Positions 1-64,000 of a stretch of 64,000 nt of DNA are shown one piece after another (position 1 is the stretch's first letter; every line of letters starts with the position of its first letter). The stretch is from Salinirubellus salinus. Its GTDB lineage: Archaea > Halobacteriota > Halobacteria > Halobacteriales > Haloarculaceae. The translations under genes and the position numbers were made by a program. Under the pieces are notes generated by a model, which made no database searches, was not told the DNA's origin, and was given only the letters and a program-made list of their open reading frames with translations. The stretch covers positions 744,001 through 808,000 of the forward strand of contig NZ_CP104003.1 of NCBI RefSeq assembly GCF_025231485.1, written 5' to 3'.

Positions 1-1
1 C

Positions 2-580
2 GGCACGCGCTCAGGGTCGAACGAGACACCCGAGGGGACCGAACGGGTCCTCCTCGACGTGACACAGGAGGGTGAGATCGAGGACGTGGTCGACGGCATC
101 TTCTCCGAGGTCGGCCGGCTCGACGTCCTCGTCAACAACGCCGGTGTGTTACACTCGGGTAACGACCTCGTGGCGGAGCCGACCCGCGAGATAGACCGGA
201 CACTCGCGACGAACCTTCGCGGCCCGATGCTGACCTGCAAGCACGCGGTCCCGTTGCTCCTCCAGCACGAGGGCGGCAGGGTCGTGAACGTCTCCTCCGG
301 GATGGGGGCGCTGGGCGAGGCCCAGAGCGGCGGGACGCCGAGCTACCGCGTCTCGAAGACCGGCCTGAACGGCCTCACGGCGTACCTCGACGGCGAGTAC
401 GGCGGCGAGGGGCTAATCGCCAACAGCGTCTGTCCGGGGTGGGTCCGGACCGACATGGGCGGGGAGAACGCGAGTCGGAGCGTTGAGGCTGGCGCCGAGA
501 CACCGGTGTGGCTGGCCCGGTTCGCCCCCGGCGCTCCGAGCGGGAGGTTCTGGCGGGACAAGCAGGCGCTCGACTGGTAG
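2..580 (+). CDS. SDR-family short-chain dehydrogenase/reductase, 3' part
   Basis: The reading frame is open from the left edge, so the N-terminus with the Rossmann glycine motif lies outside the window. The visible 192 residues show the classical SDR NNAG motif in the context VLVNNAGV, a catalytic serine region (VNVSSGMGAL) and the YxxxK pair in YRVSK. The VCPGWVRTDMGG segment after it is also typical. The ending (PVWLARFAPGAPSGRFWRDK) resembles carbonyl-reductase-like SDRs of about 230-250 residues. It should use NAD(P)H to reduce or oxidise a carbonyl/alcohol substrate in the cytoplasm; the substrate cannot be told from sequence. Confidence 0.9.
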   Translation, partial: GTRSGSNETPEGTERVLLDVTQEGEIEDVVDGIFSEVGRLDVLVNNAGVLHSGNDLVAEPTREIDRTLATNLRGPMLTCKHAVPLLLQHEGGRVVNVSSGMGALGEAQSGGTPSYRVSKTGLNGLTAYLDGEYGGEGLIANSVCPGWVRTDMGGENASRSVEAGAETPVWLARFAPGAPSGRFWRDKQALDW

Positions 581-589
581 GCGCCCGAA

Positions 590-802
590 TCAGACGCTCC
601 CGCGCGACGTGCCGACGAGGAGGACGCCGACGACGAGGATGGTGACACCGATGGCCCCGAGGATGATCTCGAGTGCCATCGACTCGATGGGAGCGAACGC
701 CATCGCGCCGATGAGCGCCATGCCGATGAGCATCCCCCCCGTGCCGAGTCGGGTCTTCTGTGTCGGGTCGAGTTCCTTGGCCGCGGCGACCGCCTGTGAC
801 AT
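590..802 (-). CDS. Small two-helix membrane protein
   Basis: A 70-residue protein, convergent with the SDR gene. A short N-terminal soluble part (KELDPTQKTRLGTG) precedes two hydrophobic helices, roughly residues 23-42 and 45-64, with a short loop between them and a small positively charged tail. The organisation matches the many small haloarchaeal integral membrane proteins of unknown role. No catalytic motif is visible. The ATG start gives a sensible first helix position. Confidence 0.7.
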   Translation of the reverse strand: MSQAVAAAKELDPTQKTRLGTGGMLIGMALIGAMAFAPIESMALEIILGAIGVTILVVGVLLVGTSRGSV

Positions 803-972
803 ACTAGTCGCTTCGCCCGACGGGATATGAACGCCACGCTATCGCGCCGCCACAGGCGTGTTGACAACCATCACACTGCGCGCGAGGGTCGATGCGCTGC
901 CAGTCACGCCGTCTCGGCTCCCGGCAGGCCGAACCTCTCGGCCACTTGTGGACGGATGGCGGGTCTAGAGCG
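803..972. other. Intergenic stretch without visible gene
   Basis: Together with the repeat cluster at 973-1069 this makes a 277-nt gap between the small membrane protein and the 58-aa gene. I see no plausible coding frame and no tRNA-like motif here. It holds the upstream region of the minus-strand gene at 802. Confidence 0.5.
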
Positions 973-989
973 GTTATACGTATTATAAC
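973..989. repeat. Inverted repeat GTTATA-5-TATAAC
   Basis: Perfect 6-bp arms (973-978 and 984-989) around CGTAT in an AT-rich patch. It is the first of three inverted repeats in the 107 bp before the small gene at 1080. The form suits binding by a dimeric regulator, but this is inference. Confidence 0.6.
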
Positions 990-1006
990 TCACGCGTTTC
1001 CACACA

Positions 1007-1044
1007 AAACCTTGCGTTAGTGGTCTATTATTCTCGCAAGGTTT
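1007..1044. repeat. Inverted repeat AAACCTTGCG / CGCAAGGTTT
   Basis: Perfect 10-bp arms at 1007-1016 and 1035-1044 separated by 18 nt. The right arm ends inside the palindrome GTTTAAAC (1041-1048), whose TTTAAA is the best TATA candidate for the gene at 1080. This places the repeat immediately upstream of and touching the core promoter, as expected for an operator. Confidence 0.7.
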
Positions 1045-1047
1045 AAA
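1042..1047 (+). promoter_or_regulatory. TATA-like box TTTAAA for the 58-aa gene
   Basis: Lies 33-38 nt before the ATG at 1080, inside palindrome GTTTAAAC. It is flanked on the left by a 10-bp-arm inverted repeat and on the right by a 7-bp-arm inverted repeat. Confidence 0.5.
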
Positions 1048-1069
1048 CTACGGCAACACAACGCCGTAG
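1048..1069. repeat. Inverted repeat CTACGGC-8-GCCGTAG
   Basis: Perfect 7-bp arms at 1048-1054 and 1063-1069 with an 8-nt spacer. It sits directly downstream of the TTTAAA box and covers the expected transcription start region, 10 nt before the start codon. A protein bound here would block initiation; alternatively it could fold as a leader hairpin. Confidence 0.65.
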
Positions 1070-1079
1070 ACGTTACCAG

Positions 1080-1256
1080 ATGACCACCGACGCACTGCGG
1101 ACGGCTATCGTGCTGTACACCAGCGGGACCATCGACGACGCGGCGGCGGCGCGGTACCTCGGTCTCTCCCCGGAGCGGTGGGCGACCTATCGCCGGACGC
1201 ACGGGCTCACGGCTCCCGGTCGTGACACGACCCGCGAAGACCCGATGGCCGTCTGA
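1080..1256 (+). CDS. 58-aa HTH-like small protein (haloarchaeal family)
   Basis: ATG to TGA, 58 residues, starting MTTDALRTAIVLYTSGTIDD. The segment DAAAARYLGLSPERWATYRR reads as a helix-turn-helix: an Ala-rich helix, a turn at LGLS and a Trp/Tyr-bearing recognition helix. I recall similar short proteins across haloarchaea (annotated as a DUF), but I cannot name the family with certainty. The three inverted repeats packed around its TATA-like box suggest autoregulation or control by a partner regulator. A 7-bp-arm hairpin follows the stop codon. Function is unknown; DNA binding is inferred. Confidence 0.75.
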   Translation: MTTDALRTAIVLYTSGTIDDAAAARYLGLSPERWATYRRTHGLTAPGRDTTREDPMAV

Positions 1257-1267
1257 GAACCGTCCAC

Positions 1268-1286
1268 GAACTGTTCTGCACAGTTC
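1268..1286. terminator. Hairpin GAACTGT-5-ACAGTTC after the 58-aa gene
   Basis: Perfect 7-bp arms (1268-1274, 1280-1286) with a 5-nt loop, starting 12 nt after the TGA. No T-run follows, so termination is uncertain. An operator for the downstream gene at 1340 is the alternative. Confidence 0.45.
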
Positions 1287-1339
1287 AGGAGACAGTTAAT
1301 GCGTGGGTAGTTATCGACGTATACGACAGTCCTCCGGCT

Positions 1340-2356
1340 ATGACACGAGAGTCGGAAACTCCTGTCGACGGTCGGTCTACGGCGCCATCCCGACGGTCCG
1401 TCCTCCGGGCCATCGGTGTCGGCGGTGGTGTCGCCATGCTCGGCGGTGTGGCCTCGGCCAGGCCCGGCGAAGGCCGTGGTCGGGGTCGTGGCCGCCCGGA
1501 CGAGCGTCAGTCCGAGGACGGCCCCGGCGGGTCGAACGGCGCCGACCCGAAGGCGGCCTGTGGGGAGTGCTCCGAGGGCTACTACTACGAGAAGATAGAC
1601 GGCGCGCCGGAGAAGGGCGACGAGTACACGCTGGAATCCGGCGCCACCATCATCATCACCGACGTCGAGAAGAACGACGACGGTGAGGTCGTCTGTATCA
1701 AGTTCGACTCCGACGGCATCGTCGAGAAGCTCTGCATCAAGGGTGGCCCGGAGACGAAGGTGTACGACGACGTCACGCTCGCTGACTACGACGAGAGGTG
1801 GTTCTGTGCGCCGGACAACCCGAACTCGGGGAAGAAGTACGAGATTAGCAACGTCGCCTACTGCAACTCGCCCGCCGTGATGTTCCAGGCCGACCTCGTG
1901 GTCGGACCGGCCATCTGCCAGTTCGACGAGTCCGAGGGCGTGACCTACAACGCTCAGAACCGCATCCTCAACTCGACGACGTTCGCGTTGCCGGCGGCCG
2001 TCGCCAGCGAGACCGTCGGCGTCTCCTGCGCCGGCGGGAGCGGAACCTCCGTGTCGGAGTTCGAGGACAAGGACCAGTGCTTCAGCCCCGACTGGGCGTT
2101 CTTCGACGCCGAATCCGACGGGAAGGTGTCGGTCCGGTGGCAGGGGACCGTCGACTGTGACGAGACGCTGCCGCTGACGCTGGCCGTCTACCGACTGCCC
2201 GCGTCGGGCGAGATCTACCCGCTCGACGACCAGACGCTCGTGGCCTGCGCGTCCATCGGCGTGGACGCGTCGACCAGCAGCGTCAGCATCGGCGACGGGG
2301 ACTCCTCGAACGACCTGTACCTGTACGTCACCGACGGCTGCTCGAACACGGTCTGA
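1340..2356 (+). CDS. Cysteine-rich Tat-exported protein of unknown function
   Basis: 338 residues. The N-terminus carries a twin-arginine signal (SRRSVLRAIGVGGG, about residues 18-30) with an AxA-type cleavage site near residue 40 (VASA|RPGEG) and no lipobox cysteine, so a secreted soluble form is predicted. A short Arg/Gly-rich linker follows. The mature domain contains 12 cysteines, an even number, including a CGEC pair near residue 73, spread to the C-terminus (DGCSN). Most haloarchaeal proteins have very few cysteines, so structural disulfides are likely. The mid-region is rich in beta-type sequence. No family recognised. Confidence 0.8.
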   Translation: MTRESETPVDGRSTAPSRRSVLRAIGVGGGVAMLGGVASARPGEGRGRGRGRPDERQSEDGPGGSNGADPKAACGECSEGYYYEKIDGAPEKGDEYTLESGATIIITDVEKNDDGEVVCIKFDSDGIVEKLCIKGGPETKVYDDVTLADYDERWFCAPDNPNSGKKYEISNVAYCNSPAVMFQADLVVGPAICQFDESEGVTYNAQNRILNSTTFALPAAVASETVGVSCAGGSGTSVSEFEDKDQCFSPDWAFFDAESDGKVSVRWQGTVDCDETLPLTLAVYRLPASGEIYPLDDQTLVACASIGVDASTSSVSIGDGDSSNDLYLYVTDGCSNTV

Positions 2357-2395
2357 ACGAACGAGAGATCGGCTCGGGCCCACCCGGCCCGCTGG

Positions 2396-2509
2396 TCACT
2401 CGCGACGGACGGCGATGTTGAGGACGACTCCGTCACACTTGGAGCAGACCCCCTGCGCGACGGTCGACAGGTAGCGGGTGCCACACTCGGTGCACTCGTA
2501 GTAGTACAT
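2396..2509 (-). CDS. 37-aa rubrerythrin-like zinc-ribbon protein
   Basis: The minus strand reads MYYYECTECGTRYLSTVAQG followed by a second CxxC (CSKC) and the ending NIAVRRE. The two CxxC pairs, about 13 residues apart, form a zinc-ribbon knuckle. The YECxECG start and NIAVxRE ending are hallmarks I associate with the very short haloarchaeal rubrerythrin-like zinc-finger family (DUF7129 type). It is convergent with the Tat-exported gene. Its role is unknown; such micro-proteins are thought to act as regulators or partners of larger proteins. Confidence 0.75.
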   Translation of the reverse strand: MYYYECTECGTRYLSTVAQGVCSKCDGVVLNIAVRRE

Positions 2510-2613
2510 GTGCTACCAGACGACACGGACCGAGATGAGCGTGTCGAATCGTGTGGGCGAGAACGACGTTCACGCGCCTCAGACCGTCGTGAACGACAGT
2601 TCAGCGGCCGGAC

Positions 2614-2934
2614 TCAGGGCCGGGTCGTCGCCCACACCGCCAGCGCCCCCAGCAACAGCGCCGGGAGCAGCGGCAGGACGAGGAAGGCGTCCCGGTAGCC
2701 CAGTCCGATTGTCGTCAGCAGTCCCTGCGCTCGCGGGAGGAAGAAGATGGTCATCGGGATGACGCCGAACGCGAGGAACAGCATCCCGACGAGCACCCAC
2801 CCACGAGCGCCGAACTCGCGGTCCTCACCGCGGGGCTTCGGTCGTTCGCCGTGCCGGTCGTCCGGGTCGGCGGTCTCCTCCTCGTCGAGTGCCCCCGGTT
2901 CGGACCGGAACGTGTCGTCGCTCTCCTCGGCCAT
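2614..2934 (-). CDS. Membrane protein with acidic N-terminal tail
   Basis: 106 residues. The first 43 are a charged, disordered tail (SDDTFRSEPGALDEEETADP). Two hydrophobic helices follow at about 45-67 (WVLVGMLFLAFGVIPMTIFF) and 80-103 (DAFLVLPLLPALLLGALAVW). It starts 18 nt after the MDR oxidoreductase stop on the same strand, so cotranscription is likely. No known motif; function unknown. Confidence 0.75.
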   Translation of the reverse strand: MAEESDDTFRSEPGALDEEETADPDDRHGERPKPRGEDREFGARGWVLVGMLFLAFGVIPMTIFFLPRAQGLLTTIGLGYRDAFLVLPLLPALLLGALAVWATTRP

Positions 2935-2952
2935 TGGCGGCCCTACGTCCGC

Positions 2953-4017
2953 TCAGTTGTTGTACGCTTCGTGTTCCTCGCCGTACTCGTCGTCCGGGAC
3001 GACGACCACGGTCCCGAAGCCCTCGCGGTCCTCGAGCATCTCGTGGGCGCGAGCCGTCTCGGACATCGGGAGCACCGCACGGATGCGCGACTCGAACGTG
3101 CCGTCCCACACCTTCGCGAGGACGTCGTCCATCTCGCCCTCGGTGCCCATCGTGGAGCCGTAGATCTCGAGCTGCTTCCAGAAGACGCGCGTGAGGTTCG
3201 TCTCGGCCATCGGGCCGGAGGTGGCACCGCAGGTGACGATGCGCCCGCCCTTCGCGGCCGTCTTGATGGAGTCGCCCCACGTCGCCTGCCCGACGTGGTC
3301 GACGACGACGTCCACGCCACGCCCGTCAGTCTCGCTCAGGATCCAGTCCGCGAAGTCCTCCTGCTCGTAGTCGAGGACGTGGTCCGCGCCGAGTTCCTCC
3401 GCGTACTCCAGTTTCTCCTCGCTGGAGCCGGTGGCGTACACCTCGGCACCACTGTTGACAGCGATCTGGAGCGCCGCGTGGCCGACCCCGCCCGACGCCC
3501 CGAGGACGAGGACGGAGTCGGACTGGTCCACCTCCGCGCGCGTGACGAGCATCCGCCACGCCGTCTGGAACACGAGCGGTGCGCTCGCGGCCGTCACGAA
3601 GTCCACGTGTTCCGGGACGGGGACGAGGTTCTCCTCCGGGACGGCCGCGAACTCCGAGTGCACGCCGCCCATGTGCTCGCCGATGAGGGCGAAAGACTCG
3701 CAGAGCGAGGTATCGCCGTCGCGGCAGAACTCACACTCCCCGCAGAACGTGGCCGGCGAGACGGCGACGTGGTCGCCGGGTTCGAACCGGGTCACGTCCT
3801 CGCCCACCTCGCTGACGACGCCCGCCGCGTCGCTCCCCGGGATGTGGGGGAACTCACCCGGCGAGGGCATCCCCTTGCGCGTCCAGACGTCGAGGTGGTT
3901 CAGGCCGCCCGCCTTCACCTCGACGAGGACCTCGTCGCGACCGAACTCCGGGTCCGGCAGGTCTCCGTACTCCAGTACGTCTGTGTCGCCGTGCTCCTCG
4001 TAGTAGACGGCCTTCAT
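2953..4017 (-). CDS. MDR-superfamily zinc-type alcohol dehydrogenase / quinone oxidoreductase
   Basis: 354 residues with a GroES-like N-terminal domain and a Rossmann domain holding GASGGVGHAALQIA for NADP(H). The structural-zinc motif CGECEFCRDGDTSLC is present at about residues 94-108. The catalytic-zinc ligands of true alcohol dehydrogenases are not: the usual Cys position reads NHLD and the usual His-Glu position reads PGSDAAG. It is therefore closer to quinone oxidoreductase or enoyl reductase-like MDR enzymes that retained only the structural zinc. Substrate unknown. The ATG at 4017 has a candidate TATA (AAACCTTT on the minus strand) about 30 nt upstream. Confidence 0.88.
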   Translation of the reverse strand: MKAVYYEEHGDTDVLEYGDLPDPEFGRDEVLVEVKAGGLNHLDVWTRKGMPSPGEFPHIPGSDAAGVVSEVGEDVTRFEPGDHVAVSPATFCGECEFCRDGDTSLCESFALIGEHMGGVHSEFAAVPEENLVPVPEHVDFVTAASAPLVFQTAWRMLVTRAEVDQSDSVLVLGASGGVGHAALQIAVNSGAEVYATGSSEEKLEYAEELGADHVLDYEQEDFADWILSETDGRGVDVVVDHVGQATWGDSIKTAAKGGRIVTCGATSGPMAETNLTRVFWKQLEIYGSTMGTEGEMDDVLAKVWDGTFESRIRAVLPMSETARAHEMLEDREGFGTVVVVPDDEYGEEHEAYNN

Positions 4018-4100
4018 ATGCCGGGTCGTTGATTGGGCACCCCAAAGGTTTGCCGGTGCCGGCGAGTGTGATTTTTCCCGCTGCCGGTCGAACGCGAGGT

Positions 4101-4697
4101 ATGACCGAGCACTCCCACGGCAGTGACGACGGCCACGAGCACGACCACGACGGCCACGAGCACAACCACCACCACCACGACGTCTCGACGCTGGGGGTGG
4201 CTGTCGTCACCGTCTCCTCCACCCGGTCGCTGGACGACGACCCGGCCGGCGACGCCATCGTCGCCGCCTTCGAGGCCGAGGGCCACGAGGCGGTCACCCG
4301 CGAGATGCTCCGTGACTCCTACGACGGCATCCAGGAGTCCGTGGAGGCGCTCTCCCGACGTGAGGACGTGGACTGCGTGGTCACCACGGGAGGGACGGGC
4401 GTGACGCCGGACGACGTCACCGTCGAGGCCGCGCGCGACATCTTCGGGAAACGCCTGCCGGGGTTCGGCGAACTGTTCCGTCGGCTCTCCTACGACGAGG
4501 TGGGTACCCGCGTGGTCGGGACACGCGCCACCGCCGGCCTCGTCGAGGGGACGCCCGTCTTCTGCCTGCCGGGGAGCGAGAACGCGGCCCGCCTCGGCGC
4601 CGAGGAGATCGTCGTCCACGAGGCACCGCACCTCGCCGGCCTCGCCACCCGCGACGAGGACGACGAGGACGACGGGCACGACCACTCTCACGACTGA
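4101..4697 (+). CDS. moaB: MoaB/MogA molybdenum cofactor protein with His-rich tails
   Basis: 198 residues. The core has the MogA/MoaB fold: VAVVTVSSTRSLDDD at the start, then the MPT-binding TTGGTGVTPDD loop and FCLPGSENAARLG. Family members adenylylate molybdopterin before metal insertion. The N-terminal 27 residues hold 11 histidines and the C-terminus adds GHDHSHD, so both ends are metal-binding tails not found in standard MoaB (about 170 residues). I chose the ATG at 4101 because a TATA-like GATTTTTC lies about 27 nt upstream. The gene is divergent from the MDR oxidoreductase and convergent with rtcA, with a 2-nt gap. Confidence 0.9.
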   Translation: MTEHSHGSDDGHEHDHDGHEHNHHHHDVSTLGVAVVTVSSTRSLDDDPAGDAIVAAFEAEGHEAVTREMLRDSYDGIQESVEALSRREDVDCVVTTGGTGVTPDDVTVEAARDIFGKRLPGFGELFRRLSYDEVGTRVVGTRATAGLVEGTPVFCLPGSENAARLGAEEIVVHEAPHLAGLATRDEDDEDDGHDHSHD

Positions 4698-4699
4698 CC

Positions 4700-5716
4700 C
4701 TACGCCGACCCGAGGCCGCCGGCAGAGCGCAGGACTGCCGTCCCGTCCTCGCGTCGCTCGACGTGGAGGTCACCGCCGAACGCCCGGACCACCTCGGCGT
4801 TCGAGGCGACGTGGTCGGTCACCCGCGGCACCGCGACGGCCCCACCGCAGACGGCGAGCGGGACCATCACCTGGTCGGCGGTGTGGGCGTCGACGGCCGC
4901 GGTGCCGTCGCGGAAGGACTCGAACGCCTCGAGTACCGCTTCGGCGACGGCTTCGGAGGACCTCCCTGGCTCGCCGAGCGCGTCGAAGCCGGCGACGGCG
5001 TCCGTGAAGGTGGCGCGCAGACAACAGGCCGCCCCCGTCGAGTCCGCCGGCCGGTAGACGGCACGCCGGTCGAGGCCGGGGTGGGACTCTAGAACTCGGT
5101 CGGCCATCCGGTCGGCGACGGCGGCCTGCTCCAGGTCGTCGCTCGCGTAGGCGTAGACGGTCCCGCCCTCGAACGCCCCGCGGTCGGTGAGCGTGGCGTC
5201 GGCGGGCGACGACGGCGAGAGGTGGAGTGTCGCCTCGCCGCCACCCACCGGGTAGAAGCCGAGGCGAGCCACCTCGTCGCGGTAGCGCACGCCGAACCGA
5301 GAGACGACTCGGCGTTTCACCTCGGCGTGGTGCGCCATCGTCGGCGCCCACCGCACGTCCGTCCCGCCGACGACGGTGACCGAGAGCGGCTCGGAGAGGG
5401 CGTAGGCGACGGGCAGGAGGGCGTCGAACACGAGCGGGACACTGCCGGCGGTACCCACTTCGACGCGCACGTCCTCCCCGCCCACGGCCCCCGGTTCGAA
5501 GGTGACTGTCTCGCTCCCGCGTGCGCCACCCTCCACCTCGGCGTCGCAGACCCGCGCGACGGCCCAGAGCGCTGCCGCGTGCTGTGACTTCAGCCCCGGC
5601 TCCGGCCGTGACCCCCTGACGTTCCGCATCCGGAACGCCTCGCCCGTGAGCGCCGAGAGGGCGAGGGCCGTCCGCAGGAGTTGGCCGCCACCCTCGCTCC
5701 CGTCCAGTTCGAGCAC
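4700..5716 (-). CDS. rtcA: RNA 3'-terminal phosphate cyclase RtcA
   Basis: 338 residues from a GTG start that yields MLELDGSEGGGQLLRTALAL, matching the canonical RtcA N-terminus; longer frames upstream would run into the divergent gene. Conserved blocks include RxxRPEPGLKxQH near residue 45 and HTADQVMVPLAVCGG near the C-terminus, whose histidine corresponds to the adenylylated residue in bacterial RtcA. The enzyme converts RNA 3'-phosphate to a 2',3'-cyclic phosphate using ATP, in RNA repair and processing. No rtcB is visible nearby. Length is normal for the family. Confidence 0.93.
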   Translation of the reverse strand: MLELDGSEGGGQLLRTALALSALTGEAFRMRNVRGSRPEPGLKSQHAAALWAVARVCDAEVEGGARGSETVTFEPGAVGGEDVRVEVGTAGSVPLVFDALLPVAYALSEPLSVTVVGGTDVRWAPTMAHHAEVKRRVVSRFGVRYRDEVARLGFYPVGGGEATLHLSPSSPADATLTDRGAFEGGTVYAYASDDLEQAAVADRMADRVLESHPGLDRRAVYRPADSTGAACCLRATFTDAVAGFDALGEPGRSSEAVAEAVLEAFESFRDGTAAVDAHTADQVMVPLAVCGGAVAVPRVTDHVASNAEVVRAFGGDLHVERREDGTAVLRSAGGLGSA

Positions 5717-5791
5717 GGCCGAACGTGAGGCCGGTCGGACGAGAACCCTGCGGTGCGGCCGATTCTTGTACCGCCGCGCCGACCCCGAGGT

Positions 5792-6490
5792 GTGAAAGAG
5801 ACCATCCGACAGCGGGTGTGGGACGCCCTCGAGGCGTCCGGTGAGGCTCGCTTCCCCTTCCCACCTCACGGCCGCATCCCGAACTTCGCGGGGGCGCGGG
5901 CGGCGACGGAGCGACTCACCGAGACCCCCGAGTGGGAGGCAGCCGACGCGCTGAAGACGAACCCCGACTCCCCGCAACGCCCCCTCCGCCAGCGGGCGCT
6001 CGAGGACGGGAAGACCGTCTACATGGCGGTCCCACGGCTCGCCGACGAGCGGCCGTTCCTCGAACTCGACCCGGCCCGCATCGACGACCCGAGCGCCGCC
6101 GTCACGCTCTCCGGGTCAGAGGAGTACGGCGTGCAGGTCGGCCCGGACGCCGTCACGGTCGACCTCGTCGTCTCCGGCAGCGTGGCGGTCCGCGAGGACG
6201 GCGCCCGCATCGGGAAGGGCGAGGGCTTCTCCGACCTCGAGTGGGGTATCCTTTGGGACCTCGGTCTCGTCGACGCGGAGACGCCGGTGGCGACGACTGT
6301 CCACGAGCTGCAGGTCGTCGACGACGAGTGGGCGCCGGACGCCCACGACGTGCCGATGGACCTCGTGGTGACGCCGGAGCGGACGGTTCGGACGGGAGCC
6401 GAGGGGAAGCCCGAGGGCGTGGACTGGGTGGCGTTGCCGGCCGAGCGGCTCGAAGCGATGCCGGTGTTACGCGAGTTGGCGCCGGAGTAG
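5792..6490 (+). CDS. 5-formyltetrahydrofolate cyclo-ligase family protein
   Basis: 232 residues from a GTG giving MKETIRQRVWDAL. A TATA-like GATTCTTG lies about 30 nt upstream. The nucleotide-binding motif GKGEGFSDLEWGIL (around residues 143-156) is the signature of the MTHFS-like family, and the N-terminal RxRxW/NFxGA region fits the archaeal/MTHFSD-like branch. The authentic enzyme converts 5-formyl-THF to 5,10-methenyl-THF with ATP, and haloarchaea do use folates. The branch seen here may have a different substrate, so I name only the family. Confidence 0.82.
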   Translation: MKETIRQRVWDALEASGEARFPFPPHGRIPNFAGARAATERLTETPEWEAADALKTNPDSPQRPLRQRALEDGKTVYMAVPRLADERPFLELDPARIDDPSAAVTLSGSEEYGVQVGPDAVTVDLVVSGSVAVREDGARIGKGEGFSDLEWGILWDLGLVDAETPVATTVHELQVVDDEWAPDAHDVPMDLVVTPERTVRTGAEGKPEGVDWVALPAERLEAMPVLRELAPE

Positions 6491-6543
6491 TCGGTCTCCG
6501 GTGCCGGCCGTGGGCTGGCTCGCGGTTCCACCGCTCGCAATCA

Positions 6544-6570
6544 GGTGACGCTCGCTACGCTCGCGTCACC
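6544..6570. terminator. Inverted repeat GGTGACGC-11-GCGTCACC at convergent gene ends
   Basis: Perfect 8-bp arms at 6544-6551 and 6563-6570 between the cyclo-ligase-like gene (ends 6490) and the minus-strand cupin gene (ends 6566). The right arm covers the cupin stop codon. The placement suits a bidirectional transcription end; no T-run is visible. Confidence 0.5.
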
Positions 6571-6898
6571 CGCTCCCGGGCATCGGTGCCAGCGACGCCG
6601 TGAACACCACCACGTCCTCGGTGTCGTTGCGCGCGCCGTGCGGGACGCCGCGTTCGTGGAACACCACGCCCGGCGCCTGCACGCGCTCTTCCTCCTCGCC
6701 CTGCAGCACCGTCACGGTCCCCTCGAGGACGTGGAACACGTTCGAGGAGTCGCCGTGTTCGTGGGCGTCCAGCAGCGCCCCGGGGCCGAGTGCGAACGCC
6801 TTGACGAGGACGTCGTCGTTCACGACGAGTTCGGCGGTCTGTACCTCCCCCTCCTCGGGGGTCAGCGCGGCCGCGTCACCGTAACGGTCGAGTGACAT
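6566..6898 (-). CDS. Cupin-domain protein
   Basis: 110 residues, a single conserved-barrel cupin. Motif 1 is visible as GALLDAHEHGDSSNVFHVLEG (HxH pair) and motif 2 as PGVVFHERGVPHGARN, giving a likely metal site of three histidines. It ends about 25 nt before the HpcH/HpaI aldolase gene starts region on the same strand, and is probably transcribed after it. Single-domain cupins often act as small-molecule isomerases, dioxygenases or sensors; the activity here is unknown. Confidence 0.85.
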   Translation of the reverse strand: MSLDRYGDAAALTPEEGEVQTAELVVNDDVLVKAFALGPGALLDAHEHGDSSNVFHVLEGTVTVLQGEEEERVQAPGVVFHERGVPHGARNDTEDVVVFTASLAPMPGSG

Positions 6899-6923
6899 AC
6901 CCGACCCGAGGACGCGCCGGGGC

Positions 6924-7712
6924 TTAGTTCCCGCCCCGGCCGGGGCCGTCGTACGCCGAGACCCACCCCTCGACGGCCGCGGTCAGGGCGCCGGTCGTGG
7001 AACCGAGGTTCAGCAACTGGTAGCCGGCGTCGGCCTTCGAGTTCACGTCGTCCATGCCGAAGCCGAGCCCGCCGACGGGGACGTTCGCGTCGAGCGCGGC
7101 CTCCAGCACCCGGTCCTCGGCCGCTGCCACGTCCGGGTGCGTCAGTTCGCCGGGGTGGCCCACCGAGACCGAGAGGTCGAGCGGACCGACGAAGACGAAC
7201 CCGAGTTCCGGCACGTCGAGGATGGCCTCGAGGTCCGCGACGGCCGCGCGGTTCTCGATGGTCACGCCGACCATGGCCTCGCGATCCTCGCGGTCGACGT
7301 AGCCCTCGCGCTGCCCCCAGCGACGCGCTCGTGGCGACGCCAACCCACGCTCGCCGGGGTCTCCCTCGATGGTGAACCGGCTCGCACGGACCGCACGCTG
7401 GACCTCCGTGGCACTCTCGACGCGCGAGAGGAACACGTTCCGGACGCCGGTGTCGAGCACCTTGCGGACGAGCGCGGGGTCGGCCGTGGGGACGCGAACG
7501 AGCAGTTCCGTCCCCGAGCGCTCGGCGGCACGGGCGAACCCCTCGACCGCCTGCGCGTCCCACGGACTCGGCCCGCCGTGCTCGAGGTCCAGCCAGACGA
7601 AGTCCACTCCGAGTTCGCCGCAGAGTTCGACCACGGCGGGGCTGTACGTGTTGTCGAGGACGCCGAGTGCGACGTCGCCGGCCTCCAGACGAGCGCGCAG
7701 CGTGTCTGACAT
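6924..7712 (-). CDS. HpcH/HpaI aldolase/citrate lyase family protein
   Basis: 262 residues beginning MSDTLRARLEAGDVALG. The motif DFVWLDLEHG, the metal-binding glutamate in VTIENRAAV and aspartate in FVGPLDLSVSVG match class II pyruvate aldolases such as HpaI (4-hydroxy-2-oxoheptanedioate aldolase). These cleave or form C-C bonds between pyruvate and an aldehyde with a divalent metal. The gene runs opposite to the acyl-CoA dehydrogenase gene and is followed by the cupin gene. The natural substrate cannot be read from sequence. Confidence 0.9.
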   Translation of the reverse strand: MSDTLRARLEAGDVALGVLDNTYSPAVVELCGELGVDFVWLDLEHGGPSPWDAQAVEGFARAAERSGTELLVRVPTADPALVRKVLDTGVRNVFLSRVESATEVQRAVRASRFTIEGDPGERGLASPRARRWGQREGYVDREDREAMVGVTIENRAAVADLEAILDVPELGFVFVGPLDLSVSVGHPGELTHPDVAAAEDRVLEAALDANVPVGGLGFGMDDVNSKADAGYQLLNLGSTTGALTAAVEGWVSAYDGPGRGGN

Positions 7713-7860
7713 GGGTGGCGTGTCGGCCCGTGGAGACTTGGCGGTTCTGTCGCCCGACGCCAGCGTGGTAATATACGGGAACCGGCAGGGACCGGTCGTT
7801 CGGTTAACAACGTTCGGTCTATCCCCCAAATGTTCTTGTCGTGGAAACCCAAGCGGGGGT

Positions 7861-9000
7861 ATGTCGTTCCAGACTGGTGCGGAGCACGAGGCGATTCGCA
7901 AGGCCGTCCGCGAGTTCGGCGAGGAGGAACTGCGTCCGGTCGCGCGCGAACACGACGAGAAGGGGAAGTACCCCGAGGACCTGCGCCGGCAGGCCGCGGA
8001 GCTCGACTTCGTCGCCCCCCACATCCCCGCGGAGTACGGCGGCGCGGGGATGAACATGCTGGGGCGGGTCATCGTGACGGAGGAACTCTGGCGCGCGGAC
8101 CCCGGTCTCGGGAGCGCCATCGGCAGTGCCGGCTTCGGCTCCTCGATGATCGCGGAGTACGGCGACGAGTGGATGAAAGAGGAGTGGCTGACCCGCATCG
8201 CCGCCGGCGAGTCGGCCTCCTCGACCTGCATCTCCGAGCCGGCCCACGGCTCGAACGTGGCCGGGATGGAGACGACCGCCGAGAAGGACGGTGACGAGTA
8301 CGTCATCGACGGCAACAAGATGTGGATCACGAACGGCACCGTCGCCGACGTGGCCGTCGTGATGGCCAAGACCGACCCCGGCGCCGGCCACCGCGGCATC
8401 AGCGCGTTCCTCGTCCCCACGGAACTCGACGGCTGGGAGGCGACGAAGATCGACAACAAGCTCGGCATCCGCGCGAGCGACCTCGCCGAGATACAACTCA
8501 ACGGGGTGCGCGTGCCCGAGGAGAACGTCATCGGCACGGAGAACAAGGGGTTCTACCAGCTGATGGACTTCTTCGCCTCCGGCCGGACCGGTGTCGCCGC
8601 ACAGGCCGTCGGGGCCGCGCAGGGGGCGCTCGACGTGGCGCTCGACTACGCCGACGAGCGCGAGCAGTTCGACCAGAAGATCGGCGAGTTCCAGGCCATC
8701 CGCCACAAGCTCGCCGACATGGCGACCGACACCGAGGCTGCCCGCTCGCTGACCTACCGTGCCGCGGGCGCCGTCGAGGCTGGCAAGGACGACAAGGCCG
8801 TCAAGCTCGCGTCCATGGCGAAGTACTTCGCCAGCGAGACGAGCGTCGACGTGGCCGACGAGTCCATCCAGGTCCACGGTGGCTCGGGGTACGTCTCCGA
8901 CTACCCGGCCGAGCGGTTCTACCGCGACGCCCGCATCACGAAGATCTACGAGGGGACCTCGGAGATCCAGAAGAACATCATCGCCGACCGGCTGTTATGA
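7861..9000 (+). CDS. Acyl-CoA dehydrogenase
   Basis: 379 residues from ATG at 7861, normal family length. The N-terminal helical domain is followed by the FAD-contacting segment CISEPAHGSNVAGM and WITNG, then the C-terminal four-helix domain. The catalytic glutamate is in IYEGTSEIQKN near the C-terminus, and the HGGSGY motif is present. It oxidises an acyl-CoA to the 2-enoyl-CoA in fatty-acid or branched-chain acid breakdown, passing electrons to ETF. Its stop codon overlaps the next gene's ATG (ATGA), showing a translationally coupled operon. Confidence 0.95.
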   Translation: MSFQTGAEHEAIRKAVREFGEEELRPVAREHDEKGKYPEDLRRQAAELDFVAPHIPAEYGGAGMNMLGRVIVTEELWRADPGLGSAIGSAGFGSSMIAEYGDEWMKEEWLTRIAAGESASSTCISEPAHGSNVAGMETTAEKDGDEYVIDGNKMWITNGTVADVAVVMAKTDPGAGHRGISAFLVPTELDGWEATKIDNKLGIRASDLAEIQLNGVRVPEENVIGTENKGFYQLMDFFASGRTGVAAQAVGAAQGALDVALDYADEREQFDQKIGEFQAIRHKLADMATDTEAARSLTYRAAGAVEAGKDDKAVKLASMAKYFASETSVDVADESIQVHGGSGYVSDYPAERFYRDARITKIYEGTSEIQKNIIADRLL

Positions 9001-9854
9001 GCCGTTCGGCAGTCGACCCCGTGGACCACGAGACGTGGTCGGCCGCACAGGAGGAGACGGAGGTCCGCGTCGACGGCCACGACCTGACCGTCGCCTACCG
9101 CGACGCGGGGCCCGAGGACGGCAAGCCGCTCGTCTTCCTCCACGGCATCCCGACGTGGTCGTACCTCTGGCGTCGCGTCGCGCCCGCCTTCGAGGACGAA
9201 CGCCGGGTCGTCGTCCCCGACATGCTCGGCTACGGCAACTCGCAGGGTGGCGACGGCTTCGACCGCTCCATCCGCGCACAGGAGCACATGCTGCAGGCGC
9301 TCGTGGAGGACCTCGAACTCGGCGTCGTGGACCTCGTGGCCCACGACATCGGCGGCGGTGTCGCGCTCCGCTACACCGCTCACCACCCGGACCGCGTCGA
9401 GGACCTCGTCTGCTCGAACGCGGTCTGCTACGACTCGTGGCCGGTCGAGTTCGTCAACGGCCTTGGCCTGCCGGAGACGGCCGCGATGGAACCCGACGAA
9501 CTGGAGCCCAAACTCGACTTCGCCTTCGGCGACGGGCTGGTCACGGACGACCCCGACCCCGCGTTCGTCGCGGGGATGAAGGCTCCGTGGATGCGCGAGG
9601 ACGGCCCGCTGAACCTCTCGCGTGCAGCCGTGGCGACCAACACCAACCACACGACGGAGATCCCGTACGAGCACATCGACTCTCGCGTACTCTGTCTCTG
9701 GGGTGAGGACGACGTGATGCAGCCGCTCGCGTGGGGCGAACGGCTGGCCGACGACCTCGACGGGACGGTCGAGACGGTGTCCCCGGCGTACCACTGGGTC
9801 GTCGAGGACCAGCCCGACGCCTACGTCGACGCGCTCGCGTCGTTCCTGGTGTAG
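8997..9854 (+). CDS. Alpha/beta hydrolase with Asp nucleophile (haloalkane dehalogenase/epoxide hydrolase-like)
   Basis: 285 residues. FLHGIPTWSYLWR supplies the oxyanion-hole region. The nucleophile elbow reads VAHDIGGG, with Asp in place of the Ser of esterases; this is the arrangement of haloalkane dehalogenases and epoxide hydrolases. A charge-relay acid candidate is in WGEDDVMQP and the catalytic histidine in PAYHWVVEDQP. The ATG overlaps the acyl-CoA dehydrogenase stop codon, so both are translated from one message. Whether it dehalogenates, opens epoxides or has another ester substrate is not decidable here. Confidence 0.88.
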   Translation: MSRSAVDPVDHETWSAAQEETEVRVDGHDLTVAYRDAGPEDGKPLVFLHGIPTWSYLWRRVAPAFEDERRVVVPDMLGYGNSQGGDGFDRSIRAQEHMLQALVEDLELGVVDLVAHDIGGGVALRYTAHHPDRVEDLVCSNAVCYDSWPVEFVNGLGLPETAAMEPDELEPKLDFAFGDGLVTDDPDPAFVAGMKAPWMREDGPLNLSRAAVATNTNHTTEIPYEHIDSRVLCLWGEDDVMQPLAWGERLADDLDGTVETVSPAYHWVVEDQPDAYVDALASFLV

Positions 9855-9916
9855 CCCATGCCGACCCCCACGATTCGACCGAAAGCGACTAGACCGGTCC
9901 CCGTGAGGTGCCGCGC

Positions 9917-10435
9917 ATGACCGACGAGGCGCCCGACTGGAAGTTCAAGGAGCGGGACGTGCTGGTGCTACGGGAGCTCTCTCGTGACCCTCAGCTGTCC
10001 TCACGAGACCTCGCGCGCATCCTCGACGAGAAGTACGACATCCAGGTCTCGCACGTCACGGTCAGCGAGTCCATCCGCGGGATGCGCCAGCAGGGCGTCT
10101 TCCGCGAGGCCGTCATCCCCAACGAGGAGTACTTCCTGTTCGCCCTGTTCGAGTTCAAGTTCGACACGAGCAACTTCGCCGAGGGGTGGCGCCCGGCGAT
10201 GGAGTACATCCGCGACTCGCCGAACACGCTGTTCTACTTCCTCTCGGACGGCGAGTACCAGTGGAAGTCGGTGATGATGTTCCCGGACCGGACCCGGGAG
10301 TCACAGTGGATCCACGACTGCTACAAGGAACAAGGCCACGTCATCGCGAACATCCGCAACAGCGTGGTCCACAACGTGCTGAAGTTCCGGACCGACCCGC
10401 GGCTCCTCGACAGCCTCGCCGAGCGAGACGAGTAG
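9917..10435 (+). CDS. Winged-helix (Lrp/AsnC-like) transcriptional regulator
   Basis: 172 residues from ATG at 9917. The N-terminal segment FKERDVLVLRELSRDPQLSS followed by RDLARILDEKYDIQVSHVTVSESIRGMRQQG is a winged helix-turn-helix in which the recognition helix is preceded by a haloarchaeal-style VSHVTVSE. A C-terminal alpha/beta domain of about 95 residues follows. It lies 62 nt after the hydrolase gene on the same strand, so it may control the acyl-CoA dehydrogenase/hydrolase module. Confidence 0.83.
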   Translation: MTDEAPDWKFKERDVLVLRELSRDPQLSSRDLARILDEKYDIQVSHVTVSESIRGMRQQGVFREAVIPNEEYFLFALFEFKFDTSNFAEGWRPAMEYIRDSPNTLFYFLSDGEYQWKSVMMFPDRTRESQWIHDCYKEQGHVIANIRNSVVHNVLKFRTDPRLLDSLAERDE

Positions 10436-10457
10436 CCACGCGTCGGCCCCTCGACCG

Positions 10458-11414
10458 TCAGTCCCACTCGCGGAGCAGCGACTCCCCCACCGCCTCCAGC
10501 GCCTCGACACCCGACGGCTCGTCCATCTCCGGCACCTCCGTCACGGGCAGGTCGAACGTCTCGCGGACCGTCGTCAGTCGCTCGCGGTGGCGGTCACGCT
10601 GGCGGACACACCGGTCGCAGTCCTCGTTCACGTCGACGAGGACGCCGTTGGCGACGAGGTCCGACACCTCCACCTGCGCCTCGCCCAGCCGCGAGACCAG
10701 CCGCTCGGTCTCGGAGAGCACCAGCGCCTCGGGCCGGAACACGACACGGAAGGTCGTCAGGTCGGGGTCGCGTAACACCTCGGTCACCCGCTCCATCCGC
10801 GCCTGCAGGTCGGCGAACGCCTCGTCGGCCTCGTCCTCGCCGCGGAACGCGAACGGGCCGAGCACCACCGTCTTGACGCGGTCGGCGGTCTTCTTGGCCT
10901 TCGACCGGATGCCAGCGGCCGTCTCGACGGCGGAGCCGACCGTCTCCGGCAGGTCGAGCAGGCGGAGGGTGTGGCCGGTCGGGGCCGTGTCGAAGACGAT
11001 GCGCTCCCAGTCGTCCATGTAGAGGCCGAACAGGTCGAGCGCCGCCACCTCGTCGGCGCCCGGCATCTTCGAGCCGAAGAGGTTGTCGAGGCTGTCGTCG
11101 CCCACGCGCATCCCGAGCGCCCGCATGTCCGAGGCCAGCGCCTCGCCCATCATCCGGTACGTGTCGGCCCGTACCGAGGGGTCGATCTCGACGGCGTGGA
11201 GGTCCGGGGCCACCTCCACGGGCTCGCTCGTCAGGTCCGTCTCCAGAGCGTCACCGAGCGAGTGGGCCGGGTCCGTCGAGAGCACCAGCGTCTCCTCGCC
11301 GTGGGCGGCCCGCGCGGCGGCGTACCCGGCGGCACAGGTGGTCTTGCCGACCCCGCCCTTGCCGCCGAACATCGTGTACTCGGACACGACTCCCCGTGGG
11401 GGCGCGTCCCGCAT
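10458..11414 (-). CDS. ArsA-family ATPase (Get3/ArsA-like)
   Basis: 318 residues. A deviant Walker A FGGKGGVGKTT starts near residue 16, STDPAHSLGDAL is the switch I region and IVFDTAPTGHTLRLL the A-loop/switch II, all typical of the ArsA/Get3 family. A CDRC pair near residue 265 could bind zinc at a dimer interface as in Get3. It is a single ATPase domain rather than the duplicated bacterial ArsA. No arsenic genes are nearby, so a membrane-protein targeting role is as likely as anion export. It is divergent from the CPBP protease gene. Confidence 0.9.
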   Translation of the reverse strand: MRDAPPRGVVSEYTMFGGKGGVGKTTCAAGYAAARAAHGEETLVLSTDPAHSLGDALETDLTSEPVEVAPDLHAVEIDPSVRADTYRMMGEALASDMRALGMRVGDDSLDNLFGSKMPGADEVAALDLFGLYMDDWERIVFDTAPTGHTLRLLDLPETVGSAVETAAGIRSKAKKTADRVKTVVLGPFAFRGEDEADEAFADLQARMERVTEVLRDPDLTTFRVVFRPEALVLSETERLVSRLGEAQVEVSDLVANGVLVDVNEDCDRCVRQRDRHRERLTTVRETFDLPVTEVPEMDEPSGVEALEAVGESLLREWD

Positions 11415-11435
11415 GAATCCACCTGCCGAGGTAGG

Positions 11436-11441
11436 TATTTG
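11436..11441. promoter_or_regulatory. Single TATA-like element shared by two divergent genes
   Basis: The only AT-rich hexamer in the 50-bp divergent gap is TATTTG (minus strand CAAATA). Its centre is about 24 nt from the ArsA-family ATG at 11414 and about 27 nt from the CPBP ATG at 11465. Both distances fit leaderless transcription starting at or just before the ATG, implying one box read in both directions. Confidence 0.5.
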
Positions 11442-11464
11442 CCATCGCCGCCACTACACGGTGT

Positions 11465-12217
11465 ATGGAACTCCCCGCCGCCCTCTGGGAGGGCCCCGGC
11501 AAGGTCGCGTTCACGCTCGTCCTCGCGGTGGTGCTCGCCGGCCTCGGTCTCGGTATCGGCTCCGGACTCGTCCGCGCCGCCGCGTTCGGTCTCCGCGAGG
11601 CCGGCGTCGCCATCACCCCTGCCCGTGCCATCCTGCTCTCGACCGTCCTCCTCCAGGGGGTGGCGTTCGGTGGTGTCTCGCTCGTCTACCTCCGTGTCCG
11701 GAACCTCTCGGTCCGCGAGTGGGTCGGCGTCTCCATCCCGGACCTCCGCGGGTGGCTCACGGTCGTCTCCGGGTGGATACTCGCGTTCCTCGGCGCGATG
11801 ACGATGGTGTTCGTCGTCGTCCTCACGGGACTGGACCCGGCGGCCAACCAGACGAGCCAACTCGGGACGGCCGACCCGCTCGTGTTCGCGCTACTCGTCC
11901 CAATCTCCTTCCTCCTCATCGGCCCCGGCGAGGAACTGCTGTTTCGAGGCGTCATCCAGAACGCGATGGTCGAGAACCTCGGCCGGGTGCCCGGCATCCT
12001 GCTGGCCACGCTCCTGTTCGCCGCCGCGCACGTCTTCTCGCTCACCGGGCCGCTGACCGGCCGAGCGACGACCGTGTTCCTGCTGATGGTGCCGGGGCTG
12101 GTGCTCGCGGTCACCTACGACTACACGAAGAACATCGTCGTCCCCTCGCTGGTCCACGGGGCCTACAACGCCACGCTGTTCGCGCTGGCGTTCTTCGGGA
12201 CCGTATTCGGGGGCTGA
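11465..12217 (+). CDS. CPBP-family intramembrane glutamic protease (CAAX protease-like)
   Basis: 250 residues with about eight hydrophobic segments. The Abi/CPBP motifs are in order: GEELLFRG near residue 155 (EExxxR), FAAAHVF near residue 181 and HGAYNA near residue 226, supplying the glutamate and histidine active-site residues within the membrane. Family members cleave prenylated or other membrane peptides, and some handle bacteriocin self-immunity. A strong hairpin follows the stop codon. Substrate unknown. Confidence 0.9.
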   Translation: MELPAALWEGPGKVAFTLVLAVVLAGLGLGIGSGLVRAAAFGLREAGVAITPARAILLSTVLLQGVAFGGVSLVYLRVRNLSVREWVGVSIPDLRGWLTVVSGWILAFLGAMTMVFVVVLTGLDPAANQTSQLGTADPLVFALLVPISFLLIGPGEELLFRGVIQNAMVENLGRVPGILLATLLFAAAHVFSLTGPLTGRATTVFLLMVPGLVLAVTYDYTKNIVVPSLVHGAYNATLFALAFFGTVFGG

Positions 12218-12219
12218 CT

Positions 12220-12238
12220 CCGGCAGCGACGCTGCCGG
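12220..12238. terminator. Perfect dyad CCGGCAGCG-A-CGCTGCCGG
   Basis: Nine-bp arms with a single-base centre, starting 3 nt after the CPBP stop codon and about 57 nt before the convergent carB end. Likely the transcription end or a hairpin protecting 3' ends; no T-run follows. Confidence 0.55.
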
Positions 12239-12294
12239 GTGAGGCAGAGGCAAGCCGGAACGTCGGTCGACGGCGGGTCGCGCGCGCTCAGGGA

Positions 12295-15200
12295 CTACTC
12301 CTCGGGGACGCCCCAGTTCCGGCGCTCGGTGGGGCGCTCGCCCAGCGCCATCACGTCGAGCGGCTCGTCCTCCGTCTCGATGGCCTCCAGTGCCGCGCGG
12401 GCCGACGGGACGGTCGAGAAGTAGGTGACGACCTCCTCGACGGCGACCTCCAGCACGTCGCGGTCACGCGAGAGGATGAAGTCGATCTCGCCACGCTGGA
12501 CGGCGTCGGCCGGGTCGTCCCAGTCCTCGGGGGTCGTCACGTCGAAGTGGCGCTCGGCGACCTCGAGGATGCTGTCGAGGTTCTCGTCGGACTGCGAGAG
12601 GCCGCGCAGGCTCTCGAGGTCCACGAGCGCGGTGCCCTCCGTGGGGATGGGTTTGCCGACGGAGTCCTGCGACTTGAGGTAGGCCTTGCCGAACGAGCGG
12701 GCCGTCCCCATCACCTCGCCGGTGGACTTCATCTCCGGGCCGAGACGCGGGTCCGAGCCCGGCAGGCGGTCGAACGGGAGGACGACCTCCTTCACCGAGA
12801 CGTGCTCGGGAATCTGCTCGTGGGCCTTGAGCTCCGAGAGCGAGGCGCCGGCCATCACCTTCGCCGCGAGCTTGGCGATTGGGACACCCGTCGCCTTCGA
12901 GACGAACGGCACCGTGCGCGAGGAGCGCGGGTTCGCCTCCAGGACGTACACCTCTCCCTCGCGGACGGCGAGCTGGACGTTCAGCAGGCCGACGGTGTCC
13001 AGTGCGCGGGCGATGTCCAGTGTGACCTCGCGGACGCGCTCGAGCGTCTCCTGCGAGAGCGACCGCGGGGGGATCATGCAGGCCGAGTCGCCGGAGTGGA
13101 CCCCGGCCGTCTCGACGTGCTCCATGACGCCGCCGATGAGGACGTCCTCGCCGTCGGCGACCGCGTCAACGTCCAGCTCCACGGCGTCGGCGAGGAAGTC
13201 GTCGACGAGGATGGGTTTGTCCGGCGAGACGCGCACCGCCTCCTCGATGTACTCCTTCAGCTCCTCGTCGGAGAACACCACGTCCATCGCGCGCCCGCCG
13301 AGGACGTACGAGGGGCGGACGAGGACGGGGTAGCCGATGTCGTTGGCGAGGTCGAGCGCCTCGGCCTCGCTGGTCGCGGTGCCACCCTCGGGCTGCGCGA
13401 TGCCGAGGTCGTCCATCAGGCGGTTGAACCGGTCGCGGTCCTCTGCGAGGTCCATCGCGTCGACCGAGGTACCGAGCACCGAGCAGTCGAGGTCACGGCG
13501 CTCCAGTTCCCGTTCGAGCGGTTCGCCGATGTTGACGGAGGTCTGGCCGCCGAACTGGACCATCACGCCGTCTGCGTTCGTCGTCTCGATGACGTCGGCC
13601 ACCTCCTCGGCCGTGATGGGTTCGAAGAACAGGCCGTCGGAGGTGTCGTAGTCCGTCGAGACGGTCTCGGGGTTGTTGTTGACGACGTGGGCGTCGATAC
13701 CCTGCTCGCGCAGGGCGCGCACGGCGTGGACCGCGCAGTAGTCGAACTCGACGCCCTGCCCGATGCGGATGGGACCGCCGCCGACCACGACGACGCTGTC
13801 GACGTCCTCGTCGACGCGCACCTCGTTGCGAGCGATATCCGAGAGGGGGTCGCGGGCTGAGTAGTAGTACGGCGTCGTGGCCTCGAACTCGCCGGCGCAG
13901 GTGTCGACCTGCTTGAACCGACGGGCGGTCGACTGCTCCTCGACGTCGGTGACGGGGCCGCCCGCCGGGTCACCGATGCTCGCCACCTGCGCGACGGTCG
14001 CGTCGCCCGCGGCGAGCGCGGCGACTTGGTGGTCCGTGTAGCCGAGGTCGGTCGCCTGCGCGAAGTTGCCCTCCTGTGCCGCGGCGGCGCCCTCGGCGAC
14101 GTTGGCGAACCGCTCGACGTACCACTCGTGGATGTCGGTGAGTTCGACCACGCGGTCGACCGTGTAGCCCCGGTCGAACGCCTCGAACATCGCGTACGGC
14201 CGGTCGGGCGAGGGGTTGACGAGCAGGTCGTCCAGCCCCGAGTTCGACAGCTCGCCCCAGTCGACGGCCGGGTCGTACTCGCTCGACCGGAGGGCCTTCA
14301 GCAGCGACTCCTCGAACGTCCGACCGATGGCCATCGCCTCGCCCGTGGACTTCATGGCCGTCCCGAGGGTGAAGTCCACGTCGGTGAACTTGTCCTTCGG
14401 CCAGCGCGGGACCTTCGTCACGACGTAGTCGATTGCCGGCTCGAACGCCGCCGTGGTCTCGCCGGTGATCTCGTTCTGGATCTCGTGGAGGCGCTTGCCG
14501 AGTGCGACCTTCGCCGTCACGCGGGCGATGGGGTAGCCGGTCGCCTTCGAGGCGAGCGCCGAGGAACGGGAGACGCGCGGGTTCACCTCGACGACGCGGT
14601 ACTCCCCACCGGGCGTGCCGTCGTCCCGCCACGCGTGCTGGATGTTACAGCCGCCCTGGATGCCGAGTTCGCGGATGACCTTCAGCGCCGAGTCCCGCAT
14701 CTCCTGGTGGCCCTCGTCCGGGATGACCTGCGAGGGCGTGACGACCGTGGACTCCCCCGTGTGGATGCCCATCGGGTCGATGTTCTCCATGTTGCAGATG
14801 ATGATGCAGGAGTCGTCCGCGTCGCGCATCACCTCGTACTCCAGTTCGACCCACCCGGAGATGGACTCGGTGATGAGCACCTCGGAGTTGCGCGAGAGGC
14901 GCAGGCCCTTCCGGACGCGCTCGACGAGTTCCTCCATCTCCTCCACGACGCCCGACCCGCTCCCGCCGAGCGTGTAGGTCGTCCGGGAGATGACGGGGAG
15001 GCCACCGACCTCCTCGACGGCGTCCTCGACCTTCTGCCGGAAGCTCTCCTCGTCGAAGTCCGTCACGGACTCACCCTCGTCGAGCGAGATGGTGGTCGAG
15101 GCCGGGACGGGTTCGCCGATCTTCTCCATCCGCTGGCGGAACAGGTCGCGGTCCTCCGTCGCGTAGATGGTGTCCAGCGGCGTCCCCATGATGTCCACGT

Positions 15201-15543
15201 CGAACTCGTCGAGGACGCCCTCCTCGGCGAGCTCGGCGGTGACGTTGAGGCCGGTCTGGCCGCCCAGACCGGCGATGACGCCGTCCGGGCGCTCCTTCTC
15301 GATGATCTCCGCGATGGCCTCGACGGTGATTGGCTCGACGTACACCTTGTCGGCCATCTCCGGGTCCGTCATTATGGTCGCGGGGTTCGAGTTGACGAGG
15401 ACGACTCGGGCGCCCTCCTCTTGCAGCGCCCGGCACGCCTGTGCGCCGGAGTAGTCGAACTCCGCTGCCTGTCCGATCTGAATCGGGCCGCTCCCGATCA
15501 GGAGGATGGTACGGTCCTCGGTCGAGAGGTCCTCGTCGGTCAT
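12295..15543 (-). CDS. carB: Carbamoyl-phosphate synthase large subunit
   Basis: 1082 residues, full length. It starts with the N-terminal block LLIGSGPIQIGQAAEFDYSG, which recurs in the second half as VVVGGGPIRIGQGVEFDYC, showing the two ATP-grasp halves (carboxyphosphate and carbamate domains). The C-terminal 120 residues form the MGS-like allosteric domain. It works with the CarA glutaminase subunit to make carbamoyl phosphate for arginine and pyrimidines. carA is about 21 kb away on the other strand instead of adjacent. The upstream region shares a motif with carA, suggesting common control. Confidence 0.97.
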   Translation of the reverse strand: MTDEDLSTEDRTILLIGSGPIQIGQAAEFDYSGAQACRALQEEGARVVLVNSNPATIMTDPEMADKVYVEPITVEAIAEIIEKERPDGVIAGLGGQTGLNVTAELAEEGVLDEFDVDIMGTPLDTIYATEDRDLFRQRMEKIGEPVPASTTISLDEGESVTDFDEESFRQKVEDAVEEVGGLPVISRTTYTLGGSGSGVVEEMEELVERVRKGLRLSRNSEVLITESISGWVELEYEVMRDADDSCIIICNMENIDPMGIHTGESTVVTPSQVIPDEGHQEMRDSALKVIRELGIQGGCNIQHAWRDDGTPGGEYRVVEVNPRVSRSSALASKATGYPIARVTAKVALGKRLHEIQNEITGETTAAFEPAIDYVVTKVPRWPKDKFTDVDFTLGTAMKSTGEAMAIGRTFEESLLKALRSSEYDPAVDWGELSNSGLDDLLVNPSPDRPYAMFEAFDRGYTVDRVVELTDIHEWYVERFANVAEGAAAAQEGNFAQATDLGYTDHQVAALAAGDATVAQVASIGDPAGGPVTDVEEQSTARRFKQVDTCAGEFEATTPYYYSARDPLSDIARNEVRVDEDVDSVVVVGGGPIRIGQGVEFDYCAVHAVRALREQGIDAHVVNNNPETVSTDYDTSDGLFFEPITAEEVADVIETTNADGVMVQFGGQTSVNIGEPLERELERRDLDCSVLGTSVDAMDLAEDRDRFNRLMDDLGIAQPEGGTATSEAEALDLANDIGYPVLVRPSYVLGGRAMDVVFSDEELKEYIEEAVRVSPDKPILVDDFLADAVELDVDAVADGEDVLIGGVMEHVETAGVHSGDSACMIPPRSLSQETLERVREVTLDIARALDTVGLLNVQLAVREGEVYVLEANPRSSRTVPFVSKATGVPIAKLAAKVMAGASLSELKAHEQIPEHVSVKEVVLPFDRLPGSDPRLGPEMKSTGEVMGTARSFGKAYLKSQDSVGKPIPTEGTALVDLESLRGLSQSDENLDSILEVAERHFDVTTPEDWDDPADAVQRGEIDFILSRDRDVLEVAVEEVVTYFSTVPSARAALEAIETEDEPLDVMALGERPTERRNWGVPEE

Positions 15544-15565
15544 TACTCGGGCCGAGTCAGCACAT

Positions 15566-15574
15566 CGTAATAAG
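15566..15574 (-). promoter_or_regulatory. carB TATA-like box
   Basis: On the minus strand CTTATTACG lies about 23-31 nt before the carB ATG at 15543. This is the expected position for a short- or no-leader transcript. The shared carA/carB motif lies just upstream of it. Confidence 0.5.
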
Positions 15575-15587
15575 CCCGACGAAACGC

Positions 15588-15601
15588 TACGAGATTCGTA
15601 A
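15588..15601 (-). promoter_or_regulatory. Candidate Lrp operator upstream of carB
   Basis: Minus strand TTACGAATCTCGTA, identical at 13 of 14 positions to the motif inside the palindrome upstream of carA (36323-36336). It has the same orientation relative to its gene, beginning 58 nt before the start codon versus 66 nt at carA. Further AT-rich half-sites (ATTCG/CGAAT) continue upstream to about 15623. Confidence 0.6.
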
Positions 15602-15652
15602 GCGAATTTCGAATATCGAATCGAGCAATCGTTACCGCTGCAGACCGTCCCG

Positions 15653-16117
15653 TCACCCTCCGTCGGGGAAGAAGAGCGTCGCCTCCTCGTGTTCCACGAC
15701 GAACGAGGTCTGGTCGAGGGTCCGCAACCGCGTCGCGAGATGGCCTACCGACTCAGCCGCCGCCTGCAGGTCCGGAAGCGCAGCGTGGCGGTAGTACAGC
15801 GGGACGACCGCAACCCGCTCGCGCGAGGTGTCCTCCAGTGCGACGGCCGTGAACACCACGCCAGCCGCCGAGCCGACGAACACTTGGTAGCTGTCGACGC
15901 CGTCCTCAAGCAGGTCGGTCAGTTCACGGAACTGGTCGTCGGGGACCAGTACGTCGAAGCCCGGGAGGTCCCGGTCGACAGTGACACCTCCCGTATCGAG
16001 TTCGAGGGCTGTCCAGCCTCGTTCGCGGTACTCGTCGGCCGTTGCACCCACGTCTGCCACCAGTGCGTCCCAGTGCTCGACCGCACCGCTGAGAGGGTGG
16101 CCGCCAGAGACGTCCAT
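15653..16117 (-). CDS. Conserved haloarchaeal hypothetical protein
   Basis: 154 residues beginning MDVSGGHPLSGAVEHWDALV. I prefer this ATG over one 8 codons upstream because it gives a typical acidic N-terminus close to the family as I remember it. The N-terminal half (HWDALVADVGATADEYRERG) is helical and the C-terminal half is alternating beta strands with a VVPLYYRHAALPDL segment. No catalytic motif and no membrane segment. The family is known only from haloarchaea as far as I recall; function unknown. Confidence 0.75.
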   Translation of the reverse strand: MDVSGGHPLSGAVEHWDALVADVGATADEYRERGWTALELDTGGVTVDRDLPGFDVLVPDDQFRELTDLLEDGVDSYQVFVGSAAGVVFTAVALEDTSRERVAVVPLYYRHAALPDLQAAAESVGHLATRLRTLDQTSFVVEHEEATLFFPDGG

Positions 16118-16163
16118 CTCGTGAGTGGGAGCGACGCACACGCAAAAGCGTTGTCCGTTCCGG

Positions 16164-17273
16164 TCAGTCGTCCTGCCCGGTGGGCGCCACCCCTTCCAGT
16201 GGCTCGCTCTCCCAGTAGGGGTGGTCCTCGTCCACCCTGAAGCACGCCGCGCGCTGCCCGCCTCCCACGTCGTAGTCGCCTGGGTCCTCCTGCCGGCAGG
16301 CCTCCCGGGCGTAGGGACACCGCGTGTGGAACCGACAGCCTGCGGGTGGGTCGCGCGGCGAGGGGACGTCCCCTTCGAGCGCGTCGACCCGGCGGCCGTA
16401 CTCCTCGGTCGAGGCCCGCGGGACGCTCTCCAGCAACGCCTGTGTGTAGGGGTGCTGTGGGTCCTCGAAGATGTCGTCGACAGGCCCCGTCTCGACGATG
16501 CGCCCGAGGTACATCACCGCCACGCGGTCGGAGATGTGCCGGACGACCGAGAGGTCGTGCGCGATGAACAGGTAGGTCAGCCCGAACTCCGTCTGGAGGT
16601 CCTCCAGCAGGTTCAGGACCTGTGCTTGGACGCTGACGTCCAGCGCCGAGACCGGTTCGTCGAGGACGACGAACTCCGGCTCGAGCGCAAGCGCCCGCGC
16701 GATACCGACACGCTGTCGCTGGCCGCCGCTGAACTCGTGTGGGTAGCGGTCGACCTGTGCTGCCGACAGTCCCACCCGCTCGAGGAGGTCCTTCGCACGC
16801 TGGCGTCGCTCGGCGCGACCGGCGATTCCGTGGATGTCCAGCGGTTCGGTGATGATGTCGCCGACGGTCATTCGGGGGTCGAGGCTGGAGAACGGGTCCT
16901 GGAAGACGACCTGTGCCCGCCGCCGGAACTGTCGGAGTTCGGCGTCGCTCATCGCCAGCAGGTCCTCACCGTCGAACGTGACGGTGCCGTCAGTGGCATC
17001 GCGGAGTCGAAGTACCGTCTCGCCGGTTGTGGACTTCCCACAGCCCGACTCGCCGACCAGGCCGAGGGTCTCTCCCTCCTCGACGTGGAACGAGACGCCG
17101 TCGACGGCCTTTACGCTAACCGGGTCGCGGCCGAGGGCCCGGTCGATGAGCGTGTCCCGCTCGAAGTAGTACTTCCGGAGGTTCTCGACCTCCAGTAGCG
17201 CTCGGTCCTCTGGTCCGCCGCTCCCGTTGCCCGCCTCGTCGGTGCCGAACTCGAACCCATCCTCCTCGCTCAC
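16164..17273 (-). CDS. Oligopeptide/dipeptide ABC transporter ATP-binding protein (DppF/OppF type)
   Basis: 369 residues from a GTG start. Walker [13 protein letters not shown] signature [15 protein letters not shown] and Walker B FVVLDEP are all present. The C-terminal oligopeptide-transporter extension has the cysteine cluster [14 protein letters not shown], known in this family to bind an Fe-S cluster or metal. The gene is last in a five-gene importer operon and overlaps the preceding ATPase gene by 4 nt (GTGA). Confidence 0.95.
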
Positions 17274-18487
17274 TCCGACTCACCTCCGTCCCCGAAACGG
17301 TCCGAGGAGAGTGCGTCTGCCGGGTCGTAGTTACGCTCGGCGAGCACGCAACGGGTGCGGTGTTCCGGGCCGTCACCCACGTCGAACTCGGGGGGTTTCT
17401 CCAGACAGTCGACCATCGCCTTCGGACACCGGTCGGCGAAGTAACAGCGGTCACCCATCTCCGAGTCCAGCAGCCCCGGCACGTTCCCCTCGATGGGCTG
17501 GAGCCGCGGGCGCGGGTCCTGTAGGTCCGGGATGGAGCCCAGTAGCCCCTGCGTGTAGGGGTGGGTAGGGTTGTCGAACACGTCGGCGAGGCTCCCCCGC
17601 TCGACCACCTCGCCAGCGTACATCACGCAGACCCGATCGCACATCCGGGCGACGACGCCGAGGTCGTGGGTGATGAGCACGATGCTCATCCCGCGGTCGT
17701 CCTGGATTTCACGCAGCAGTTCGAGAATCTGTGCTTGGATGGTCACGTCTAGCGCTGTCGTCGGCTCGTCGGCGATGAGCAGGTCCGGTTCACCCGCGAG
17801 CGCCTGCGCTATCATCGCGCGCTGGAGCATCCCACCGGAGAACTGGTGTGGGTACTCTTCGGCCCGCTCCGCGGGGTCCGGGATACCGACCTGCGAGAGG
17901 AGGTCTATCGCACGATCCATGCTCTCCTCGTCGACGTAACTCCGCCCCGGGACCAGTCCGTCGACGATGTAGTTCACCAGGCCGTACCCCTGTGTCCGCG
18001 ACCGCGTCGATCGCGGGTTCGACCGCGCCCGACGCTGGACCTCCACCGCTTCGGCGATCTGTTCGCCGACGGTGATAGAGGGGTTGAAACTGCTCATCGG
18101 GTCCTGGAAGATGGTGCTGAACGCCGGCCCACGGAGCGCGCGCCGGACCCCCTTCGGGACGGTCCGGAGGTCGACGTGGTCGCCGTCGATGCCCACGTCC
18201 GGGTCGTCGCCGAACTCCGCTGCGAGGTCCGGATTACGGTACCACACCTCGCCGTCGGTGACCCGACCGGGACTCTCGATTAGGTCGATGACCGAGAGCG
18301 CGGTCACGGACTTGCCGGAGCCTGACTCGCCCACGATGCCGAGTATCTCGTTGTCGCGGACGTCGAAGGAGACCCCCTCGACCGCGTTCACCTGCCCCTC
18401 TTCAGTGAAGAACCGGGTCTTCAGATTACGTACCCTGAGCAGATCGGTGTCGCCCACGGTCCGCTGAACAGTGGTCTCGCGGCTCAC
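17270..18487 (-). CDS. Oligopeptide/dipeptide ABC transporter ATP-binding protein (DppD/OppD type)
   Basis: 405 residues from a GTG start. Walker [10 protein letters not shown], signature [15 protein letters not shown] and Walker B LLIADEP are visible. The C-terminal cysteine cluster [14 protein letters not shown] is present. Between the Q-loop region and the signature there is an Arg/Ser-rich insertion of about 35 residues ([14 protein letters not shown]...) that makes it longer than the usual 320-350. Both ends overlap neighbours by 4 nt, indicating translational coupling with the permease and partner ATPase. Confidence 0.95.
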
Positions 18488-19545
18488 GCGCCACCTCCCT
18501 CGCCCTCGATACCGGGGTCGAGGGCGTCGCGCAGCCAGTCACCGAGCAGATTGATGCCGACGACCGAGAGCACGATGGCGAGACCGGGCATCGTGGCGAT
18601 CCACCACTGGCCGGAGGTGATGTAGTCACGCCCCTGCGAGATGTCGAACCCCCACGAGAGGGTGGTCCCGGAGAACCCCAGGAAGGAGAGCGCACTCTCC
18701 AACAGGATGATGGCGGCTATCTGTATCGTGCCGAGGACGAGTATCGGAGTGATGGCGTTCGGAAGCACGTGTGAGCGGATGATGCGCCCGTTCTTGGCCC
18801 CGAGCGCGCGGGCGGCCTTGACGTACTCTTGTTCACGCAACGAGAGCGCCTCGCCGCGCGCGACGCGGGCGAACCAGACCCAGTTCACCAGCCCCACGAC
18901 GATGATCACGGTCCCCGGCAGGGTGAACGTCTCCGGCATCTCACTCGCGAACCCGACTGCGACGAACGGATCCGGTATCGGGACGGCCGCACGGCCCCAG
19001 AGCCCGATGAGGGCGATGGCGAGGACGAGGGACGGGAACGCGAGACTGATGTCGGCGACTCGCATCAGTGCGTCGTCGGTCTTGCCGCGGTGGTACCCGG
19101 CGAGCAGCCCGACGGGGACGCCGACGAACGCCGCCAACAACGTCCCGAGGACGCCGACCAGCAACGAGGTTCGCGCCCCGTAGATGACCCGCGAGAGCAT
19201 GTCACGACCGAGCGCGTCCGTTCCGAGTGGGTAGCTGGCGTTCGCCGAGATGGTCCGCGTCTCGTTGACCAATCGTATCTCACCGTCCACGAACTCCGAC
19301 GTCGTCGTGTTCGTGGTCTTCGAGAATCCCATCGGCGGGAGTTCGGACTGGTTGAGCCGCTGGGTGGTCGGGTTGTGTGGCGCCACGAACGGCGCGAACA
19401 CCGCGACGAGGATGATGCCGACGACCAGCACCAGCCCCAGCTTGGCCAGCCCGCTCCGGCGGAACTCGCGTTTGAGGTTCCGCTTGACGCGCGGAGAGAT
19501 GGAGAGTGCGGACCGGAGTGCGCCGAGTAACCTGTCGAGCACCAT
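18484..19545 (-). CDS. Oligopeptide/dipeptide ABC transporter permease (DppC/OppC type)
   Basis: 353 residues. A cytoplasmic N-terminal part is followed by a first membrane helix (LGLVLVVGIILVAVFAPFVA), a large extracytoplasmic loop, then five helices. The permease coupling motif EALSLREQEYVKAARALGAKNG..I..HVLPNA is the EAA loop that contacts the ATPases. It overlaps the upstream DppB-type gene by 1 nt (TGATG) and the downstream ATPase gene by 4 nt. Confidence 0.95.
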   Translation of the reverse strand: MVLDRLLGALRSALSISPRVKRNLKREFRRSGLAKLGLVLVVGIILVAVFAPFVAPHNPTTQRLNQSELPPMGFSKTTNTTTSEFVDGEIRLVNETRTISANASYPLGTDALGRDMLSRVIYGARTSLLVGVLGTLLAAFVGVPVGLLAGYHRGKTDDALMRVADISLAFPSLVLAIALIGLWGRAAVPIPDPFVAVGFASEMPETFTLPGTVIIVVGLVNWVWFARVARGEALSLREQEYVKAARALGAKNGRIIRSHVLPNAITPILVLGTIQIAAIILLESALSFLGFSGTTLSWGFDISQGRDYITSGQWWIATMPGLAIVLSVVGINLLGDWLRDALDPGIEGEGGGA

Positions 19546-20537
19546 CAGTCGTACACCACCTGCGGGTTGACGTAGGCGTAGACGGCGTCGACGAGGATGT
19601 TCACGACGACGAACCCGGCCCCGATGACGATCAGACTGCCCTGCAACGCCGGCCAGTCACGGAGGTTGATACTGTCGATGACGAGGGTCCCAAGACCCGG
19701 CCACGCGAACACGGCTTCCGTGATGACCGCCCCGCCGATGAGGGTCCCCAGCTGGAGCCCGAGGACGGTGACGACGGGGATGAGCGTGTTCCGGAGCGCG
19801 TGCTTGTACCGGACCAGCGTCTCGGGGAGCCCCTTCGCACGAGCCGCACGCACGTAGGACTGGCCGAGCTGGTCCAGCATGCCCGACCGGGTGAGCCGGG
19901 TGATGAGCGCCGTGAAGTACGTCCCCAGTGTTATGGCCGGGAGTGTGATGAACGTCAGCCACGCGACGAGCGTGTCGAGGAACGGATCTCCCGTCCAGAT
20001 GGCCGTGACCACGTCGCCGACGTTCACGCCGCGACCGCTCGTCCGGAAGATGTCGAGTTCCACCGAGAACACGAGCACGAGCATGATACCGAGCCAGAAG
20101 TTCGGCGTCGAGATGCCCCCCAGCGAGAAGAGCGTCGCGCCGTAGTCGACCGGCTCGTTCCGCCGGGTCGCACTGAGGACCCCTAGCGGGATGGAGATGA
20201 CGATGGCGACCACCGTGGCGGCCACCGCCAGTTCGAGCGTGGCGGGGAGCTTCGAGAACACCAGCGTGGCGGCCTCCTGCCCCTTGATGTACGAGAACCC
20301 CATATCCCCGCGGAGCAGGTCGCCGACGTACTGGACGTACTGGACGTACAGTGGTTGGTCGAGACCGAGCTCCCGAGCGATGGCTCGCCGGGTCTCCTGC
20401 GAGGCGTCCAGCGGCGCGATGGCGTTGATGGGGCTCCCGGGAGTGACGAACCGGAGTCCGAACACCACAGTGATTACTCCCCACACGACCAGCACACCCT
20501 GTAGGACCCGCTTGAGCAGGAACCTACCGAGTGCCAT
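19545..20537 (-). CDS. Oligopeptide/dipeptide ABC transporter permease (DppB/OppB type)
   Basis: 330 residues from ATG at 20537 (a GTG two codons upstream is possible). Six membrane helices, with the first at FLLKRVLQGVLVVWGVITVV, and the DppB-typical VTPGSP loop and conserved QPLYVQY motif. The coupling loop SYVRAARAKGLPETLVRYKHALRN matches the EAA motif. It follows the binding-protein gene after about 32 nt. Confidence 0.95.
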   Translation of the reverse strand: MALGRFLLKRVLQGVLVVWGVITVVFGLRFVTPGSPINAIAPLDASQETRRAIARELGLDQPLYVQYVQYVGDLLRGDMGFSYIKGQEAATLVFSKLPATLELAVAATVVAIVISIPLGVLSATRRNEPVDYGATLFSLGGISTPNFWLGIMLVLVFSVELDIFRTSGRGVNVGDVVTAIWTGDPFLDTLVAWLTFITLPAITLGTYFTALITRLTRSGMLDQLGQSYVRAARAKGLPETLVRYKHALRNTLIPVVTVLGLQLGTLIGGAVITEAVFAWPGLGTLVIDSINLRDWPALQGSLIVIGAGFVVVNILVDAVYAYVNPQVVYD

Positions 20538-20569
20538 CCTCACCTCCGACGGGGATGCATATCACGGTG

Positions 20570-22204
20570 TTATCTGAGCGTGGCGGTGTACGGGTCGATG
20601 ATCTCATCGTTCCGCGGCTGCCAGTCGATGCGGTTGGAGACGCCGTAGACGCTGAACTGCTGGTGCAGGAACACCCAGGGTGCGAGGTCGTGGATGAACG
20701 CGTTCGCCTCCTGCAGTATCGCGGAGCGCTCGTCCGGGTCGGCCGTGCTCTGTGCATCCGCCATGTACTGGTCCACCTGGTCGTTCTCGAGGATGGTCAG
20801 CGCCCCGTCTGTCGCCAGCAGCGGGATGATGGTCTGTGCGGCGTCGAACTCGCCGTTACCCCAGCCGAGCAGGTTGAACGCCGGCTTGTCTTCGATGTTC
20901 CCGGTCGTCAGGTCCTGGACCAGCGAGGAGAATTCGCGCTGCTGGAGTTCACAGGAGACGTTCGAGAGCTGGTCGATCTGGTCGGCACAGGCCTGTGCGA
21001 TCTCGACGTCCTTCAGGTACCGGCCGATGGGCGTCTGGAGCGTGATCTCGGCGCCGGCGAAGCCGGAATCCTCGACCAACTGCTCGGCCTGTTCGGGGTC
21101 GTACGGGTACGGTTCGATGTCGGGGTTGTGCCCGACGAACGGTTCCAGCGTCGGCTGGCCAGTGGGGGCACCGAACCCGTCCAAGACGTTCTCGATGATG
21201 CTGTTCAGGTCGACGGCGTAGTTCATCGCCTGACGGAACTCCTGGGACGTGAACGGCTCGACGTCGTAGCGCATCTGCAGGAAGATGATGCGCGTACTCG
21301 GGACCGGGGCGATACGTGCCGAGTCCGAGTTCTGGACCCTGCTGATCTCCTGGGGCGGCACGTTGACCGTGATGTCGCTCTCGCCCTGCAGGATACGGTT
21401 GACACGCGTGCTCGACTCGCTGGCCGCGTTCCACGTTAGCGTGCCGACGGGGGCCGCCCCGCGCCAGTGGTCCTCGAACCGCTCGAAGACGACCTCGTTG
21501 CCCGAGTCGTAGCTCGCGGCCGTGAACGGACCCGTCCCGTTCGTGTTCCGGTTGATGAAGTCGGTCCCGTTCTCCTCGACCCACGACTGCTGCATGACCT
21601 GCCCGTTGGTCGCGAACAGCTGGAATACGATGGGGTTGAGGCCGTCGAAGTTGACGGTCACCTCGCCGTCGCCTGGAACGACCTCACTGACCGCGCCGAG
21701 GTCGTTCTTCTGGGCGCTCGCGATGCCGACGTCGTCGAAGACGATCCGTCGGATGCTGTAGGCAACGTCCTCGGCTGTGAGCGGGTCACCGTTGTGGAAG
21801 GTGACACCCTCACGGAGCGTGAACCTGACAGTGCCCGGCTCGACGCGCTCCCACTCGCTCGCGATCCCCTCGACGATTCCACCCTGCTTGTCCCGGTCCA
21901 GGAGCCCGTCGTAGGCCTGGCTGACGATGTTGTCCGTCGGCGTCTCCGCGTGGTCCTGCGGGTCGAGGCCGGAGTCCATCTGCCCTGCCGTGACCGTCAT
22001 GTCGAACGTCTCGACCTCCTCGCCGTCGCCACTCTCGGTGTCGGTCTCGGTCGGGGTCGGCTCGGGTGTGGAGTCGTCGCCCGGTTCCGGGGTCGGCTCG
22101 GGAGTCTGGTCGCCGTTGCCCGCACAGCCGGCGAGCGCTACGACCGCTCCGGCGCTACCGGTCGCCTTCAGGAACGTCCGTCGGTCCACGTCTTCGCGTG
22201 ACAT
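20570..22204 (-). CDS. ABC transporter extracellular solute-binding lipoprotein, family 5
   Basis: 544 residues. Tat signal DRRTFLKATGSAG at residues 7-19 and lipobox LAGC with lipid-anchored Cys27, then a Pro/Thr/Glu-rich tether to about residue 75. The mature protein is an SBP_bac_5 binding domain, with VRFTLREGVTFHNGDPLTAEDVAYS matching the family signature. It delivers peptides or similar small solutes to the two permeases. First gene of the operon; an 11-bp palindromic TATA-like box sits 24-34 nt upstream. Confidence 0.95.
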   Translation of the reverse strand: MSREDVDRRTFLKATGSAGAVVALAGCAGNGDQTPEPTPEPGDDSTPEPTPTETDTESGDGEEVETFDMTVTAGQMDSGLDPQDHAETPTDNIVSQAYDGLLDRDKQGGIVEGIASEWERVEPGTVRFTLREGVTFHNGDPLTAEDVAYSIRRIVFDDVGIASAQKNDLGAVSEVVPGDGEVTVNFDGLNPIVFQLFATNGQVMQQSWVEENGTDFINRNTNGTGPFTAASYDSGNEVVFERFEDHWRGAAPVGTLTWNAASESSTRVNRILQGESDITVNVPPQEISRVQNSDSARIAPVPSTRIIFLQMRYDVEPFTSQEFRQAMNYAVDLNSIIENVLDGFGAPTGQPTLEPFVGHNPDIEPYPYDPEQAEQLVEDSGFAGAEITLQTPIGRYLKDVEIAQACADQIDQLSNVSCELQQREFSSLVQDLTTGNIEDKPAFNLLGWGNGEFDAAQTIIPLLATDGALTILENDQVDQYMADAQSTADPDERSAILQEANAFIHDLAPWVFLHQQFSVYGVSNRIDWQPRNDEIIDPYTATLR

Positions 22205-22227
22205 ACCTCGTATTCACTAGTTCACTC

Positions 22228-22238
22228 CTATTAAATAG
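22228..22238 (-). promoter_or_regulatory. Palindromic TATA-like box of the peptide ABC operon
   Basis: CTATTAAATAG, arms CTATT/AATAG around one A, 24-34 nt before the binding-protein ATG at 22204. The best single promoter candidate for the whole operon. Confidence 0.55.
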
Positions 22239-22306
22239 CGAGGGTGCGCTCCGGTCGTTTCGACTCCCTGGTGGATGGAACATCCTCCTCGAGGGCCGTC
22301 CCCCGG

Positions 22307-22540
22307 TCAGTTGAGTTCTGGGACGCGATACCGGTAGGGCTGGCCCTGGATGACCTCGACCTCGCCCGCCTGCGCTCGACGACCGAGGACCGTGGCCACG
22401 CGGTGCGGACTCTCGAAGGCGCTCCCCTGCCCGTGTTCCTCGAGCAGGTCGAGTATCTCGCGGGCGGTCAGGGGCTCGTCTGGTTCCGCGTCCGAGAGCA
22501 CCGACCTGATGCGCTCGAACTCGCCCCGGCGTATGCGCAT
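22307..22540 (-). CDS. Small winged-helix-like protein
   Basis: 77 residues starting MRIRRGEFERIRSVLSDAEP; an ATG nine codons earlier is an alternative start. The pattern LTAREILDLLEEHGQ, then SPHRVATVLGRRAQAGEVEVI and a final YRYRVPEL strand pair is the helix-helix-recognition-helix-wing layout of a small winged HTH. It is a DNA-binding candidate. It lies just upstream of the peptide transporter operon on the same strand, separated by the operon promoter, so it could regulate it; that is inference. Confidence 0.65.
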   Translation of the reverse strand: MRIRRGEFERIRSVLSDAEPDEPLTAREILDLLEEHGQGSAFESPHRVATVLGRRAQAGEVEVIQGQPYRYRVPELN

Positions 22541-22567
22541 GTGTATGCACAACACCCCGAATGTCAT

Positions 22568-22799
22568 AGAACCCCGTCAGACAGGCGTCCGACGGCGGTT
22601 CGGGCAGAATCGAGGGACGGCGGACCGACGGACACACTCACAGATGTCGGACGGATGTGTCTGGCCGTGGGTGACGCGCCGGGGCGAGCGGCGCGGCGTC
22701 GACACCCCGACTCCATAGTGATGGATAGTAGTACTTTCGGTTCGTGGGAAGTATCCACACGGCGCCGGTGTTCGGGTGAGGACCGGTCGAATCGCCCGG
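22568..22799. other. Intergenic region, no gene seen
   Basis: About 230 nt between two minus-strand genes. Frames here are low-complexity Arg-rich shadows. No convincing inverted repeat or tRNA. It contains the promoter of the small winged-helix gene. Confidence 0.45.
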
Positions 22800-23333
22800 C
22801 TACACCGCCCGGTCGAACTCGTCCTCGAAGTCCCGCTCCGCGCGGTAGGCCTCGACGAACTCGCTCACGTCGAACTGGAGCATCTGCTCTTCGAACTGTG
22901 CCGCGACACTGCCGTCCTCGGCGTGGCTGATGGCGTGTTCCATCAGTTCGACGAGCAACTCGACGACGACCTCGTGGAGCCGCCGGGAGTCGAAGTCTGT
23001 CATCCAGACCAGCGTGTAGCCGACGGAGCCGTCCTCGCTCAGGTCGACGCTGGCCACGGCCTCGGGGAACTCCTCCAGCACCATCCCCATCACGTGGACG
23101 GTGCCGAACTCGTCCCAGTCGTCGCTGGTGTCGACCGTGACGCGGAGCACGTCGACGATGGACTCGGGGACCCACCGCGAGAGCGGGTGGACGTCCATCA
23201 CGACAGCGTGTCGCTCCCCGCAGGCGCACTCGTAGTCCCGCAGGCCCATGTCGAGGTCGTGGACGGCGACGGTCCGTCCGCAGGGGAGGTCCAGTTCGGC
23301 CGTCTCCCCACCGGGGACGCGCGGTTCTGCCAT
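22800..23333 (-). CDS. Conserved haloarchaeal protein (DUF5815-like)
   Basis: 177 residues from ATG at 23333, with TATA-like CTTTTAAT about 25-33 nt upstream. A CACG cysteine pair near residue 36 in DYECACGERHAVVMDVHP precedes the conserved segment SVGYTLVWMTDFDSRRLHEVVVELLVELMEHAISHAEDG and a C-terminal EAYRAERDF. I recall this architecture as a haloarchaea-wide family of unknown function (DUF5815). Soluble and acidic. No enzymatic motif is evident. Confidence 0.8.
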   Translation of the reverse strand: MAEPRVPGGETAELDLPCGRTVAVHDLDMGLRDYECACGERHAVVMDVHPLSRWVPESIVDVLRVTVDTSDDWDEFGTVHVMGMVLEEFPEAVASVDLSEDGSVGYTLVWMTDFDSRRLHEVVVELLVELMEHAISHAEDGSVAAQFEEQMLQFDVSEFVEAYRAERDFEDEFDRAV

Positions 23334-23375
23334 ACCCCCCGTTCGGGGGCCAGCGATTAAAAGGGGGCGATACGT

Positions 23376-23401
23376 GAGGTGTCGACCATCGGAGGCACCT
23401 C
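23376..23401. repeat. Inverted repeat, copy 1 (GAGGTG / CACCTC)
   Basis: Arms at 23376-23381 and 23396-23401, between the start of the DUF5815-like gene and the end of the next minus-strand gene. It aligns with the element at 24803-24831: both read GAGGTG, then YCGACC, three variable bases, G-rich, then GGCACCTCG. Confidence 0.55.
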
Positions 23402-23451
23402 GGAGCCAGACGGTGGGCGACACGAGCCGTGGCGTGGTGCCTACGCCCGTC

Positions 23452-24300
23452 TTAGGGCTCCGGGATGTCGTCCGGGCCGAGCGCACCCACCTCGTCGTCT
23501 GCCGGCTCCGCCGCCGTGTGCGTCCGCAGTTGCTGGTAAGCGTTCGTCGTGGCGGCGATACCGAACAGCGCCACGATCGGGCCGACGAGGAGACCGATGG
23601 CCGTCCCGACGAGTGTGGGACCGCCGACGGCGGTCACGACGAGGCTGGGGAGGAGCCCGACGATGGCGACGACGACGAGGACGGCCACGAGGCCGAACAG
23701 CGTGATGCGGTTCCCCTTCGTCAGCTCGTAGGACTCGGCCAGCGCGTCCACGAAGTTCCTGTCGCGGAGGGCGATCTCCTGTCGCAGGAAGAGGAAGACG
23801 ACGTAGAGGAACACGCCGGGCAGGACGAACAGGGCGAGGCCGATGGTGACGAGGACGGCGAGGACGACACCCCCCACGAACCCGTTGAGCGTCACCGAGA
23901 CCAGCCGGTCCGCGGCGTCGGCCGGGAGGGCGTCGGTCGTGTCGCTCGCGAACGCCCGGATGGCGACCATCGTGGCCGCCTCGGCCACGAGGGCGAAGAG
24001 GAAGACCACCGCCACCGCGGCGATGGCGGGCACGTCCACCGCGAGCGGCGAGGCCGCCCGCTGTGTCCGGAGTTGCTCGCGGAGCGTCTCGAGTTGTTCG
24101 GGGGTGAACGCGCCGTCGGCACCGGTTCCCGCAGTCTCGGCGGCGCGGACGAGCGACTCGAACGCCGCGACGCTGAGCGACTGCTGGGCGACGGTACTGA
24201 CCGCACCGACCAGCAGGAAGACGACGAACAGCAGCAGCCCGTTGCGTGTCGTGAGCCGCGAGAACCCCTCCTCGACGGCCCGTCCGATATCCAGCGTCAT
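23452..24300 (-). CDS. Multi-pass membrane protein (haloarchaeal, unknown function)
   Basis: 282 residues with about six hydrophobic helices: NGLLLFVVFLLVGAVS near 20, IAAVAVVFLFALVAEAATMV near 95, a pair around 140-175 and two more from 195 to 250. An amphipathic RQEIALRDRNFVDALAESYELTKGN segment between helices is reminiscent of the glycerophosphodiesterase-type membrane domain (DUF7847-like). Hydrophilic acidic C-tail. A TATA-like CATTAAGT lies about 25 nt before the ATG. No transport or catalytic motif can be named. Confidence 0.8.
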   Translation of the reverse strand: MTLDIGRAVEEGFSRLTTRNGLLLFVVFLLVGAVSTVAQQSLSVAAFESLVRAAETAGTGADGAFTPEQLETLREQLRTQRAASPLAVDVPAIAAVAVVFLFALVAEAATMVAIRAFASDTTDALPADAADRLVSVTLNGFVGGVVLAVLVTIGLALFVLPGVFLYVVFLFLRQEIALRDRNFVDALAESYELTKGNRITLFGLVAVLVVVAIVGLLPSLVVTAVGGPTLVGTAIGLLVGPIVALFGIAATTNAYQQLRTHTAAEPADDEVGALGPDDIPEP

Positions 24301-24344
24301 GCCGGAACGCCTCCCGGCGCGGACTTAATGGGTTCGGCCCGGCG

Positions 24345-24761
24345 TCAGGGCCAGTCGTCGCGCTCCTCGCCGCCCTCGCGCTCGGTGACCGTCTCCGGGT
24401 CGCCGAGTTCCCACTCGGCGGCCTCGGCGGCCTGTTCGATGCCGAGGTACTCCCAGCCCACCTCGTCGGCGATGTCGGCGTCCTCGTCGCCCGCGCCGAT
24501 GAAGACGTGGCGGTCGGTGTCGAACTGCCGCTTGACGTTCTCCAGCGACTCCACCTTGCCCCGTGGCCCGGAGAAGAAGTCCTGCCGGATGCGGTTCTTC
24601 CGCGTGAAGTTCGTGACGACGTAGGTGGGCTTGTCACTCACGACGCCGACGTACTCCGACCACGAGCGTGCGTCCGAGAAGACCTCGTCCGGCCGCCGCA
24701 GTCGCTTGAGCGATTCCAGCTCGAACGCGAGGGTCATGTCCGAGGAGCCGCCACCTTGCAT
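24345..24761 (-). CDS. Conserved haloarchaeal protein (DUF7124-like)
   Basis: 138 residues beginning MQGGGSSDMTLAFELESLKR; an internal ATG 8 codons later is an alternative start. The conserved core YVVTNFTRKNRIRQDFFSGPRGKVESL, then HVFIGAGDEDADIADEVGWEYL, is a block I recall in a haloarchaeal DUF. Basic residues in the core contrast with an acidic C-terminal tail. Function unknown; soluble. A copy of the GAGGTG/CACCTC inverted repeat lies 42 nt upstream. Confidence 0.75.
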   Translation of the reverse strand: MQGGGSSDMTLAFELESLKRLRRPDEVFSDARSWSEYVGVVSDKPTYVVTNFTRKNRIRQDFFSGPRGKVESLENVKRQFDTDRHVFIGAGDEDADIADEVGWEYLGIEQAAEAAEWELGDPETVTEREGGEERDDWP

Positions 24762-24802
24762 ACCCGTTGGTGGGGTCGGCACCCGGCAAAACGCTTCGGA
24801 TG

Positions 24803-24831
24803 CGAGGTGCCGACCGCAGGGAGGCACCTCG
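24803..24831. repeat. Inverted repeat, copy 2 (CGAGGTGCC-11-GGCACCTCG)
   Basis: Perfect 9-bp arms at 24803-24811 and 24823-24831. It resembles the element at 23376-23401, 1.4 kb away, in both arms and spacer. The two flank the 23452-24761 gene pair. Confidence 0.65.
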
Positions 24832-25022
24832 TCGTCGTGAGCGGGAGCGCGCCAGCGAGCGACACGCGAACTGCGTGGAGCGGATGCAGTGAGTAGACAC
24901 GCCGAATCGCGCGATACGCGGGCTTCACGACCATCTGACCCGTGGAGACACTGCGACCGTCCGACCACGGTCACACGGCACCGCCCCACCGAACTAAGCC
25001 CACCCCGGCCTCAGGCATCGAC

Positions 25023-25589
25023 ATGGACCACGAGACCGTCCGTGAGGTGTTCCCCGAGGCCGACGAGATCGGCGACCCGGCGCTACGTGAGGGCGTCCTC
25101 GCGGCGTGGGCGGGCGCCTGTGAGGACGCCGGCGTGGAGACGGCAGAGTCGCTCCGGGCGCTCCCGTGGCTCCCCCCGGTACAGCGGGCCCTCGGCGTCC
25201 CCGCAGACGCCGAGCGACTCGTCCCCCACGTCCGGGACGTGACCGCCGGGGCGGTGTCGCTCGCCGGGGCGCTGGTCGCCCGCCGCGAGACGGCCGTCGA
25301 CACGGACCTGCTGGTCGCTGGCGCGCTCGTCCACGACGTGTCGAAACTCGTGGAGTTCGACGGGATGGACGCCACGCGCACCTACGACCTGCTGGGCCAC
25401 CCGTACTGGGGGGTCCACGTCGTCGCTCGCGCCGGCCTGCCGGTCGAACTCGCACACGTCGTCCTCTCGCACACCTCGCGGACGGACGTCGACCCAGCCT
25501 TCCTCGAAGCCGAACTGGTCCGGCGAGCGGACGAGGCGGCGGCGAACGCCATCCGCCTCGCGTACGTCGACGACCTCCGCGAGGCCTGA
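25023..25589 (+). CDS. HD-domain phosphohydrolase-like protein
   Basis: 188 residues from ATG at 25023. The metal-binding HD motif lies in LVAGALVHDVSKLVEFDG, and the later HVVLSHTSRTDVDP supplies a further conserved histidine region. HD proteins are metal-dependent phosphohydrolases acting on nucleotides or phosphoesters. It ends 48 nt before the nitrilase gene on the same strand. Substrate unknown. Confidence 0.85.
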   Translation: MDHETVREVFPEADEIGDPALREGVLAAWAGACEDAGVETAESLRALPWLPPVQRALGVPADAERLVPHVRDVTAGAVSLAGALVARRETAVDTDLLVAGALVHDVSKLVEFDGMDATRTYDLLGHPYWGVHVVARAGLPVELAHVVLSHTSRTDVDPAFLEAELVRRADEAAANAIRLAYVDDLREA

Positions 25590-25637
25590 GTCGGGGGCGA
25601 CGGTACACTCTTGTCGTGTGGTATCGCATCGCGTGAC

Positions 25638-26768
25638 ATGCCCGCCGAGTCGTTCACCCTCGCGGCCGCACAGGTCCAGCCGGTCTACCACGACAAGGAA
25701 GCGACGCTGGAGAAGGCCTGCCGGTACGTCGAACGGGCCGCGAGCGAGGGGGTCGACCTCCTCGCGTTCCCCGAGACGTTCGTCCCCGGCTACCCCTACT
25801 GGCGGCGCGCGGTCTCCATCCCGCGCTGGACGGAACTGATGGTCGACCTCCAGAAGGAGAGTCTCACGCTCGACGACCCGGCGCTCGACCCACTGCGAGA
25901 GACCATCGCCGAGGCGAACGTCCACGTCTGTCTGGGCGCGACCGAACGCTCCGGGCGACGGGGGAGCGAGACGCTCTACAACTCGATGTTCTGGTTCGAC
26001 CGGGACGGCCGACTCGTCCGGGTCCACCGGAAGCTCATGCCGACACACGGCGAACGGACCATCTGGGGCCGTGGCGACCCGTCGACGCTCGCGGTCCACG
26101 ACAGCGACCTCGGGACCCTCGGCGGCCTCGTCTGCTACGAGAACCACATGACGCTCCCCAAGGCCGCGCTCTGCGCGATGGGCGAGGAGATACACACCGC
26201 CGTCTGGCCGGGCTACTGGACGCAGGACGGGCACCCGGGCGCGAAGTCCCGGGCCGAGGACGCCGCCGCCAGCGACACCTGCGACATCTACCCCGCGGTC
26301 CGACAGTACGCGTTCGAGACCCAGTCGTTCGTCCTGTCGAGTTCGCTCTACCTCGGAGACATGAACCCGCCCGGGTTCGAGGACGGCGAACTCGGGTACG
26401 ACCTCGCGGCCGGCGGGAGCATGCTCGTCAACCCCGCCGGCGTGGTGAAGGCCGGACCGGTGTTGAACGAGGAGGCGCTCCTGACCGCCGAGTTCGAGCG
26501 CGACGAGCGGCGTGCGGTGAAGGCCTACTTCGACGCGATGGGCCACTACACGCGCTGGGACGCCGTCAACCTCGAGGTGAACGACGCCACCTACGAACCC
26601 GTTCACGACCACCACGGCGGAGGAGCGGGGGACGCGCGGCGCGTCCGCAGGGTCGGGGACAGCCTCGGTCCCTCGCGGCCGGAGCCCGCCGACCTCGAGG
26701 CCATCGCCGAGGAACACGACCTCCCCTACGAGGCGGTCGAGGCCGTGGCCGAGAGCCTGGCCGACTGA
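25638..26768 (+). CDS. Nitrilase-superfamily carbon-nitrogen hydrolase
   Basis: 376 residues from ATG at 25638, with TATA-like ACTCTTGTC about 28 nt upstream. The Glu-Lys-Cys triad is visible: Glu in LLAFPETFVPGYPYW, Lys in HRKLMPTHGER and Cys in GGLVCYENHM. The PGYPYW and THGERxxWGRGD signatures place it in the true nitrilase branch (nitrile to acid plus ammonia) rather than the amidases. A charged, partly His/Gly-rich linker (HDHHGGG) leads to a 25-residue helical C-terminus, which could support the spiral oligomers typical of nitrilases. Confidence 0.9.
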   Translation: MPAESFTLAAAQVQPVYHDKEATLEKACRYVERAASEGVDLLAFPETFVPGYPYWRRAVSIPRWTELMVDLQKESLTLDDPALDPLRETIAEANVHVCLGATERSGRRGSETLYNSMFWFDRDGRLVRVHRKLMPTHGERTIWGRGDPSTLAVHDSDLGTLGGLVCYENHMTLPKAALCAMGEEIHTAVWPGYWTQDGHPGAKSRAEDAAASDTCDIYPAVRQYAFETQSFVLSSSLYLGDMNPPGFEDGELGYDLAAGGSMLVNPAGVVKAGPVLNEEALLTAEFERDERRAVKAYFDAMGHYTRWDAVNLEVNDATYEPVHDHHGGGAGDARRVRRVGDSLGPSRPEPADLEAIAEEHDLPYEAVEAVAESLAD

Positions 26769-26777
26769 CCACGCGTC

Positions 26778-27530
26778 TCAGACACCGCCAGTGGGCTCGG
26801 TCCCCCGGCGAGCGACGACCCACCGGTAGACCCGGTGCGTGCCGGCGGCGACGATGGCGAGCCACGTCGCCGCGAGGACGGCCACGCCCACCCAGAACGC
26901 CCCGACGACGCGGTACATCTCGAGGTACGGGGCGACCAGCGAGAGGGCAGCGACGACGGCGCCGAAGGCGGTGACGCCGGCCACGTACCGGTCGCTCTCG
27001 GCGGCGTAGGCTGCCCGTGCGACCAGGATGCCCAGCGGGATCACCGTCGGCCACGCGAGGAACAGGAGGTTCGAGAACCCGAACAGCGTGGCGTGGTTGA
27101 TGGTGCCCGTCCGGAAGAGGTAGCGCTCGCCGCCCTTCTCGACGAACTGGAGGGCCTCGTCGGGCCGGAGTCTCGTGCCGTACTCGAACTCCGGCGGGAG
27201 GTCCGACTGCGCGTAGCCGTCACAGACGAGGACGAACCCCCGGCAGACGGTGGGTTCGAACACGCCGTCCGGCTCGGCGAGCGCCCGGTCGAACAGGTCC
27301 TGCGCGGCGGGAGAGAGCTCCTCGTACCGGTATATCTCGATGTCGGGGTCCGCGGCGTACTCGTCGTAGGTCGCCGAGGACTCGGTGACGATAGCGTGGT
27401 CGTACGACGGGTCACCGCGGGTCGTCTCGTACGGCGACGCGAGCGTCCCCGGGTACGCCGCGAGGCCGAGGAGGACGACAGCGACGACGAGCCCCGCGAT
27501 ACGCAGCCGGCGGGCGTCGGGGGAGGGCAC
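26778..27530 (-). CDS. Membrane protein with large extracytoplasmic loop
   Basis: 250 residues. An N-terminal helix (IAGLVVAVVLLGLAAYPGTL) is followed by about 110 residues of soluble domain containing YDEYAADPDIEIYRYEELSP and two cysteines (VCRGFVLVCDGY) that may form a disulfide outside the cell. Four further helices lie between about 150 and 240. The layout is found in several haloarchaeal membrane proteins of unknown role (DUF7979-like). Convergent with the nitrilase gene, 9 nt apart. Confidence 0.78.
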   Translation of the reverse strand: MPSPDARRLRIAGLVVAVVLLGLAAYPGTLASPYETTRGDPSYDHAIVTESSATYDEYAADPDIEIYRYEELSPAAQDLFDRALAEPDGVFEPTVCRGFVLVCDGYAQSDLPPEFEYGTRLRPDEALQFVEKGGERYLFRTGTINHATLFGFSNLLFLAWPTVIPLGILVARAAYAAESDRYVAGVTAFGAVVAALSLVAPYLEMYRVVGAFWVGVAVLAATWLAIVAAGTHRVYRWVVARRGTEPTGGV

Positions 27531-27650
27531 GGTCGTCGGTGATTCTGTAGCGGGCTACAAGTGCTTTCTCCACGACACGTCGTCCGCCGTCGGCCGTGGC
27601 GGCCCGGAACGGAACCCACAAGCCCGCGCCCCGGAAAACGCCAGCAACGA

Positions 27651-29147
27651 ATGGCACGCGAGATATTCGAGGTGCGCGACTGGGACGGCGCGGCCCGACT
27701 GGGCGAGTTGACCGTCCCCAGGGCGGGGGTCACGGTGGAGACGCCGGCGCTCCTGCCGGTGGTCAACCCCCACAAGCAGACGGTCCCGCCGGCCCGCCTC
27801 CAGTCGGAGTTCGGCGCCGAGATACTCATCACGAACGGCTACATCCTCTACGGGAGCGACGAGTTCCGCGAAGAGGCCCTCGACGTGGGCCTGCACGACC
27901 TCTACGAGTTCGACGGGGCCATCATGACCGACTCTGGGTCGTTCCAGCTGGCCGAGTACGGCGAGATCAGCGTCGACACCGAGGAGATACTGCGGTTCCA
28001 GCACGACATCGGGAGCGACATCGGGACGCCCGTCGACATCCCCACCCCACCGGACGTGAGCCGCGAACGGGCCGAGTCCGAACTCGCGGAGACCGAGCGC
28101 GCCCTCGCCGAGGCCGAGACCGTCGACGTGGGTGAGATGCTCGTCAACGCGCCGGTGCAGGGGTCGACTCACCCGGCGCTCCGGACGGCGGCAGCCGAAC
28201 ACGCCTACGCCACCGACCTCGACGTGTTCCCCATCGGTGCGGTCGTGCCGCTGCTGAACGCGTACCGGTACGACGACGTGGTCGACGTCGTCGCCGCCGC
28301 CAAGCGGGGCCTCGGTGCCGACGCGCCCGTCCACCTGTTCGGTGCCGGCCACCCCATGATGTTCGCGCTCGCGGTGGCGATGGGGTGTGACCTGTTCGAC
28401 TCCGCCGCCTACGCGCTCTACGCCCGCGACGACCGCTACCTCACGGTCCGGGGGACCGAACTCCTCGCTGACCTCGATTACCTCCCGTGCTCGTGTCCCG
28501 TCTGTGCGGCCTCCACGCCCGAGGGCCTCCGCAGCGAGGACGACGACGAGCGGACGCGACTGCTCGCCGAGCACAACCTCCACGTCACCTTCGAGGAGCT
28601 CCGCCGCGTGAAACAGGCCATCAGGTCGGGGTCGCTGCTCGAACTCGTCGAGACGCGCGTCCGGGGGCACCCCACGCTGGTCGACGGGTTCCGGGCGATG
28701 CTGGCGCACGCCGAGACGCTCGAAGCGACCGACCCGGTCTCGAAGGGCGCGTTCTTCCACCTCTCGGCCGAGTCCGCCGACCGACCGGAGGTGCTCCGGC
28801 ACCAGGAGCGACTCGAGCGTCTCACCGTGGCGGGTGACACCTGCCTGCTGACGACGGGGTCGGGCAACTCCGACGACCACGACACCACGTGGCGCGTGGT
28901 CCCCCCGTTCGGGCCGTTCCCGCGGGCGCTCTCGGAGTCGTACCCGCTCACAGCGGAGGTGCCGGAACGCCTCTCTCGCGAGGCGTACGAACGGGCGGCC
29001 GACGGCGTCGCCCGACTGGTCGAGACGAACCCGGACGTGACGTTCACGTTCGCGCATCACCAGTGGCCCGCGTCGGCCGTCGAGCGCGTGCCCGATGGTG
29101 TCGAGGTCCAGCGGTACGGGGACGGGACGGACCCGCGGGACCACTGA
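27651..29147 (+). CDS. tgtA: tRNA-guanine(15) transglycosylase
   Basis: 498 residues from ATG at 27651 ([20 protein letters not shown]). The catalytic TIM barrel shows [11 protein letters not shown] with the active-site aspartates, [11 protein letters not shown] and [14 protein letters not shown]; the zinc site is CSCPVC. The archaeal enzyme swaps guanine 15 of the D-loop for preQ0, the first tRNA step of archaeosine formation. The C-terminal region (about 345-498) is the archaeal extension without a PUA domain, which in haloarchaea is found in the partner arcS. arcS lies 1.1 kb downstream on the same strand. Confidence 0.95.
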
Positions 29148-29173
29148 GTCGGCCACCGCCGTGCGTCGGGTGA

Positions 29174-29188
29174 CGCGTGACTCACGCG
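29174..29188. terminator. Perfect dyad CGCGTGA-C-TCACGCG between convergent genes
   Basis: Seven-bp arms around one base, 27 nt after the tgtA stop and overlapping the stop codon of the minus-strand Yip1-like gene. A bidirectional end signal is plausible. Confidence 0.45.
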
Positions 29189-30159
29189 AGGTAGGTACTC
29201 GCGCCGAGGACGACCGTCGCTCCACCCACCACGAGGAGTCCACTGATGCGGTGGAGCGCGACGTACCAGTCCTCGGGTTCGACCGCGTCCCGATTGCGGA
29301 ATCCGATCAGTTCGAACGTCTTCTGGAACTGGATGTACCCACGTGGCACGACGAGCAGCGGGACGCCGATCAGTGCGAGGAGGAGGACCGCCAGCGGGAC
29401 GACCTCCTCCGAGCCGGTGGGGAGGTCGGGTCCCCCGAGGAAGGCCAGCAGTCCGAACGCGAACAGTGGCGAGGCGGCGACCACACCGCCGGTGGTGGAG
29501 CCGGTCTCCGCGACGAGCGCGCCGACGAGGACGTAGACGGCCCACGCGAGACCGACGAGCGAGATGCCGACGAGGAGGGGTTCGGCGGTGCCGAGGACGA
29601 ACTCGCCCGCGCTCTCGCGCACCGCGTCAGGTGTCGCCGGGTACGAGCGGCTCGGCGCCAGCAGGGCGACGGCCGCCGCCCGGACGGGCCAGAGCAGGCC
29701 GACCGGGAGGAACGCCCACCCGGCGCGACCGAGTATCGTCGTGAACGACTCGGCTCCGGAGAGGAGGTAGCCCGCGCCACCGACCGAGAGCCAGACGAGG
29801 CCGAGCGCGAACGGGGCGCCCAGCGCCGCCGAGAACAGCCGCTGCTGGGCCGCGCCACCGAGGGAGACGTCGACGGTGTCCGGCAGGGTACACTCGCTCG
29901 GCGTGTACCAGTCCATGTCGTCGGGCCAGCCCGTCGGCTCGGTACACTCCCGGGTCGACGGCTTCTCCGGGTTGTCGACGGTCGCGGTACCGGACACCAC
30001 CTCACCGAGGACGAGGGCAGTGCCGGCGAGCGACGCGGCGACGAGGAGCCCGGCGAGGCAGACGACGAGGAGGCCGTCCAACCCGTCGGGCGGGTCGTCC
30101 TCGAACGCCGTCCGTGGCCGGACCAGCGGTCGGAGGAGACGGCTGGTGTCGGGGACCAT
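29182..30159 (-). CDS. Yip1-like multi-pass membrane protein
   Basis: 325 residues from ATG at 30159. An N-terminal amphipathic part (TSRLLRPLVRPRTAFEDDP) is followed by a first helix, an extracytoplasmic loop with two cysteines (TRECTEPTGWPDD, PSECTLPDTVD) and then at least five more helices. The overall shape resembles the archaeal Yip1-domain proteins. It sits between tgtA and arcS but on the opposite strand, so a link to tRNA modification is unlikely. Role unknown. Confidence 0.78.
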   Translation of the reverse strand: MVPDTSRLLRPLVRPRTAFEDDPPDGLDGLLVVCLAGLLVAASLAGTALVLGEVVSGTATVDNPEKPSTRECTEPTGWPDDMDWYTPSECTLPDTVDVSLGGAAQQRLFSAALGAPFALGLVWLSVGGAGYLLSGAESFTTILGRAGWAFLPVGLLWPVRAAAVALLAPSRSYPATPDAVRESAGEFVLGTAEPLLVGISLVGLAWAVYVLVGALVAETGSTTGGVVAASPLFAFGLLAFLGGPDLPTGSEEVVPLAVLLLALIGVPLLVVPRGYIQFQKTFELIGFRNRDAVEPEDWYVALHRISGLLVVGGATVVLGASTYLA

Positions 30160-30249
30160 ACACGAGGGGCGTGAGGCCGCGGATGAATCTCTTTCGGCCC
30201 GCCCACCGTGAAAGGCAAGAGTGTTCCCCCGCCGTCGCCGAACCCGACC

Positions 30250-32007
30250 ATGACCGACCACTTCGAGGTCCACGACCGGGACGGGGCGGCCCGCCTCGGC
30301 GAGTTGCGACTCGCCGACCCGCTCCGCACACCGGCACTCGTGGACGAGGTGCTGCGCGACGCGGGGTCGCTCTGGGCTGCCGAACGCGAGGTACCCGAGG
30401 GCGACGACGCCCACCTGAGCGTCCTCCCGCACCGCGCCGCCCCGACCGGCACCGACCAGCGAGTCGCCGAGGCCTTCGCGCCCGAGCCGCCCGACGTCGA
30501 CTACCCCGCCGCGGCCGTCGTCACCGCCGACACCGCCGCCGATCTCGGCGTCGACGCGTACCTCCTCTCCGGTGGACCGGGCCTCGTCGACCACGCCGAA
30601 GCGTTCGTCGGCAGCGTGATCCGCACGCGAGCGGCCATCCCCGGCGACACCGCGCTCTACCTCGCCGGCTGTGCCACGCCCGCGAACGTCGCCACGCTCG
30701 TCTACGCGGGCGTCGACCTCGTGGACTCGGACTTCGCGCACGTCCGTGGCACCGAGGGCTTCTACCTCACGAGCGACGGCGAGTACTTCCTCGAGGACCT
30801 CGACGAGCTCCCCTGTGCCTGCACCGCCTGCCAGCAGGGGCGCGACTCGTTCGGCCCGGAGGACTGTGCGGAACACAACGTGAACGCCCTCCGAGCCGAG
30901 CTCGCCACCGTCCGCCAGCGCATCCGCCGCGGGCGGCTCCGTGACTACGTCGAGGGGCAGGCCCGTCACGAGGCGTTCGGGACGAGCGTGTTCCGACGGC
31001 TGGACCGCCAGTACGCCTACAGCGAGGAACGGACGCCCGTCTACCGGCGGAACTCGATGCTCGCCGCGAGCGAGGACTCCCTCCGCCGCGTCGAGATACA
31101 GCGGTTCGCCGACCGCGTCACCTCGCGCTACGTCCCGCGGTTCGACGACCGGCCGCTCGTCCTCGTGCCCTGTTCGGCCCGTAAACCCTACAGCGAGTCC
31201 CAGTCGCACGGCCAGTACCACGACGCCGTCCGCTGGCGCGCGCACATGGTCTCGATGACCTCGCCCATCGGGGTGGTCCCGCAGGAACTCGAACTGACCT
31301 ACCCGGCTCAGCACTACGACTCGGTCGTCACCGGCGACTGGTCCGCCACCGAGATCGAGTTCGTGACGGACGTGCTCGTGCGCTACCTCCAACGGGCCGA
31401 CTACCCCGAGGTGATAGCGCACGTCCCACCGGAGGGCTACCGCGAGATATGCGAGCGTGCCGAGGCGCGACTGGACGGGACCGAGTTCACCTACACCGTC
31501 GCGGACCACCCGACGACGAGCGACTCGCTGGCGAACCTCGCGAACGCGCTCGGGGGGAACGACCGCTACCCCAAACGCGAACGCGAACACAACACCGTCC
31601 GGGCCATCGCGGACTTCTTCCTCGGCGACGGCGCGGGCGAGGAGTTGTTCTCCGAGGACCTCCGCACCGACGGACGCTACCCGAAGCTCCGCGCCCACGA
31701 GGGTGGCGAGCACCTCGCCACACTCGTCCCGCAGTACGGGTCGCTCTCGTTCACGCTCGCCGGCGCACGCCACTGGCTGAAGTCGGACGCACCCACCAAG
31801 CGCGTGGAGATCGACGCGTTCGTCCCGAAGGGGAGCGTCCTCGCGCCGGGTATCGTGGACGCTGACGACGACGTACGCGTGGGTGACGAGGTGGTCGTGG
31901 AGGGCCCGAAGGCGTTCGCCGTCGGCCGCGCGCAGATGCCGGGGCGGGAGATGGCGGAGTCGACACGGGGCGTGGCGGTCGAAGTCCGGCACAGCGAGGA
32001 GCGGTAA
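30250..32007 (+). CDS. arcS: Archaeosine synthase ArcS
   Basis: 585 residues from ATG at 30250. The N-terminal half is a catalytically inactive TGT-like domain (compare [19 protein letters not shown] with tgtA) that kept the zinc motif CACTAC. The central domain with LVLVPCSARKPYSESQSHGQY carries the PCSxxKPYxxSxSH signature of the amidotransferase/lyase region. The C-terminal 80 residues are a PUA RNA-binding domain (KRVEIDAFVPKGSVLAPGI). The protein converts preQ0-15 in tRNA to archaeosine. No radical SAM partner (RaSEA) is seen in this window. Confidence 0.95.
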   Translation: MTDHFEVHDRDGAARLGELRLADPLRTPALVDEVLRDAGSLWAAEREVPEGDDAHLSVLPHRAAPTGTDQRVAEAFAPEPPDVDYPAAAVVTADTAADLGVDAYLLSGGPGLVDHAEAFVGSVIRTRAAIPGDTALYLAGCATPANVATLVYAGVDLVDSDFAHVRGTEGFYLTSDGEYFLEDLDELPCACTACQQGRDSFGPEDCAEHNVNALRAELATVRQRIRRGRLRDYVEGQARHEAFGTSVFRRLDRQYAYSEERTPVYRRNSMLAASEDSLRRVEIQRFADRVTSRYVPRFDDRPLVLVPCSARKPYSESQSHGQYHDAVRWRAHMVSMTSPIGVVPQELELTYPAQHYDSVVTGDWSATEIEFVTDVLVRYLQRADYPEVIAHVPPEGYREICERAEARLDGTEFTYTVADHPTTSDSLANLANALGGNDRYPKREREHNTVRAIADFFLGDGAGEELFSEDLRTDGRYPKLRAHEGGEHLATLVPQYGSLSFTLAGARHWLKSDAPTKRVEIDAFVPKGSVLAPGIVDADDDVRVGDEVVVEGPKAFAVGRAQMPGREMAESTRGVAVEVRHSEER

Positions 32008-32064
32008 TCGGGGCGGCGTTCCGCGACGACCATCTCTTTGTACCGCGCGCCGCTACCACGGGCC

Positions 32065-32454
32065 ATGGAACCCATCGAACTGACGATTCCGGAGCACGTC
32101 CTCGACCTGCTCCCGCAGGACGGACAGAACGCCGCGATGGACATGGAGAAGGCCGTCGAGGGGTACGAACGCCACCTCAACCGGTCGCTGGGGGCGAACG
32201 AGGACGCCGAGAAGGCCGCCGACGTCCTCGACGTCGTCGAACACATGGAGTCCCGGATGGAGACGTACGACACCTTCGTCCCCGAACTCCGCGCGTGGGG
32301 CCAGTCGCCCGCCTACGCCATCGCGTGGCGGAACCTCCACGGTGAACTCATCTCCCAGATATACCAGCACGATGTGGGCGCGTTGCTGGACCGCGAGCGC
32401 AACTACCGCATCGCCGACGACGGCATCCGACTGAAGGACCTGAAGGACGACTGA
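32065..32454 (+). CDS. Conserved small helical protein, unknown function
   Basis: 129 residues. Start chosen at ATG 32065 because a TATA-like TCTTTGTA lies about 28 nt upstream. The sequence is soluble, acidic and predicted mostly helical: IPEHVLDLLPQDGQNAAMDMEKAVEGYERHLN, then AEKAADVLDVVEHMESRMETYDTF and a C-terminal DGIRLKDLKDD. No known motif. It lies 58 nt after arcS on the same strand. Confidence 0.75.
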   Translation: MEPIELTIPEHVLDLLPQDGQNAAMDMEKAVEGYERHLNRSLGANEDAEKAADVLDVVEHMESRMETYDTFVPELRAWGQSPAYAIAWRNLHGELISQIYQHDVGALLDRERNYRIADDGIRLKDLKDD

Positions 32455-32490
32455 ACGGGCCGCCGGTCGGCCAGAGCGTCTACTGTCACC

Positions 32491-32534
32491 GTGTGGCAAA
32501 CGTTCTTGTAGGTGATTCCCCGCAGGTGCCACAC
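32491..32534. repeat. Inverted repeat GTGTGGCA-28-TGCCACAC
   Basis: Perfect 8-bp arms at 32491-32498 and 32527-32534, spaced by 28 nt, ending just before the TATA-like AACTAACA of the lipoprotein gene at 32573. It could be a pair of half-sites for a regulator of that gene. Confidence 0.45.
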
Positions 32535-32572
32535 CGCGGGAACTAACACGCTCGGACCAGTGGGGTACCACG

Positions 32573-33034
32573 ATGCCCTCCAGACGTGCGGTGTTGACAG
32601 CAGTCACGGCGGTCGGGACGACCGGACTCGCCGGGTGTGGTGCCCTGAGTGGTGAGGCGAGCAGCGATGGCGGCGGTCGGTCCTGCGAGTCGAGCGCGGA
32701 GGCCCGCGACGAGTCGAGCGACCTGATACAGCAGGCCAGCGCCTCACCCGGCGAGAACGTCGTGTTCCGTACAGTCCTGAACCGGGAGAGCGAGGCGTTC
32801 GAGCGGTTCGACAGCCTCACGCTGCGGACCACGACGGGCGACGCGTACCTGATTCCCCGCGAGGAGGGGACGGACCCCGACGCCCCCGCAAGGCGCGTCT
32901 ACGAGCAGGCGCTCGGTGCGTTCCCCCAGAACGGCCGCATCGAGGTGGTCGCGAACGCCGAGGACGGGGAGACGCTCGACGCACTCACCGTCGAGTTCAC
33001 CTGCCAGCGACGGACGCCCGTACCGGGTGAGTGA
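32573..33034 (+). CDS. Tat-dependent lipoprotein, unknown function
   Basis: 153 residues. SRRAVLTAVTAVGTTG is a compact twin-arginine signal with lipobox LAGC (Cys22). After a Gly/Ser tether, the domain of about 115 residues contains NVVFRTVLNRESEAFERFDSL and ends VEFTCQRRTPVPGE; C36 and C149-150 could pair. It is anchored on the outer face of the membrane. No family recognised. It meets the minus-strand hydrolase gene tail to tail with 1 nt between them. Confidence 0.8.
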   Translation: MPSRRAVLTAVTAVGTTGLAGCGALSGEASSDGGGRSCESSAEARDESSDLIQQASASPGENVVFRTVLNRESEAFERFDSLTLRTTTGDAYLIPREEGTDPDAPARRVYEQALGAFPQNGRIEVVANAEDGETLDALTVEFTCQRRTPVPGE

Positions 33035-33035
33035 G

Positions 33036-33830
33036 TCAGAGCGTCGGCCCCAGTTCCTCCATCTGTGCGGCGTCGTGGCCGAAGACAACCGTCGCGTCGT
33101 GACGCCGCTCCAGTTCCCGACACAGCGACCGCGACTCGTGCCAGTCACGTGTGCTCCAGAGCAGGCTGGCACCCATCGAGGCGCCCTGCTCGTAGTTGGG
33201 TGCGGCGTAGGCCTGGTCGCCGACGACGAGGAGCGTCTCTCTGCCCCGCTCGCACTGCACACCGAGGAGGCCCGGCGAGTGGCCCGGCAGGTGGACCAGT
33301 TCCAGCCCCTCGAACAGCGTGTGACGGTGTCGGTCCACGACCCGCCAGTTCAGGTCGCGGTCGAAGTCCCGTTCGAGGTAGGCCTCGTCACCGTCCGGCG
33401 CGTCGGTCTTGGCGGAGTAGTAGGCGTACTCCAGCTCGTCCCGGTGGACGTAGACCGGGACGTCTGTCCCCTCGAAGGCGTAGAGACCGCCGGCGTGGTC
33501 GAGGTGGAGGTGTGACTGCACGACCGCGTCGATGTCCTCGACCGAGTACCCCGCGTCGGCGAGGTCGTCCTCGATGGGGCGGGCGTCCTCGTGGGTGAAC
33601 GCGTCGTAGAGCTCGTCAGGCCACCAGTCCGCGCAGTCGGGGTCGGAGCCGGTGTCCCAGAGCACGGTCCCCTCGGGGTGGTCGAACACGAGGTTGTAGA
33701 CGACGCCGTCCCCGCGGACGAGGTCCGGGTTCGGGTCACTCGCCGTCGCGGTCCGGAAACCGTCGAGGACGAGGTTCGTGTCGGCGGTGATGGTCCCACG
33801 GTCGACGACGTGGACCTGATAGTCGGGCAT
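33036..33830 (-). CDS. Metallo-beta-lactamase-fold hydrolase (N-acyl-homoserine-lactonase-like)
   Basis: 264 residues. The dinuclear zinc motif is SHLHLDHAGG near residue 108; further ligands are in LPGHSPG, VVGDQAY and FGHDAAQ. The sequence order and the tyrosine-bearing Y/A insert resemble AHL-lactonase-type (AttM/AiiA) proteins. Actual lactone hydrolysis is not provable from sequence: many archaeal homologues act on other lactones or thioesters. Cytoplasmic. Confidence 0.85.
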   Translation of the reverse strand: MPDYQVHVVDRGTITADTNLVLDGFRTATASDPNPDLVRGDGVVYNLVFDHPEGTVLWDTGSDPDCADWWPDELYDAFTHEDARPIEDDLADAGYSVEDIDAVVQSHLHLDHAGGLYAFEGTDVPVYVHRDELEYAYYSAKTDAPDGDEAYLERDFDRDLNWRVVDRHRHTLFEGLELVHLPGHSPGLLGVQCERGRETLLVVGDQAYAAPNYEQGASMGASLLWSTRDWHESRSLCRELERRHDATVVFGHDAAQMEELGPTL

Positions 33831-33839
33831 ACCCTCGTC

Positions 33840-35054
33840 TCACGACCCGGTGGCTTGGCCCTGTGGGTCGACGGTGGTCCGGGCGGCGGTCGGTTCGTCC
33901 GGTTCGGTCGGCCCACCCTCACCCGTCGCACCTGCCGCCCGCGGGATGGTGACGACGAACTCGGTCCCGGTCTCGTCGGTCCGTTCCAGCCGGAGGTCGC
34001 CACCGTAGCGCTGGACGAGGTCCCGCGAGAGCGAGAGTCCGAACCCGTGGTCCCCACCGGTCGGGTAGCTGAACAACTGCTCCTCATCCTCGGGGTCGAT
34101 ACCGTCGCCGTCGTCGAGCACGCTCACATCGGCGTGGTCCGGACCCACGACCGCCGTCACCTCGAGCGTCACCGGCGGGTCGTTGTGGCGGATGCCGTTC
34201 TCCATCAGGTTCGTGAACACCCGACCGAGCAGGTCGTTCCCGACCACCTGCACGTCGTCGGGGACGTCAGTCCGGACCGCACCGACCTCGAACCCCGCGA
34301 CCACGCTCTCGACCTCTCCATCGATCAGGGCTGCCAGGTCGACCGAGCCAGGGTCGACGTCCGTGGGGTCCTGTAGCAGCGTCCGGACCTGCTGGATGAA
34401 GACGGCCACCTCGTCGCTCCGGTCGTGGATGGTCCGGAGCCGACGGGTCGCGGTCGGGTCGTCGACGTCCTCGATGAGGATGCCCGCGGTTCCCCGGACG
34501 ATGGCGATGCCGTTGAGCACCTCGTGGCGGAGCAGGTGGTTCAGGTACTCCATCCGCTCGCGCTCGTGCTTGCGACGTTCGGCCGTGAGCTCCGTCCGCG
34601 CCCGTTCCCGGCCCACGTGGTTCGCCCTGACCTCCATCGCGCCGATGAGCAGGCCAGCGGCACTCCCGAACCCGGACGACATCTGGATGACGAGGAACCG
34701 CTCGCCGGGGTCGAACCGGGTGCCGATGACGAACATCGTCGCGGTCACGAGCACGGCGAACACGACGGCCGCCCCCGCCGTCCAGCGGAGCAACCGGGGG
34801 AGTAGGTCCTCGTCGTACCGCGTCAGGCTCACCCACGCGGTGCCGCTGTAGAGCACGACGAGGGGGATGCCGAGGAGTGCAGCCTCCAGGAACCCCTTCA
34901 CCCCCAGCATCGTCCCGGCCCGGTGGACCTCCGTGAAGTAGTAGAGGTAGAGCACCGAGAACACGGCGGCGAAGAGGGCCATCCCGTACTTCGCGCGTCG
35001 TCGGGGCGTCCCGCTGTCCGTCTGTCCCACGTCGCGGAGTGTCGCGTACTCCAC
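33840..35054 (-). CDS. Membrane sensor histidine kinase
   Basis: 404 residues from a GTG start. Roughly four membrane helices occupy residues 25-140, with no large extracytoplasmic domain, so it may sense membrane or intracellular signals. The phosphoacceptor is His177 in HLLRHEVLNGIAIV. The ATPase domain has the N box NLMENGIRHND, G1 box DDGDGIDPED and G2 box GFGLSLSRDL. No response regulator gene lies next to it. The C-terminus ends with an Ala/Pro/Thr-rich tail. An 8-bp-arm inverted repeat overlies its promoter. Confidence 0.92.
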   Translation of the reverse strand: MEYATLRDVGQTDSGTPRRRAKYGMALFAAVFSVLYLYYFTEVHRAGTMLGVKGFLEAALLGIPLVVLYSGTAWVSLTRYDEDLLPRLLRWTAGAAVVFAVLVTATMFVIGTRFDPGERFLVIQMSSGFGSAAGLLIGAMEVRANHVGRERARTELTAERRKHERERMEYLNHLLRHEVLNGIAIVRGTAGILIEDVDDPTATRRLRTIHDRSDEVAVFIQQVRTLLQDPTDVDPGSVDLAALIDGEVESVVAGFEVGAVRTDVPDDVQVVGNDLLGRVFTNLMENGIRHNDPPVTLEVTAVVGPDHADVSVLDDGDGIDPEDEEQLFSYPTGGDHGFGLSLSRDLVQRYGGDLRLERTDETGTEFVVTIPRAAGATGEGGPTEPDEPTAARTTVDPQGQATGS

Positions 35055-35075
35055 GGGGTATTCGTTGCTATGTTA

Positions 35076-35103
35076 TCTCCAGAACGCTATGTAGCTCTGG
35101 AGA
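35076..35103. promoter_or_regulatory. Inverted repeat TCTCCAGA-12-TCTGGAGA at the histidine kinase promoter
   Basis: Perfect 8-bp arms at 35076-35083 and 35096-35103, beginning 22 nt upstream of the kinase GTG. The spacer has an inner GCT/AGC dyad. It overlaps the expected TATA position of the kinase gene (minus strand GATAACATA), so it looks like an operator. Confidence 0.55.
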
Positions 35104-35125
35104 ACTCACCCGTGTCGTCCGACTG

Positions 35126-35147
35126 ATAGTGCTCTCGAATGCACTAT
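35126..35147. repeat. Inverted repeat ATAGTGC-8-GCACTAT
   Basis: Perfect 7-bp arms at 35126-35132 and 35141-35147, in the 186-bp gap between the divergent kinase and membrane-protein genes. A weaker CACTC/GAGTG dyad follows at 35152-35172, and TCGAATG occurs in both. The cluster suggests cooperative binding sites. Confidence 0.55.
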
Positions 35148-35240
35148 ATCTCACTCGGTAGTCGAATGAGTGCACGGTCGTACGAATACGGAACGAGTCA
35201 CGACGAAGCTTCATTACGCTCCAGCCGGGGACTCCAGACG

Positions 35241-35855
35241 ATGGACGACACAGGTGGGGGGCGGTCGGTGGATAGACCGGGTGGGGACGAGTGGGGCAGG
35301 GAAGGACTCGCCTCGCCACGGCTACTGGTGACGCTGTTCGCCGTCGCGTCGATAACATTCTTCGTCGCCTCGGCGGTGACGGAGCAGGTGCCCGAGTTCG
35401 CTACCGACGTGGACCTGAAGGCGTTCTTCCTGATCTACCTGCTGGTGGCGCTCGTGCCGTACGGCCTCGCGACGCTCTCGGCGGGTATCGGGATGGCCGT
35501 CGGTGAGGGCGCCTACGACATCATCGAGGGGTACGAACTCGACGACCCGTTCGGGTTCGTCGGCTACGTGCTCGGTATCGTCACGTTCGGGTGGGTCCTC
35601 CACGTCGCCGGCGACCCGACCGACCGCCGCTGGCAGGTCGCCGCCGCCGTCGCCGGGGCGGGGGTGCAGGCCACCTTCGAGGGCGTCGCGTTCTTCGTTC
35701 TCAGCGACGCGGGCCTCCCGGTGGCGCTGTTCAGCATCCTCGGGAACACCGTGACTCACGGGGTGGTGCTCGGTGCGGTCCCGCTCGTGCTGCTGTTGCC
35801 GGTCGTTGCCGAGCCCATCGCGCAGGCCATCGGCGTCGAACGAGCGAGCGCCTGA
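35241..35855 (+). CDS. PrsW-like/multi-pass membrane protein, unknown function
   Basis: 204 residues from ATG at 35241; longer in-frame starts exist upstream but run through the inverted-repeat region. A 25-residue acidic N-terminus (DDTGGGRSVDRPGG) is followed by about five membrane helices, starting with LLVTLFAVASITFFVASAVT. The segment VGEGAYDIIEGYELDDPFGF between helices 2 and 3 is a conserved-looking acidic loop. No catalytic motif is evident, so the PrsW comparison is only a shape impression. Divergent from the histidine kinase. Confidence 0.7.
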   Translation: MDDTGGGRSVDRPGGDEWGREGLASPRLLVTLFAVASITFFVASAVTEQVPEFATDVDLKAFFLIYLLVALVPYGLATLSAGIGMAVGEGAYDIIEGYELDDPFGFVGYVLGIVTFGWVLHVAGDPTDRRWQVAAAVAGAGVQATFEGVAFFVLSDAGLPVALFSILGNTVTHGVVLGAVPLVLLLPVVAEPIAQAIGVERASA

Positions 35856-35869
35856 GTCGCCCGAGCGGC

Positions 35870-36283
35870 TCAGCCGAGTTTCTCCGCGAGGATGAGTCGG
35901 GTCTTCGTCGAGACCACCTCGTCCAGCTCGCGGGCGCGGGTGATGAGTTCGTTCAGCGTCCCCGTGTCGGTGGTGTCGACGACGACGACGATGTCCTCCT
36001 CGCCCGAGACCTGCCAGACGAAGTCGACCTGGTCCCAGTCGGCGATGGCCTCGGAGATGGCGGTGGTGTCGACGTCGACCGCGACGCCGACCTCGATCAT
36101 CGCCTTGACGTTCCCGGTCCGGGTCGCCACGGTGAACCGCTCGATGACGCCGTCCTCGACCAGTCGCTCGACGCGGTTGCGGACGGTCCCCTCGCTGGTG
36201 CCGACCCGGCCGGCGATCTCCGTGTAGGGCGTCCGCGAGTCACGCCGGAGGATGGCGAGTATCTCGTGGTCGAGGCTATCCAT
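35870..36283 (-). CDS. Lrp/AsnC-family transcriptional regulator adjacent to carA
   Basis: 137 residues. HTH: ILAILRRDSRTPYTEIAGRVGTSEGTVRNRVERLVEDGVI (about 8-47). The RAM effector-binding domain follows with the glycine motif VWQVSGEEDIVVVVDT. Proteins of this class bind amino acids and repress or activate nearby amino-acid genes. It is divergent from carA, and a 19-bp palindrome lies between them, 38 nt from its start codon. A similar motif precedes carB, so I infer control of both carbamoyl-phosphate synthase genes plus autoregulation. Confidence 0.93.
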   Translation of the reverse strand: MDSLDHEILAILRRDSRTPYTEIAGRVGTSEGTVRNRVERLVEDGVIERFTVATRTGNVKAMIEVGVAVDVDTTAISEAIADWDQVDFVWQVSGEEDIVVVVDTTDTGTLNELITRARELDEVVSTKTRLILAEKLG

Positions 36284-36320
36284 CGGTCTCTGTGGGCCGT
36301 TCCAGGTGGTCGCACTTGAC

Positions 36321-36339
36321 GATTACGAATTTCGTAATC
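36321..36339. promoter_or_regulatory. 19-bp palindrome, candidate Lrp operator for carA and lrp
   Basis: GATTACGAA-T-TTCGTAATC, perfect 9-bp arms. Located between the divergent lrp (ATG 36283) and carA (ATG 36389), 17 nt upstream of the carA TATA-like GGTTAAT. It contains the TTACGAATNTCGTA motif also found before carB. Its shape and position fit a dimeric Lrp-type regulator. Confidence 0.7.
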
Positions 36340-36355
36340 TCGCTTCGAAGGGAAC

Positions 36356-36362
36356 GGTTAAT
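36356..36362 (+). promoter_or_regulatory. carA TATA-like box
   Basis: GGTTAAT, 27-33 nt before the carA ATG. Followed by a small dyad GCATA-CGA-TATGC (36373-36385) that ends 3 nt before the start codon. Confidence 0.45.
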
Positions 36363-36372
36363 GTGGGGTTGT

Positions 36373-36385
36373 GCATACGATATGC
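36373..36385. repeat. Short dyad GCATA-CGA-TATGC just before carA
   Basis: Five-bp arms around CGA, between the TATA-like box and ATG 36389. It may be a second operator half-site or chance. Confidence 0.35.
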
Positions 36386-36388
36386 GTA

Positions 36389-37471
36389 ATGAGCGAGAAC
36401 AGCGAGACGGCCTACCTCGCCATCGAGGGAGGCCGCGTCGTGGAGGCGCGCAGCCGCGCACCGGGACGTACCCGCGGCGAACTGGTGTTCACGACCGCCT
36501 ACACGGGCTACGAGGAGTCACTGACGGACCCGAGTTACGAGGAGCAGGTGCTCACCTTCTCGTACCCTCTCATCGGGAACTACGGTGTCCGCGAGGAGCG
36601 CTTCGAGTCCGACCGGGTCCATCCCCGCGGTGTCGTCGCGCGTGAACTCACCGACGACGTGGCCGAGTGGCTCGAGAGCGAGGGCGTCCCCGCCGTCGAC
36701 CACCTCGACACGCGTGACCTCGTCACGGGCATCCGCGACGAGGGTGCGATGAAGTGTGGCATCTCCGCCGGTCCCGACGCCTCCGAGGAGGCCGCGCTGG
36801 AGGAACTCGAGAACTGCATCGGCATGAGCGACCACACGGACATCGGCTCGCAGGTGTCCATCGCCGAGCGGACGACCTACAACGCAGACGGCGACGGCCC
36901 GCGCGTCGCGCTCGTCGACTGCGGCGCGAAAGGCTCCATCGTCGACTCGCTCGTGGAACGCGACGCCGTCGTCGACGTGCTCCCCTACGACGCCACCATC
37001 GCGGACGTCGAACACGTCGACCCCGACGTCCTGTTCGTCTCGAACGGTCCCGGCGACCCGGAGAACTTCACGGCCGCCGAGGCGCTCGTCGAGGAGTACG
37101 TCGGCGAACTCCCGCTCGCGGGTATCTGCCTCGGCCAGCAGGTCGTCGCCAACGCCCTCGGCGGCGGCACGGAGAAGATGGCGTTCGGCCACCGCGGCGT
37201 CAACCAGCCCGTCCGTGACCTCCGCTCGGGCCGCGTCGTGATGACCACGCAGAACCACGGGTACACCGTCGCCGACCCCGGCCCACTCGAGGTGACGCAG
37301 GTGAACGTCAACGACGACACGCCCGAGGGTCTGGAGTCGGACGAACTGGAGGTCATCACCCGCCAGTACCACCCCGAGGCCAACCCCGGCCCGCACGACT
37401 CGCTGGACTTCTTCGACGACGTGCTCGCGCTCGCCGGCCACGAGAAGCCGGAGACGACCCCCTCGGCGTAA
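36389..37471 (+). CDS. carA: Carbamoyl-phosphate synthase small (glutaminase) subunit
   Basis: 360 residues from ATG at 36389 (MSENSETAYLAIEGGRVVEA). The N-terminal CarA domain contains VFTTAYTGYEESLTDPSY; the class I glutamine amidotransferase domain has the nucleophile Cys in LAGICLGQQ and the His/Glu pair in RQYHPEANPGPHDS. It supplies ammonia to CarB. It stands alone, with carB 21 kb away, but both share upstream sequence. Immediately downstream is an unrelated small membrane gene. Confidence 0.97.
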   Translation: MSENSETAYLAIEGGRVVEARSRAPGRTRGELVFTTAYTGYEESLTDPSYEEQVLTFSYPLIGNYGVREERFESDRVHPRGVVARELTDDVAEWLESEGVPAVDHLDTRDLVTGIRDEGAMKCGISAGPDASEEAALEELENCIGMSDHTDIGSQVSIAERTTYNADGDGPRVALVDCGAKGSIVDSLVERDAVVDVLPYDATIADVEHVDPDVLFVSNGPGDPENFTAAEALVEEYVGELPLAGICLGQQVVANALGGGTEKMAFGHRGVNQPVRDLRSGRVVMTTQNHGYTVADPGPLEVTQVNVNDDTPEGLESDELEVITRQYHPEANPGPHDSLDFFDDVLALAGHEKPETTPSA

Positions 37472-37539
37472 CGGGCCCGGTCGCGGAGACCGGCCTGTCG
37501 CCAGACGATCCATATACCACGACGCTGCACCGAGTACCG

Positions 37540-37827
37540 ATGGCTCTCGTCCCCTCGCTCCTGACCATCGGTGCGTCCGACCTCGGCGCCGGCCTCCTGT
37601 TCCGTGCCGTGGGACGACTGCCCCAGTCCCCCGAGACGCCGCCCGACGAACTGGTCCCGGTCTGGGAGCGACACGCGACCACCCTGGTGGGACTCCCGCT
37701 GCTCGTCCTCGGGCTCTCGTCCATCACTCCCGGACCGCTGGCCGTCCCCGGATACGGGGGCGTGGCGCTGTTCCTCGGCATCGTCGTGCTGCCGTGTCCC
37801 AACTACACCCCCGCCAGCGTGGGGTAG
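37540..37827 (+). CDS. Small membrane protein
   Basis: 95 residues with hydrophobic segments at about 3-22, 48-64 and 68-86 (GYGGVALFLGIVVLPCP). Several prolines (RLPQSPETPPDELVP) form a loop. It follows carA by 68 nt on the same strand and abuts the next minus-strand gene without a gap. No known family. Confidence 0.6.
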   Translation: MALVPSLLTIGASDLGAGLLFRAVGRLPQSPETPPDELVPVWERHATTLVGLPLLVLGLSSITPGPLAVPGYGGVALFLGIVVLPCPNYTPASVG

Positions 37828-38253
37828 TCAGTCCCCGCCGCTCTCCTCCTCCCCCTTCTCCTTCCCCCCACCGATCCGCCGGCCGATGTTCTGGAAGAAC
37901 AGCGCGAACGGCGGGAAGACGACGTTCACGACGCCCAGCAACACGAGCAGCACCCCGGTGAACAGCCAGTCCGTCTCGTTCGTGAAGATGGGGTAGACCC
38001 AGACGATGAGCCCGCTCGTTATGAATCCGAGCGACAGCCCCGTCTCCAGCCCCTCGGTGTACTCGAAGACGAGGACGGCGATGCCGAGGAAGCCCAGTCC
38101 GCCCACGAGCACCTCGTACGGGTCGGGGAGCACCTGCGCGGCGGCGACGACGATGAGTCCGCTCACCGCAGTACTCACCCCGAGCCGACGGAGCTGGCGC
38201 TTCTGTCGCTCGTCGCCCTCTGTCTCCCCGTCGGTCCCCGCGTCGTCTGCCAT
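37828..38253 (-). CDS. Four-helix membrane protein with charged tails
   Basis: 141 residues. An acidic N-terminus (DDAGTDGETEGDERQKR) precedes four helices at about 29-46, 49-64, 71-88 and 95-121, ending in the Lys/Glu tail KEKGEEESGG. This resembles small haloarchaeal membrane proteins without assigned function. It lies convergent to the gene at 37540, tail to tail. Confidence 0.72.
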   Translation of the reverse strand: MADDAGTDGETEGDERQKRQLRRLGVSTAVSGLIVVAAAQVLPDPYEVLVGGLGFLGIAVLVFEYTEGLETGLSLGFITSGLIVWVYPIFTNETDWLFTGVLLVLLGVVNVVFPPFALFFQNIGRRIGGGKEKGEEESGGD

Positions 38254-38300
38254 ACCTGTTCCAGCCGCGGCGAGGGATTAGCCCTTCCGCTCGGCCACGG

Positions 38301-39263
38301 TCAGGGGACGCCGTCGCCCGGTTCCTGCCACGGCGCCTCCACGGCGTCGCCGAACAGTTCGCGCATCAGCGTGACGATGCTCTCGGGCGGGAACTGCCCG
38401 CGTTCGGTGACGATGGCGTCGATGTGCCGCGGCGGGGTCACGTCGAACGCCGGGTTCAGCACGTCCACGTCTCCGAGTTCCGCACGCGTCTCGTCGTCTA
38501 TCACCTCGGCCTCGTCGCGGTGCTCGATCTCCACCGCGGCCCCGGTCAGCGTGTCCGGGTGGATCTTGATGGTCCCGGCGGCAACCACGATGGGGACGCC
38601 CCGGTCGCGTGCGGAGACGGCGAGCCCCGCCGTGCCGATCTTGTTGATGACGCTCCCGTCGGCGGCGATGGAGTCCGCCCCGACGAGGACGTGATCGCAC
38701 TCGTCGAGGTACCGGTGGGCCGCGTTGTCGACGACGAGCGTGACGGGGACACCCATCTCCCGGAGTTCCTTCGCGGTGATGTGGCCCTGCTGACGGGGCC
38801 GCGTCTCCTTGACGTACGCCTCGACGTGCTTGCCCTGCTCGACGGCGGCCTCGACACACGCCAGCGCGTCCGTCGAGTGGCAGTGGGTCATCACCACGTC
38901 GCCGTCGCGGAGGCGACCGGCGCCGATGCGGCCGAGGCGGTCCTGAGCGCGGTCGAGGTCGTAGCGGAACGTCTCCGCACAGTCGACGACCGAATCACGG
39001 AGCGTCGTCACGTCCTCGCCCTGCATCCCGCGGAGGACGTAGCGAAGCGCGTTCGGGAGCGAGACGGCCGTGGGGCGGGTCTCGCGGAGCCGACGGGCGG
39101 CCGCACGCATCCCGGCTCGGAACTCGGCGGGGTCCGCCGCCTCGCCCTCGCGGGCCTGCGTGGCCAGTGCCGCCGCGGCCGCGTCCGCGATGGCCGCGGC
39201 CCCACGCGTCTCCATCGTCGCGATGGACTCGGCCGTGCGCTCCACGTCGGGGTGAACGTCCAT
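38301..39263 (-). CDS. Ribose 1,5-bisphosphate isomerase (eIF2B-like fold)
   Basis: 320 residues from ATG at 39263. The eIF2B-alpha/MTNA-like fold motifs are present: [18 protein letters not shown] holds the catalytic cysteine (THCxS), and [21 protein letters not shown] holds the catalytic aspartate, followed by GxxKxHP ([12 protein letters not shown]). The enzyme converts ribose 1,5-bisphosphate to ribulose 1,5-bisphosphate in the archaeal pentose-bisphosphate (nucleoside degradation) pathway, ahead of type III RuBisCO. It is divergent from deoC, another nucleoside-sugar gene. eIF2B-like alternatives cannot be fully excluded. Confidence 0.88.
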
Positions 39264-39369
39264 GCTGGCCGTTGCCCCCCGACGGGCAAAAGCCCCGCCC
39301 CGTCCCGGCCCACTCCGACACGGACCGCGGACGGCCAACCTTCTTGTCCTCCTCCACCACAACCCCGGC

Positions 39370-40014
39370 ATGGAACTCACACGCGAGGAACTCGCACCCT
39401 ACATCGACCACACCGTCCTCGGGCCGGAGACGACGCCCGCGGACGTCGAGCGCCGCTGCGAGGAGGCCCACGAGTACGGCACGAACGTCTGTGTCCCCCC
39501 GTGCTACCTCGAGGTCCCGGACCGTGAGGCGTGGGACCTGACCGTCGCCACCGTCGTCGGCTTCCCGCACGGCCAGCACGCCCCCGCCGTCAAGCGTGCG
39601 GAGGCCGAGCGCGCCTGGGAGGACGGTGCCGACGAACTGGACGTCGTGATGAACGTGGGTCGCCTCAAGGCCGGCGAGGACGACGCGGTCCGGGAGGAAC
39701 TCGCCGAACTGGTCGCCGCCGTGCCGCTGCCCGTGAAGGTCATCATCGAGACGGCGCTCCTGACCGACGCGGAGAAACACCGGGCCTGCGAGGCCGCCCG
39801 CGACGCGGACGCCGCGATGGTCAAGACCTCGACCGGCTTCGCCGACGGTGGCGCGACGGTAGCGGACGTGGAACTGATGAGCGAGTACCTCCCGGTGAAG
39901 GCGTCGGGTGGAGTGGGGAGCTACGAGGAGGCGATGGCGATGCTGGAGGCCGGCGCGGAGCGCATCGGCGCGTCCTCCGGGGTGGCCATCCTGGATGGCG
40001 CGCCAGCGGAGTAG
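39370..40014 (+). CDS. deoC: Deoxyribose-phosphate aldolase
   Basis: 214 residues from ATG at 39370. The DeoC signature is complete: [12 protein letters not shown] at the N-terminus, [24 protein letters not shown], the Schiff-base lysine in [10 protein letters not shown] region and [13 protein letters not shown], then [13 protein letters not shown]. It cleaves 2-deoxyribose 5-phosphate to acetaldehyde and glyceraldehyde 3-phosphate. Divergent from the ribose-bisphosphate isomerase, 106 nt apart, so both nucleoside-sugar routes meet here. Confidence 0.95.
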
Positions 40015-40029
40015 CCCCACCGCACGCGG

Positions 40030-41271
40030 TCAGGCCGGGTCGAGCGCGAGGAGTCGCGAGGGACCGTCCGACGACTCGACGGCGGCGAACAGCGCACCGT
40101 CCGCGACGGCGATCCCGGCCGGCGATCCCTCGACACCGTGGCGGAACCGCCTCGCCTCGAGTCGAGTCCCGCCGACGCCGACCCCGCCACCGAGTTTGTA
40201 GCCGTCGACCGCGCCGCTCCGCCCGACGTAGAGCGTGTCGCCCGCCGCGACCGGACCGCAGGTGAAGTCCACGTCGTTCCCGACATCGACAGTCCACGCC
40301 GTCTTCCCCTCGTGGGTATCGAGCGCGTCGAGCGTGGCGAGGTTCGCCCCGTACACTCGCCCGTCGACGGCACAGAGCCCCTCCTGCAGGGTGCCGGACC
40401 GTGCGTTGGACCAGTCGGTCCGCCCGGCGTGGGCACCCCCCCGGAGCCTGACGGTGGGACCGCCGAACGTGCTGACGTAGGCGTCACCACCCCGGTCGAT
40501 GGCCATCGAGAGCACCTTCCCCCCGAGTTTCCGCCGCCACAGACCACGGGGACTGCCGCCGTCGTCGTACATCGCGTACACCTCGCCGGCGGACGTCCCG
40601 ACGTACGCTCGCTGGCCGAGCCCCCTGTCCGGGGCGTGGAGCGTGGTCACCTCCCCGAACAGGTCGTAGGTCCACTCGCTGTCCCCCTCGTCGTCGAGGA
40701 GCGTCAGTCGTCCACGCCGGTCGCCGACGAAGACGTAGGGGACGCTTCCGTCTTCGACCGGGAGCGGCGGCGCCGAGACCGGTCCCACGTCCGCGCGCCA
40801 CTGGACGCTCCCGTCCTCGACCGAGAGCGCGGCCAGTCCTCGCGCCTCGCGGAAGGTGGCGAACACGGTCCCGTCGCGGACCGCGGGCGAGTGGAACCAC
40901 GGCTGTCCTTCGACCTCCGGGGTGTAGCGCCACACCTCGTCGCCGCTCTCGGTGTCGTACGCGACCAGCGGACCCGCGGTGGGCAGGAGGACGAGCCCCT
41001 CGGCCACGACCGGTCGGTCCGTGATCCACGGGACCTCCGTCGCCCACCGCTGGCTCGTCCCGGACCGTGGGGCGAGGGCGTCCGGTGCGTAGGAGCGACC
41101 GGCGGGACCGTTGCCACGCTCCGGCCAGTCGGTCGAGTCGTCGGTGCCGGGTGCGGGGCCGGAGCCACCGACGCCGAGGCCGAGACAGCCAGCGCTCGCG
41201 CTCGCGGCCGTCAGGCCGGCGACGCCAGCCAGTAACTCGCGCCTGCGGATGGAGGGTCGTTTCGGGGACAT
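40030..41271 (-). CDS. PQQ-like beta-propeller Tat lipoprotein
   Basis: 413 residues. RRRELLAGVAGLTAASASAGC is a twin-arginine signal with lipobox SAGC (Cys29). The rest is a repeated WD/PQQ-type propeller, each blade ending in a tryptophan docking pattern (for example DTESGDEVWRYTPEV, SVEDGSVQWRADVG, DDEGDSEWTYDLFG, DTHEGKTAWTVDVG). Such proteins bind substrates or partners outside the cell, or act like BamB; no PQQ or enzymatic residue can be identified. Convergent with deoC. Confidence 0.9.
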   Translation of the reverse strand: MSPKRPSIRRRELLAGVAGLTAASASAGCLGLGVGGSGPAPGTDDSTDWPERGNGPAGRSYAPDALAPRSGTSQRWATEVPWITDRPVVAEGLVLLPTAGPLVAYDTESGDEVWRYTPEVEGQPWFHSPAVRDGTVFATFREARGLAALSVEDGSVQWRADVGPVSAPPLPVEDGSVPYVFVGDRRGRLTLLDDEGDSEWTYDLFGEVTTLHAPDRGLGQRAYVGTSAGEVYAMYDDGGSPRGLWRRKLGGKVLSMAIDRGGDAYVSTFGGPTVRLRGGAHAGRTDWSNARSGTLQEGLCAVDGRVYGANLATLDALDTHEGKTAWTVDVGNDVDFTCGPVAAGDTLYVGRSGAVDGYKLGGGVGVGGTRLEARRFRHGVEGSPAGIAVADGALFAAVESSDGPSRLLALDPA

Positions 41272-41361
41272 ACGCCCGATTCCACGCCTGTCGGGAGAAA
41301 GCCTTTGGGAGGGTCAAATCGCCCCCGTACTCTTTTGTCGGGACCTGTCGAACGCCGGGAC

Positions 41362-42414
41362 GTGCCTTCCAGACGAACGTTCCTCGCCGGCGTCACGGTC
41401 GGCGTGACCGGCCTCGCCGCCCCGGCGACCGCCCGCCCAGCCCTCGACCGCTCCGCCGCCACGACCGAACTCGACGTGCTCGGCGCCGTCGACACCGTCG
41501 CGGCGGTGAGCGAGCGCGTGACCGGGCACCTCGACCTCGCGGCGGTCGAGGCGCTCCGTGACGTCGACCTCGAATCGCTCGACCGCCGGACCGCCGCCGA
41601 CCTCGACCGGCGTCTCGCGCCGGTCCTCGGTCGCGGACCGGGGCGCGTCGCGGGTCTACGGACGCTCGCGGGTGCCCTCGACGCCGAGGCCGTCGCCGCC
41701 CGCCTCGCCACCGGTGTCGCCAGCGAGGGGACACGCCTCCTCGCGGACCTCGGCCCGACCACGGTGTCCACTCCCGACACGTCGTTCGACGCGGACGCCG
41801 TCACGGCCGTCTCAGTCACCGAGGGCGAACTCGGCGCCGTCGAGTCGTTCGCCCTCGGCGTGGACGTGGACGGTTCGTTCTGGGCGCGCGTGGACGGTGA
41901 CGGCGTCTCGGTCGCCGACGCGCGCGGCGTCCTCCGTGCGGTCGGTCTCCCCGCGTCCGTCGTCGACGGCCTGCCGCCAGTCGCCCGCGCCGAGTACGTG
42001 GAGTTCCACGGCTCTTTCGAGCGCACCGACGGCGAACAGCCGTTCGTCGTCGCGCTCCTGCTCGTCCTGCTGGCGGCCGTCGTCGGGACGTTCGTGCTCG
42101 GTATCGAGGGGGGCGGGGGCGGTGCCCCTCGTGTCCCACAGGTCGCCTTCGAGTACGAGTACGACTCGGGCGGCCCGGTCACCATCGTCCACACGGGCGG
42201 CGACCACGTGCCGTCCAGCGAACTGCTCGTCGAGTACACCACGGAGGGGCGGCGACGTGGCGAACGGTGGGCCGACGAGGACGGCGTGGTGCAGGCGGGC
42301 GACGACCACACCACCGTCCGCGCACCCGACCCGGGCACGGACCTCCGGGTCGTCTGGGAGAGCCCCGACGGCAGCACGAGCGCGACGCTGGGGCTGTTCA
42401 GGGTCCCCGAGTAG
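41362..42414 (+). CDS. Tat-signal protein with an internal type-IV-pilin-like segment
   Basis: 350 residues from GTG at 41362 ([20 protein letters not shown]), supported by a TATA-like TACTCTTTT 26-34 nt upstream. Residues 1-24 are a twin-arginine signal with cleavage at ATA|R. About 200 residues of helical, beta-poor sequence with no recognised family follow. Residues 227-248 are a hydrophobic helix ending [19 protein letters not shown]. The final 90 residues ([20 protein letters not shown], then [15 protein letters not shown]) match the haloarchaeal pilin C-terminal beta domain. There is no prepilin peptidase site before the helix. The combination is unusual. Confidence 0.75.
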
Positions 42415-42508
42415 GCGAGGGGACACGCGGTCGCCCCTCCGTCGGGTTCTCCCTCCGGTCGGACCCTCGCTACCAACATTCAAGCGCCCCGCCGCGGTAG
42501 CCCGGAGC

Positions 42509-44188
42509 ATGTTCGACGAAGACGACCTCGACGCCATCCGCGAGTCCGAGGAGCGGTGGACCGAGGAGACCTACGGCCCGACCGTCGAGCGGTTCGGGGA
42601 GCGAAAGGAGACGTTCACGACCGACACCGGAGGGCAGGAGGTAGAACCGCTCTACACCCCGGCCGACGTGGCCGACCTCGACTACGGGGAGGACCTCGGT
42701 AACCCCGCCGAGGAACCGTACACGCGCGGCGTCTACTCCACGATGTACCGCGGCCGGCTCTGGACGATGCGCCAGTACGCCGGGATGGGGACCGCGACGG
42801 AGACGAACGAACGGTTCCACTACCTGCTGGACGAGGGCCAGACCGGGCTCTCGATGGCGTTCGACCTCCCCACCCAGATGGGCTACGACTCCGACGCCAC
42901 GATGGCCGAAGGCGAGGTCGGGAAGTCGGGCGTCGCCATCGACTCGCTGGACGACTTCGAGACGGTGTTCGAAGGGATACCGCTGGACGAGGTCAGCACC
43001 TCGATGACCATCAACGCCCCCGCGAGCGTCCTGCTGGCGATGTACATCGCCGTCGGTGACCGACAGGGCGTCCCCCGCGAGGAACTCCGTGGGACCATCC
43101 AGAACGACATCCTGAAGGAGTACATCGCCCGGAACACCTACATCTTCCCGCCGGAGCCGTCGATGCGGCTCATCACGGACATCTTCGAGTTCTGCGCCGC
43201 GGAGACGCCCAACTTCAACACCATCTCCATCTCGGGGTACCACATCCGCGAGGCAGGGTCCACGGCCGCACAGGAGATCGCGTTCACGCTCGGCGACGGC
43301 ATCGAGTACGTCGAGGCCGCCATCGAGGCCGGGCAGGACGTCGACGAGTTCGCCCCCCAGCTGTCGTTCTTCTTCAACGCACACAACAACATCCTCGAGG
43401 AGGCGGCGAAGTTCCGAGCGGCCCGGCGGATGTGGGCCAGCATCATGGAGGAGCGCTTCGGCGCCGAACAGCCCGGCTCCAAGCAACTCAAGTTCCACAC
43501 ACAGACCGGTGGCTCTACCCTCACCGCCCAGCAGATCGAGAACAACGTGGTCCGCGTGGCGTACCAGGCGCTCGCCGCCGTCCTCGGCGGCACTCAGTCG
43601 CTCCACACCAACGGGAAGGACGAGGCGCTGTCGCTCCCCACCGAGCAGTCGGTACGGACCGCCCTGCGCACGCAGCAGATACTCGCCCACGAGTCCGGCG
43701 CGGCCGACACCATCGACCCGCTCGCCGGGAGCTACTACGTCGAGTCGCTCACGGACGAACTCGAGGCCGAGGCCCGCGAGATACTCGACGAGGTGGCCGA
43801 GCGCGGCGGGATGCGCGAGGCCGTGGAGTCCGGGTGGGTCCAGCGACAGATCCAGGACACCGCGTTCGACCGCCAGCAGGAGATCGAGACCGGCGAGCGC
43901 ATCATCGTCGGCGTCAACGAGTTCCAGGTCGAGGACGACGAGAAGGCCGAGGACATCGAGGAGGTCAGCGAGGCGGACGCCCGCCGGCAGCGCGAGTCGG
44001 TCGCACAGGTCCGCGAGGAACGCGACGAGCCGGCGGTCGACGCGGCGCTCGACGACCTCCACGCCGCCTGTGAGGGCGGCGAGAACGTGATGCCACACAT
44101 CGTCCGTGCGGTGAAGGCGTACGCGACCGTCGGCGAGATCTGCGACACGATGCGCGATTCGTTCGGCGAGTACCGAACCGGAGTCTGA
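42509..44188 (+). CDS. Methylmalonyl-CoA mutase, large-subunit catalytic part (no B12-binding domain)
   Basis: 559 residues from ATG at 42509. The substrate-binding TIM barrel contains [56 protein letters not shown] and [14 protein letters not shown], all mutase signatures. It ends after EYRTGV without the C-terminal cobalamin (DxHxxG) domain, which in archaea is a separate small protein not present here. It rearranges (R)-methylmalonyl-CoA to succinyl-CoA. The epimerase gene follows 440 nt later. Confidence 0.94.
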
Positions 44189-44252
44189 CCCGCGTTTCGA
44201 GACGCGAGTCCGGCCACGGGTTCATATCTCGGAGCCACCTCCTATCGACTCG

Positions 44253-44768
44253 ATGAACCACCCCCGTCCGTCGCTGACCCCCGAACACGTCGAACGCGAA
44301 CTCGACTTCGCCGCCACGGCGCTCGACCGGAGCGACTACACGGCCACCCTCGAACACCTCACCAACGCCCGTTCGTACCTGAACCGGGTCCCAGCCCCCG
44401 GTGCGAGCGAGTACGCCTTCGTCGCGTTCGCCGCCTCCGACGAGCGACTCGACACCGCGCGCGAGACGGTCGAGCAGGGTCGTGCGGGTGCCCGACAGGA
44501 CCTCGACGCGGCCCTCCGGTCCCTGCGGTCGGCGACGATACAGGTCGACGACAGGTCGACGGCGCCGGCTCCTGAGACCGGACCGCCACGACCCACGGAG
44601 TTTAGACACACCACGCCGACCAGCCGGTATGCAGTTCGACCACGCCGGCATCGCGACCGACGACGCCGACCAGCTCGCCGACCTGTACGGGACACTGTTC
44701 GACGCCCCGGTCGCCCACAAGGAGGTGATGGACGACGGACTCCGCGTCGTCTTCCTCGACCTCGGTGA
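44253..44768 (+). CDS. Uncharacterised protein between mutase and epimerase; 3' end uncertain
   Basis: The first about 105 residues (MNHPRPSLTPEHVERELDFA, SDYTATLEHLTNARSYLNRV, LDTARETVEQGRAGARQDLD) look like a real acidic helical haloarchaeal protein, possibly TPR-like. The remaining residues turn Arg/Pro-rich and read through the epimerase gene out of frame, so the frame overlaps it by 140 nt. A +2 or -1 slip near 44560-44600 would instead end at the TAG at 44603-44605. Either the annotated length is inflated by a sequencing or evolutionary frameshift, or there is a genuine long overlap. Confidence 0.5.
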   Translation: MNHPRPSLTPEHVERELDFAATALDRSDYTATLEHLTNARSYLNRVPAPGASEYAFVAFAASDERLDTARETVEQGRAGARQDLDAALRSLRSATIQVDDRSTAPAPETGPPRPTEFRHTTPTSRYAVRPRRHRDRRRRPARRPVRDTVRRPGRPQGGDGRRTPRRLPRPR

Positions 44769-45015
44769 CGGCTACTTCGAGTTACTCGAACCGACAGACG
44801 GTGGGACCGTCGCTCGCTACCTCGACCGGAACGGGCCGGGCATCCACCACCTCGCGGTCGCCACCGAGGACATCGAGGCCGCGCTGGAGACGGCCCGTGA
44901 CGCCGGCGTCTCGCTCATCGACGAACAACCGCGGCCCGGTGCCTGGGGACACGAGGTGGCGTTCCTCCATCCGAAGGACACCGGCGGTGTGTTGCTGGAG
45001 TTCGTCCAGCACTAG
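44629..45015 (+). CDS. mce: Methylmalonyl-CoA epimerase
   Basis: 128 residues of two paired beta-alpha-beta-beta-beta (vicinal oxygen chelate) modules. Metal ligands are visible at FDHAGIATDD, GDGYFELLEP, PGIHHLAVAT and LLEFVQH. It interconverts the two methylmalonyl-CoA isomers so the mutase can act, in propionyl-CoA breakdown. TATA-like AGTTTAGAC lies 24-30 nt before the ATG, giving it its own promoter inside the preceding frame. It overlaps the convergent Nudix gene by 4 nt. Confidence 0.95.
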   Translation: MQFDHAGIATDDADQLADLYGTLFDAPVAHKEVMDDGLRVVFLDLGDGYFELLEPTDGGTVARYLDRNGPGIHHLAVATEDIEAALETARDAGVSLIDEQPRPGAWGHEVAFLHPKDTGGVLLEFVQH

Positions 45016-45587
45016 TCCCACGCGTCCCACGTCCAGGGGTGGTCCGCGACGGCCCAGTGCCACCGACTCGGCACCTCCCGGAACCACGCCGCACCGTCCA
45101 GTTCGGACTCCTGAACGTCGATGCTCCCGCCGGTCTCGTGGGCGGTGAAGTACACCCAGAGCGTGTGTGCGACGTCGTCACCACCCGACTCGGCCCGGAA
45201 CGTCGCGCGTCGCACGCGCCGGCAACCGACCACCGAACACTCGACGCCGGTCTCCTCGCTGACCTCGCGTTCCGCCGCCGCCTCGTACGTCTCGCCCTCC
45301 TCCCGCCCGCCCCCTGCCGGTCCCCACCCGTCGACGCCGCGACCCATCGCCAGCAGGACGCGAGGGTACGACTCGTCCAGCTCGGGCATCGACTCCGAGA
45401 GCGGTCTCGGCTCCTCGCGGACGACCCACGCGTAGCCGCCGCCGGTGTAGCCGTCTGCGGCGTGCGTGAGGAATTCCGCGAACTCGTCCTCCTCGAGGGT
45501 GACGTCCTCGTGTTCGAGTACGGGGTCGTACTCGGCTTCGAGCTGCTCGAGACGCCGCTCGACTTCGGTGCGGTTGTAGTGGGTCAC
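45012..45587 (-). CDS. Nudix hydrolase
   Basis: 191 residues from GTG at 45587 (giving MTHYNRTEVERRLEQLEAEY), chosen because the family begins this way; a start at 45617 is possible. The Nudix box is complete: GGGREEGETYEAAAEREVSEETG (GX5EX7REUXEEXGU). Nudix proteins hydrolyse nucleoside diphosphates linked to another moiety; the exact substrate cannot be read from sequence. The 45-residue N-terminal acidic region precedes the domain. Confidence 0.88.
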   Translation of the reverse strand: MTHYNRTEVERRLEQLEAEYDPVLEHEDVTLEEDEFAEFLTHAADGYTGGGYAWVVREEPRPLSESMPELDESYPRVLLAMGRGVDGWGPAGGGREEGETYEAAAEREVSEETGVECSVVGCRRVRRATFRAESGGDDVAHTLWVYFTAHETGGSIDVQESELDGAAWFREVPSRWHWAVADHPWTWDAWD

Positions 45588-45713
45588 GGGCGAGGAGAGC
45601 AGTGGGTGGCCGAGCAAAGCAGTTGCGGTCGGCGGTGCGGAGGCGGTACGAGCGCACCCACCCGCTGCGAGCGGAGCGAGCGGCGCCTTTCTTATGAACG
45701 TTTTTCTGCGAGC

Positions 45714-45736
45714 GGTTCGCGCCCGCGGCGCGAACC
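45714..45736. repeat. Strong inverted repeat GGTTCGCGCC-CGC-GGCGCGAACC
   Basis: Perfect 10-bp arms at 45714-45723 and 45727-45736 in the 134-nt gap between the end of the KaiC-like gene and the Nudix start, both on the minus strand. A T-rich run (GTTTTTC) lies on the plus strand just left of it. It is a candidate end signal for the KaiC-like gene, or an operator for the Nudix gene. Confidence 0.55.
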
Positions 45737-45751
45737 CGAGCGGAAAACAGT

Positions 45752-46591
45752 TCAGAAGATGTTCGCCTGCTGGTAGACCGAGATGCCGTCGCCCGTGATC
45801 TCGTACGGCTTGGTCTCCCGCGAGTGGTTCGCGTTGCGGATCTTCTGTATCTCGACGGCGAGCCGGGTCTCACGGAACTCGGAGCGGACGTACTGGAGGA
45901 TGAACACGCCGTCGGTGAGGTACTCGATGATGCCGTGTCGGGAGGCGTAGGGGTTGCCCTCCTTCGCCTCGCTGGTGAGCATCGTGGTCACGCCGGCCTC
46001 CTTGAGCGACTTCGTGAAGTCGAAGATCTCCGTGCGCCGCTCGGCCTGGTTCTCGTACATCATCTCGAGCAGCGAGACGGAGTCCAGGACGAGTCGGTCG
46101 GCGCCGAACTCGCCGACGAGCCGTGGGAGGTCTCCACGGATGGAGGCGAGGGAGTTGGCCATCTCCACGGGGTCGAGGTCGACGATGGCGAGGTCCTCGT
46201 TCTCGACGTGTTCCTCGAACCCCCAGCCCTTCTCGTCGGCGGCCTCGACGACGGCGTCGTAACTCTCCTCCAGCGTGATGTAGACGCCCCGCTCGCCGTT
46301 CTCGAGCCCTTCACGGAGGAACTGGAGGCCGAAGGTGGTCTTGCCGGTACCGGCGGCGCCGACGACGACGAGCAGCGAGCGTTCGGGGACGCCCCCCTGG
46401 ACCATCTCGTCGAGCCCCTCGATACCGACGTCGACGCGGGGGATCTCGGAGTCGAACTCCTCCTCGAACTCGGTGCCACCCTCGCTCCCACCGGCGGCGT
46501 CGAACGCGGCGGCGAAGTCCTCTTCCCCGTCGTCGAGGGGGACTTCGGAGTCGACACCGTCCTCGAACCAGTCGTCCGAACCGTCGCTCAC
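45752..46591 (-). CDS. KaiC-like RecA-superfamily ATPase
   Basis: 279 residues from a GTG start. An acidic N-terminal tail of about 50 residues precedes the RecA-like core: Walker A VGAAGTGKTTF at 77-87, the catalytic glutamate pair in YITLEESYDAV, Walker B in DRLVLDSVSLL and LTSEAKEGN. It has only one KaiC domain, with no clock partners here, and resembles haloarchaeal regulators linked to taxis and signalling. A SD-like GGGGGTGA lies 5 nt before the GTG, inside a 9-codon leaderless mini-ORF that overlaps the start. Confidence 0.9.
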   Translation of the reverse strand: MSDGSDDWFEDGVDSEVPLDDGEEDFAAAFDAAGGSEGGTEFEEEFDSEIPRVDVGIEGLDEMVQGGVPERSLLVVVGAAGTGKTTFGLQFLREGLENGERGVYITLEESYDAVVEAADEKGWGFEEHVENEDLAIVDLDPVEMANSLASIRGDLPRLVGEFGADRLVLDSVSLLEMMYENQAERRTEIFDFTKSLKEAGVTTMLTSEAKEGNPYASRHGIIEYLTDGVFILQYVRSEFRETRLAVEIQKIRNANHSRETKPYEITGDGISVYQQANIF

Positions 46592-46617
46592 GTGGTCACC
46601 CCCCGAGTGTCGTTCAT
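46588..46617 (-). CDS. Candidate 9-aa leaderless mini-ORF before the KaiC-like gene
   Basis: Minus strand ATG at 46617 encodes MNDTRGVTT and stops at TGA 46588-46590, overlapping the KaiC-like GTG start (GTGA). A TATA-like CTCTAAC is 24-33 nt upstream of this ATG. If transcripts are leaderless, ribosomes would enter here first and reinitiate at the GTG. Prediction only. Confidence 0.35.
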   Translation of the reverse strand: MNDTRGVTT

Positions 46618-46698
46618 GGGCTGTCGTGGAGGTGCCCGTAGTTAGAGTTTGCGCGTCGATTGCCCGGCTTTTTGTGTACCGGCGCCCAAGAGCGGCCG

Positions 46699-47526
46699 AT
46701 GAGCGTGCGTGTCGGCGTCGTCGCCCAGCGGTCGAACGCCAGAGCGGCCGAACTGGCGGCCGAGATCCGCCGGGAGTGCGACGCTACCGTCGTCCTCGAC
46801 GAGGAGGCCGCGGCGTCACTCGACCTCCCGGACGCCGGCGTCGACGTCGCCGAGATGGCCGACTGTGACCTCGTGGTGAGCATCGGCGGGGACGGGACCT
46901 TCCTCTACGCCGCCCGCGGCGCTGGGGGGGCTCCAGTCATGGGTGTCAACCTCGGCGAGGTCGGGTTCCTGAACGCCGTCCCGCCCGGAGAGGCCATCGA
47001 GACGCTACGCGAGGAGGTGGCGCACATCCGTGAGAACGGCGGCCCGCGTCTCAGCGAGATGCCGAAGGTACTGGCCGAGGGTGACGGGTGGGCGCTCCCG
47101 CCGGCGCTCAACGAGGTCGCCGTGATGGGCTCGCAGCGCGGCCGGAACAAGGGCGTGGGCATCGAGGTACGCGTGGACGGGTCGCTCTACGGCGGGACAC
47201 ACGCCGACGGCGTCCTCGTCTGCACCCCCACCGGCTCGACGGCGTACAACCTGAGCGAGGGGGGACCGCTCGTCCACCCCGCAGTCGGCGGATTCACCAT
47301 CACGGAGATGGTGGCCGACGACCCGATGCCCCCGCTCGTGGTGGACCTCGACAGCGAGGTGACCGTCCGGGTGGAGGAGGCGGAGTCGGCCGTGGTGGTC
47401 GCAGACGGCCGCACCGTCCAGGAGGTGCGTCCACCGACGCAGGTGACCCTGACGCGGGCGGCGGACCCCGTCCGGGTGGCCGGCCCACCCCTGGATTTCT
47501 TCGCAGCCCTCGGCAAACTTGACTGA
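46699..47526 (+). CDS. nadK: NAD kinase
   Basis: 275 residues from ATG at 46699, with TATA-like CTTTTTGTG 23-30 nt upstream. The GGDGT motif is in VVSIGGDGTFLYA, the NE/D motif in ALNEVAVMGSQRG and the conserved glycine-rich segment in CTPTGSTAYNLSEGGP. It phosphorylates NAD to NADP with ATP or polyphosphate. Length is normal. The following mptA gene also consumes nucleotides, but no operon structure is evident (86-nt gap). Confidence 0.95.
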   Translation: MSVRVGVVAQRSNARAAELAAEIRRECDATVVLDEEAAASLDLPDAGVDVAEMADCDLVVSIGGDGTFLYAARGAGGAPVMGVNLGEVGFLNAVPPGEAIETLREEVAHIRENGGPRLSEMPKVLAEGDGWALPPALNEVAVMGSQRGRNKGVGIEVRVDGSLYGGTHADGVLVCTPTGSTAYNLSEGGPLVHPAVGGFTITEMVADDPMPPLVVDLDSEVTVRVEEAESAVVVADGRTVQEVRPPTQVTLTRAADPVRVAGPPLDFFAALGKLD

Positions 47527-47612
47527 AGGGGCCTCCATTCGGGCGATTCGACACTCCCGTACTGTCTCCGGTTTGGCAAGCGTTATTCGGCGGGGACCCG
47601 TCTTGTTGACCG

Positions 47613-48584
47613 ATGAGTCAGCAACTGCCGGACGTACAGGCGTCCAGTCCGGACGTCACCGTCGGGCTGAACCGCGTCGGCGTGACCGGCGTGGAGAAAC
47701 TCGTGAAACTGGACCGGCCGGACCGCCGGCCCATCGTCCTGATGGCCGAGTTCGAGGTGTACGTCGATCTCCCGTCGTGGCGCAAGGGCATCGACATGTC
47801 CCGGAACATGGAGGTCGTCGACGAGATACTGGAGGAGGCGCTGTCCGAACCGCAGTTCCGCGTCGAGGACCTCTGTGGTGACGTGGCCGAGCGACTGCTG
47901 GAGAAACACGACTACACCTCCCGCGCGGAGGTGCGGATGGAGGCGGAGTACATCGTCCGCGAGGAGGCGCCGGAGTCCGGCAAGCCCACGCAGTTCACCG
48001 CCGACATCATCGCGTCGGCGACGGCGAACGGCGGCGGGACCCACGAGGAGATCGGCGCTCGCGTCGTCGGCATGACGGTCTGTCCGTGCTCGCAGGGGAT
48101 GAGCGAGTCCCGCGCGCGGGACGTGCTGGCCGAGCTGAACGTCGACCAGGAGACGGTCGACGAGTTCCTCGACCAGGTCCCACAGCCGGGGCACTCCCAG
48201 CGCGGCCACGCGACGCTCTCCATCCGGTCGAAGGGGTCACCGGACGTGAACCTCCACGACGTCATCGAGGTGGCGCGTGACTCGATGTCCGCGCGCATCT
48301 ACAACGTCGCCAAGCGTCCCGACGAGGACCACATGACGTTCCACTCTCACGACAACGCGAAGTTCGTCGAGGACTGCGTCCGCTCGATGGCCGAGGGGGT
48401 CCTCGAGAACTTCGGGCACCTCCCGGACGACGCCGTCGTCACGATGAAACAGAGCAACGACGAGTCCATCCACCAGCACAACGCGCACGCGGAGCGCGTG
48501 GCCGAGATGGGGAACCTCCGCGCCGAACTGAACGGCGGCGAGGGCGCCGACATCGGCAAGGCGAACGGGCACCGGGACGACTGA
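47613..48584 (+). CDS. mptA: GTP cyclohydrolase MptA (type IB family)
   Basis: 323 residues. Conserved metal and catalytic residues: Cys in [15 protein letters not shown], His in QRGHATLSI, and [14 protein letters not shown]. Archaeal MptA converts GTP to a cyclic-phosphate pterin precursor, needed for methanopterin or folate and, in haloarchaea, for the preQ0 precursor of archaeosine, linking it to tgtA and arcS in this window. TATA-like GCGTTATT is 25-34 nt upstream. Confidence 0.93.
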
Positions 48585-48774
48585 CACCGGCGTGTCGCGC
48601 GCGACTCTCGAACCGGAGCGCACCTCCCGTCCCCAGAACGTTTCTTTCGGCGGTCTCGGACTGCGGAGGTGGACCGAGCCGAGGTGACCGTCCGTGGAGA
48701 CGGGGCTGTCGACCTGCCGAGCGCGCGACTGAGAGCTAGAAGCGTCGAGCAGTGACGAGTGACGGCGGCCGCGC

Positions 48775-49041
48775 TCAGATGTTGAGCGTACCGCCCTTCT
48801 GGACGACAGTGACCGCGTCGGCCTCCGCCTTCTCCACGTCGAGGTGCATCGAGATGTACTCGCGCCGCTCGTAGGTCTCGCGTTCGTCCTCCTCGCCGAC
48901 CGTACACCAGAGCTGGACCCGGTCGGGGCCGTGCCAGTCGCCCTGCCGCTTGACGCTGAAACAGACCAGTTCCTCTCCGCCGACCTCTATCACGGCGTCC
49001 TTTCGGATGCCGGGGTCCCCGTTGATGACGAGGTGGTGCAT
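48775..49041 (-). CDS. Conserved haloarchaeal small protein (HAH_0734-like)
   Basis: 88 residues (MHHLVINGDPGIRKDAVIEV). The block QGDWHGPDRVQLWCTVGEEDERETYERREYI and the ending GTLNI match a haloarchaea-specific family I recall from Haloarcula locus HAH_0734. It is soluble, acidic and beta-rich. No known function. TATA-like GCTTAACC lies 23-30 nt before the ATG. Confidence 0.78.
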   Translation of the reverse strand: MHHLVINGDPGIRKDAVIEVGGEELVCFSVKRQGDWHGPDRVQLWCTVGEEDERETYERREYISMHLDVEKAEADAVTVVQKGGTLNI

Positions 49042-49210
49042 ACCGGCGTTTCGGCAATAGGGTGGTTAAGCGTGTCGAAGGAGGGGACGGGTGCCTCGTC
49101 GGCCCTGCTCCCGGCCGTCGGTGGCCACACGTGGCCAGTACGTGTCTCCTCCCGGGACCGTCCGGACTCCCAGAAAAGCAGACATATCGCGGAACGACCA
49201 ACAGTGACCC

Positions 49211-49699
49211 ATGAGTCCGGAACTCGCCCACCCGCGAGCGGTGGCCCTCGTGCGCACACTGCTCCTCGTCGTCGGTGTCGTCGTCACCGGCGTGGTCCTC
49301 GCAGTCACCACGTGGGTCCTGATGCTCGTGACACTGCTCGGGGGGCTGGCGTCAGTCCTGTCGAGTGACCCGGTCGTCGGGCCGGTGCTGGGACTGCTCG
49401 CGTTCACACTCCTGACCGCCGGCCTCGTCGTCGGGGTCGTCGTGACCGGCGTGCGTCGGGGTCGCGACTGGGTGGTGCGGCGCGACGAGGTGCCGACGCC
49501 AGTCGAGGTCGTGAAGCACCGCTACGTCGCCGGCGAACTCGACGAACCGGGACTGGAGCGGGAACTCGAGGCGGTCCTCGACGACCGCCGGGCGCCGACC
49601 GACCAGCCACGCGTGGTCCGGGTCGCCCGACGCGTCCGGCACGTGGGGCGGGTGGGTGGTGGCCGGAGCCGCGAACTCGACGTCGAGGCTCGGCGCTGA
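49211..49699 (+). CDS. Membrane protein with SHOCT-like C-terminal motif
   Basis: 162 residues. Two strong helices at about 14-38 (LVRTLLLVVGVVVTGVVLAV) and 55-80 are joined by a short loop. The cytoplasmic C-terminus contains TPVEVVKHRYVAGELDEPGLERELEAVL, the short helix-loop-helix called SHOCT, often seen in haloarchaeal membrane proteins. The tail is Arg-rich. Function unknown. Confidence 0.75.
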   Translation: MSPELAHPRAVALVRTLLLVVGVVVTGVVLAVTTWVLMLVTLLGGLASVLSSDPVVGPVLGLLAFTLLTAGLVVGVVVTGVRRGRDWVVRRDEVPTPVEVVKHRYVAGELDEPGLERELEAVLDDRRAPTDQPRVVRVARRVRHVGRVGGGRSRELDVEARR

Positions 49700-49843
49700 G
49701 CCGCAGTCCGGGGCGCACGACACCGTCGTCGGCGTCGACGTCGTGCTCGCGGCGGTCCGCAGCGGACACCGCTCACGTGGGTGGCTCCCGGCCTCCAAAC
49801 CGAACCCGTTTTAGGCCACCGTGCGATAACTCGGGGTAAGACC

Positions 49844-50125
49844 ATGGAGATGCCACGCCGGTTCAACACGTACTGCCCGCACTGCGACGGGCACCGGGAG
49901 ATAGAGGTCGAGAAAGTCCGACGCGGCCGTTCCTCGGGGACGAAGTGGGACGAGCGGCGCACGCGACGCGCCAAGTCGGTCATCGGGAACGCGGGTCGCT
50001 TCTCGAAGGTGCCCGGTGGCGACAAGCCGACGAAGAAGACGAACCTGAAGTACCGCTGCTCGGACTGTGGGAAGGCCCACCTCCGGAAGGGATGGCGCGC
50101 GGGCAAACTGGAGTTCCAGGAGTAA
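49844..50125 (+). CDS. rpl44e: 50S ribosomal protein L44e
   Basis: 93 residues beginning [20 protein letters not shown]; zinc ligands in CPHC and RCSDCGKAH. First gene of the archaeal translation string (rpl44e-rps27e-aIF2a-nop10). The stop TAA shares one base with the rps27e ATG (TAATG). TATA-like GTTTTAGG lies 30-37 nt upstream. Confidence 0.97.
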
Positions 50126-50298
50126 TGGCTGGGAGCTTCTACCGGGTCAAGTGCCCGGACTGCGAGAACGAACAGACCATCTTCGGCCGCGCCTCGACGG
50201 AGGTCGCGTGCGCGGTCTGCGGCCACACGCTCGCCCGCCCGACGGGTGGCGAGGCCGACATCGAGGGCGAGGTCGTCGACGTCGTCGCGGCCCGGTAA
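50125..50298 (+). CDS. rps27e: 30S ribosomal protein S27e
   Basis: 57 residues, [20 protein letters not shown], with the four-cysteine zinc ribbon CPDC ... CAVC. Too short to appear as a long frame of its own but clear by content and by the 1-nt overlap with rpl44e. Translationally coupled in the ribosomal operon. Confidence 0.96.
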
Positions 50299-50378
50299 CC
50301 GACGCCGCGGATCTTCTCCTGCCGACACGGCCGCCGAGCGACGCGTGTCGCGTGGGCCGGCCGGCGCGGGTCACGACG

Positions 50379-50385
50379 TTTTTAA
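50379..50385 (+). promoter_or_regulatory. TATA-like box before aIF2-alpha
   Basis: TTTTTAA, 26-32 nt before ATG 50411. It gives aIF2-alpha its own promoter in addition to read-through from the ribosomal protein genes. Confidence 0.5.
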
Positions 50386-50410
50386 CCGGCGAGGTCCCAC
50401 TCACTCCCAT

Positions 50411-51211
50411 ATGAAGTTCAGCGGCTATCCCGACCCCGGTGACCTCGTCGTGGGCGAAGTCGACGAGATCGAGGACTTCGGCGTCTTCGTCGACCTCGAG
50501 GAGTACGAGAACAAGCGCGGCCTCGTCCACGTCAGCGAGGTCGCCAGCGGGTGGATCAAGAACCTGCGCGACCACGTCAACACCGGCCAGATTGTCGTCT
50601 GCAAGGTGCTCGACGTCGACGAGTCCTCCGAGCAGATCGACCTCTCCATCAAGGACGTCAACGACCACCAGCGCTCGGACCGCATCCAGGAGTGGAAGGC
50701 CGAGCAGAAGGCCGAGAAGTGGATGGAACTGGCCTTCGGCGAGGACCTGACCGACGAGAAGTACGCCGAGGTGGCGAACGCCTTCCTCGACGGGTTCGGC
50801 ACCCTCTACGACGGGTTCGAGCAGGCGGCCATCCACGGCCCGGAGGCGTTCGCGAGCACCGACCTCTCGGACGAGGACGTCGAGACCATCGTCGAGACGG
50901 CCCGCGAGAACGTCTCCGTGCCGTACGTCAAGGTGACGGGCTACGTCGACCTGCGCGCGCCCGGACCGGAGGGGGTCGAGGACATCCGCGACGCCCTGGA
51001 GGCGGCCGAGGGCAACGGCGAGGTGCCCGACGAGGTGGAACTCGACGTGACCTACGTCGGCGCGCCCGAGTACCGCGTCCGCGTGCAGGCGCCCAATTAC
51101 AAGACCGCCGAGTCGGAACTGGAACACTCGGTCGCACGTGCCCGCGAGGCCATCGAAGCGGTCGGCGGGAGCGCCGACTTCCACCGCGAGCGCCGGAGCG
51201 ACGACGAGTAA
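50411..51211 (+). CDS. eif2a: Translation initiation factor aIF2 alpha subunit
   Basis: 266 residues. N-terminal S1 (OB-fold) domain [32 protein letters not shown] ... [16 protein letters not shown], a helical middle domain from about 90 to 175, and a C-terminal alpha-beta domain with [17 protein letters not shown] that contacts aIF2-gamma. Forms the ternary complex delivering initiator tRNA. Followed by nop10 after 3 nt. Confidence 0.97.
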
Positions 51212-51214
51212 CGC

Positions 51215-51403
51215 GTGACCACCTCGGACATCCGGGTCTGTGCGGACTGGCGCGCCCACCACGACCGGCCGGTCTACACGCTGGGCGATACCTGCCCGGC
51301 GTGTGGCGGCGACGCCGTCCAGAGTTCCCCGGCGCGATACAACCCCGAGGACCCGTACGGGGAGTACCGGCGGCGGGCGAAGCGACGGGCGGGCCGGGAC
51401 TGA
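51215..51403 (+). CDS. nop10: H/ACA ribonucleoprotein Nop10
   Basis: 62 residues from a GTG start (MTTSDIRVCADWRAHHDRPV). The archaeal Nop10 zinc pattern (C9 and CPAC in GDTCPACGGDAV) is kept, and the ending YNPEDPYGEYRRRAKRRAG is the family's conserved C-terminus. Guides tRNA/rRNA pseudouridylation with Cbf5, Gar1 and L7Ae. Its start lies 3 nt after aIF2-alpha, as usual in archaea. Confidence 0.95.
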   Translation: MTTSDIRVCADWRAHHDRPVYTLGDTCPACGGDAVQSSPARYNPEDPYGEYRRRAKRRAGRD

Positions 51404-51449
51404 GCCGACCCAGCCACGCACGACGCACCGGTGACGGCCGGTGTTCCCT

Positions 51450-52004
51450 TCATTCCCGCCTCGACGCCACGCTCTCGACTACGTACTCGGCGCTCCGAAG
51501 CTGCTCGGCCCGGTCGCGGGAGTCGCGGTCCCCGGTGAAGCCAGCCACCGTGTCCCAGTCCTCCGGTGCCGGGATGAGACAGAACGCGACCGAGGGGGCG
51601 TCCCCACCCGCCCCGATGTACGACCCGTCACCCGGTGGGTCGGCGTCGCCCTGGTCCAGCAGTCGTCCCATCGTCTCGACGGCCGAGTAGCCGAGGACGG
51701 CGACCGGGTGGCCGGCTTCGAGCCACGACACCACCTCGTCGGGGGGTGCAGTGGTGTCACTGGCGAGTAGGGTCACCGTGGCCTCCCCCGGGCTGCCCAC
51801 GAGCGTCACACCCGGCGGTAACTCGAGGTCGAACTCCGGGCCGACGTGGAGTGGCTCCTCGTGGAGATGCGGGTAGGGGACGGGCGTCTCGGTCGGGGTG
51901 TCGGTGGGCGTCCCGAGGAGGTCGGCGTCGGCGCTACACCCGGCGAGGCCGAGGCTGGAGACGAGCGCGGCGGTGCTGGAGAGCAGTCGGCGGCGGGACG
52001 GCAC
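51450..52004 (-). CDS. Tat-dependent lipoprotein inserted in the translation gene string
   Basis: 184 residues from GTG at 52004 (MPSRRRLLSSTAALVSSLGL), with lipobox LAGC (Cys23) and an acidic Thr/Pro tether. The domain DFELPPG... VTLVGSPGEATVTLLASDTT looks beta-rich, with VGYSAVETMGRLLDQGDADP in the middle. No family recognised. It is on the opposite strand between nop10 and the PAC2 gene, which are normally adjacent, so it is probably a later insertion. Confidence 0.78.
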   Translation of the reverse strand: MPSRRRLLSSTAALVSSLGLAGCSADADLLGTPTDTPTETPVPYPHLHEEPLHVGPEFDLELPPGVTLVGSPGEATVTLLASDTTAPPDEVVSWLEAGHPVAVLGYSAVETMGRLLDQGDADPPGDGSYIGAGGDAPSVAFCLIPAPEDWDTVAGFTGDRDSRDRAEQLRSAEYVVESVASRRE

Positions 52005-52124
52005 GGCGTCCAGTACTGGAGCGCCGTACAAGTGTCTTCTCGCCACCAGCACCGCACCGCGTGTCACGGTCGTGGCTTCGCCCGACCGAACCTGACTTGT
52101 GACGCCGGCGACTCGACACGGGGT

Positions 52125-52877
52125 ATGGACGAGTTCGACATCGAGGTCCACGCCGACCCCGAGCTGGACGACCCGGTGCTGGTGGAGGGGTTACCTGGCG
52201 TGGGCCACGTCGGGAAACTGGCGGCCGAACACCTGCTGGAGGAGTTCGACGGCGAACTGGTGCGACGGGTCTACTCCGAGCACTTCCCGCCACAGGTGAC
52301 CGTCGACGACGACGGCGTCACGACGCTCGCCTGCGCCGAGTTCCACCACGTGGAGGCGGGCGGGCGCGACCTGCTCGTCCTCAGCGGCGACCACCAGGCC
52401 GGTGACGGCGTGGGCCACTACCGGCTGACGGAGTGCTTCCTCGACGTGGCCGGGTCGTTCGGCGTCGAGCGCGCGTTCGCGCTGGGTGGTGTGCCGACTG
52501 GCGAACTCATCGAGGAGTACGCCGTCCTCGGGGCGGCCACCGACGCCGCGAACGTCGAGACGCTCGGCGAGGCGGGTGTCGAGTTCCGCGAGGACGAACC
52601 CGCCGGCGGCATCGTCGGCGTCTCCGGCCTCCTGCTCGGCCTCGGCGAGCGCCGGGACCTCCCGGTCGCCTGCCTGATGGGCGAGACCTCGGGCTACCTC
52701 GTCGACCCCAAGTCCGCACGCGCCGTCCTCGAGGTACTGCAGGAGCTGCTCGGGTTCGACGTGGACTACGCGACGCTGGAAGAGCGCGCCGAGGAGATGG
52801 AGGAGGTCGTGAAGAAGATCCAGGAGATGGAGCAGGGTCCGACGCCGACCGACGAGGACCTGCGCTACATCGGCTAG
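52125..52877 (+). CDS. PAC2-family proteasome assembly chaperone-like protein
   Basis: 250 residues from ATG at 52125. The PAC2 signatures are VLVEGLPGVGHVGKLAAEHLL near the N-terminus, a LVLSGDHQAGDGVGHYRLTE block and the GGVPTGEL and GSGFLLG-like glycine segment IVGVSGLLLGLGE. The C-terminal 45 residues (YATLEERAEEMEEVVKKIQE) form a coiled coil. Archaeal PAC2 proteins usually follow the rpl44e-rps27e-aIF2a-nop10 string, supporting the assignment. Possible roles are proteasome assembly or RNA metabolism. Confidence 0.88.
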   Translation: MDEFDIEVHADPELDDPVLVEGLPGVGHVGKLAAEHLLEEFDGELVRRVYSEHFPPQVTVDDDGVTTLACAEFHHVEAGGRDLLVLSGDHQAGDGVGHYRLTECFLDVAGSFGVERAFALGGVPTGELIEEYAVLGAATDAANVETLGEAGVEFREDEPAGGIVGVSGLLLGLGERRDLPVACLMGETSGYLVDPKSARAVLEVLQELLGFDVDYATLEERAEEMEEVVKKIQEMEQGPTPTDEDLRYIG

Positions 52878-53030
52878 CGACCGAGCAACACGCCCGTCGC
52901 GGTCCCCGTTCGGCGGGGCGCGAGGGTGACCGATGGGGCCGGCGTCACCCCCGAGTATCCGCGGGCCCACCGGTCACGACCGTCCGGCCGCTGGCGACGG
53001 ATTCTTGAACTCCGCTGTCCAATTGACGGT

Positions 53031-53636
53031 GTGCTCACGGAGGCGCTGACTGGACTGCCCGGCTGGCTGACGTGGGGGTTCGGCATCGGTATCGCCCTGA
53101 GCCTCGGCGCTGCCTGCCTGTTCTACGTGGGCGACCGGCTCTTCCCCTCGGTCCAGACCGGTGGGGCGTCACACTCCGGGGACGCCCGCCGCGTGACCGA
53201 GATCCGCCAGTACCTCGACGCCATCGGCGAGCGGTACGCCGAGGGCATCCCCATCGAGGGCCACACGGTCGAGTTCTACCTCCCGGAGCGGGACGTGGCC
53301 ATCACGTTCGACGCGCGGGCGTTCTACGCCCTCGAGCGGTCCGCGACCCACGCAGTCCTCGTCGAACACGAGATGCCGGGGATGTCGCTGGGCTCCCGAC
53401 TCCCGTTCGAGACACCAGAGGTGGAGTTCGAGACGCCAGCCGAGCCGGACGAGCGAGACACCGTCGAGGGGGCGTACGCAGTCCTCGGGCTCCCGTCGGG
53501 TGCCAGCGAGGGGGAGGTCCGGCGTGCGTACCGCGAGAAGGTGAAGGAGGTCCACCCGGACCACGGGGGGTCACACGCCGAGTTCAAGCAGGTCCAGGAG
53601 GCCTACGCCGCCGCGAGCGGCCGGGGTGAGGCCTGA
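53031..53636 (+). CDS. Membrane-anchored DnaJ-domain protein
   Basis: 201 residues from GTG at 53031, supported by TATA-like ATTCTTGA about 30 nt upstream. One N-terminal membrane helix (TWGFGIGIALSLGAACLFYV) holds a 100-residue soluble region, and the C-terminal 65 residues are a J domain (YAVLGLPSGASEGEVRRAYREKVKEVHPDHGG) with the HPD motif intact. It probably recruits DnaK (Hsp70) to the membrane. Stop codon shares one base with the next gene's ATG (TGATG). Confidence 0.88.
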   Translation: MLTEALTGLPGWLTWGFGIGIALSLGAACLFYVGDRLFPSVQTGGASHSGDARRVTEIRQYLDAIGERYAEGIPIEGHTVEFYLPERDVAITFDARAFYALERSATHAVLVEHEMPGMSLGSRLPFETPEVEFETPAEPDERDTVEGAYAVLGLPSGASEGEVRRAYREKVKEVHPDHGGSHAEFKQVQEAYAAASGRGEA

Positions 53637-53848
53637 TGGCGCGCGTCCCCATCACCGAGACCGTCCTCGACCAGCTCCGGGACGTCATCGCCGCGGAGAG
53701 CATCCAGGACCCCATCGCACGCTACGACGTGCAGGCCGTGGCTTTCGACCGGGAACACGACGAACTCGTGGAGTTCATCGCGAGCGCAGACGCCTCGACC
53801 TACTTCGAAGCCGTCTCGAAGGTCACGGACGTCAGCACGCGTTCCTGA
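53636..53848 (+). CDS. Small acidic protein coupled to the DnaJ gene
   Basis: 70 residues, overlapping the DnaJ stop by one nucleotide, so translationally coupled. Sequence ITETVLDQLRDVIAAESIQDP followed by YDVQAVAFDREHDELVEFIASADAS reads as helix-strand-helix. No known family. Coupling to a J-domain protein hints at a shared role, perhaps as an accessory subunit (inference). Confidence 0.68.
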   Translation: MARVPITETVLDQLRDVIAAESIQDPIARYDVQAVAFDREHDELVEFIASADASTYFEAVSKVTDVSTRS

Positions 53849-53918
53849 GTCGGCGACACGCTCCCGGAGGTCGACCCAGTGTCCGAGCGAGCGCAGCCGG
53901 CGAGAACCGTGTGGGGAC

Positions 53919-54692
53919 TCAGAGGTCGTCGACTTCGTACGCCAGCCCCGCGTCCCTGAGCGCGTCCGTCACCCGTCCCGCCGCGTCGGTCGTCGTCACC
54001 ACGACGACGTCCACGCCGCGACCCGCGGCGTCGGCCGCGACGGCACCCGCCGCGAACTGGACGTCGACGTCGACACCGGACTCCCGACAGACGACGACGG
54101 CCTCCACACCGGCGGTGGCCACGAGTCCAGCCCGTTCTGCCGCCGCGGCGAGGCGGTCACTCGCGGGGGTGACGCCGGTCCGGACCGGCGGGACCTGGAA
54201 CACGGTGACGTCGCCGGCCTCCATCTCGATGACGCCCTCGAACCCGGTGACGCCGACCACGTCGCCGGCCTCGGCGGCGGTCGTGGCGACGCCCGTGGCG
54301 GGACCGGTCGTGCCGGGCGTGGCGTGGAGGAGGCCCTCCTCGACGGAGAGGCTCACGGCCTCGCCCTCGGCGACGGGGGCGGCGGCGATGGCGGCGTCCT
54401 CCTGCATCGACCCGAGGACGTCCTCGGTGACGTGGTCGGCGAAGCGGCGCACGTCCGCGGCCTGCTGGAACAGCCAGTCGACGCCCTGTTTCGTCACCCG
54501 GTAGCGCGAGCGGGCCTCCTTGTCGACGTACCCCTCCTCGACGAGTTCGCGGATGTACTCGCTGACCGCCTGCGAGGTGACCCCGACGGCGTCGGCTATC
54601 TCGGTCTGGTTGACCGCCGGCTGCCGGTCCGCGATCTCGACGAGCACCCGGAACTTCGTCGCGGACCGCTTCCTGTCGAGGACCTCGACCAT
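53919..54692 (-). CDS. Winged-helix regulator with large C-terminal sensor domain
   Basis: 257 residues from ATG at 54692. HTH region FRVLVEIADRQPAVNQTEIADAVGVTSQAVSEYIRELVEEGYVDK and a following wing (SRYRVTKQGVDWLFQQA) form a MarR/DUF7839-type domain. The following DVRRFADHVTEDVLGSMQEDAA helical stretch leads to a 140-residue domain rich in Ala, Gly and Val that may bind a ligand. It shares a single TATA-like box with the divergent phosphoesterase gene, suggesting it may regulate that gene and itself. Confidence 0.83.
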   Translation of the reverse strand: MVEVLDRKRSATKFRVLVEIADRQPAVNQTEIADAVGVTSQAVSEYIRELVEEGYVDKEARSRYRVTKQGVDWLFQQAADVRRFADHVTEDVLGSMQEDAAIAAAPVAEGEAVSLSVEEGLLHATPGTTGPATGVATTAAEAGDVVGVTGFEGVIEMEAGDVTVFQVPPVRTGVTPASDRLAAAAERAGLVATAGVEAVVVCRESGVDVDVQFAAGAVAADAAGRGVDVVVVTTTDAAGRVTDALRDAGLAYEVDDL

Positions 54693-54717
54693 TGGCGACA
54701 CCGACGTGGGGGAGCGG

Positions 54718-54725
54718 CTTAAATC
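54718..54725. promoter_or_regulatory. Single TATA-like box shared by two divergent genes
   Basis: CTTAAATC (minus strand GATTTAAG). It lies about 27 nt from the regulator ATG at 54692 and about 26 nt from the phosphoesterase GTG at 54747. It is the only AT-rich element in the 54-bp gap, so both genes appear to use it. Confidence 0.6.
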
Positions 54726-54746
54726 GGGCGTCCGAGCCCTCCCGTC

Positions 54747-55493
54747 GTGAGTCGTCCCGACACCGATTTCCGGCCCCGCCGAGTACGGAGGGCCGTGTCG
54801 CTCACCGACTCGCTAGCGTTCGACGACCGGGCCGTCTACCTCCCCGGGGAGTCGACGCTGGTCTGTGCGGACCTCCACCTGGGGCGCGCGGCCGCCTCCG
54901 ACGTGCAGAGCGACCTCGGCGAGCACGACGACCTGACCGCCAGGTTCGGCCGCCTCGTAGAGCGGTTCGACCCCGAGGAGGTGGTCGTCGCGGGCGACCT
55001 GCTCCACTCGTTCGCCTCGCTCCCACGGGGGGTGACCGAGACGCTCCAGCGACTCGAGCGGAGCGCCCGCGAGGCGGGCGCTCGCATGGTCGTCACCCCC
55101 GGCAACCACGACACGATGCTCTCGGGGCTCTGGAACGGGCCGTCGGAGACCGAGTACCGGGTGGGCGAGTGGGTTGTGTGTCACGGCCACGAGGCACCCG
55201 AACTCGACGCCGAGCGCTACCTCGTCGGGCACGACCACCCGACGCTGGAGGTCGAGGGCCAGCGTCACCCCTGTTACCTCTACGGGGAGGACATCTACCG
55301 GGGCAGCGACGTGCTGATGCTCCCGTGTTTCACGCGACTGGCGGCCGGCGTCGTCGTCAATCGCATGCGAGCCGCGGAGTTCCAGTCGCCGCTCGTGACG
55401 GACACCGACCTGCTCCGGCCGCTGGTGCGTGACGAGGGGGCCGGCGAGACGCTGCCGTTCCCGCCGCTCGGGGAGTTCCGCCGACTGCTATAG
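54747..55493 (+). CDS. Metallophosphoesterase
   Basis: 248 residues from GTG at 54747, placed by the shared TATA-like box. Calcineurin-type motifs are present in order: VCADLHLGRA (DxH), VVAGDLLHS (GDxxH-like), MVVTPGNHDTM (GNHD) and VGHDHPTLE (GHxH). The Archaeal family acts on phosphodiesters or 2',3'-cyclic nucleotides; I cannot pick a substrate. A 35-residue extension before the first motif is longer than usual. Confidence 0.9.
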   Translation: MSRPDTDFRPRRVRRAVSLTDSLAFDDRAVYLPGESTLVCADLHLGRAAASDVQSDLGEHDDLTARFGRLVERFDPEEVVVAGDLLHSFASLPRGVTETLQRLERSAREAGARMVVTPGNHDTMLSGLWNGPSETEYRVGEWVVCHGHEAPELDAERYLVGHDHPTLEVEGQRHPCYLYGEDIYRGSDVLMLPCFTRLAAGVVVNRMRAAEFQSPLVTDTDLLRPLVRDEGAGETLPFPPLGEFRRLL

Positions 55494-55495
55494 CC

Positions 55496-56788
55496 TCAGA
55501 TGCCGAGGTCGACCAGCGCGACCTCGGCGGCGTTCCGCCCGGAGTAGAGCGCGCCGTGGATGGACGACCAGCGCGTGTAGTCACCGGCGAGGTAGACCTG
55601 TCCGCCCGGTGCGCCGAGGTCGGGTAGCGAGTCCCGGAACCCCGGCGGCTGGGCGAACTGCGCGAACTCGACACGGTCGGTGTGGAGCAACTCTAGCGCG
55701 TCGAACCGGTGTTCGGGGTACCACGACCGGAGGGCCGCGTCCACCTCCGCGGCGAGGTCGCCGTCGGTCTCCCGGAACAGTTCGGCCTCGGAACGGCCAC
55801 GCCCGTCGGTGCGACCCACGAACGTCGCCGAGAGCAACTGGCGGTCGTCGGGGGCGTACTCGGGCGCGACGGTCGACATCGGTGCCACGGTGTTGGGCCC
55901 CTCGTCCTCGGCGTTCAGGAGGATGCGGTCGCCCGTGTCGAGTCGCCGGTGGCGGGCGACGGCGAAGTGCTGGGTGATGCACCCGCGCGTCTCCGTGGGG
56001 GTCTCGACGCCCGTCAGCCGTCCAGCCTCCTTCGGGTCCGTGGCGACGACGACCGCTCGGGGCGAGAACGTCTCGTTCGCGGTCTCGACGGTCGGCCCGT
56101 CGCCGTCGAGCGACTCCACGGTCGCGCCCGTCTCGATGGTGGCGCCCGCGGCTCGCGCACTCTCGGCCAACTGCTTCGGGATGGCACCCATCCCGTCGGC
56201 GGGGACCGCGATGTCTCCCTCGGTGAGCATCCGGAACGTGTACTCGAAGACGGCGGAGGAGGACCCGAGCGCACGGTCCAGCGTGATGCCGCCGTAGAAC
56301 GGCTCGGCGAAGTTCTCGACGAACTTCCGCGAGAACCCGTGGTCGTCGAGATACTGCCGGATTGAGGTGTCGGGCGCGCCGAAGATGTCGTCCTCGTCCC
56401 GGCCGGAGACGCGCTGTCGGAGCAGCAGCAGGCGGAGCTTGTCGAGGAGCGAGACGTCGCCGTTCAACAGGCTCGTGAGCAACATCCCCGGCCGCTTGAG
56501 CGGGTCGACGAACGTGGAGCGACTGCCGGGGCGGGCGATGGTCGCGCCGGGCGAGAAGTACCGCAGGTCGAGCGCGTCGAGGTCCAGTTCGCCCCGGACG
56601 GCCGGGTACTCCGCGAACAGGACCTGGAACCCTCGGTCGAACGTGTACCCGTCCTGGTGGTGGCTCCGGACCCGGCCGCCGACCTCGTCGTTCTCCTCGA
56701 GGACCAGCACGTCGGCGCCTGCCTGTGCCATCCGACGGGCGGCGACGAGTCCCGCGAGCCCGGCCCCGACGACTACGACCTCTGTCAT
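55496..56788 (-). CDS. FAD-dependent amine/phytoene-type oxidoreductase
   Basis: 430 residues. The N-terminal Rossmann motif is VVVVGAGLAGLVAARRMAQAG (GxGxxG) followed by VLVLEENDEVGGRVRS, and the C-terminal FAD-contacting motif is GQVYLAGDYTRWSSIHGALYSGRNAAE. This is the protoporphyrinogen oxidase/phytoene desaturase/monoamine oxidase superfamily. Length is normal. In haloarchaea such proteins can act on carotenoid or porphyrin precursors; the substrate is not decided. It ends 3 nt after the phosphoesterase. Confidence 0.88.
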   Translation of the reverse strand: MTEVVVVGAGLAGLVAARRMAQAGADVLVLEENDEVGGRVRSHHQDGYTFDRGFQVLFAEYPAVRGELDLDALDLRYFSPGATIARPGSRSTFVDPLKRPGMLLTSLLNGDVSLLDKLRLLLLRQRVSGRDEDDIFGAPDTSIRQYLDDHGFSRKFVENFAEPFYGGITLDRALGSSSAVFEYTFRMLTEGDIAVPADGMGAIPKQLAESARAAGATIETGATVESLDGDGPTVETANETFSPRAVVVATDPKEAGRLTGVETPTETRGCITQHFAVARHRRLDTGDRILLNAEDEGPNTVAPMSTVAPEYAPDDRQLLSATFVGRTDGRGRSEAELFRETDGDLAAEVDAALRSWYPEHRFDALELLHTDRVEFAQFAQPPGFRDSLPDLGAPGGQVYLAGDYTRWSSIHGALYSGRNAAEVALVDLGI

Positions 56789-56899
56789 TGGTCTCCGTTG
56801 AACGTTCGGTGAGAAAACGCTACCGAGAGACGCAAGCCCTGCTCCGGTCCGTCGTGCCCCGAACGACGGTTCTTAGTCCGCCCCGCCCGGAGTTCCGCT

Positions 56900-58090
56900 A
56901 TGGAGACGACAGCGGCGTTCATCGGCCTCTCGTGTGTCGACTGCGACGCCTCGTTCGACGCGAGCGAGGCCACCCACCGGTGTCCCGACTGTGGCGGCAT
57001 CCTCGACCCGACGTACGACTACGACGCCGTCGACGTGACCCGCGAGGAACTCGCCTCGCGCCGCGGCGGTCAGTTCCGCTTCGAGGAACTCCTCCCGTTC
57101 GGCCGCGACGTGGCCGTCACGATGTACGAGGGCGACACCCCGCTCGTCCCCGCGCCTCGACTCGCCGAGGAACTCGGCGTCGCCGAGGTCTACGTCAAGG
57201 ACGAGGGGCGAAACCCCACCGGGTCGTTCAAGGACCGGGGGCAGGCCCTCGCCGTCACCGCCGCCGTCCAGCACGGCGCCGAGGACGTGGCGCTCGCCTC
57301 GGCCGGGAACGCGGGGCAGGCCGCGGCCGCCTACGCCGCCCGTGCTGGCCTCGACTCGCACGTCTTCCTCCCCTCTCGCGCCTCGTTCGTCAACAAGGCC
57401 ATGGTCAACGTCCACGGCGGCGAGATGAAGATCGTCGAGGGGCGCATCGACGACGCGGGCGAGGCCTACGAGGCTGCGATGGACGACAACCCGGCGTGGT
57501 ACTCGCTCCAGACGTTCGTCACCCCGTACCGCCACGAGGGCAAGAAGACGATGTACTACGAGATCGCCGAGCAACTCGACTGGGAGACGCCGGACCACGT
57601 CGTCTACCCGACCGGCGGTGGTGTCGGACTCGTGGGGATGTACAAGGCCGCCCGCGAGTTCGCGGACCTCGGGTTCACCGAGGGGACGCCCGCGTTCTGG
57701 GCCGCGCAGGCCGAGGGCTGTGCCCCCATCGCGAAGGCGTTCGAGGAAGGCAGGGACGTCCACGAGGCGTGGGAGGTGCCCGACACCATCTGTGGCGGCA
57801 TCGAGATCCCCGACCCCGGCGCGAGTCCGTGGATACTCGAGGCCCTCCGGGAGTCCGACGGCGGTGCCGTCGCCACCAGCGACGAGGAGATAATGTCCTC
57901 CACCGTGACCGTCGCACAGAACGAGGGGCTGGAGATGGGCGTCACCTGCTCCGCCGCCGCCTCGGGCGCGTGGCAACTCGCCCAAGAGGACCGGTTCGAC
58001 GAGGACGACACGGTCGTCCTGCTGAACACCGCGACGGGGAACAAGGACGCCGACGTCGCGCGGAGCCACCTGATGAGCAAGGGGCTCTGA
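56900..58090 (+). CDS. thrC: Threonine synthase
   Basis: 396 residues from ATG at 56900, with TATA-like GTTCTTAG about 25 nt upstream. An N-terminal zinc-ribbon (SCVDC ... RCPDCGG) is typical of archaeal thrC. The PLP lysine is Lys111 in NPTGSFKDRGQ, and the phosphate-binding TGGGVGLVGMYKA loop is present. It converts O-phosphohomoserine to threonine. Its strand neighbours are unrelated, so no threonine operon is visible. Confidence 0.95.
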   Translation: METTAAFIGLSCVDCDASFDASEATHRCPDCGGILDPTYDYDAVDVTREELASRRGGQFRFEELLPFGRDVAVTMYEGDTPLVPAPRLAEELGVAEVYVKDEGRNPTGSFKDRGQALAVTAAVQHGAEDVALASAGNAGQAAAAYAARAGLDSHVFLPSRASFVNKAMVNVHGGEMKIVEGRIDDAGEAYEAAMDDNPAWYSLQTFVTPYRHEGKKTMYYEIAEQLDWETPDHVVYPTGGGVGLVGMYKAAREFADLGFTEGTPAFWAAQAEGCAPIAKAFEEGRDVHEAWEVPDTICGGIEIPDPGASPWILEALRESDGGAVATSDEEIMSSTVTVAQNEGLEMGVTCSAAASGAWQLAQEDRFDEDDTVVLLNTATGNKDADVARSHLMSKGL

Positions 58091-58410
58091 GGACCGCGTT
58101 CCCCTCTTCGGGTGCGCTCCCTGCCCTCGCGGACGCGAACTTCGTGGCAGCACGGTCTTCGTGGAGGTACTCGCGGCCAGCGGGCGGCAGGAACCGAAGA
58201 CGGCTCTGTCGGAGCCTCCCACGGCGATGCATACGTCGTGCTGCGGACAGAGGGCGTCTCCAGCACGAGTAGTGAGCGTGTCGGTCTAGGGACTGGTCGA
58301 GTCGACCCCATGATTGGACTCTGGTAGGCGTCGTAGTCCGGCGTAGATGGTCGAGGAACGTGTTCTCGGTACCAACGGGTCTGGGACAGTCCGACCTCGC
58401 TCCCGGTATC
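58091..58410. other. Gap of about 320 nt without a supported gene
   Basis: Between thrC and the convergent permease gene. The longest plus frame (71 codons, 58112-58327) lacks acidic bias and homology-like motifs. No tRNA-like sequence or strong inverted repeat is visible; it may simply be 3' untranslated sequence. Confidence 0.5.
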
Positions 58411-60672
58411 TCAGTCACCAAACAGTCGCTCGAACACGCCCCGCTCGCGAGCGCGCTCGGCCATCACTACCGAGCAGTCGATGTCGTCGACCACGTCCAG
58501 TACGACCGCGCCCCGAGCGAGCCGCGAGAGGAGCCCTCGCTCCGTCGCTCCGACGAGCACCATCGTGTGGTCGGCCGCAGCCCGCTCGATGGCCGCCTCG
58601 ACGTCACCCGTCTCGACCCGGAGTGTGGCGTCCGAGAGGTCGTGCGAGTCGGCCCACTGCTCGAGGAACGTCTCGCCCGCACGTTGCTCGTCCGCGACGT
58701 GGAGTAGCGTCACCTCGGCGTCGTGCCCCGCCTGGAGCAACTGAGCGAGCTCCGCCGAGAGGTCGGAGTCGGGGCCGCCGGCGGTCGGCACGAGCAGTCG
58801 ATCGGGGTCGAACCCACGGCCTCTCAACACCACGACGTCACATGGCAGGTCGTTGGCGAGGTCGTCGAACGCGCTCTCGGCTCGGCCCGGTGACCCGTGC
58901 ACATCCTCGCCCCAGCCCATCACCACGAGGTCGGCCTCGTGGTCGCGAGCCGCGTCGAACACCGCCTCGAAGCGTCGGTGTGAGAAGATTGTGTGGGTCT
59001 CGACCTCGACGCCGAACGTCTGTCCGTCCTGCACGGCGGCGTCGAGCGTCTCGTGATAGGCCTCGTCGAACGCCTCGGCGTGATCGGCAGCGTACTGGAG
59101 GGCGGTCTGTGCTGGCGCGGTGACGACGTGTACGGCGTCGACGGTACCGCCACGCTGTCTGGCGATGGCGCTCGCGAACGAGACGAGGTCTCGCTCGCTG
59201 TCCGGGTTCGACAGGGGCACCATCACCCGGTAGGCGCTCTCGTCGGGCTGGACGGTCTCGGCGGCCGAGACCGCCGCCGCCGGCATCTCGTCCGAACGAG
59301 AGAGGACGTACTGACTCAGGACGCCGGTCTTCTCGGCTTGCCCGCGGGCGTAGAGGAGGTACCACGCGAGTCCGCCGACCACGAACACCAGCGAGAGCGC
59401 GATCTCGACCCTGTCCATGAACCCGATGAGCCCGAACGACGTGACCGCACCGACGATGGGGACGACGGGGTAGAGTGGTACCTCGAACTCCGGCTGGTAG
59501 TCCGGGGTGTCGGCCTCACGCATCACGACGAGGGCGACGTTGAGCAGCCCGTACACGATGAGGTGGAGGACGCTCCCGGCCTTGGCGAGCACCTCCACGT
59601 CACCGATGCCGATGAACAGCAGGATGAGCCCGCCGGTGACGGCGATGCTCCGGTAAGGGGTGGCGAAGTTCGGGTGGATGGCGTTGAGTCTGTCCGAGAC
59701 GAGCCTGTCGCGCCCCATCGCGAAGTTGATGCGCGAGGAGGCGAGGATGGAGGCGTTCGCCGAGGACGCGGTCGCCAGCAGGCCGGCGAAGGTCAACAGC
59801 CCCACCCCGACTGCCGCGAGACCCACGGTCCCGAAGACGATCTCGGCGACGTCGAGGACGGGCGTCGTGGTGACCTCCGGGACGAGCTGGTGCCAGTCGA
59901 CGACCCCCATCAGCACCACCATGATGAGGGCGTACATGACGGTGACGACGAGGACGCTCCCGACGACCGCGAGCGGGAGGTTCCGGCCGGGGTTCTTCAG
60001 CTCCTCGGCGACGGTGGTAATCTTCGCGAAGCCGAGGAACGAGACGAACACGAGCCCGGTCGCGGGCAGCACGGCCGCGGCGCCGCCCGTCTCCGCGGGG
60101 AAGAACGGTCGTAGCGTCGCCACGTCCGCCCGGAGGAACCCGAGGACGGAGAAGACCGTGAGGATGCCCACGAGGAGGGTCACGATGACCACCTGCACGC
60201 TCCCGGTCTCCTTCGCGCCGACGTAGTTGACGCCGACGAACGCCAGCCCGGCCAGCAGCGCACCGACCTGATACTCCGAGAGCCCGAAGCCGCCGACCGC
60301 GACGGCCGGCAGCGGCAGGAACGTCGCGAGGTACTCTCCGAACCCGAGCGTGTAGAACGCCGACGCGAACGCCAGCCCCATCCAGTTCCCCCACCCGGCG
60401 ACGGAGCCGAACAGCGGGCCGAGCGCGTGGTTGACGTAGTAGTAGCTCCCACCGGCCTTCGGCATCGCCGTCCCGAGTTCCGAGGCCGATAACGCGGTGA
60501 ACAGTGAGATGACGCCCCCGACGACGAACGAGAGCGCGACTGCCGGCCCGGCCGCAGCCGCGGCCTGCCCCGGCAACACGAAGATGCCGGCACCGATCAT
60601 CGTGCCGACCCCGATGGTCAGCGCCGAGAGCAGGCCGAGGTCCTTCGCCAGCTCTTCGTCGTTCGCAGTCAT
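58411..60672 (-). CDS. APC-family amino-acid permease with two C-terminal USP domains
   Basis: 753 residues. Twelve-helix APC (LeuT-fold) transporter starting LLSALTIGVGTMIGAGIFVLPG, with the GxGxxAGTGIF-type unwound helix 1, then ASSANASILASSRINFAMGRDR. From about residue 470, two universal stress (USP) domains follow; the second keeps the ATP-binding pattern LVGATERGLLSRLARGAVVLDV. It probably imports amino acids or cationic solutes, with the USP domains sensing nucleotide. It follows the USP gene by 5 nt in an operon with the Lrp-RCK regulator, and is paralogous to the permease at 62493. Confidence 0.93.
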   Translation of the reverse strand: MTANDEELAKDLGLLSALTIGVGTMIGAGIFVLPGQAAAAAGPAVALSFVVGGVISLFTALSASELGTAMPKAGGSYYYVNHALGPLFGSVAGWGNWMGLAFASAFYTLGFGEYLATFLPLPAVAVGGFGLSEYQVGALLAGLAFVGVNYVGAKETGSVQVVIVTLLVGILTVFSVLGFLRADVATLRPFFPAETGGAAAVLPATGLVFVSFLGFAKITTVAEELKNPGRNLPLAVVGSVLVVTVMYALIMVVLMGVVDWHQLVPEVTTTPVLDVAEIVFGTVGLAAVGVGLLTFAGLLATASSANASILASSRINFAMGRDRLVSDRLNAIHPNFATPYRSIAVTGGLILLFIGIGDVEVLAKAGSVLHLIVYGLLNVALVVMREADTPDYQPEFEVPLYPVVPIVGAVTSFGLIGFMDRVEIALSLVFVVGGLAWYLLYARGQAEKTGVLSQYVLSRSDEMPAAAVSAAETVQPDESAYRVMVPLSNPDSERDLVSFASAIARQRGGTVDAVHVVTAPAQTALQYAADHAEAFDEAYHETLDAAVQDGQTFGVEVETHTIFSHRRFEAVFDAARDHEADLVVMGWGEDVHGSPGRAESAFDDLANDLPCDVVVLRGRGFDPDRLLVPTAGGPDSDLSAELAQLLQAGHDAEVTLLHVADEQRAGETFLEQWADSHDLSDATLRVETGDVEAAIERAAADHTMVLVGATERGLLSRLARGAVVLDVVDDIDCSVVMAERARERGVFERLFGD

Positions 60673-60677
60673 GCTCC

Positions 60678-61097
60678 CTACGCCTCCGAATCGGGGTCGG
60701 GGAGCGACACGACCGGACGGTTGGCCTGCGTAACGAGGGTGAGCGACCGGTCGCCGGCCAGGAACTGGACGATGCGCGGCCCACCTCGAGGACGGAACGC
60801 GATGGCGTCTACGTCCAGTCGGTCACCCGCCTCGACGATGCTCTCTACCACGTCCCGCCGATAGTCGGTCGCCAGTTCCGCGTCGGGGAACCGCTCCCGA
60901 AACGCCTCGAGGGACTCGGCAGCGAGCGTCTCAGACTGTTCTACGGGGGTCTTGTCCGGGACGCCGCCGCCCTTCTCGATGACGTGGAAGACGGTCACCC
61001 GGCCGGGCTGGTACGGTACGAGCGCCGCAGCGGTGGCCCGCGCGTCGTCCGGGTCAGCCACCGGGACGAGCACGTGGCCGTCGATGACGTCGGTCAT
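60678..61097 (-). CDS. Universal stress protein domain protein
   Basis: 139 residues from ATG at 61097. A single USP fold: HVLVPVADPDDARATAAALV at the start, a VTVFHVIEKGG strand, VDAIAFRPRGGPRIVQFLAG in place of the usual G-2x-G-9x-G ATP loop, ending PVVSLPDPDSEA. The ATP loop is degenerate, so nucleotide binding may be lost. It lies 7 nt after the zinc-ribbon gene and 5 nt before the permease gene in the same operon. Confidence 0.85.
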   Translation of the reverse strand: MTDVIDGHVLVPVADPDDARATAAALVPYQPGRVTVFHVIEKGGGVPDKTPVEQSETLAAESLEAFRERFPDAELATDYRRDVVESIVEAGDRLDVDAIAFRPRGGPRIVQFLAGDRSLTLVTQANRPVVSLPDPDSEA

Positions 61098-61104
61098 GTC
61101 GGGT

Positions 61105-61254
61105 TCAGGTGAGTCGGTAGGTCGCGACCTCCTCGGCACCGCACTCCCCGCACTCGGACTGGTCCTCCGCAACTGTCGTGCCGCAGTTCCGACACTCGCG
61201 GAGGACGCGTTCGGCACCGAGGACGCGCCGGAGCAGGATATCGAGGGTCGACAT
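61105..61254 (-). CDS. 49-aa zinc-ribbon protein
   Basis: Minus strand ATG at 61254 to TGA at 61105. It reads MSTLDILLRRVLGAERVLRE and then CRNCG ... CGECG, two CxxC(G) pairs 11 residues apart, ending VATYRLT. Tightly packed between the Lrp-RCK gene (8-nt gap) and the USP gene (7-nt gap), so clearly part of the operon. A free zinc ribbon of this size could bind the regulator or RNA; function unknown. Confidence 0.8.
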   Translation of the reverse strand: MSTLDILLRRVLGAERVLRECRNCGTTVAEDQSECGECGAEEVATYRLT

Positions 61255-61262
61255 CGGCTTCC

Positions 61263-62042
61263 CTAGTGAGTGCTCTCGGAGGCTGTTTCGTCAGCCCGGA
61301 AGATCGCGAGGGCGTCGGTGTCCTCACCTCGTGAGAGGACGGTCACGATGTCGTCGGGCTGGACGACCGTGTCGCCGTGTGGAGTCAACTCCTCGTCGCC
61401 GCGTTCGATGGCGATGACGAGTGTGTCCTGGTCGAGGATGCCCTGCCGAGCGGCGGCCTCCAGCGTGCGCCCCGCGATGGGGGCGTTCGGCTGGACGGTC
61501 ACCTCGACGACGCTCGCGTCGCCGGTGAGGCTGATGAAGTCGTTCGCCTCGGGCGCCTCGCCCCGGTCGTCGGGGTCGTACGGACTGAACGGAGCGAACA
61601 GCTCCTCTTCGACGAGGTCCTCGTCCTCGATGTGGATGCCGATGTCGCTGAGTCGACGGGCGATGCGCCGGAGGTCGTCCGTACTCCCCCCGACCGCGAG
61701 GACGTGGAGGTTGCGCCGGCCGGTCATCAAGGTCCGGACGTTGATTACCCCGGGGATGGCCCGGGCCTCGTGAGCGAGCGCCTCGCGCTCGGTGACCGGG
61801 ACGTCACAGAGATAGAGGTTGGTGAGTTTGCCGTCGGCCAGTTCGAAGTCCACCTGCGCGGTGTAACCGCGGACGATGCCCGCGTCTTCGAGCTTGTGGA
61901 TCCGGTTGCGGACGGTGGCGCCGGAGACGCCGGCTCGTTCGGCGAGCGCACTGGCCGATGCGTTGCGAGCGTCCTGCATGAGCGTATGGAGTATCCGTCG
62001 GTCGAGTTCGTCGAGCCGGTGGTCGCTACGTGGATATGGCAT
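61263..62042 (-). CDS. Lrp/AsnC regulator fused to a TrkA-C (RCK_C) domain
   Basis: 259 residues. HTH RRILHTLMQDARNASASALAERAGVSGATVRNRIHKLEDAGIV at about 15-58, an Lrp RAM-type middle domain (DVPVTEREALAHEARAIPGV ... NLHVLAVGGST), and a C-terminal TrkA-C domain (VVEVTVQPNAPIAGRTLEAA ... DDIVTVLSRGEDTDALAIF). TrkA-C domains bind small ligands and often gate transporters. First gene of the lrp-znr-usp-permease operon and divergent from the paralogous permease, so it probably controls both. Confidence 0.92.
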   Translation of the reverse strand: MPYPRSDHRLDELDRRILHTLMQDARNASASALAERAGVSGATVRNRIHKLEDAGIVRGYTAQVDFELADGKLTNLYLCDVPVTEREALAHEARAIPGVINVRTLMTGRRNLHVLAVGGSTDDLRRIARRLSDIGIHIEDEDLVEEELFAPFSPYDPDDRGEAPEANDFISLTGDASVVEVTVQPNAPIAGRTLEAAARQGILDQDTLVIAIERGDEELTPHGDTVVQPDDIVTVLSRGEDTDALAIFRADETASESTH

Positions 62043-62112
62043 GGGGAGTGGGGTGAGTTCGATATCGCAAATCTAGTTGGACACGTACTACCATAATACT
62101 TGCCGCGAGTAG

Positions 62113-62125
62113 TTCAGATTCTGAA
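62113..62125. repeat. Inverted repeat TTCAG-ATT-CTGAA
   Basis: Perfect 5-bp arms, immediately followed by the 7-bp-arm repeat at 62127. Located about 70 nt upstream of the Lrp-RCK start. Confidence 0.5.
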
Positions 62126-62126
62126 A

Positions 62127-62144
62127 ACGAAGCCACTGCTTCGT
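62127..62144. repeat. Inverted repeat ACGAAGC-CACT-GCTTCGT
   Basis: Perfect 7-bp arms with a 4-base spacer. Together with the neighbouring repeat it could be a tandem operator or a stem of a structured RNA. Confidence 0.5.
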
Positions 62145-62323
62145 ACCTCAGCGTCCGCCCCCAACGGCGGTTCGTTCGCATACCCGCTACAGAGGCCCCT
62201 GAAACGGGCACATCGGCGACGTAGTTCGACGGCGGTTCACGGACGGTGGGGACTCGACGAGATGCATCTCTCCGCGAGTGCGACCTCTTCTATCACGGAT
62301 TGAAAGAATCAGGCCACTCAAAA

Positions 62324-62335
62324 TTCGATTTCGAA
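62324..62335. promoter_or_regulatory. Dyad TTCGA-TT-TCGAA, candidate Lrp site
   Basis: AT-rich dyad ending 12 nt upstream of the TATA-like box of the second permease unit. It resembles the ATTCG/CGAAT half-sites upstream of carB. Confidence 0.4.
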
Positions 62336-62347
62336 AATTATGACGGC

Positions 62348-62355
62348 ATATTTAT
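62348..62355 (+). promoter_or_regulatory. TATA-like box of the permease-2 transcript
   Basis: ATATTTAT, 25-32 nt before ATG 62380. It points to a leaderless start at the small ORF rather than at the permease ATG 113 nt further on. Confidence 0.55.
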
Positions 62356-62379
62356 CTACTCGCGTGACCGAGGCGTCTC

Positions 62380-62493
62380 ATGGAAGCGAAACCGGTCCGG
62401 GAGGAGGTACGCTGTAGCCGAACCTCCGGGACCCGACCGTCGGGGTCGACGGCTGCGAGGGGTGTCCGAGTCGTTCGCACGGGGGCGAGCTGA
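62380..62493 (+). CDS. Candidate 37-aa leaderless upstream ORF
   Basis: ATG to TGA, MEAKPVREEVRCSRTSGTRP onward, rich in Arg and Ser/Thr rather than acidic. Its TGA overlaps the permease ATG by one base (TGATG). With the TATA-like box 25-32 nt upstream, the transcript would start at this ATG, making it the first thing translated. It could be a leader controlling the permease by coupling. A coincidental frame cannot be excluded. Confidence 0.4.
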   Translation: MEAKPVREEVRCSRTSGTRPSGSTAARGVRVVRTGAS

Positions 62494-64000
62494 TGGCCGA
62501 CGAGGAGCTGGCCAAGGACCTCGGGTTGCTCTCGGCGCTCACCATCGGGATCGGGACGATGATCGGTGCGGGTATCTTCGTCCTCCCCGGCGTCGCTGCG
62601 AGTACCGCCGGTCCGATCGTGGTCGTCTCGTTCATCGTGGGTGGGGCGATCGCCCTGGTGAACGCGCTGTCGGTCTCCGAACTCGGGACGGCGATGCCGA
62701 AGGCCGGTGGCGGCTACTACTACGTCAACCGCGCGCTCGGCCCGCTGTTCGGCTCCATCGCCGGTCTCGGCGACTGGGTCGGTCTGGCGTTCGCCTCCGC
62801 GTTCTACAGCATCGGCTTCGGCCAGTACCTCGCCACGCTGGTCCCGATACCGGGCGTCCTCTTCCTCAACGAGGTACAGGTGGGGGCACTCGTCGCCGGC
62901 GCCGTCTTCGTCGGCGTCAACTACGTCGGCGCCAAGGAGACGGGCGGCGTCCAGACGGTCATCGTGACCCTGCTGTTGGCCATCCTCACCCTGTTCGCGA
63001 TACAGGGCTGGCTCTCGTTCGACTTCGGGACGCTGCTCGGCGACGGTGGCCTGGCACCGCTCGGCTACGGCGCCATCCTCCCGGGGACGGCGCTGGTGTT
63101 CGTCTCGTTCCTCGGCTACGCGAAGATCGCGACCGTCGCCGAGGAGCTGAAGAACCCCGGCCGGAACCTCCCGCTCGCGGTCGTCGGGAGCGTCCTCGTC
63201 GTCACCGTCATGTACGCGGTGCTGGTGAGCATCATGCTGGGCGTGGTGCCGTGGCCCGAGTTGAGTCAGTCCGCGCCGCTGACGCAGGCCACGCAGCTCG
63301 CGTTCCCCGGCGGGTTCGCCGGCATCGCGGTCTCCGTCGTCACGCTCGGGGCGTTGCTCGCCACGGCGTCGTCGGCCAACGCCTCCATCCTCGCGTCGGC
63401 CCGCATCAACTTCGCGATGGGCCGTGACCGCATCGTCACCAACTGGCTGAACGAGATCCACCCCTCGTTTGCGACGCCGTACCGCTCCATCCTCGTCACG
63501 GGCGCCATCATCGTCGTGTTCATCGCGGCGCTCGGGACTCGCATCGAGGTGCTGGCGAAGGCCGCGAGCGTGCTCCACCTCGTCGTCTACGCGCTGATGA
63601 ACGCTGCGTTGATCGTCTTCCGCGAGACCGACCCGGAGTACGACCCGGCGTTCCGCGTCCCGCTGTACCCCTTCACCCCGATACTGGGTATCGGGCTGTC
63701 GCTGGGCCTGCTCGCGTTCGTCGGCCAACAGGAACTGCTCCTATCGACGGTGTTCGTCGTCGTCGCGGTGGTGTGGTACTTCGTGTACGCTCGCGGCCAC
63801 GCGACCCGGCAGGGGCTGCTCGGGCGGTACGTCCTCGACCGCAGCGACGACCTCCCGCCGCCCGTCGTCGGTGCGGCGGCGACCGTCGCCCCGAACGGGG
63901 CCGGACAGTCGGACGCGCCGACGACGATGGTCGCGCTGTCGAACCCGCGAACCGAGCGGGCGCTGGTGTCGCTCGGCGCCGCCCTCGCGAGACACGACGG
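62493..64000 (+). CDS. APC-family amino-acid permease, paralogue (3' end outside window)
   Basis: Starts MADEELAKDLGLLSALTIGI at ATG 62493 and is still open at the right edge (about 502 residues seen). It is clearly paralogous to the permease at 58411: shared MIGAGIFVLPG, KNPGRNLPLAVVGSVLVVTV and ASSANASILASARINFAMGRDR. The region beyond about residue 470 (VALSNPRTERALVSLG) begins a USP-like domain, so it probably has the same fusion. Its start codon overlaps the stop of a 37-codon upstream ORF. Divergent from the Lrp-RCK operon. Confidence 0.93.
   Translation, partial: MADEELAKDLGLLSALTIGIGTMIGAGIFVLPGVAASTAGPIVVVSFIVGGAIALVNALSVSELGTAMPKAGGGYYYVNRALGPLFGSIAGLGDWVGLAFASAFYSIGFGQYLATLVPIPGVLFLNEVQVGALVAGAVFVGVNYVGAKETGGVQTVIVTLLLAILTLFAIQGWLSFDFGTLLGDGGLAPLGYGAILPGTALVFVSFLGYAKIATVAEELKNPGRNLPLAVVGSVLVVTVMYAVLVSIMLGVVPWPELSQSAPLTQATQLAFPGGFAGIAVSVVTLGALLATASSANASILASARINFAMGRDRIVTNWLNEIHPSFATPYRSILVTGAIIVVFIAALGTRIEVLAKAASVLHLVVYALMNAALIVFRETDPEYDPAFRVPLYPFTPILGIGLSLGLLAFVGQQELLLSTVFVVVAVVWYFVYARGHATRQGLLGRYVLDRSDDLPPPVVGAAATVAPNGAGQSDAPTTMVALSNPRTERALVSLGAALARHD

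Follow-up and report, generated by a model that had tools for sequence, protein, structure and literature searches.

Haloarchaeal type IV pilins normally leave the cell by Sec export, are processed by PibD and polymerise, and a lipid anchor is usual for most haloarchaeal Tat proteins. H. volcanii depends on the pilin H-domain both to form pili and to regulate motility within the membrane, an unrelated hydrophobic stretch cannot substitute for it, and G, A or S at position -1 appears to be required for prepilin cleavage (PMC4371748). Tat membrane proteins usually carry their helix at either end, and the characterised Tat tail-anchored proteins face the periplasm, their span being at the C-terminus (PMC10924467).

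We analysed a window of 64,000 nucleotides (C1:744001-808000) from a haloarchaeal genome of 4.38 Mb in two contigs that shares its GTDB family with Haloglomus, and found in it a protein that combines parts of these systems. Like the haloarchaeal type IV adhesion pilins (8fj5; PF07790), the window protein has the helix motif AAVxGTFVLG and a beta-sandwich; unlike them, it lacks an N-terminal class III signal and a canonical prepilin site, and a Tat signal and a domain of 200 residues precede its helix, which begins at residue 227. A Tat signal followed by one later hydrophobic helix is shared with the Tat tail-anchored proteins, but the helix of those surveyed lies at most ~50 residues from the C-terminus (PMC10924467), whereas 103 residues, including a folded domain of 91, follow the helix here, which places the window protein outside that class. 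With the haloarchaeal Tat lipoproteins (PMC2945643) it would share Tat export and membrane anchoring at the surface, theirs being by lipid while the window protein, without a lipobox, would use its helix. The parts and their neighbours are as follows.

41362..42414, + strand: Tat-signal/pilin-module fusion gene (350 aa from a GTG; orthologous fusions in four genomes of the Haloglomus genus)
41362..41436, + strand: Tat-type signal peptide, residues 1-25 (SRRTFL motif, ATA cleavage-like end, lipobox cysteine absent)
41437..42039, + strand: N-terminal domain, residues 26-226 (matches no known family; an alpha/beta subdomain at ~146-217 is predicted with confidence)
42028..42042, + strand: DGEQP, residues 223-227 (possible prepilin-site relic; DDEQP in Haloglomus, so the site is not conserved)
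42040..42102, + strand: pilin-type hydrophobic helix, residues 227-247 (Pilin_N, predicted model, KD19 = 3.05, 17-19 of 21 residues identical to orthologs)
42103..42138, + strand: glycine-rich linker, residues 248-259 (longer in Haloglomus)
42139..42411, + strand: pilin beta-sandwich, residues 260-350 (pLDDT 94-98 for residues 261-350; match to 8fj5)
40030..41271, - strand: divergent neighbour, a Tat lipoprotein with PQQ repeats (context only)
42509..44188, + strand: downstream neighbour, methylmalonyl-CoA mutase (context only; it adjoins the ortholog in genome G047 too)

Reading frame, Tat-type signal and N-terminal domain

The sequence-only reading had proposed a fusion of a Tat signal with an internal pilin-like domain and had named a frameshift between two adjacent genes as the finding that would overturn it. 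The fusion stands: ORF 41362-42414 is uninterrupted and encodes 350 aa from a GTG, with a Tat-type signal at one end and a pilin helix and beta-domain at the other. Its third-codon-position GC is 0.86-0.96 in each 50-codon block, and the entire ORF therefore appears to be coding in frame. A longer form could start from a TTG at 41305; the orthologs, however, start at the same MPSRR as the GTG form. A first search of genome contigs with the window protein alone as query returned no match. The same order of parts is present in four Haloglomus-genus genomes (G047-G050) at an overall identity of 40-46%, and the fusion is therefore not a frameshift of two genes. The window does have a GTG codon shortly before the helix, as a pilin with an internal start would need, but the frame is open and coding throughout, the same fusion recurs in four further genomes and neither G047 nor G049 has a start codon among the 35 codons that precede the helix end, so that an annotation artefact of either kind is vanishingly improbable and we regard it as ruled out. 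The ortholog in the draft genome G050 (L041:1814-2767) diverges over its last ~50 residues, probably through a frameshift or assembly error.

The N-terminus has the sequence pattern of a Tat substrate, a twin-arginine motif with a moderately hydrophobic stretch free of charges behind it (applied by hand rather than with TatFind itself): 19 uncharged residues follow the RR of SRRTFL, with a KD15 of 1.67. MPSRR is invariant in 5/5 proteins (the window protein and the four orthologs), and the Tat motif and signal are kept in all five. In the window protein and its closest orthologs the motif and long uncharged run come without a lipobox, and the lipobox cysteine of haloarchaeal Tat lipoproteins is absent from the window protein. 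We thus predict that it is exported by the Tat machinery.

Profile and sequence searches with residues 26-226 gave no credible match in Pfam, NCBIfam or the PDB, in keeping with the earlier description of a ~200-residue domain of unknown type. The weak matches of an alignment of this part in an order-wide search were long proteins resembling S1/DHH-domain enzymes, and inspection of the alignments led us to judge them composition-driven.

The pilin module and its conservation

The C-terminal module of the window protein, helix and beta-sandwich together, is homologous to haloarchaeal pilins. Pfam Pilin_N (PF07790) matches residues 233-294 (E 5.7e-8; score 33.9 bits, curated cut-off 25.2), residues 227-350 match the H. 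volcanii type IV pilus entry 8fj5 by phmmer (E 1.2e-12), and the predicted model matches 8fj5_A by Foldseek (E 6.1e-8). The pilin-like character claimed for residues 227-350 thus survives the absence of a significant match that had been set as its refutation. The Pilin_N match covers only profile positions 15-75 of 78 and, as it begins at position 15, the normal prepilin N-terminus is missing. The window helix almost matches the major-pilin motif VILAAVIGTFVLG; the host genome's own pilins have VILAAVIGTFVLGL at the helix stretch where the window protein has a variant sequence. Among the 15 Pilin_N matches in the host genome, only the window protein was found with a match starting deep inside the protein, and in the others, most of which were inspected, the helix lies near a plausible start. 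Instead of following directly on a short N-terminal class III signal, the window helix occupies residues 227-247.

The residues before the helix read D-G/E-Q in the window protein versus D-D/E-Q in three Haloglomus-genus orthologs. Judged from the residues rather than with FlaFind, and taking G, A or S at -1 with a usually charged -2 as the mark of a prepilin peptidase site, we recognise no canonical site in the window protein, a still poorer match in the orthologs and no site that is conserved, from which we infer that the protein cannot mature and assemble as an ordinary pilin. The earlier suggestion of a surface-structure adapter gains no support from this non-canonical site or from the genomic setting: T2SSE-type (pilus/secretion ATPase) genes are absent within 300 kb of the gene in the host genome (the nearest are ~320 kb and ~820 kb off), and its neighbours, encoding the PQQ-repeat lipoprotein and methylmalonyl-CoA mutase, provide no link to a pilus locus.

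Conservation is unevenly distributed along the protein. Between the window protein and the Haloglomus orthologs, identity is 81-90% in the helix (17-19/21), 39-52% in the beta-domain (31-47 of 80-90 residues) and 29-42% in the N-domain (37-42% over residues 26-141, 29-34% over 142-226). The corresponding dN values are 0.05-0.07, 0.46-0.48 and 0.63-0.80, with dS at 0.55-0.95, and in the comparison of G047 with G048 dN is below dS in both halves. Six further membrane segments, serving as controls for the same pair of genera, were 29-95% identical, mostly ~50% (one further candidate control protein has no Haloglomus ortholog). One of the six reached 90-95%, and the window helix is therefore unusually, but not uniquely, conserved. 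On these comparisons, its strong conservation suggests that it may be more than a generic anchor.

Other Tat proteins with pilin modules

No description of the architecture was found in the open-access full text searched, which agrees with the sequence-only reading in calling it unfamiliar; it is not a one-off, however, since other genera carry a helix and beta-domain module behind Tat lipoprotein domains. Five Tat lipoproteins from three genera (g2, g14 and g22) of the same GTDB family (L078, L079, L080, L081 and L089) consist of an RR signal with a lipobox, a ~280-residue domain, a pilin helix and a pilin beta-domain, and two more (L099 and L103) have a weak helix. They are like the window protein in their Tat-type N-terminus, N-domain, pilin helix and beta-domain, and their module is homologous to that of the window protein (hhalign 99.5%, E 5e-23); they differ from it in their lipobox cysteine, in an unrelated N-domain resembling TP0453 and in a less hydrophobic helix. 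Homology between the two N-domains was rejected (hhalign probability <1%, no profile support), the similar order of strands and helices in the second half of the window N-domain being suggestive only. The lipoprotein-fusion N-domain (L089:5243-6586, L079:4437-5735, L081:4336-5667) has a Foldseek match to the Treponema lipoprotein TP0453 (3k8j; E 5.6e-7 with the L079 model).

In an order-wide search of 392 genomes, which scored four candidates per genome so that its counts are lower bounds, the full-length relatives of these fusions listed were all from the same GTDB family (at least 9 genomes), and their N-domain without a pilin module was widespread in Halobacteriales, including one copy in the host genome. 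A tree of this N-domain places the helix-bearing fusions and the weak-helix pair in one clade (support 0.93) and two helix-less beta-domain fusions elsewhere. The best 19-residue hydrophobicity means are 2.46, 2.2, 2.16, 1.88 and 1.85 for the helix-bearing lipoprotein fusions, 1.35 and 1.31 for the weak-helix pair and 1.13 and 0.63 for the helix-less pair. By the same measure (KD19) the window helix reaches 3.05 versus 2.99 for the host genome's own pilin helix, while every lipidated fusion measured stays at or below 2.46. Haloglomus (L042, L043), genus g16 (L082-L084) and the host genome itself (L008) contain additional Tat lipoproteins in which the beta-domain comes without a helix.

Pilin modules have thus been joined to Tat-type proteins several times; by this reading there would have been at least three fusion events, giving rise to the window/Haloglomus proteins, the helix-bearing lipoproteins and the helix-less pair. 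The window architecture is real and conserved, one of several captures of pilin modules by Tat-type proteins, and its parts are known. Such repeated capture points to a function of the module outside pili, and the fusions amount to natural experiments on the helix as anchor, docking part or ballast, with some lipidated versions having a weak helix or none and the non-lipidated one a strong helix.

Membrane topology and competing readings

We favour, with a probability of roughly 0.55, the reading that the window protein is a Tat-exported, non-lipidated surface protein that acquired a type IV pilin through the fusion of genes. The Tat machinery would export the folded N-domain and signal peptidase would remove the signal; the pilin helix would stay in the membrane, taking the place of the lipid anchor, and the beta-sandwich would most naturally act as an accessory interaction domain of a membrane-held surface protein. 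The window helix, more hydrophobic than those of all lipidated fusions measured, fits a sole anchor here, and the contrast between weaker helices in lipidated and a strong one in non-lipidated proteins would fit an anchor role, with one lineage on the non-lipidated side. A membrane-held Tat-exported protein is most likely, more so than a pilus subunit. What sits poorly with an extracellular interaction domain is that a membrane span following a Tat-exported part would keep the beta-domain on the cytoplasmic side, the reverse of its position in pilins, a conflict that the sequence-only reading did not raise; in the helix-less Tat-lipoprotein relatives the beta-domain is presumably outside.

This geometry is taken at face value by the possible, though clearly less probable, reading of a two-sided membrane protein, in which the N-domain is exported by Tat, transfer ends at the helix and the beta-domain is cytoplasmic and inverted relative to pilins. 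A Tat substrate with one later span adopts this topology by default, as in the tail-anchored proteins of the periplasmic face (PMC10924467), and the strongly hydrophobic helix of ~20 residues is conserved. Yet described Tat membrane proteins have a terminal helix, with 103 residues following it here, Tat lipoproteins that have no helix share the beta-domain and presumably expose it outside, so that an inverted one would need a new role, and the charges flanking the helix show no topology bias as read from the sequence. The orientation native to the beta-domain would be restored if the RR signal went unused, the N-domain stayed cytoplasmic and the helix served as a Sec signal-anchor with the beta-domain outside, where PibD may cut G224/E225 given that D223-G224/E225-Q226-P227 resembles a degenerate prepilin site; conservation of the Tat motif and signal in all five proteins and a D at -1 in Haloglomus, where G, A or S appears required (PMC4371748), make this very unlikely.

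The helix might instead keep pilin-specific membrane contacts, the protein binding pilins or H-domain binders and so modulating pili or motility. That conservation of the helix far exceeds that of the remainder, that its sequence comes near the major-pilin motif, that a glycine-rich linker separates it from the beta-domain and that the H. volcanii H-domain has a role in pili and motility in which it is not replaceable (PMC4371748) all speak for such contacts; we nonetheless hold them unlikely, as the gene has no genomic link to pili, a Tat-inserted helix would run antiparallel to pilin helices and one control helix is equally conserved. We also regard as doubtful a broader proposition, that haloarchaea use the pilin helix as a transferable, specific membrane part which in this family came to lie behind a Tat signal and has stayed under strong selection because it still contacts pilin helices or their partners, so that the protein would be a non-polymerising pilin mimic delivered by Tat and tuning pili or motility, or else that the protein is two-sided with an inverted cytoplasmic pilin domain. 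For Tat membrane insertion, the window protein poses the question of whether a helix in the middle of a protein halts transfer so that a folded domain remains inside the cell. Its interest lies mainly in the fact that topology and selection on the helix are directly testable.

Several other proteins with pilin-type features came to light. A prokaryotic-virus protein family of unknown function, PHROG 20722, matches the window pilin module (E 3.9e-7), and a similar module is therefore present in some virus proteins. The host genome encodes a 762-aa protein (L044:10605-12893, ~C1:2148605-2150893) with an N-terminal pilin-type start and a long C-terminal region that by eye resembles two LamG-type repeats, and further large pilin-start proteins at C1:1689480, 1084794 and 2515805. 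Genomes of genus g3 (L023, L025, L027, L029 and L036) encode pilin-module proteins of ~153 aa, in which a hydrophobic stretch of ~36 residues follows after ~20 residues; without an evident prepilin site, these represent another non-canonical pilin-like type.

Follow-up and report, generated by a model that had tools for sequence, protein, structure and literature searches.

A zinc-ribbon microprotein gene recurrently linked to Lrp-TrkA_C regulator genes in haloarchaea, and its candidate role as a co-regulator

In this study, we revisited a 49-aa open reading frame in a 64-kb stretch of haloarchaeal DNA (64,000 nucleotides, referred to here as the window). This frame, named znr, is a microprotein gene of the CPxCG class lying in an operon-like run, and we propose that its product is most likely a co-regulator of the neighbouring Lrp-TrkA_C protein, a role to which we give about an even chance. 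We infer this role from gene linkage together with the Brz/Bat precedent considered below. A ribbon subfamily that has been kept with one regulator type through rearrangements offers a concrete and cheap test of microproteins as co-regulators, and the ribbon may be a missing subunit of TrkA_C-bearing Lrp proteins, for which an effector has so far only been suggested. The genes concerned are the following:

61105..61254, minus strand: znr, a 49-aa zinc-ribbon microprotein with an ATG start
61263..62042, minus strand: lrp, an Lrp/AsnC-type regulator of 259 aa with a C-terminal TrkA_C (RCK_C) domain (Pfam)
60678..61097, minus strand: a stand-alone universal stress protein (USP) of 139 aa (Pfam Usp 25.3 bits, cut-off 24)
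58411..60672, minus strand: an APC-family amino-acid permease of 753 aa with C-terminal USP domains (Pfam)
62493..64000, plus strand: a second APC permease, divergent, running past the window end (identified from the sequence)

The minus-strand genes follow one another in the order lrp, znr, USP and permease-USP with gaps of 8, 7 and 5 bp, znr being the second gene, and we regard them as an operon-like run that is presumably co-transcribed. The preliminary description of this DNA had pointed out a 49-aa frame with two CxxC pairs placed tightly between the regulator and USP genes, and its coordinates, cysteines and spacing proved right; it gave no strand. The regulator matches an AsnC-type HTH family (8.3e-13) and TrkA_C (1.6e-12), both above the Pfam cut-offs, and thus has the domain pair that marks Trh2-type Lrp/FFRP proteins. 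No RAM-type family was present among its 24 Pfam matches up to E 0.1, and a low-confidence model places strands and helices at residues 72-133. The permease-USP protein matches AA_permease_2 (2.9e-46) and, in two stretches, Usp (2.4e-23); the second permease is 65-67% identical to it (tblastn).

The minus-strand translation of 61105-61254 is MSTLDILLRRVLGAERVLRECRNCGTTVAEDQSECGECGAEEVATYRLT followed by a stop codon (49 aa), which comprises a hydrophobic N-terminal stretch, an ECRNCG ... CGECG ribbon and a VATYRL C-terminus. The cysteines are laid out as C-x2-C-x10-C-x2-C, that is, two CxxCG pairs about 10 residues apart, and the plus strand of the same interval, in the given frame, does not encode the ribbon protein. 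Many spurious frames arise in GC-rich DNA, and this one could in principle be a chance product; we consider this extremely improbable, since the cysteines and the position of the frame are conserved and dN/dS is well below 1. Homologues with identical cysteines occupy the same position in other genera, and when 22 of the 38 intact lrp-linked homologues are aligned, E20, C21, R22, C24, G25, C35 and C38 prove invariant. Codon-by-codon comparison gave dN/dS values of 0.04-0.41 in 12 of 14 homologue pairs, these 12 being the pairs with unsaturated dS; the values for the type closest to the window ribbon were 0.13 (L037/L067) and 0.15 (L037/L157), and dS was saturated in both pairs that included znr itself. 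On this comparative sequence evidence, the frame is a real gene under selection.

The AlphaFold model of the ribbon, made from a two-row alignment, shows a long N-terminal helix (mean pLDDT 69), and that of the regulator comes from a nine-row alignment (mean pLDDT 60); both models were too weak for fold searches, and neither is taken as evidence here. A PDB sequence search with the ribbon returned six matches up to E 1, the best being reverse gyrase (0.0093). A scan of viral contigs with the 22-member ribbon alignment matched 13 stretches, none of which was confirmed, and the matches to PHROGs were all weak, with function mostly unassigned. Elsewhere in the window, a 37-aa frame at 2396-2509 on the minus strand (MYYYECTECGTRYLS...CSKCDG) contains a CxxCG ribbon with a weak profile score of 13.7 and is possibly another CPxCG microprotein.

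We show here that 40 of 118 Lrp-TrkA_C genes have a ribbon homologue no more than 450 bp away (profile search, score cut 25), while the same profile found none at 30 canonical Lrp loci and three at 30 USP loci, two of these three having the gene order of the window. The preliminary description had proposed to look for the small frame next to Lrp-RCK genes elsewhere, and it does recur there, in three orientations with respect to the regulator gene. The rest of the 118 loci (310,622 bp) contained no ribbon at 25 bits or more, and at a cut of 20 one far match appears. A fixed pattern used without the profile gave 31/118 for Lrp-TrkA_C, 0/30 for canonical Lrp and 3/30 for USP loci, with no far match; the lower count of 31 reflects longer, acidic-tailed ribbons that were missed because stop-to-stop frames were capped at 130 aa and the pattern was fixed. 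The profile count is partly circular, as the profile was made from the 31 pattern matches and the pattern itself was set after the first cases were known. The 118 loci, representing 116 different regulator sequences, are the closest relatives of the window regulator and hence a non-random sample, consisting of 110 loci from the first 112 entries of the regulator search plus eight named haloarchaeal loci. Two ribbon-bearing stretches were left out as duplicates (G013:C142, identical to L006, and G067:C2, identical to L014), and five remote non-haloarchaeal matches (L072-L076) were dropped.

In 30 of the 40 linked cases the ribbon is downstream of lrp, in six upstream and in four convergent to it. 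For 25 of the 28 intact downstream ribbons the offset between the lrp stop and the ribbon start is between -4 and +24 bp (median 5.5 for all 28), the exceptions being at -185 (L110, where the lrp end is probably misplaced), 91 and 128 bp. The 39 unnamed linked cases are spread over nine families and 23 genera by a hand tally; the 40 cases are not independent, however, as a single family (f7) accounts for 24 of them. In many of its downstream members (L095, L096, L102-L128) the ribbon is followed by a long, poorly conserved acidic tail, which can reach about 100 aa. When loci are labelled as linked or unlinked (from the 31-locus count), the Lrp tree requires 19 changes of label, or at least 11 when well-supported branches alone are counted, which reflects repeated loss and possibly repeated gain of the ribbon. 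The frame is broken in two of the 40 copies (L046 and L050), leaving 38 intact, and L111 holds an apparent decayed remnant that was not counted; these broken or decayed copies are a sign of repeated loss. A ribbon is absent nearby in 78 of the 118 loci, so that the regulator can do without a ribbon in cis; this, together with the two broken frames and the decayed copy, speaks against the co-regulator role. An apparent fusion of ribbon and regulator at L096 was rejected, the frame being an overlapping alternative one and the ribbon having its own ATG 2 bp after the lrp stop. A blastp comparison of the lrp, usp and permease products with the ribbon-bearing frames gave no match. The lack of any fusion with the regulator among these loci is a further point against the co-regulator role.

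Since USP is the immediate neighbour of znr in the window, the ribbon might instead be a subunit of the USP or the permease, or a folding or metal accessory of one of them. A same-strand USP gene is found within 700 bp of lrp in 10 of the 30 downstream cases, and at one locus (L230) ribbon, USP and permease are kept together while lrp is seen, by eye, only as an apparent remnant, an arrangement that favours such an attachment and tells against the regulator as partner. However, no such USP gene is present in the other 20 of the 30 cases, and in family f7 the stretch after lrp in the fetched locus is free of USP and permease matches in 17 of 18 downstream cases; the constant neighbour of the ribbon is therefore the regulator and not the USP or the permease. 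Seen from the USP side, a ribbon is present at three of 30 loci only, two of them with the window gene order. Overall, we regard a role with the USP or permease as highly doubtful. The same order is found on named plasmids of two other haloarchaea. In Haloferax larsenii the order lrp-ribbon-usp is the same, TrkH adjoins the run and the ribbon is annotated as a 'zinc-ribbon domain-containing protein'; on a named plasmid of Salinigranum rubrum, lrp, usp and permease surround a gap with no listed gene, in which a ribbon match is found. The earlier view that the gene is hidden thus applies to the Salinigranum copy, where the gene table is incomplete, and not to the Haloferax copy.

When viewed from the side of the ribbon, the association is one of several. 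With the 49-aa ribbon as query, 223 of 293 genomes of the taxonomic order gave a match at E<=0.001, and the regulator query gave a match at E<=1e-20 in 274 of the 293. We sorted 73 ribbon loci by context: 10 adjoin Lrp-TrkA_C, 22 belong to an ArdC plasmid cassette, five are within 1 kb of trkH or trkA, two with USP/permease and no recognised lrp, and 34 in other contexts, among them L004 and L026, in which the ribbon was not re-found and the context is unclassified. These loci comprise L001-L033 and 40 stretches picked by hand from non-consecutive ranks of the ribbon matches, and the Lrp share is underestimated because at least four unpicked matches (G160:C171, G037:C33, G057:C12 and G054:C3) adjoin Lrp-TrkA_C genes by coordinates. 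The link is strong from the regulator's side, and from the ribbon's side it is one context among several. The suggestion in the preliminary description that the protein partners an Lrp-RCK regulator is accordingly borne out as a recurrent linkage that is not exclusive, and the many ribbons away from Lrp weigh against the co-regulator role.

The ArdC setting is a conserved haloarchaeal plasmid cassette in which close relatives of the ribbon are encoded, on the opposite strand, between a gene for an ArdC-like ssDNA-binding protein and a short hypothetical gene; cassette loci include L007, L009-L013, L015, L017, L019, L022, L024, L027, L031, L033 and L220. The genome from which the window was taken also has a paralogous ribbon (L002, C1:2616606-2616734; 51% identity over 41 residues), located 166 bp from a gene that we take to be peroxiredoxin-like.

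This breadth of the family, with nearly half of the sampled loci in mixed contexts and a large plasmid-cassette group, would fit a generic CPxCG microprotein acting on RNA or the ribosome, or in metal buffering, that merely rides in the operon. Haloferax volcanii is reported to have 49 C(P)XCG microproteins, and zinc was bound by 9 of 14 that were purified (PMC11241148), which is in line with a generic role and also means that zinc binding by znr should not be assumed. The occurrence of a ribbon at 40/118 Lrp-TrkA_C against 0/30 canonical Lrp loci, in three orientations, is hard to reconcile with passive riding, and we judge this explanation decidedly unlikely.

A further explanation is that the ribbon is an accessory of potassium and TrkA_C modules in general (TrkA, TrkH and Lrp-TrkA_C), for example an adaptor for RCK_C domains, rather than a specific co-regulator. 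Of the 118 Lrp-TrkA_C genes (loci L034-L156), 35 have trkA or trkH no more than 1.5 kb away, against none at the 30 canonical Lrp loci, which points to the regulator type, with or without a ribbon, being tied to potassium homeostasis. This neighbourhood also speaks for the co-regulator role. Ribbon-bearing loci have trk nearby more often (17/40) than ribbon-less ones (18/78; Fisher p 0.035, ignoring relatedness). On a Halobacterium plasmid (L218, 1209-4135) a ribbon frame that is not listed as a gene comes after trkA and trkH, overlapping trkH at its end, and the Haloferax larsenii run has TrkH next to it. Of the four convergent ribbons, three (L131, L133 and L138) follow a TrkA-like gene on the same strand at about 110-120 bp and are not co-directional with lrp, a point against the co-regulator role, and at L049 the TrkA gene comes after the ribbon. 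The five ribbon loci with trkH or trkA close by are also not beside Lrp. Set against these observations, ribbons are far fewer beside trk alone than beside Lrp-TrkA_C, and ribbon-less Lrp-TrkA_C loci likewise have trk nearby; we therefore consider a general potassium-module accessory unlikely. A further reading is a two-part haloarchaeal osmotic or potassium regulator, in which the Lrp-TrkA_C protein would work with a separate ribbon subunit that recognises TrkA_C (RCK_C), with output set by metal or redox state, and the same adaptor family would serve TrkA and TrkH. We offer this as a tentative and rather unlikely possibility.

A dyad-like sequence, TTTYGNAAAYCGAAA, is found upstream of the regulator gene in relatives. 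This imperfect motif was aligned by eye from upstream sequences, with the window's own upstream sequence also in view, and 12 sites from other loci were turned into a matrix with which all 64 kb of the window were searched. Both of the two best matches fall in the 450 bp that separate lrp from the divergent permease:

62323..62337, minus strand: operator-like site upstream of the divergent permease, the window's best match (score 19.3)
62057..62071, minus strand: operator-like site upstream of lrp, the window's second-best match (score 15.8)

Best scores in 20 random first-order Markov windows were 10.9-16.8, with four of the 20 above 15.8; the match at 19.3 stands out from random windows, and that at 15.8 alone does not. 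Of 102 non-training loci, 37 exceeded the 95% level of mononucleotide-shuffled upstream sequence, about five being expected. We take the motif as supportive only, since AT content is higher in intergenic DNA than in the genome as a whole, and since the window's upstream sequence was in view when the motif was picked out by eye. Perfect dyads were also counted in the sequences upstream of lrp, and none was shared. The third-best match in the window (15607-15621, score 15.0) is located just upstream of a large minus-strand gene at 12295-15543, which presumably encodes a carbamoyl-phosphate-synthase-like protein.

According to the model that we favour, sites resembling TTTYGNAAAYCGAAA would be occupied by the regulator both over its own promoter and over that of the divergent permease, while its TrkA_C domain would, by analogy, read an ionic or osmotic signal such as potassium, a nucleotide or c-di-AMP. 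The ribbon might use its hydrophobic N-terminal segment, together with the invariant ECRxCG face, to attach to the regulator, and once docked it could strengthen or weaken either DNA binding by the regulator or the way in which the regulator contacts the basal transcription machinery. In this way the ribbon would tune expression of the transporter and USP genes through Lrp-TrkA_C. Zinc binding, physical contact, the sign of regulation and the effector are parts of the model that we infer, and gene neighbours can persist without physical interaction.

The CPxCG class has been defined as proteins of less than 100 aa with two Cys/His patterns 7-40 residues apart, at least one of them CPxCG, CxxCG or CPxCx (PMC2253796). 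With CRNCG and CGECG separated by about 10 residues in 49 aa, znr has these properties. It exceeds no Pfam or NCBIfam cut-off, scoring below the curated values (given in brackets) of Zn_Ribbon_1 at 21.9 (25), DUF7129 at 16.2 (30) and NCBIfam rubre_like_arch at 16.0 (32), while some relatives exceed those of Pfam Zn_Ribbon_1 (L067 25.6, L124 25.2, L220 26.9) and Zn_ribbon_TFIIS (L055, 22.8 against 21). DUF7129 was matched by all 22 aligned ribbons at E<=0.01 (best E 7.1e-7), and none of seven proteins scored singly reached 30 bits. Within the class, the znr subfamily is set apart by its own signature, ECRxCG with a mostly I/V-A-x-Y tail, and by its recurrent linkage with one regulator type. The phenotypes of zinc-finger microprotein deletions are described as leaving the mechanisms hidden so far (PMC6562870). 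One protein of Haloferax volcanii, HVO_0758, has 56 aa, a single zinc finger and a protruding N-terminal helix resembling an interaction domain; by this description it is similar to znr, and the passages on HVO_0758 do not mention an Lrp neighbour (PMC10716476).

On the regulator's side, Trh2 (VNG1285G) of Halobacterium salinarum is an Lrp/FFRP protein with a TrkA-C domain, through which a response to K+ or NAD+ has been suggested (PMC4236453). Its likeness to the window regulator is one of domains, the set being the same, and the word 'zinc' is absent from the main text of that paper. In the open-licence PMC literature, at the level of titles and the starts of abstracts, we found no description of a zinc-ribbon partner of Lrp-TrkA_C proteins. 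A bacterial parallel is BusR, a c-di-AMP-responsive repressor of an osmolyte transporter with a wHTH and an RCK_C domain, the latter converting bound nucleotide into DNA binding (PMC8517857). It is alike by analogy, joining an HTH to RCK_C/TrkA_C in the control of osmotic transport, but it is bacterial and its HTH is of the GntR type with a coiled coil. We know of no zinc-ribbon partner of BusR. Haloferax is reported to require c-di-AMP under standard conditions, and osmoregulation is discussed in that context (PMC6741144).

The closest precedent is the Brz/Bat system of Halobacterium salinarum, in which Brz regulates bop and is encoded in the Bat gene cluster; it has been suggested as a possibility that the Bat and Brz proteins cooperate, and two Bat homologues have small zinc-finger genes nearby (PMC2253796). 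By description, the likeness lies in a small zinc-finger protein encoded near a regulator, and the ribbon shares the recurrent regulator neighbourhood. Bat itself, with GAF, PAS/PAC and HTH domains, belongs to another regulator family than Lrp-TrkA_C. The preliminary description regarded znr as a good candidate for a new small regulatory protein, and this holds in part: what is new is the ribbon subfamily and its pairing with Lrp-TrkA_C regulators, whereas its kind, a zinc-finger microprotein of the CPxCG class in a Brz/Bat-like arrangement, is already known.
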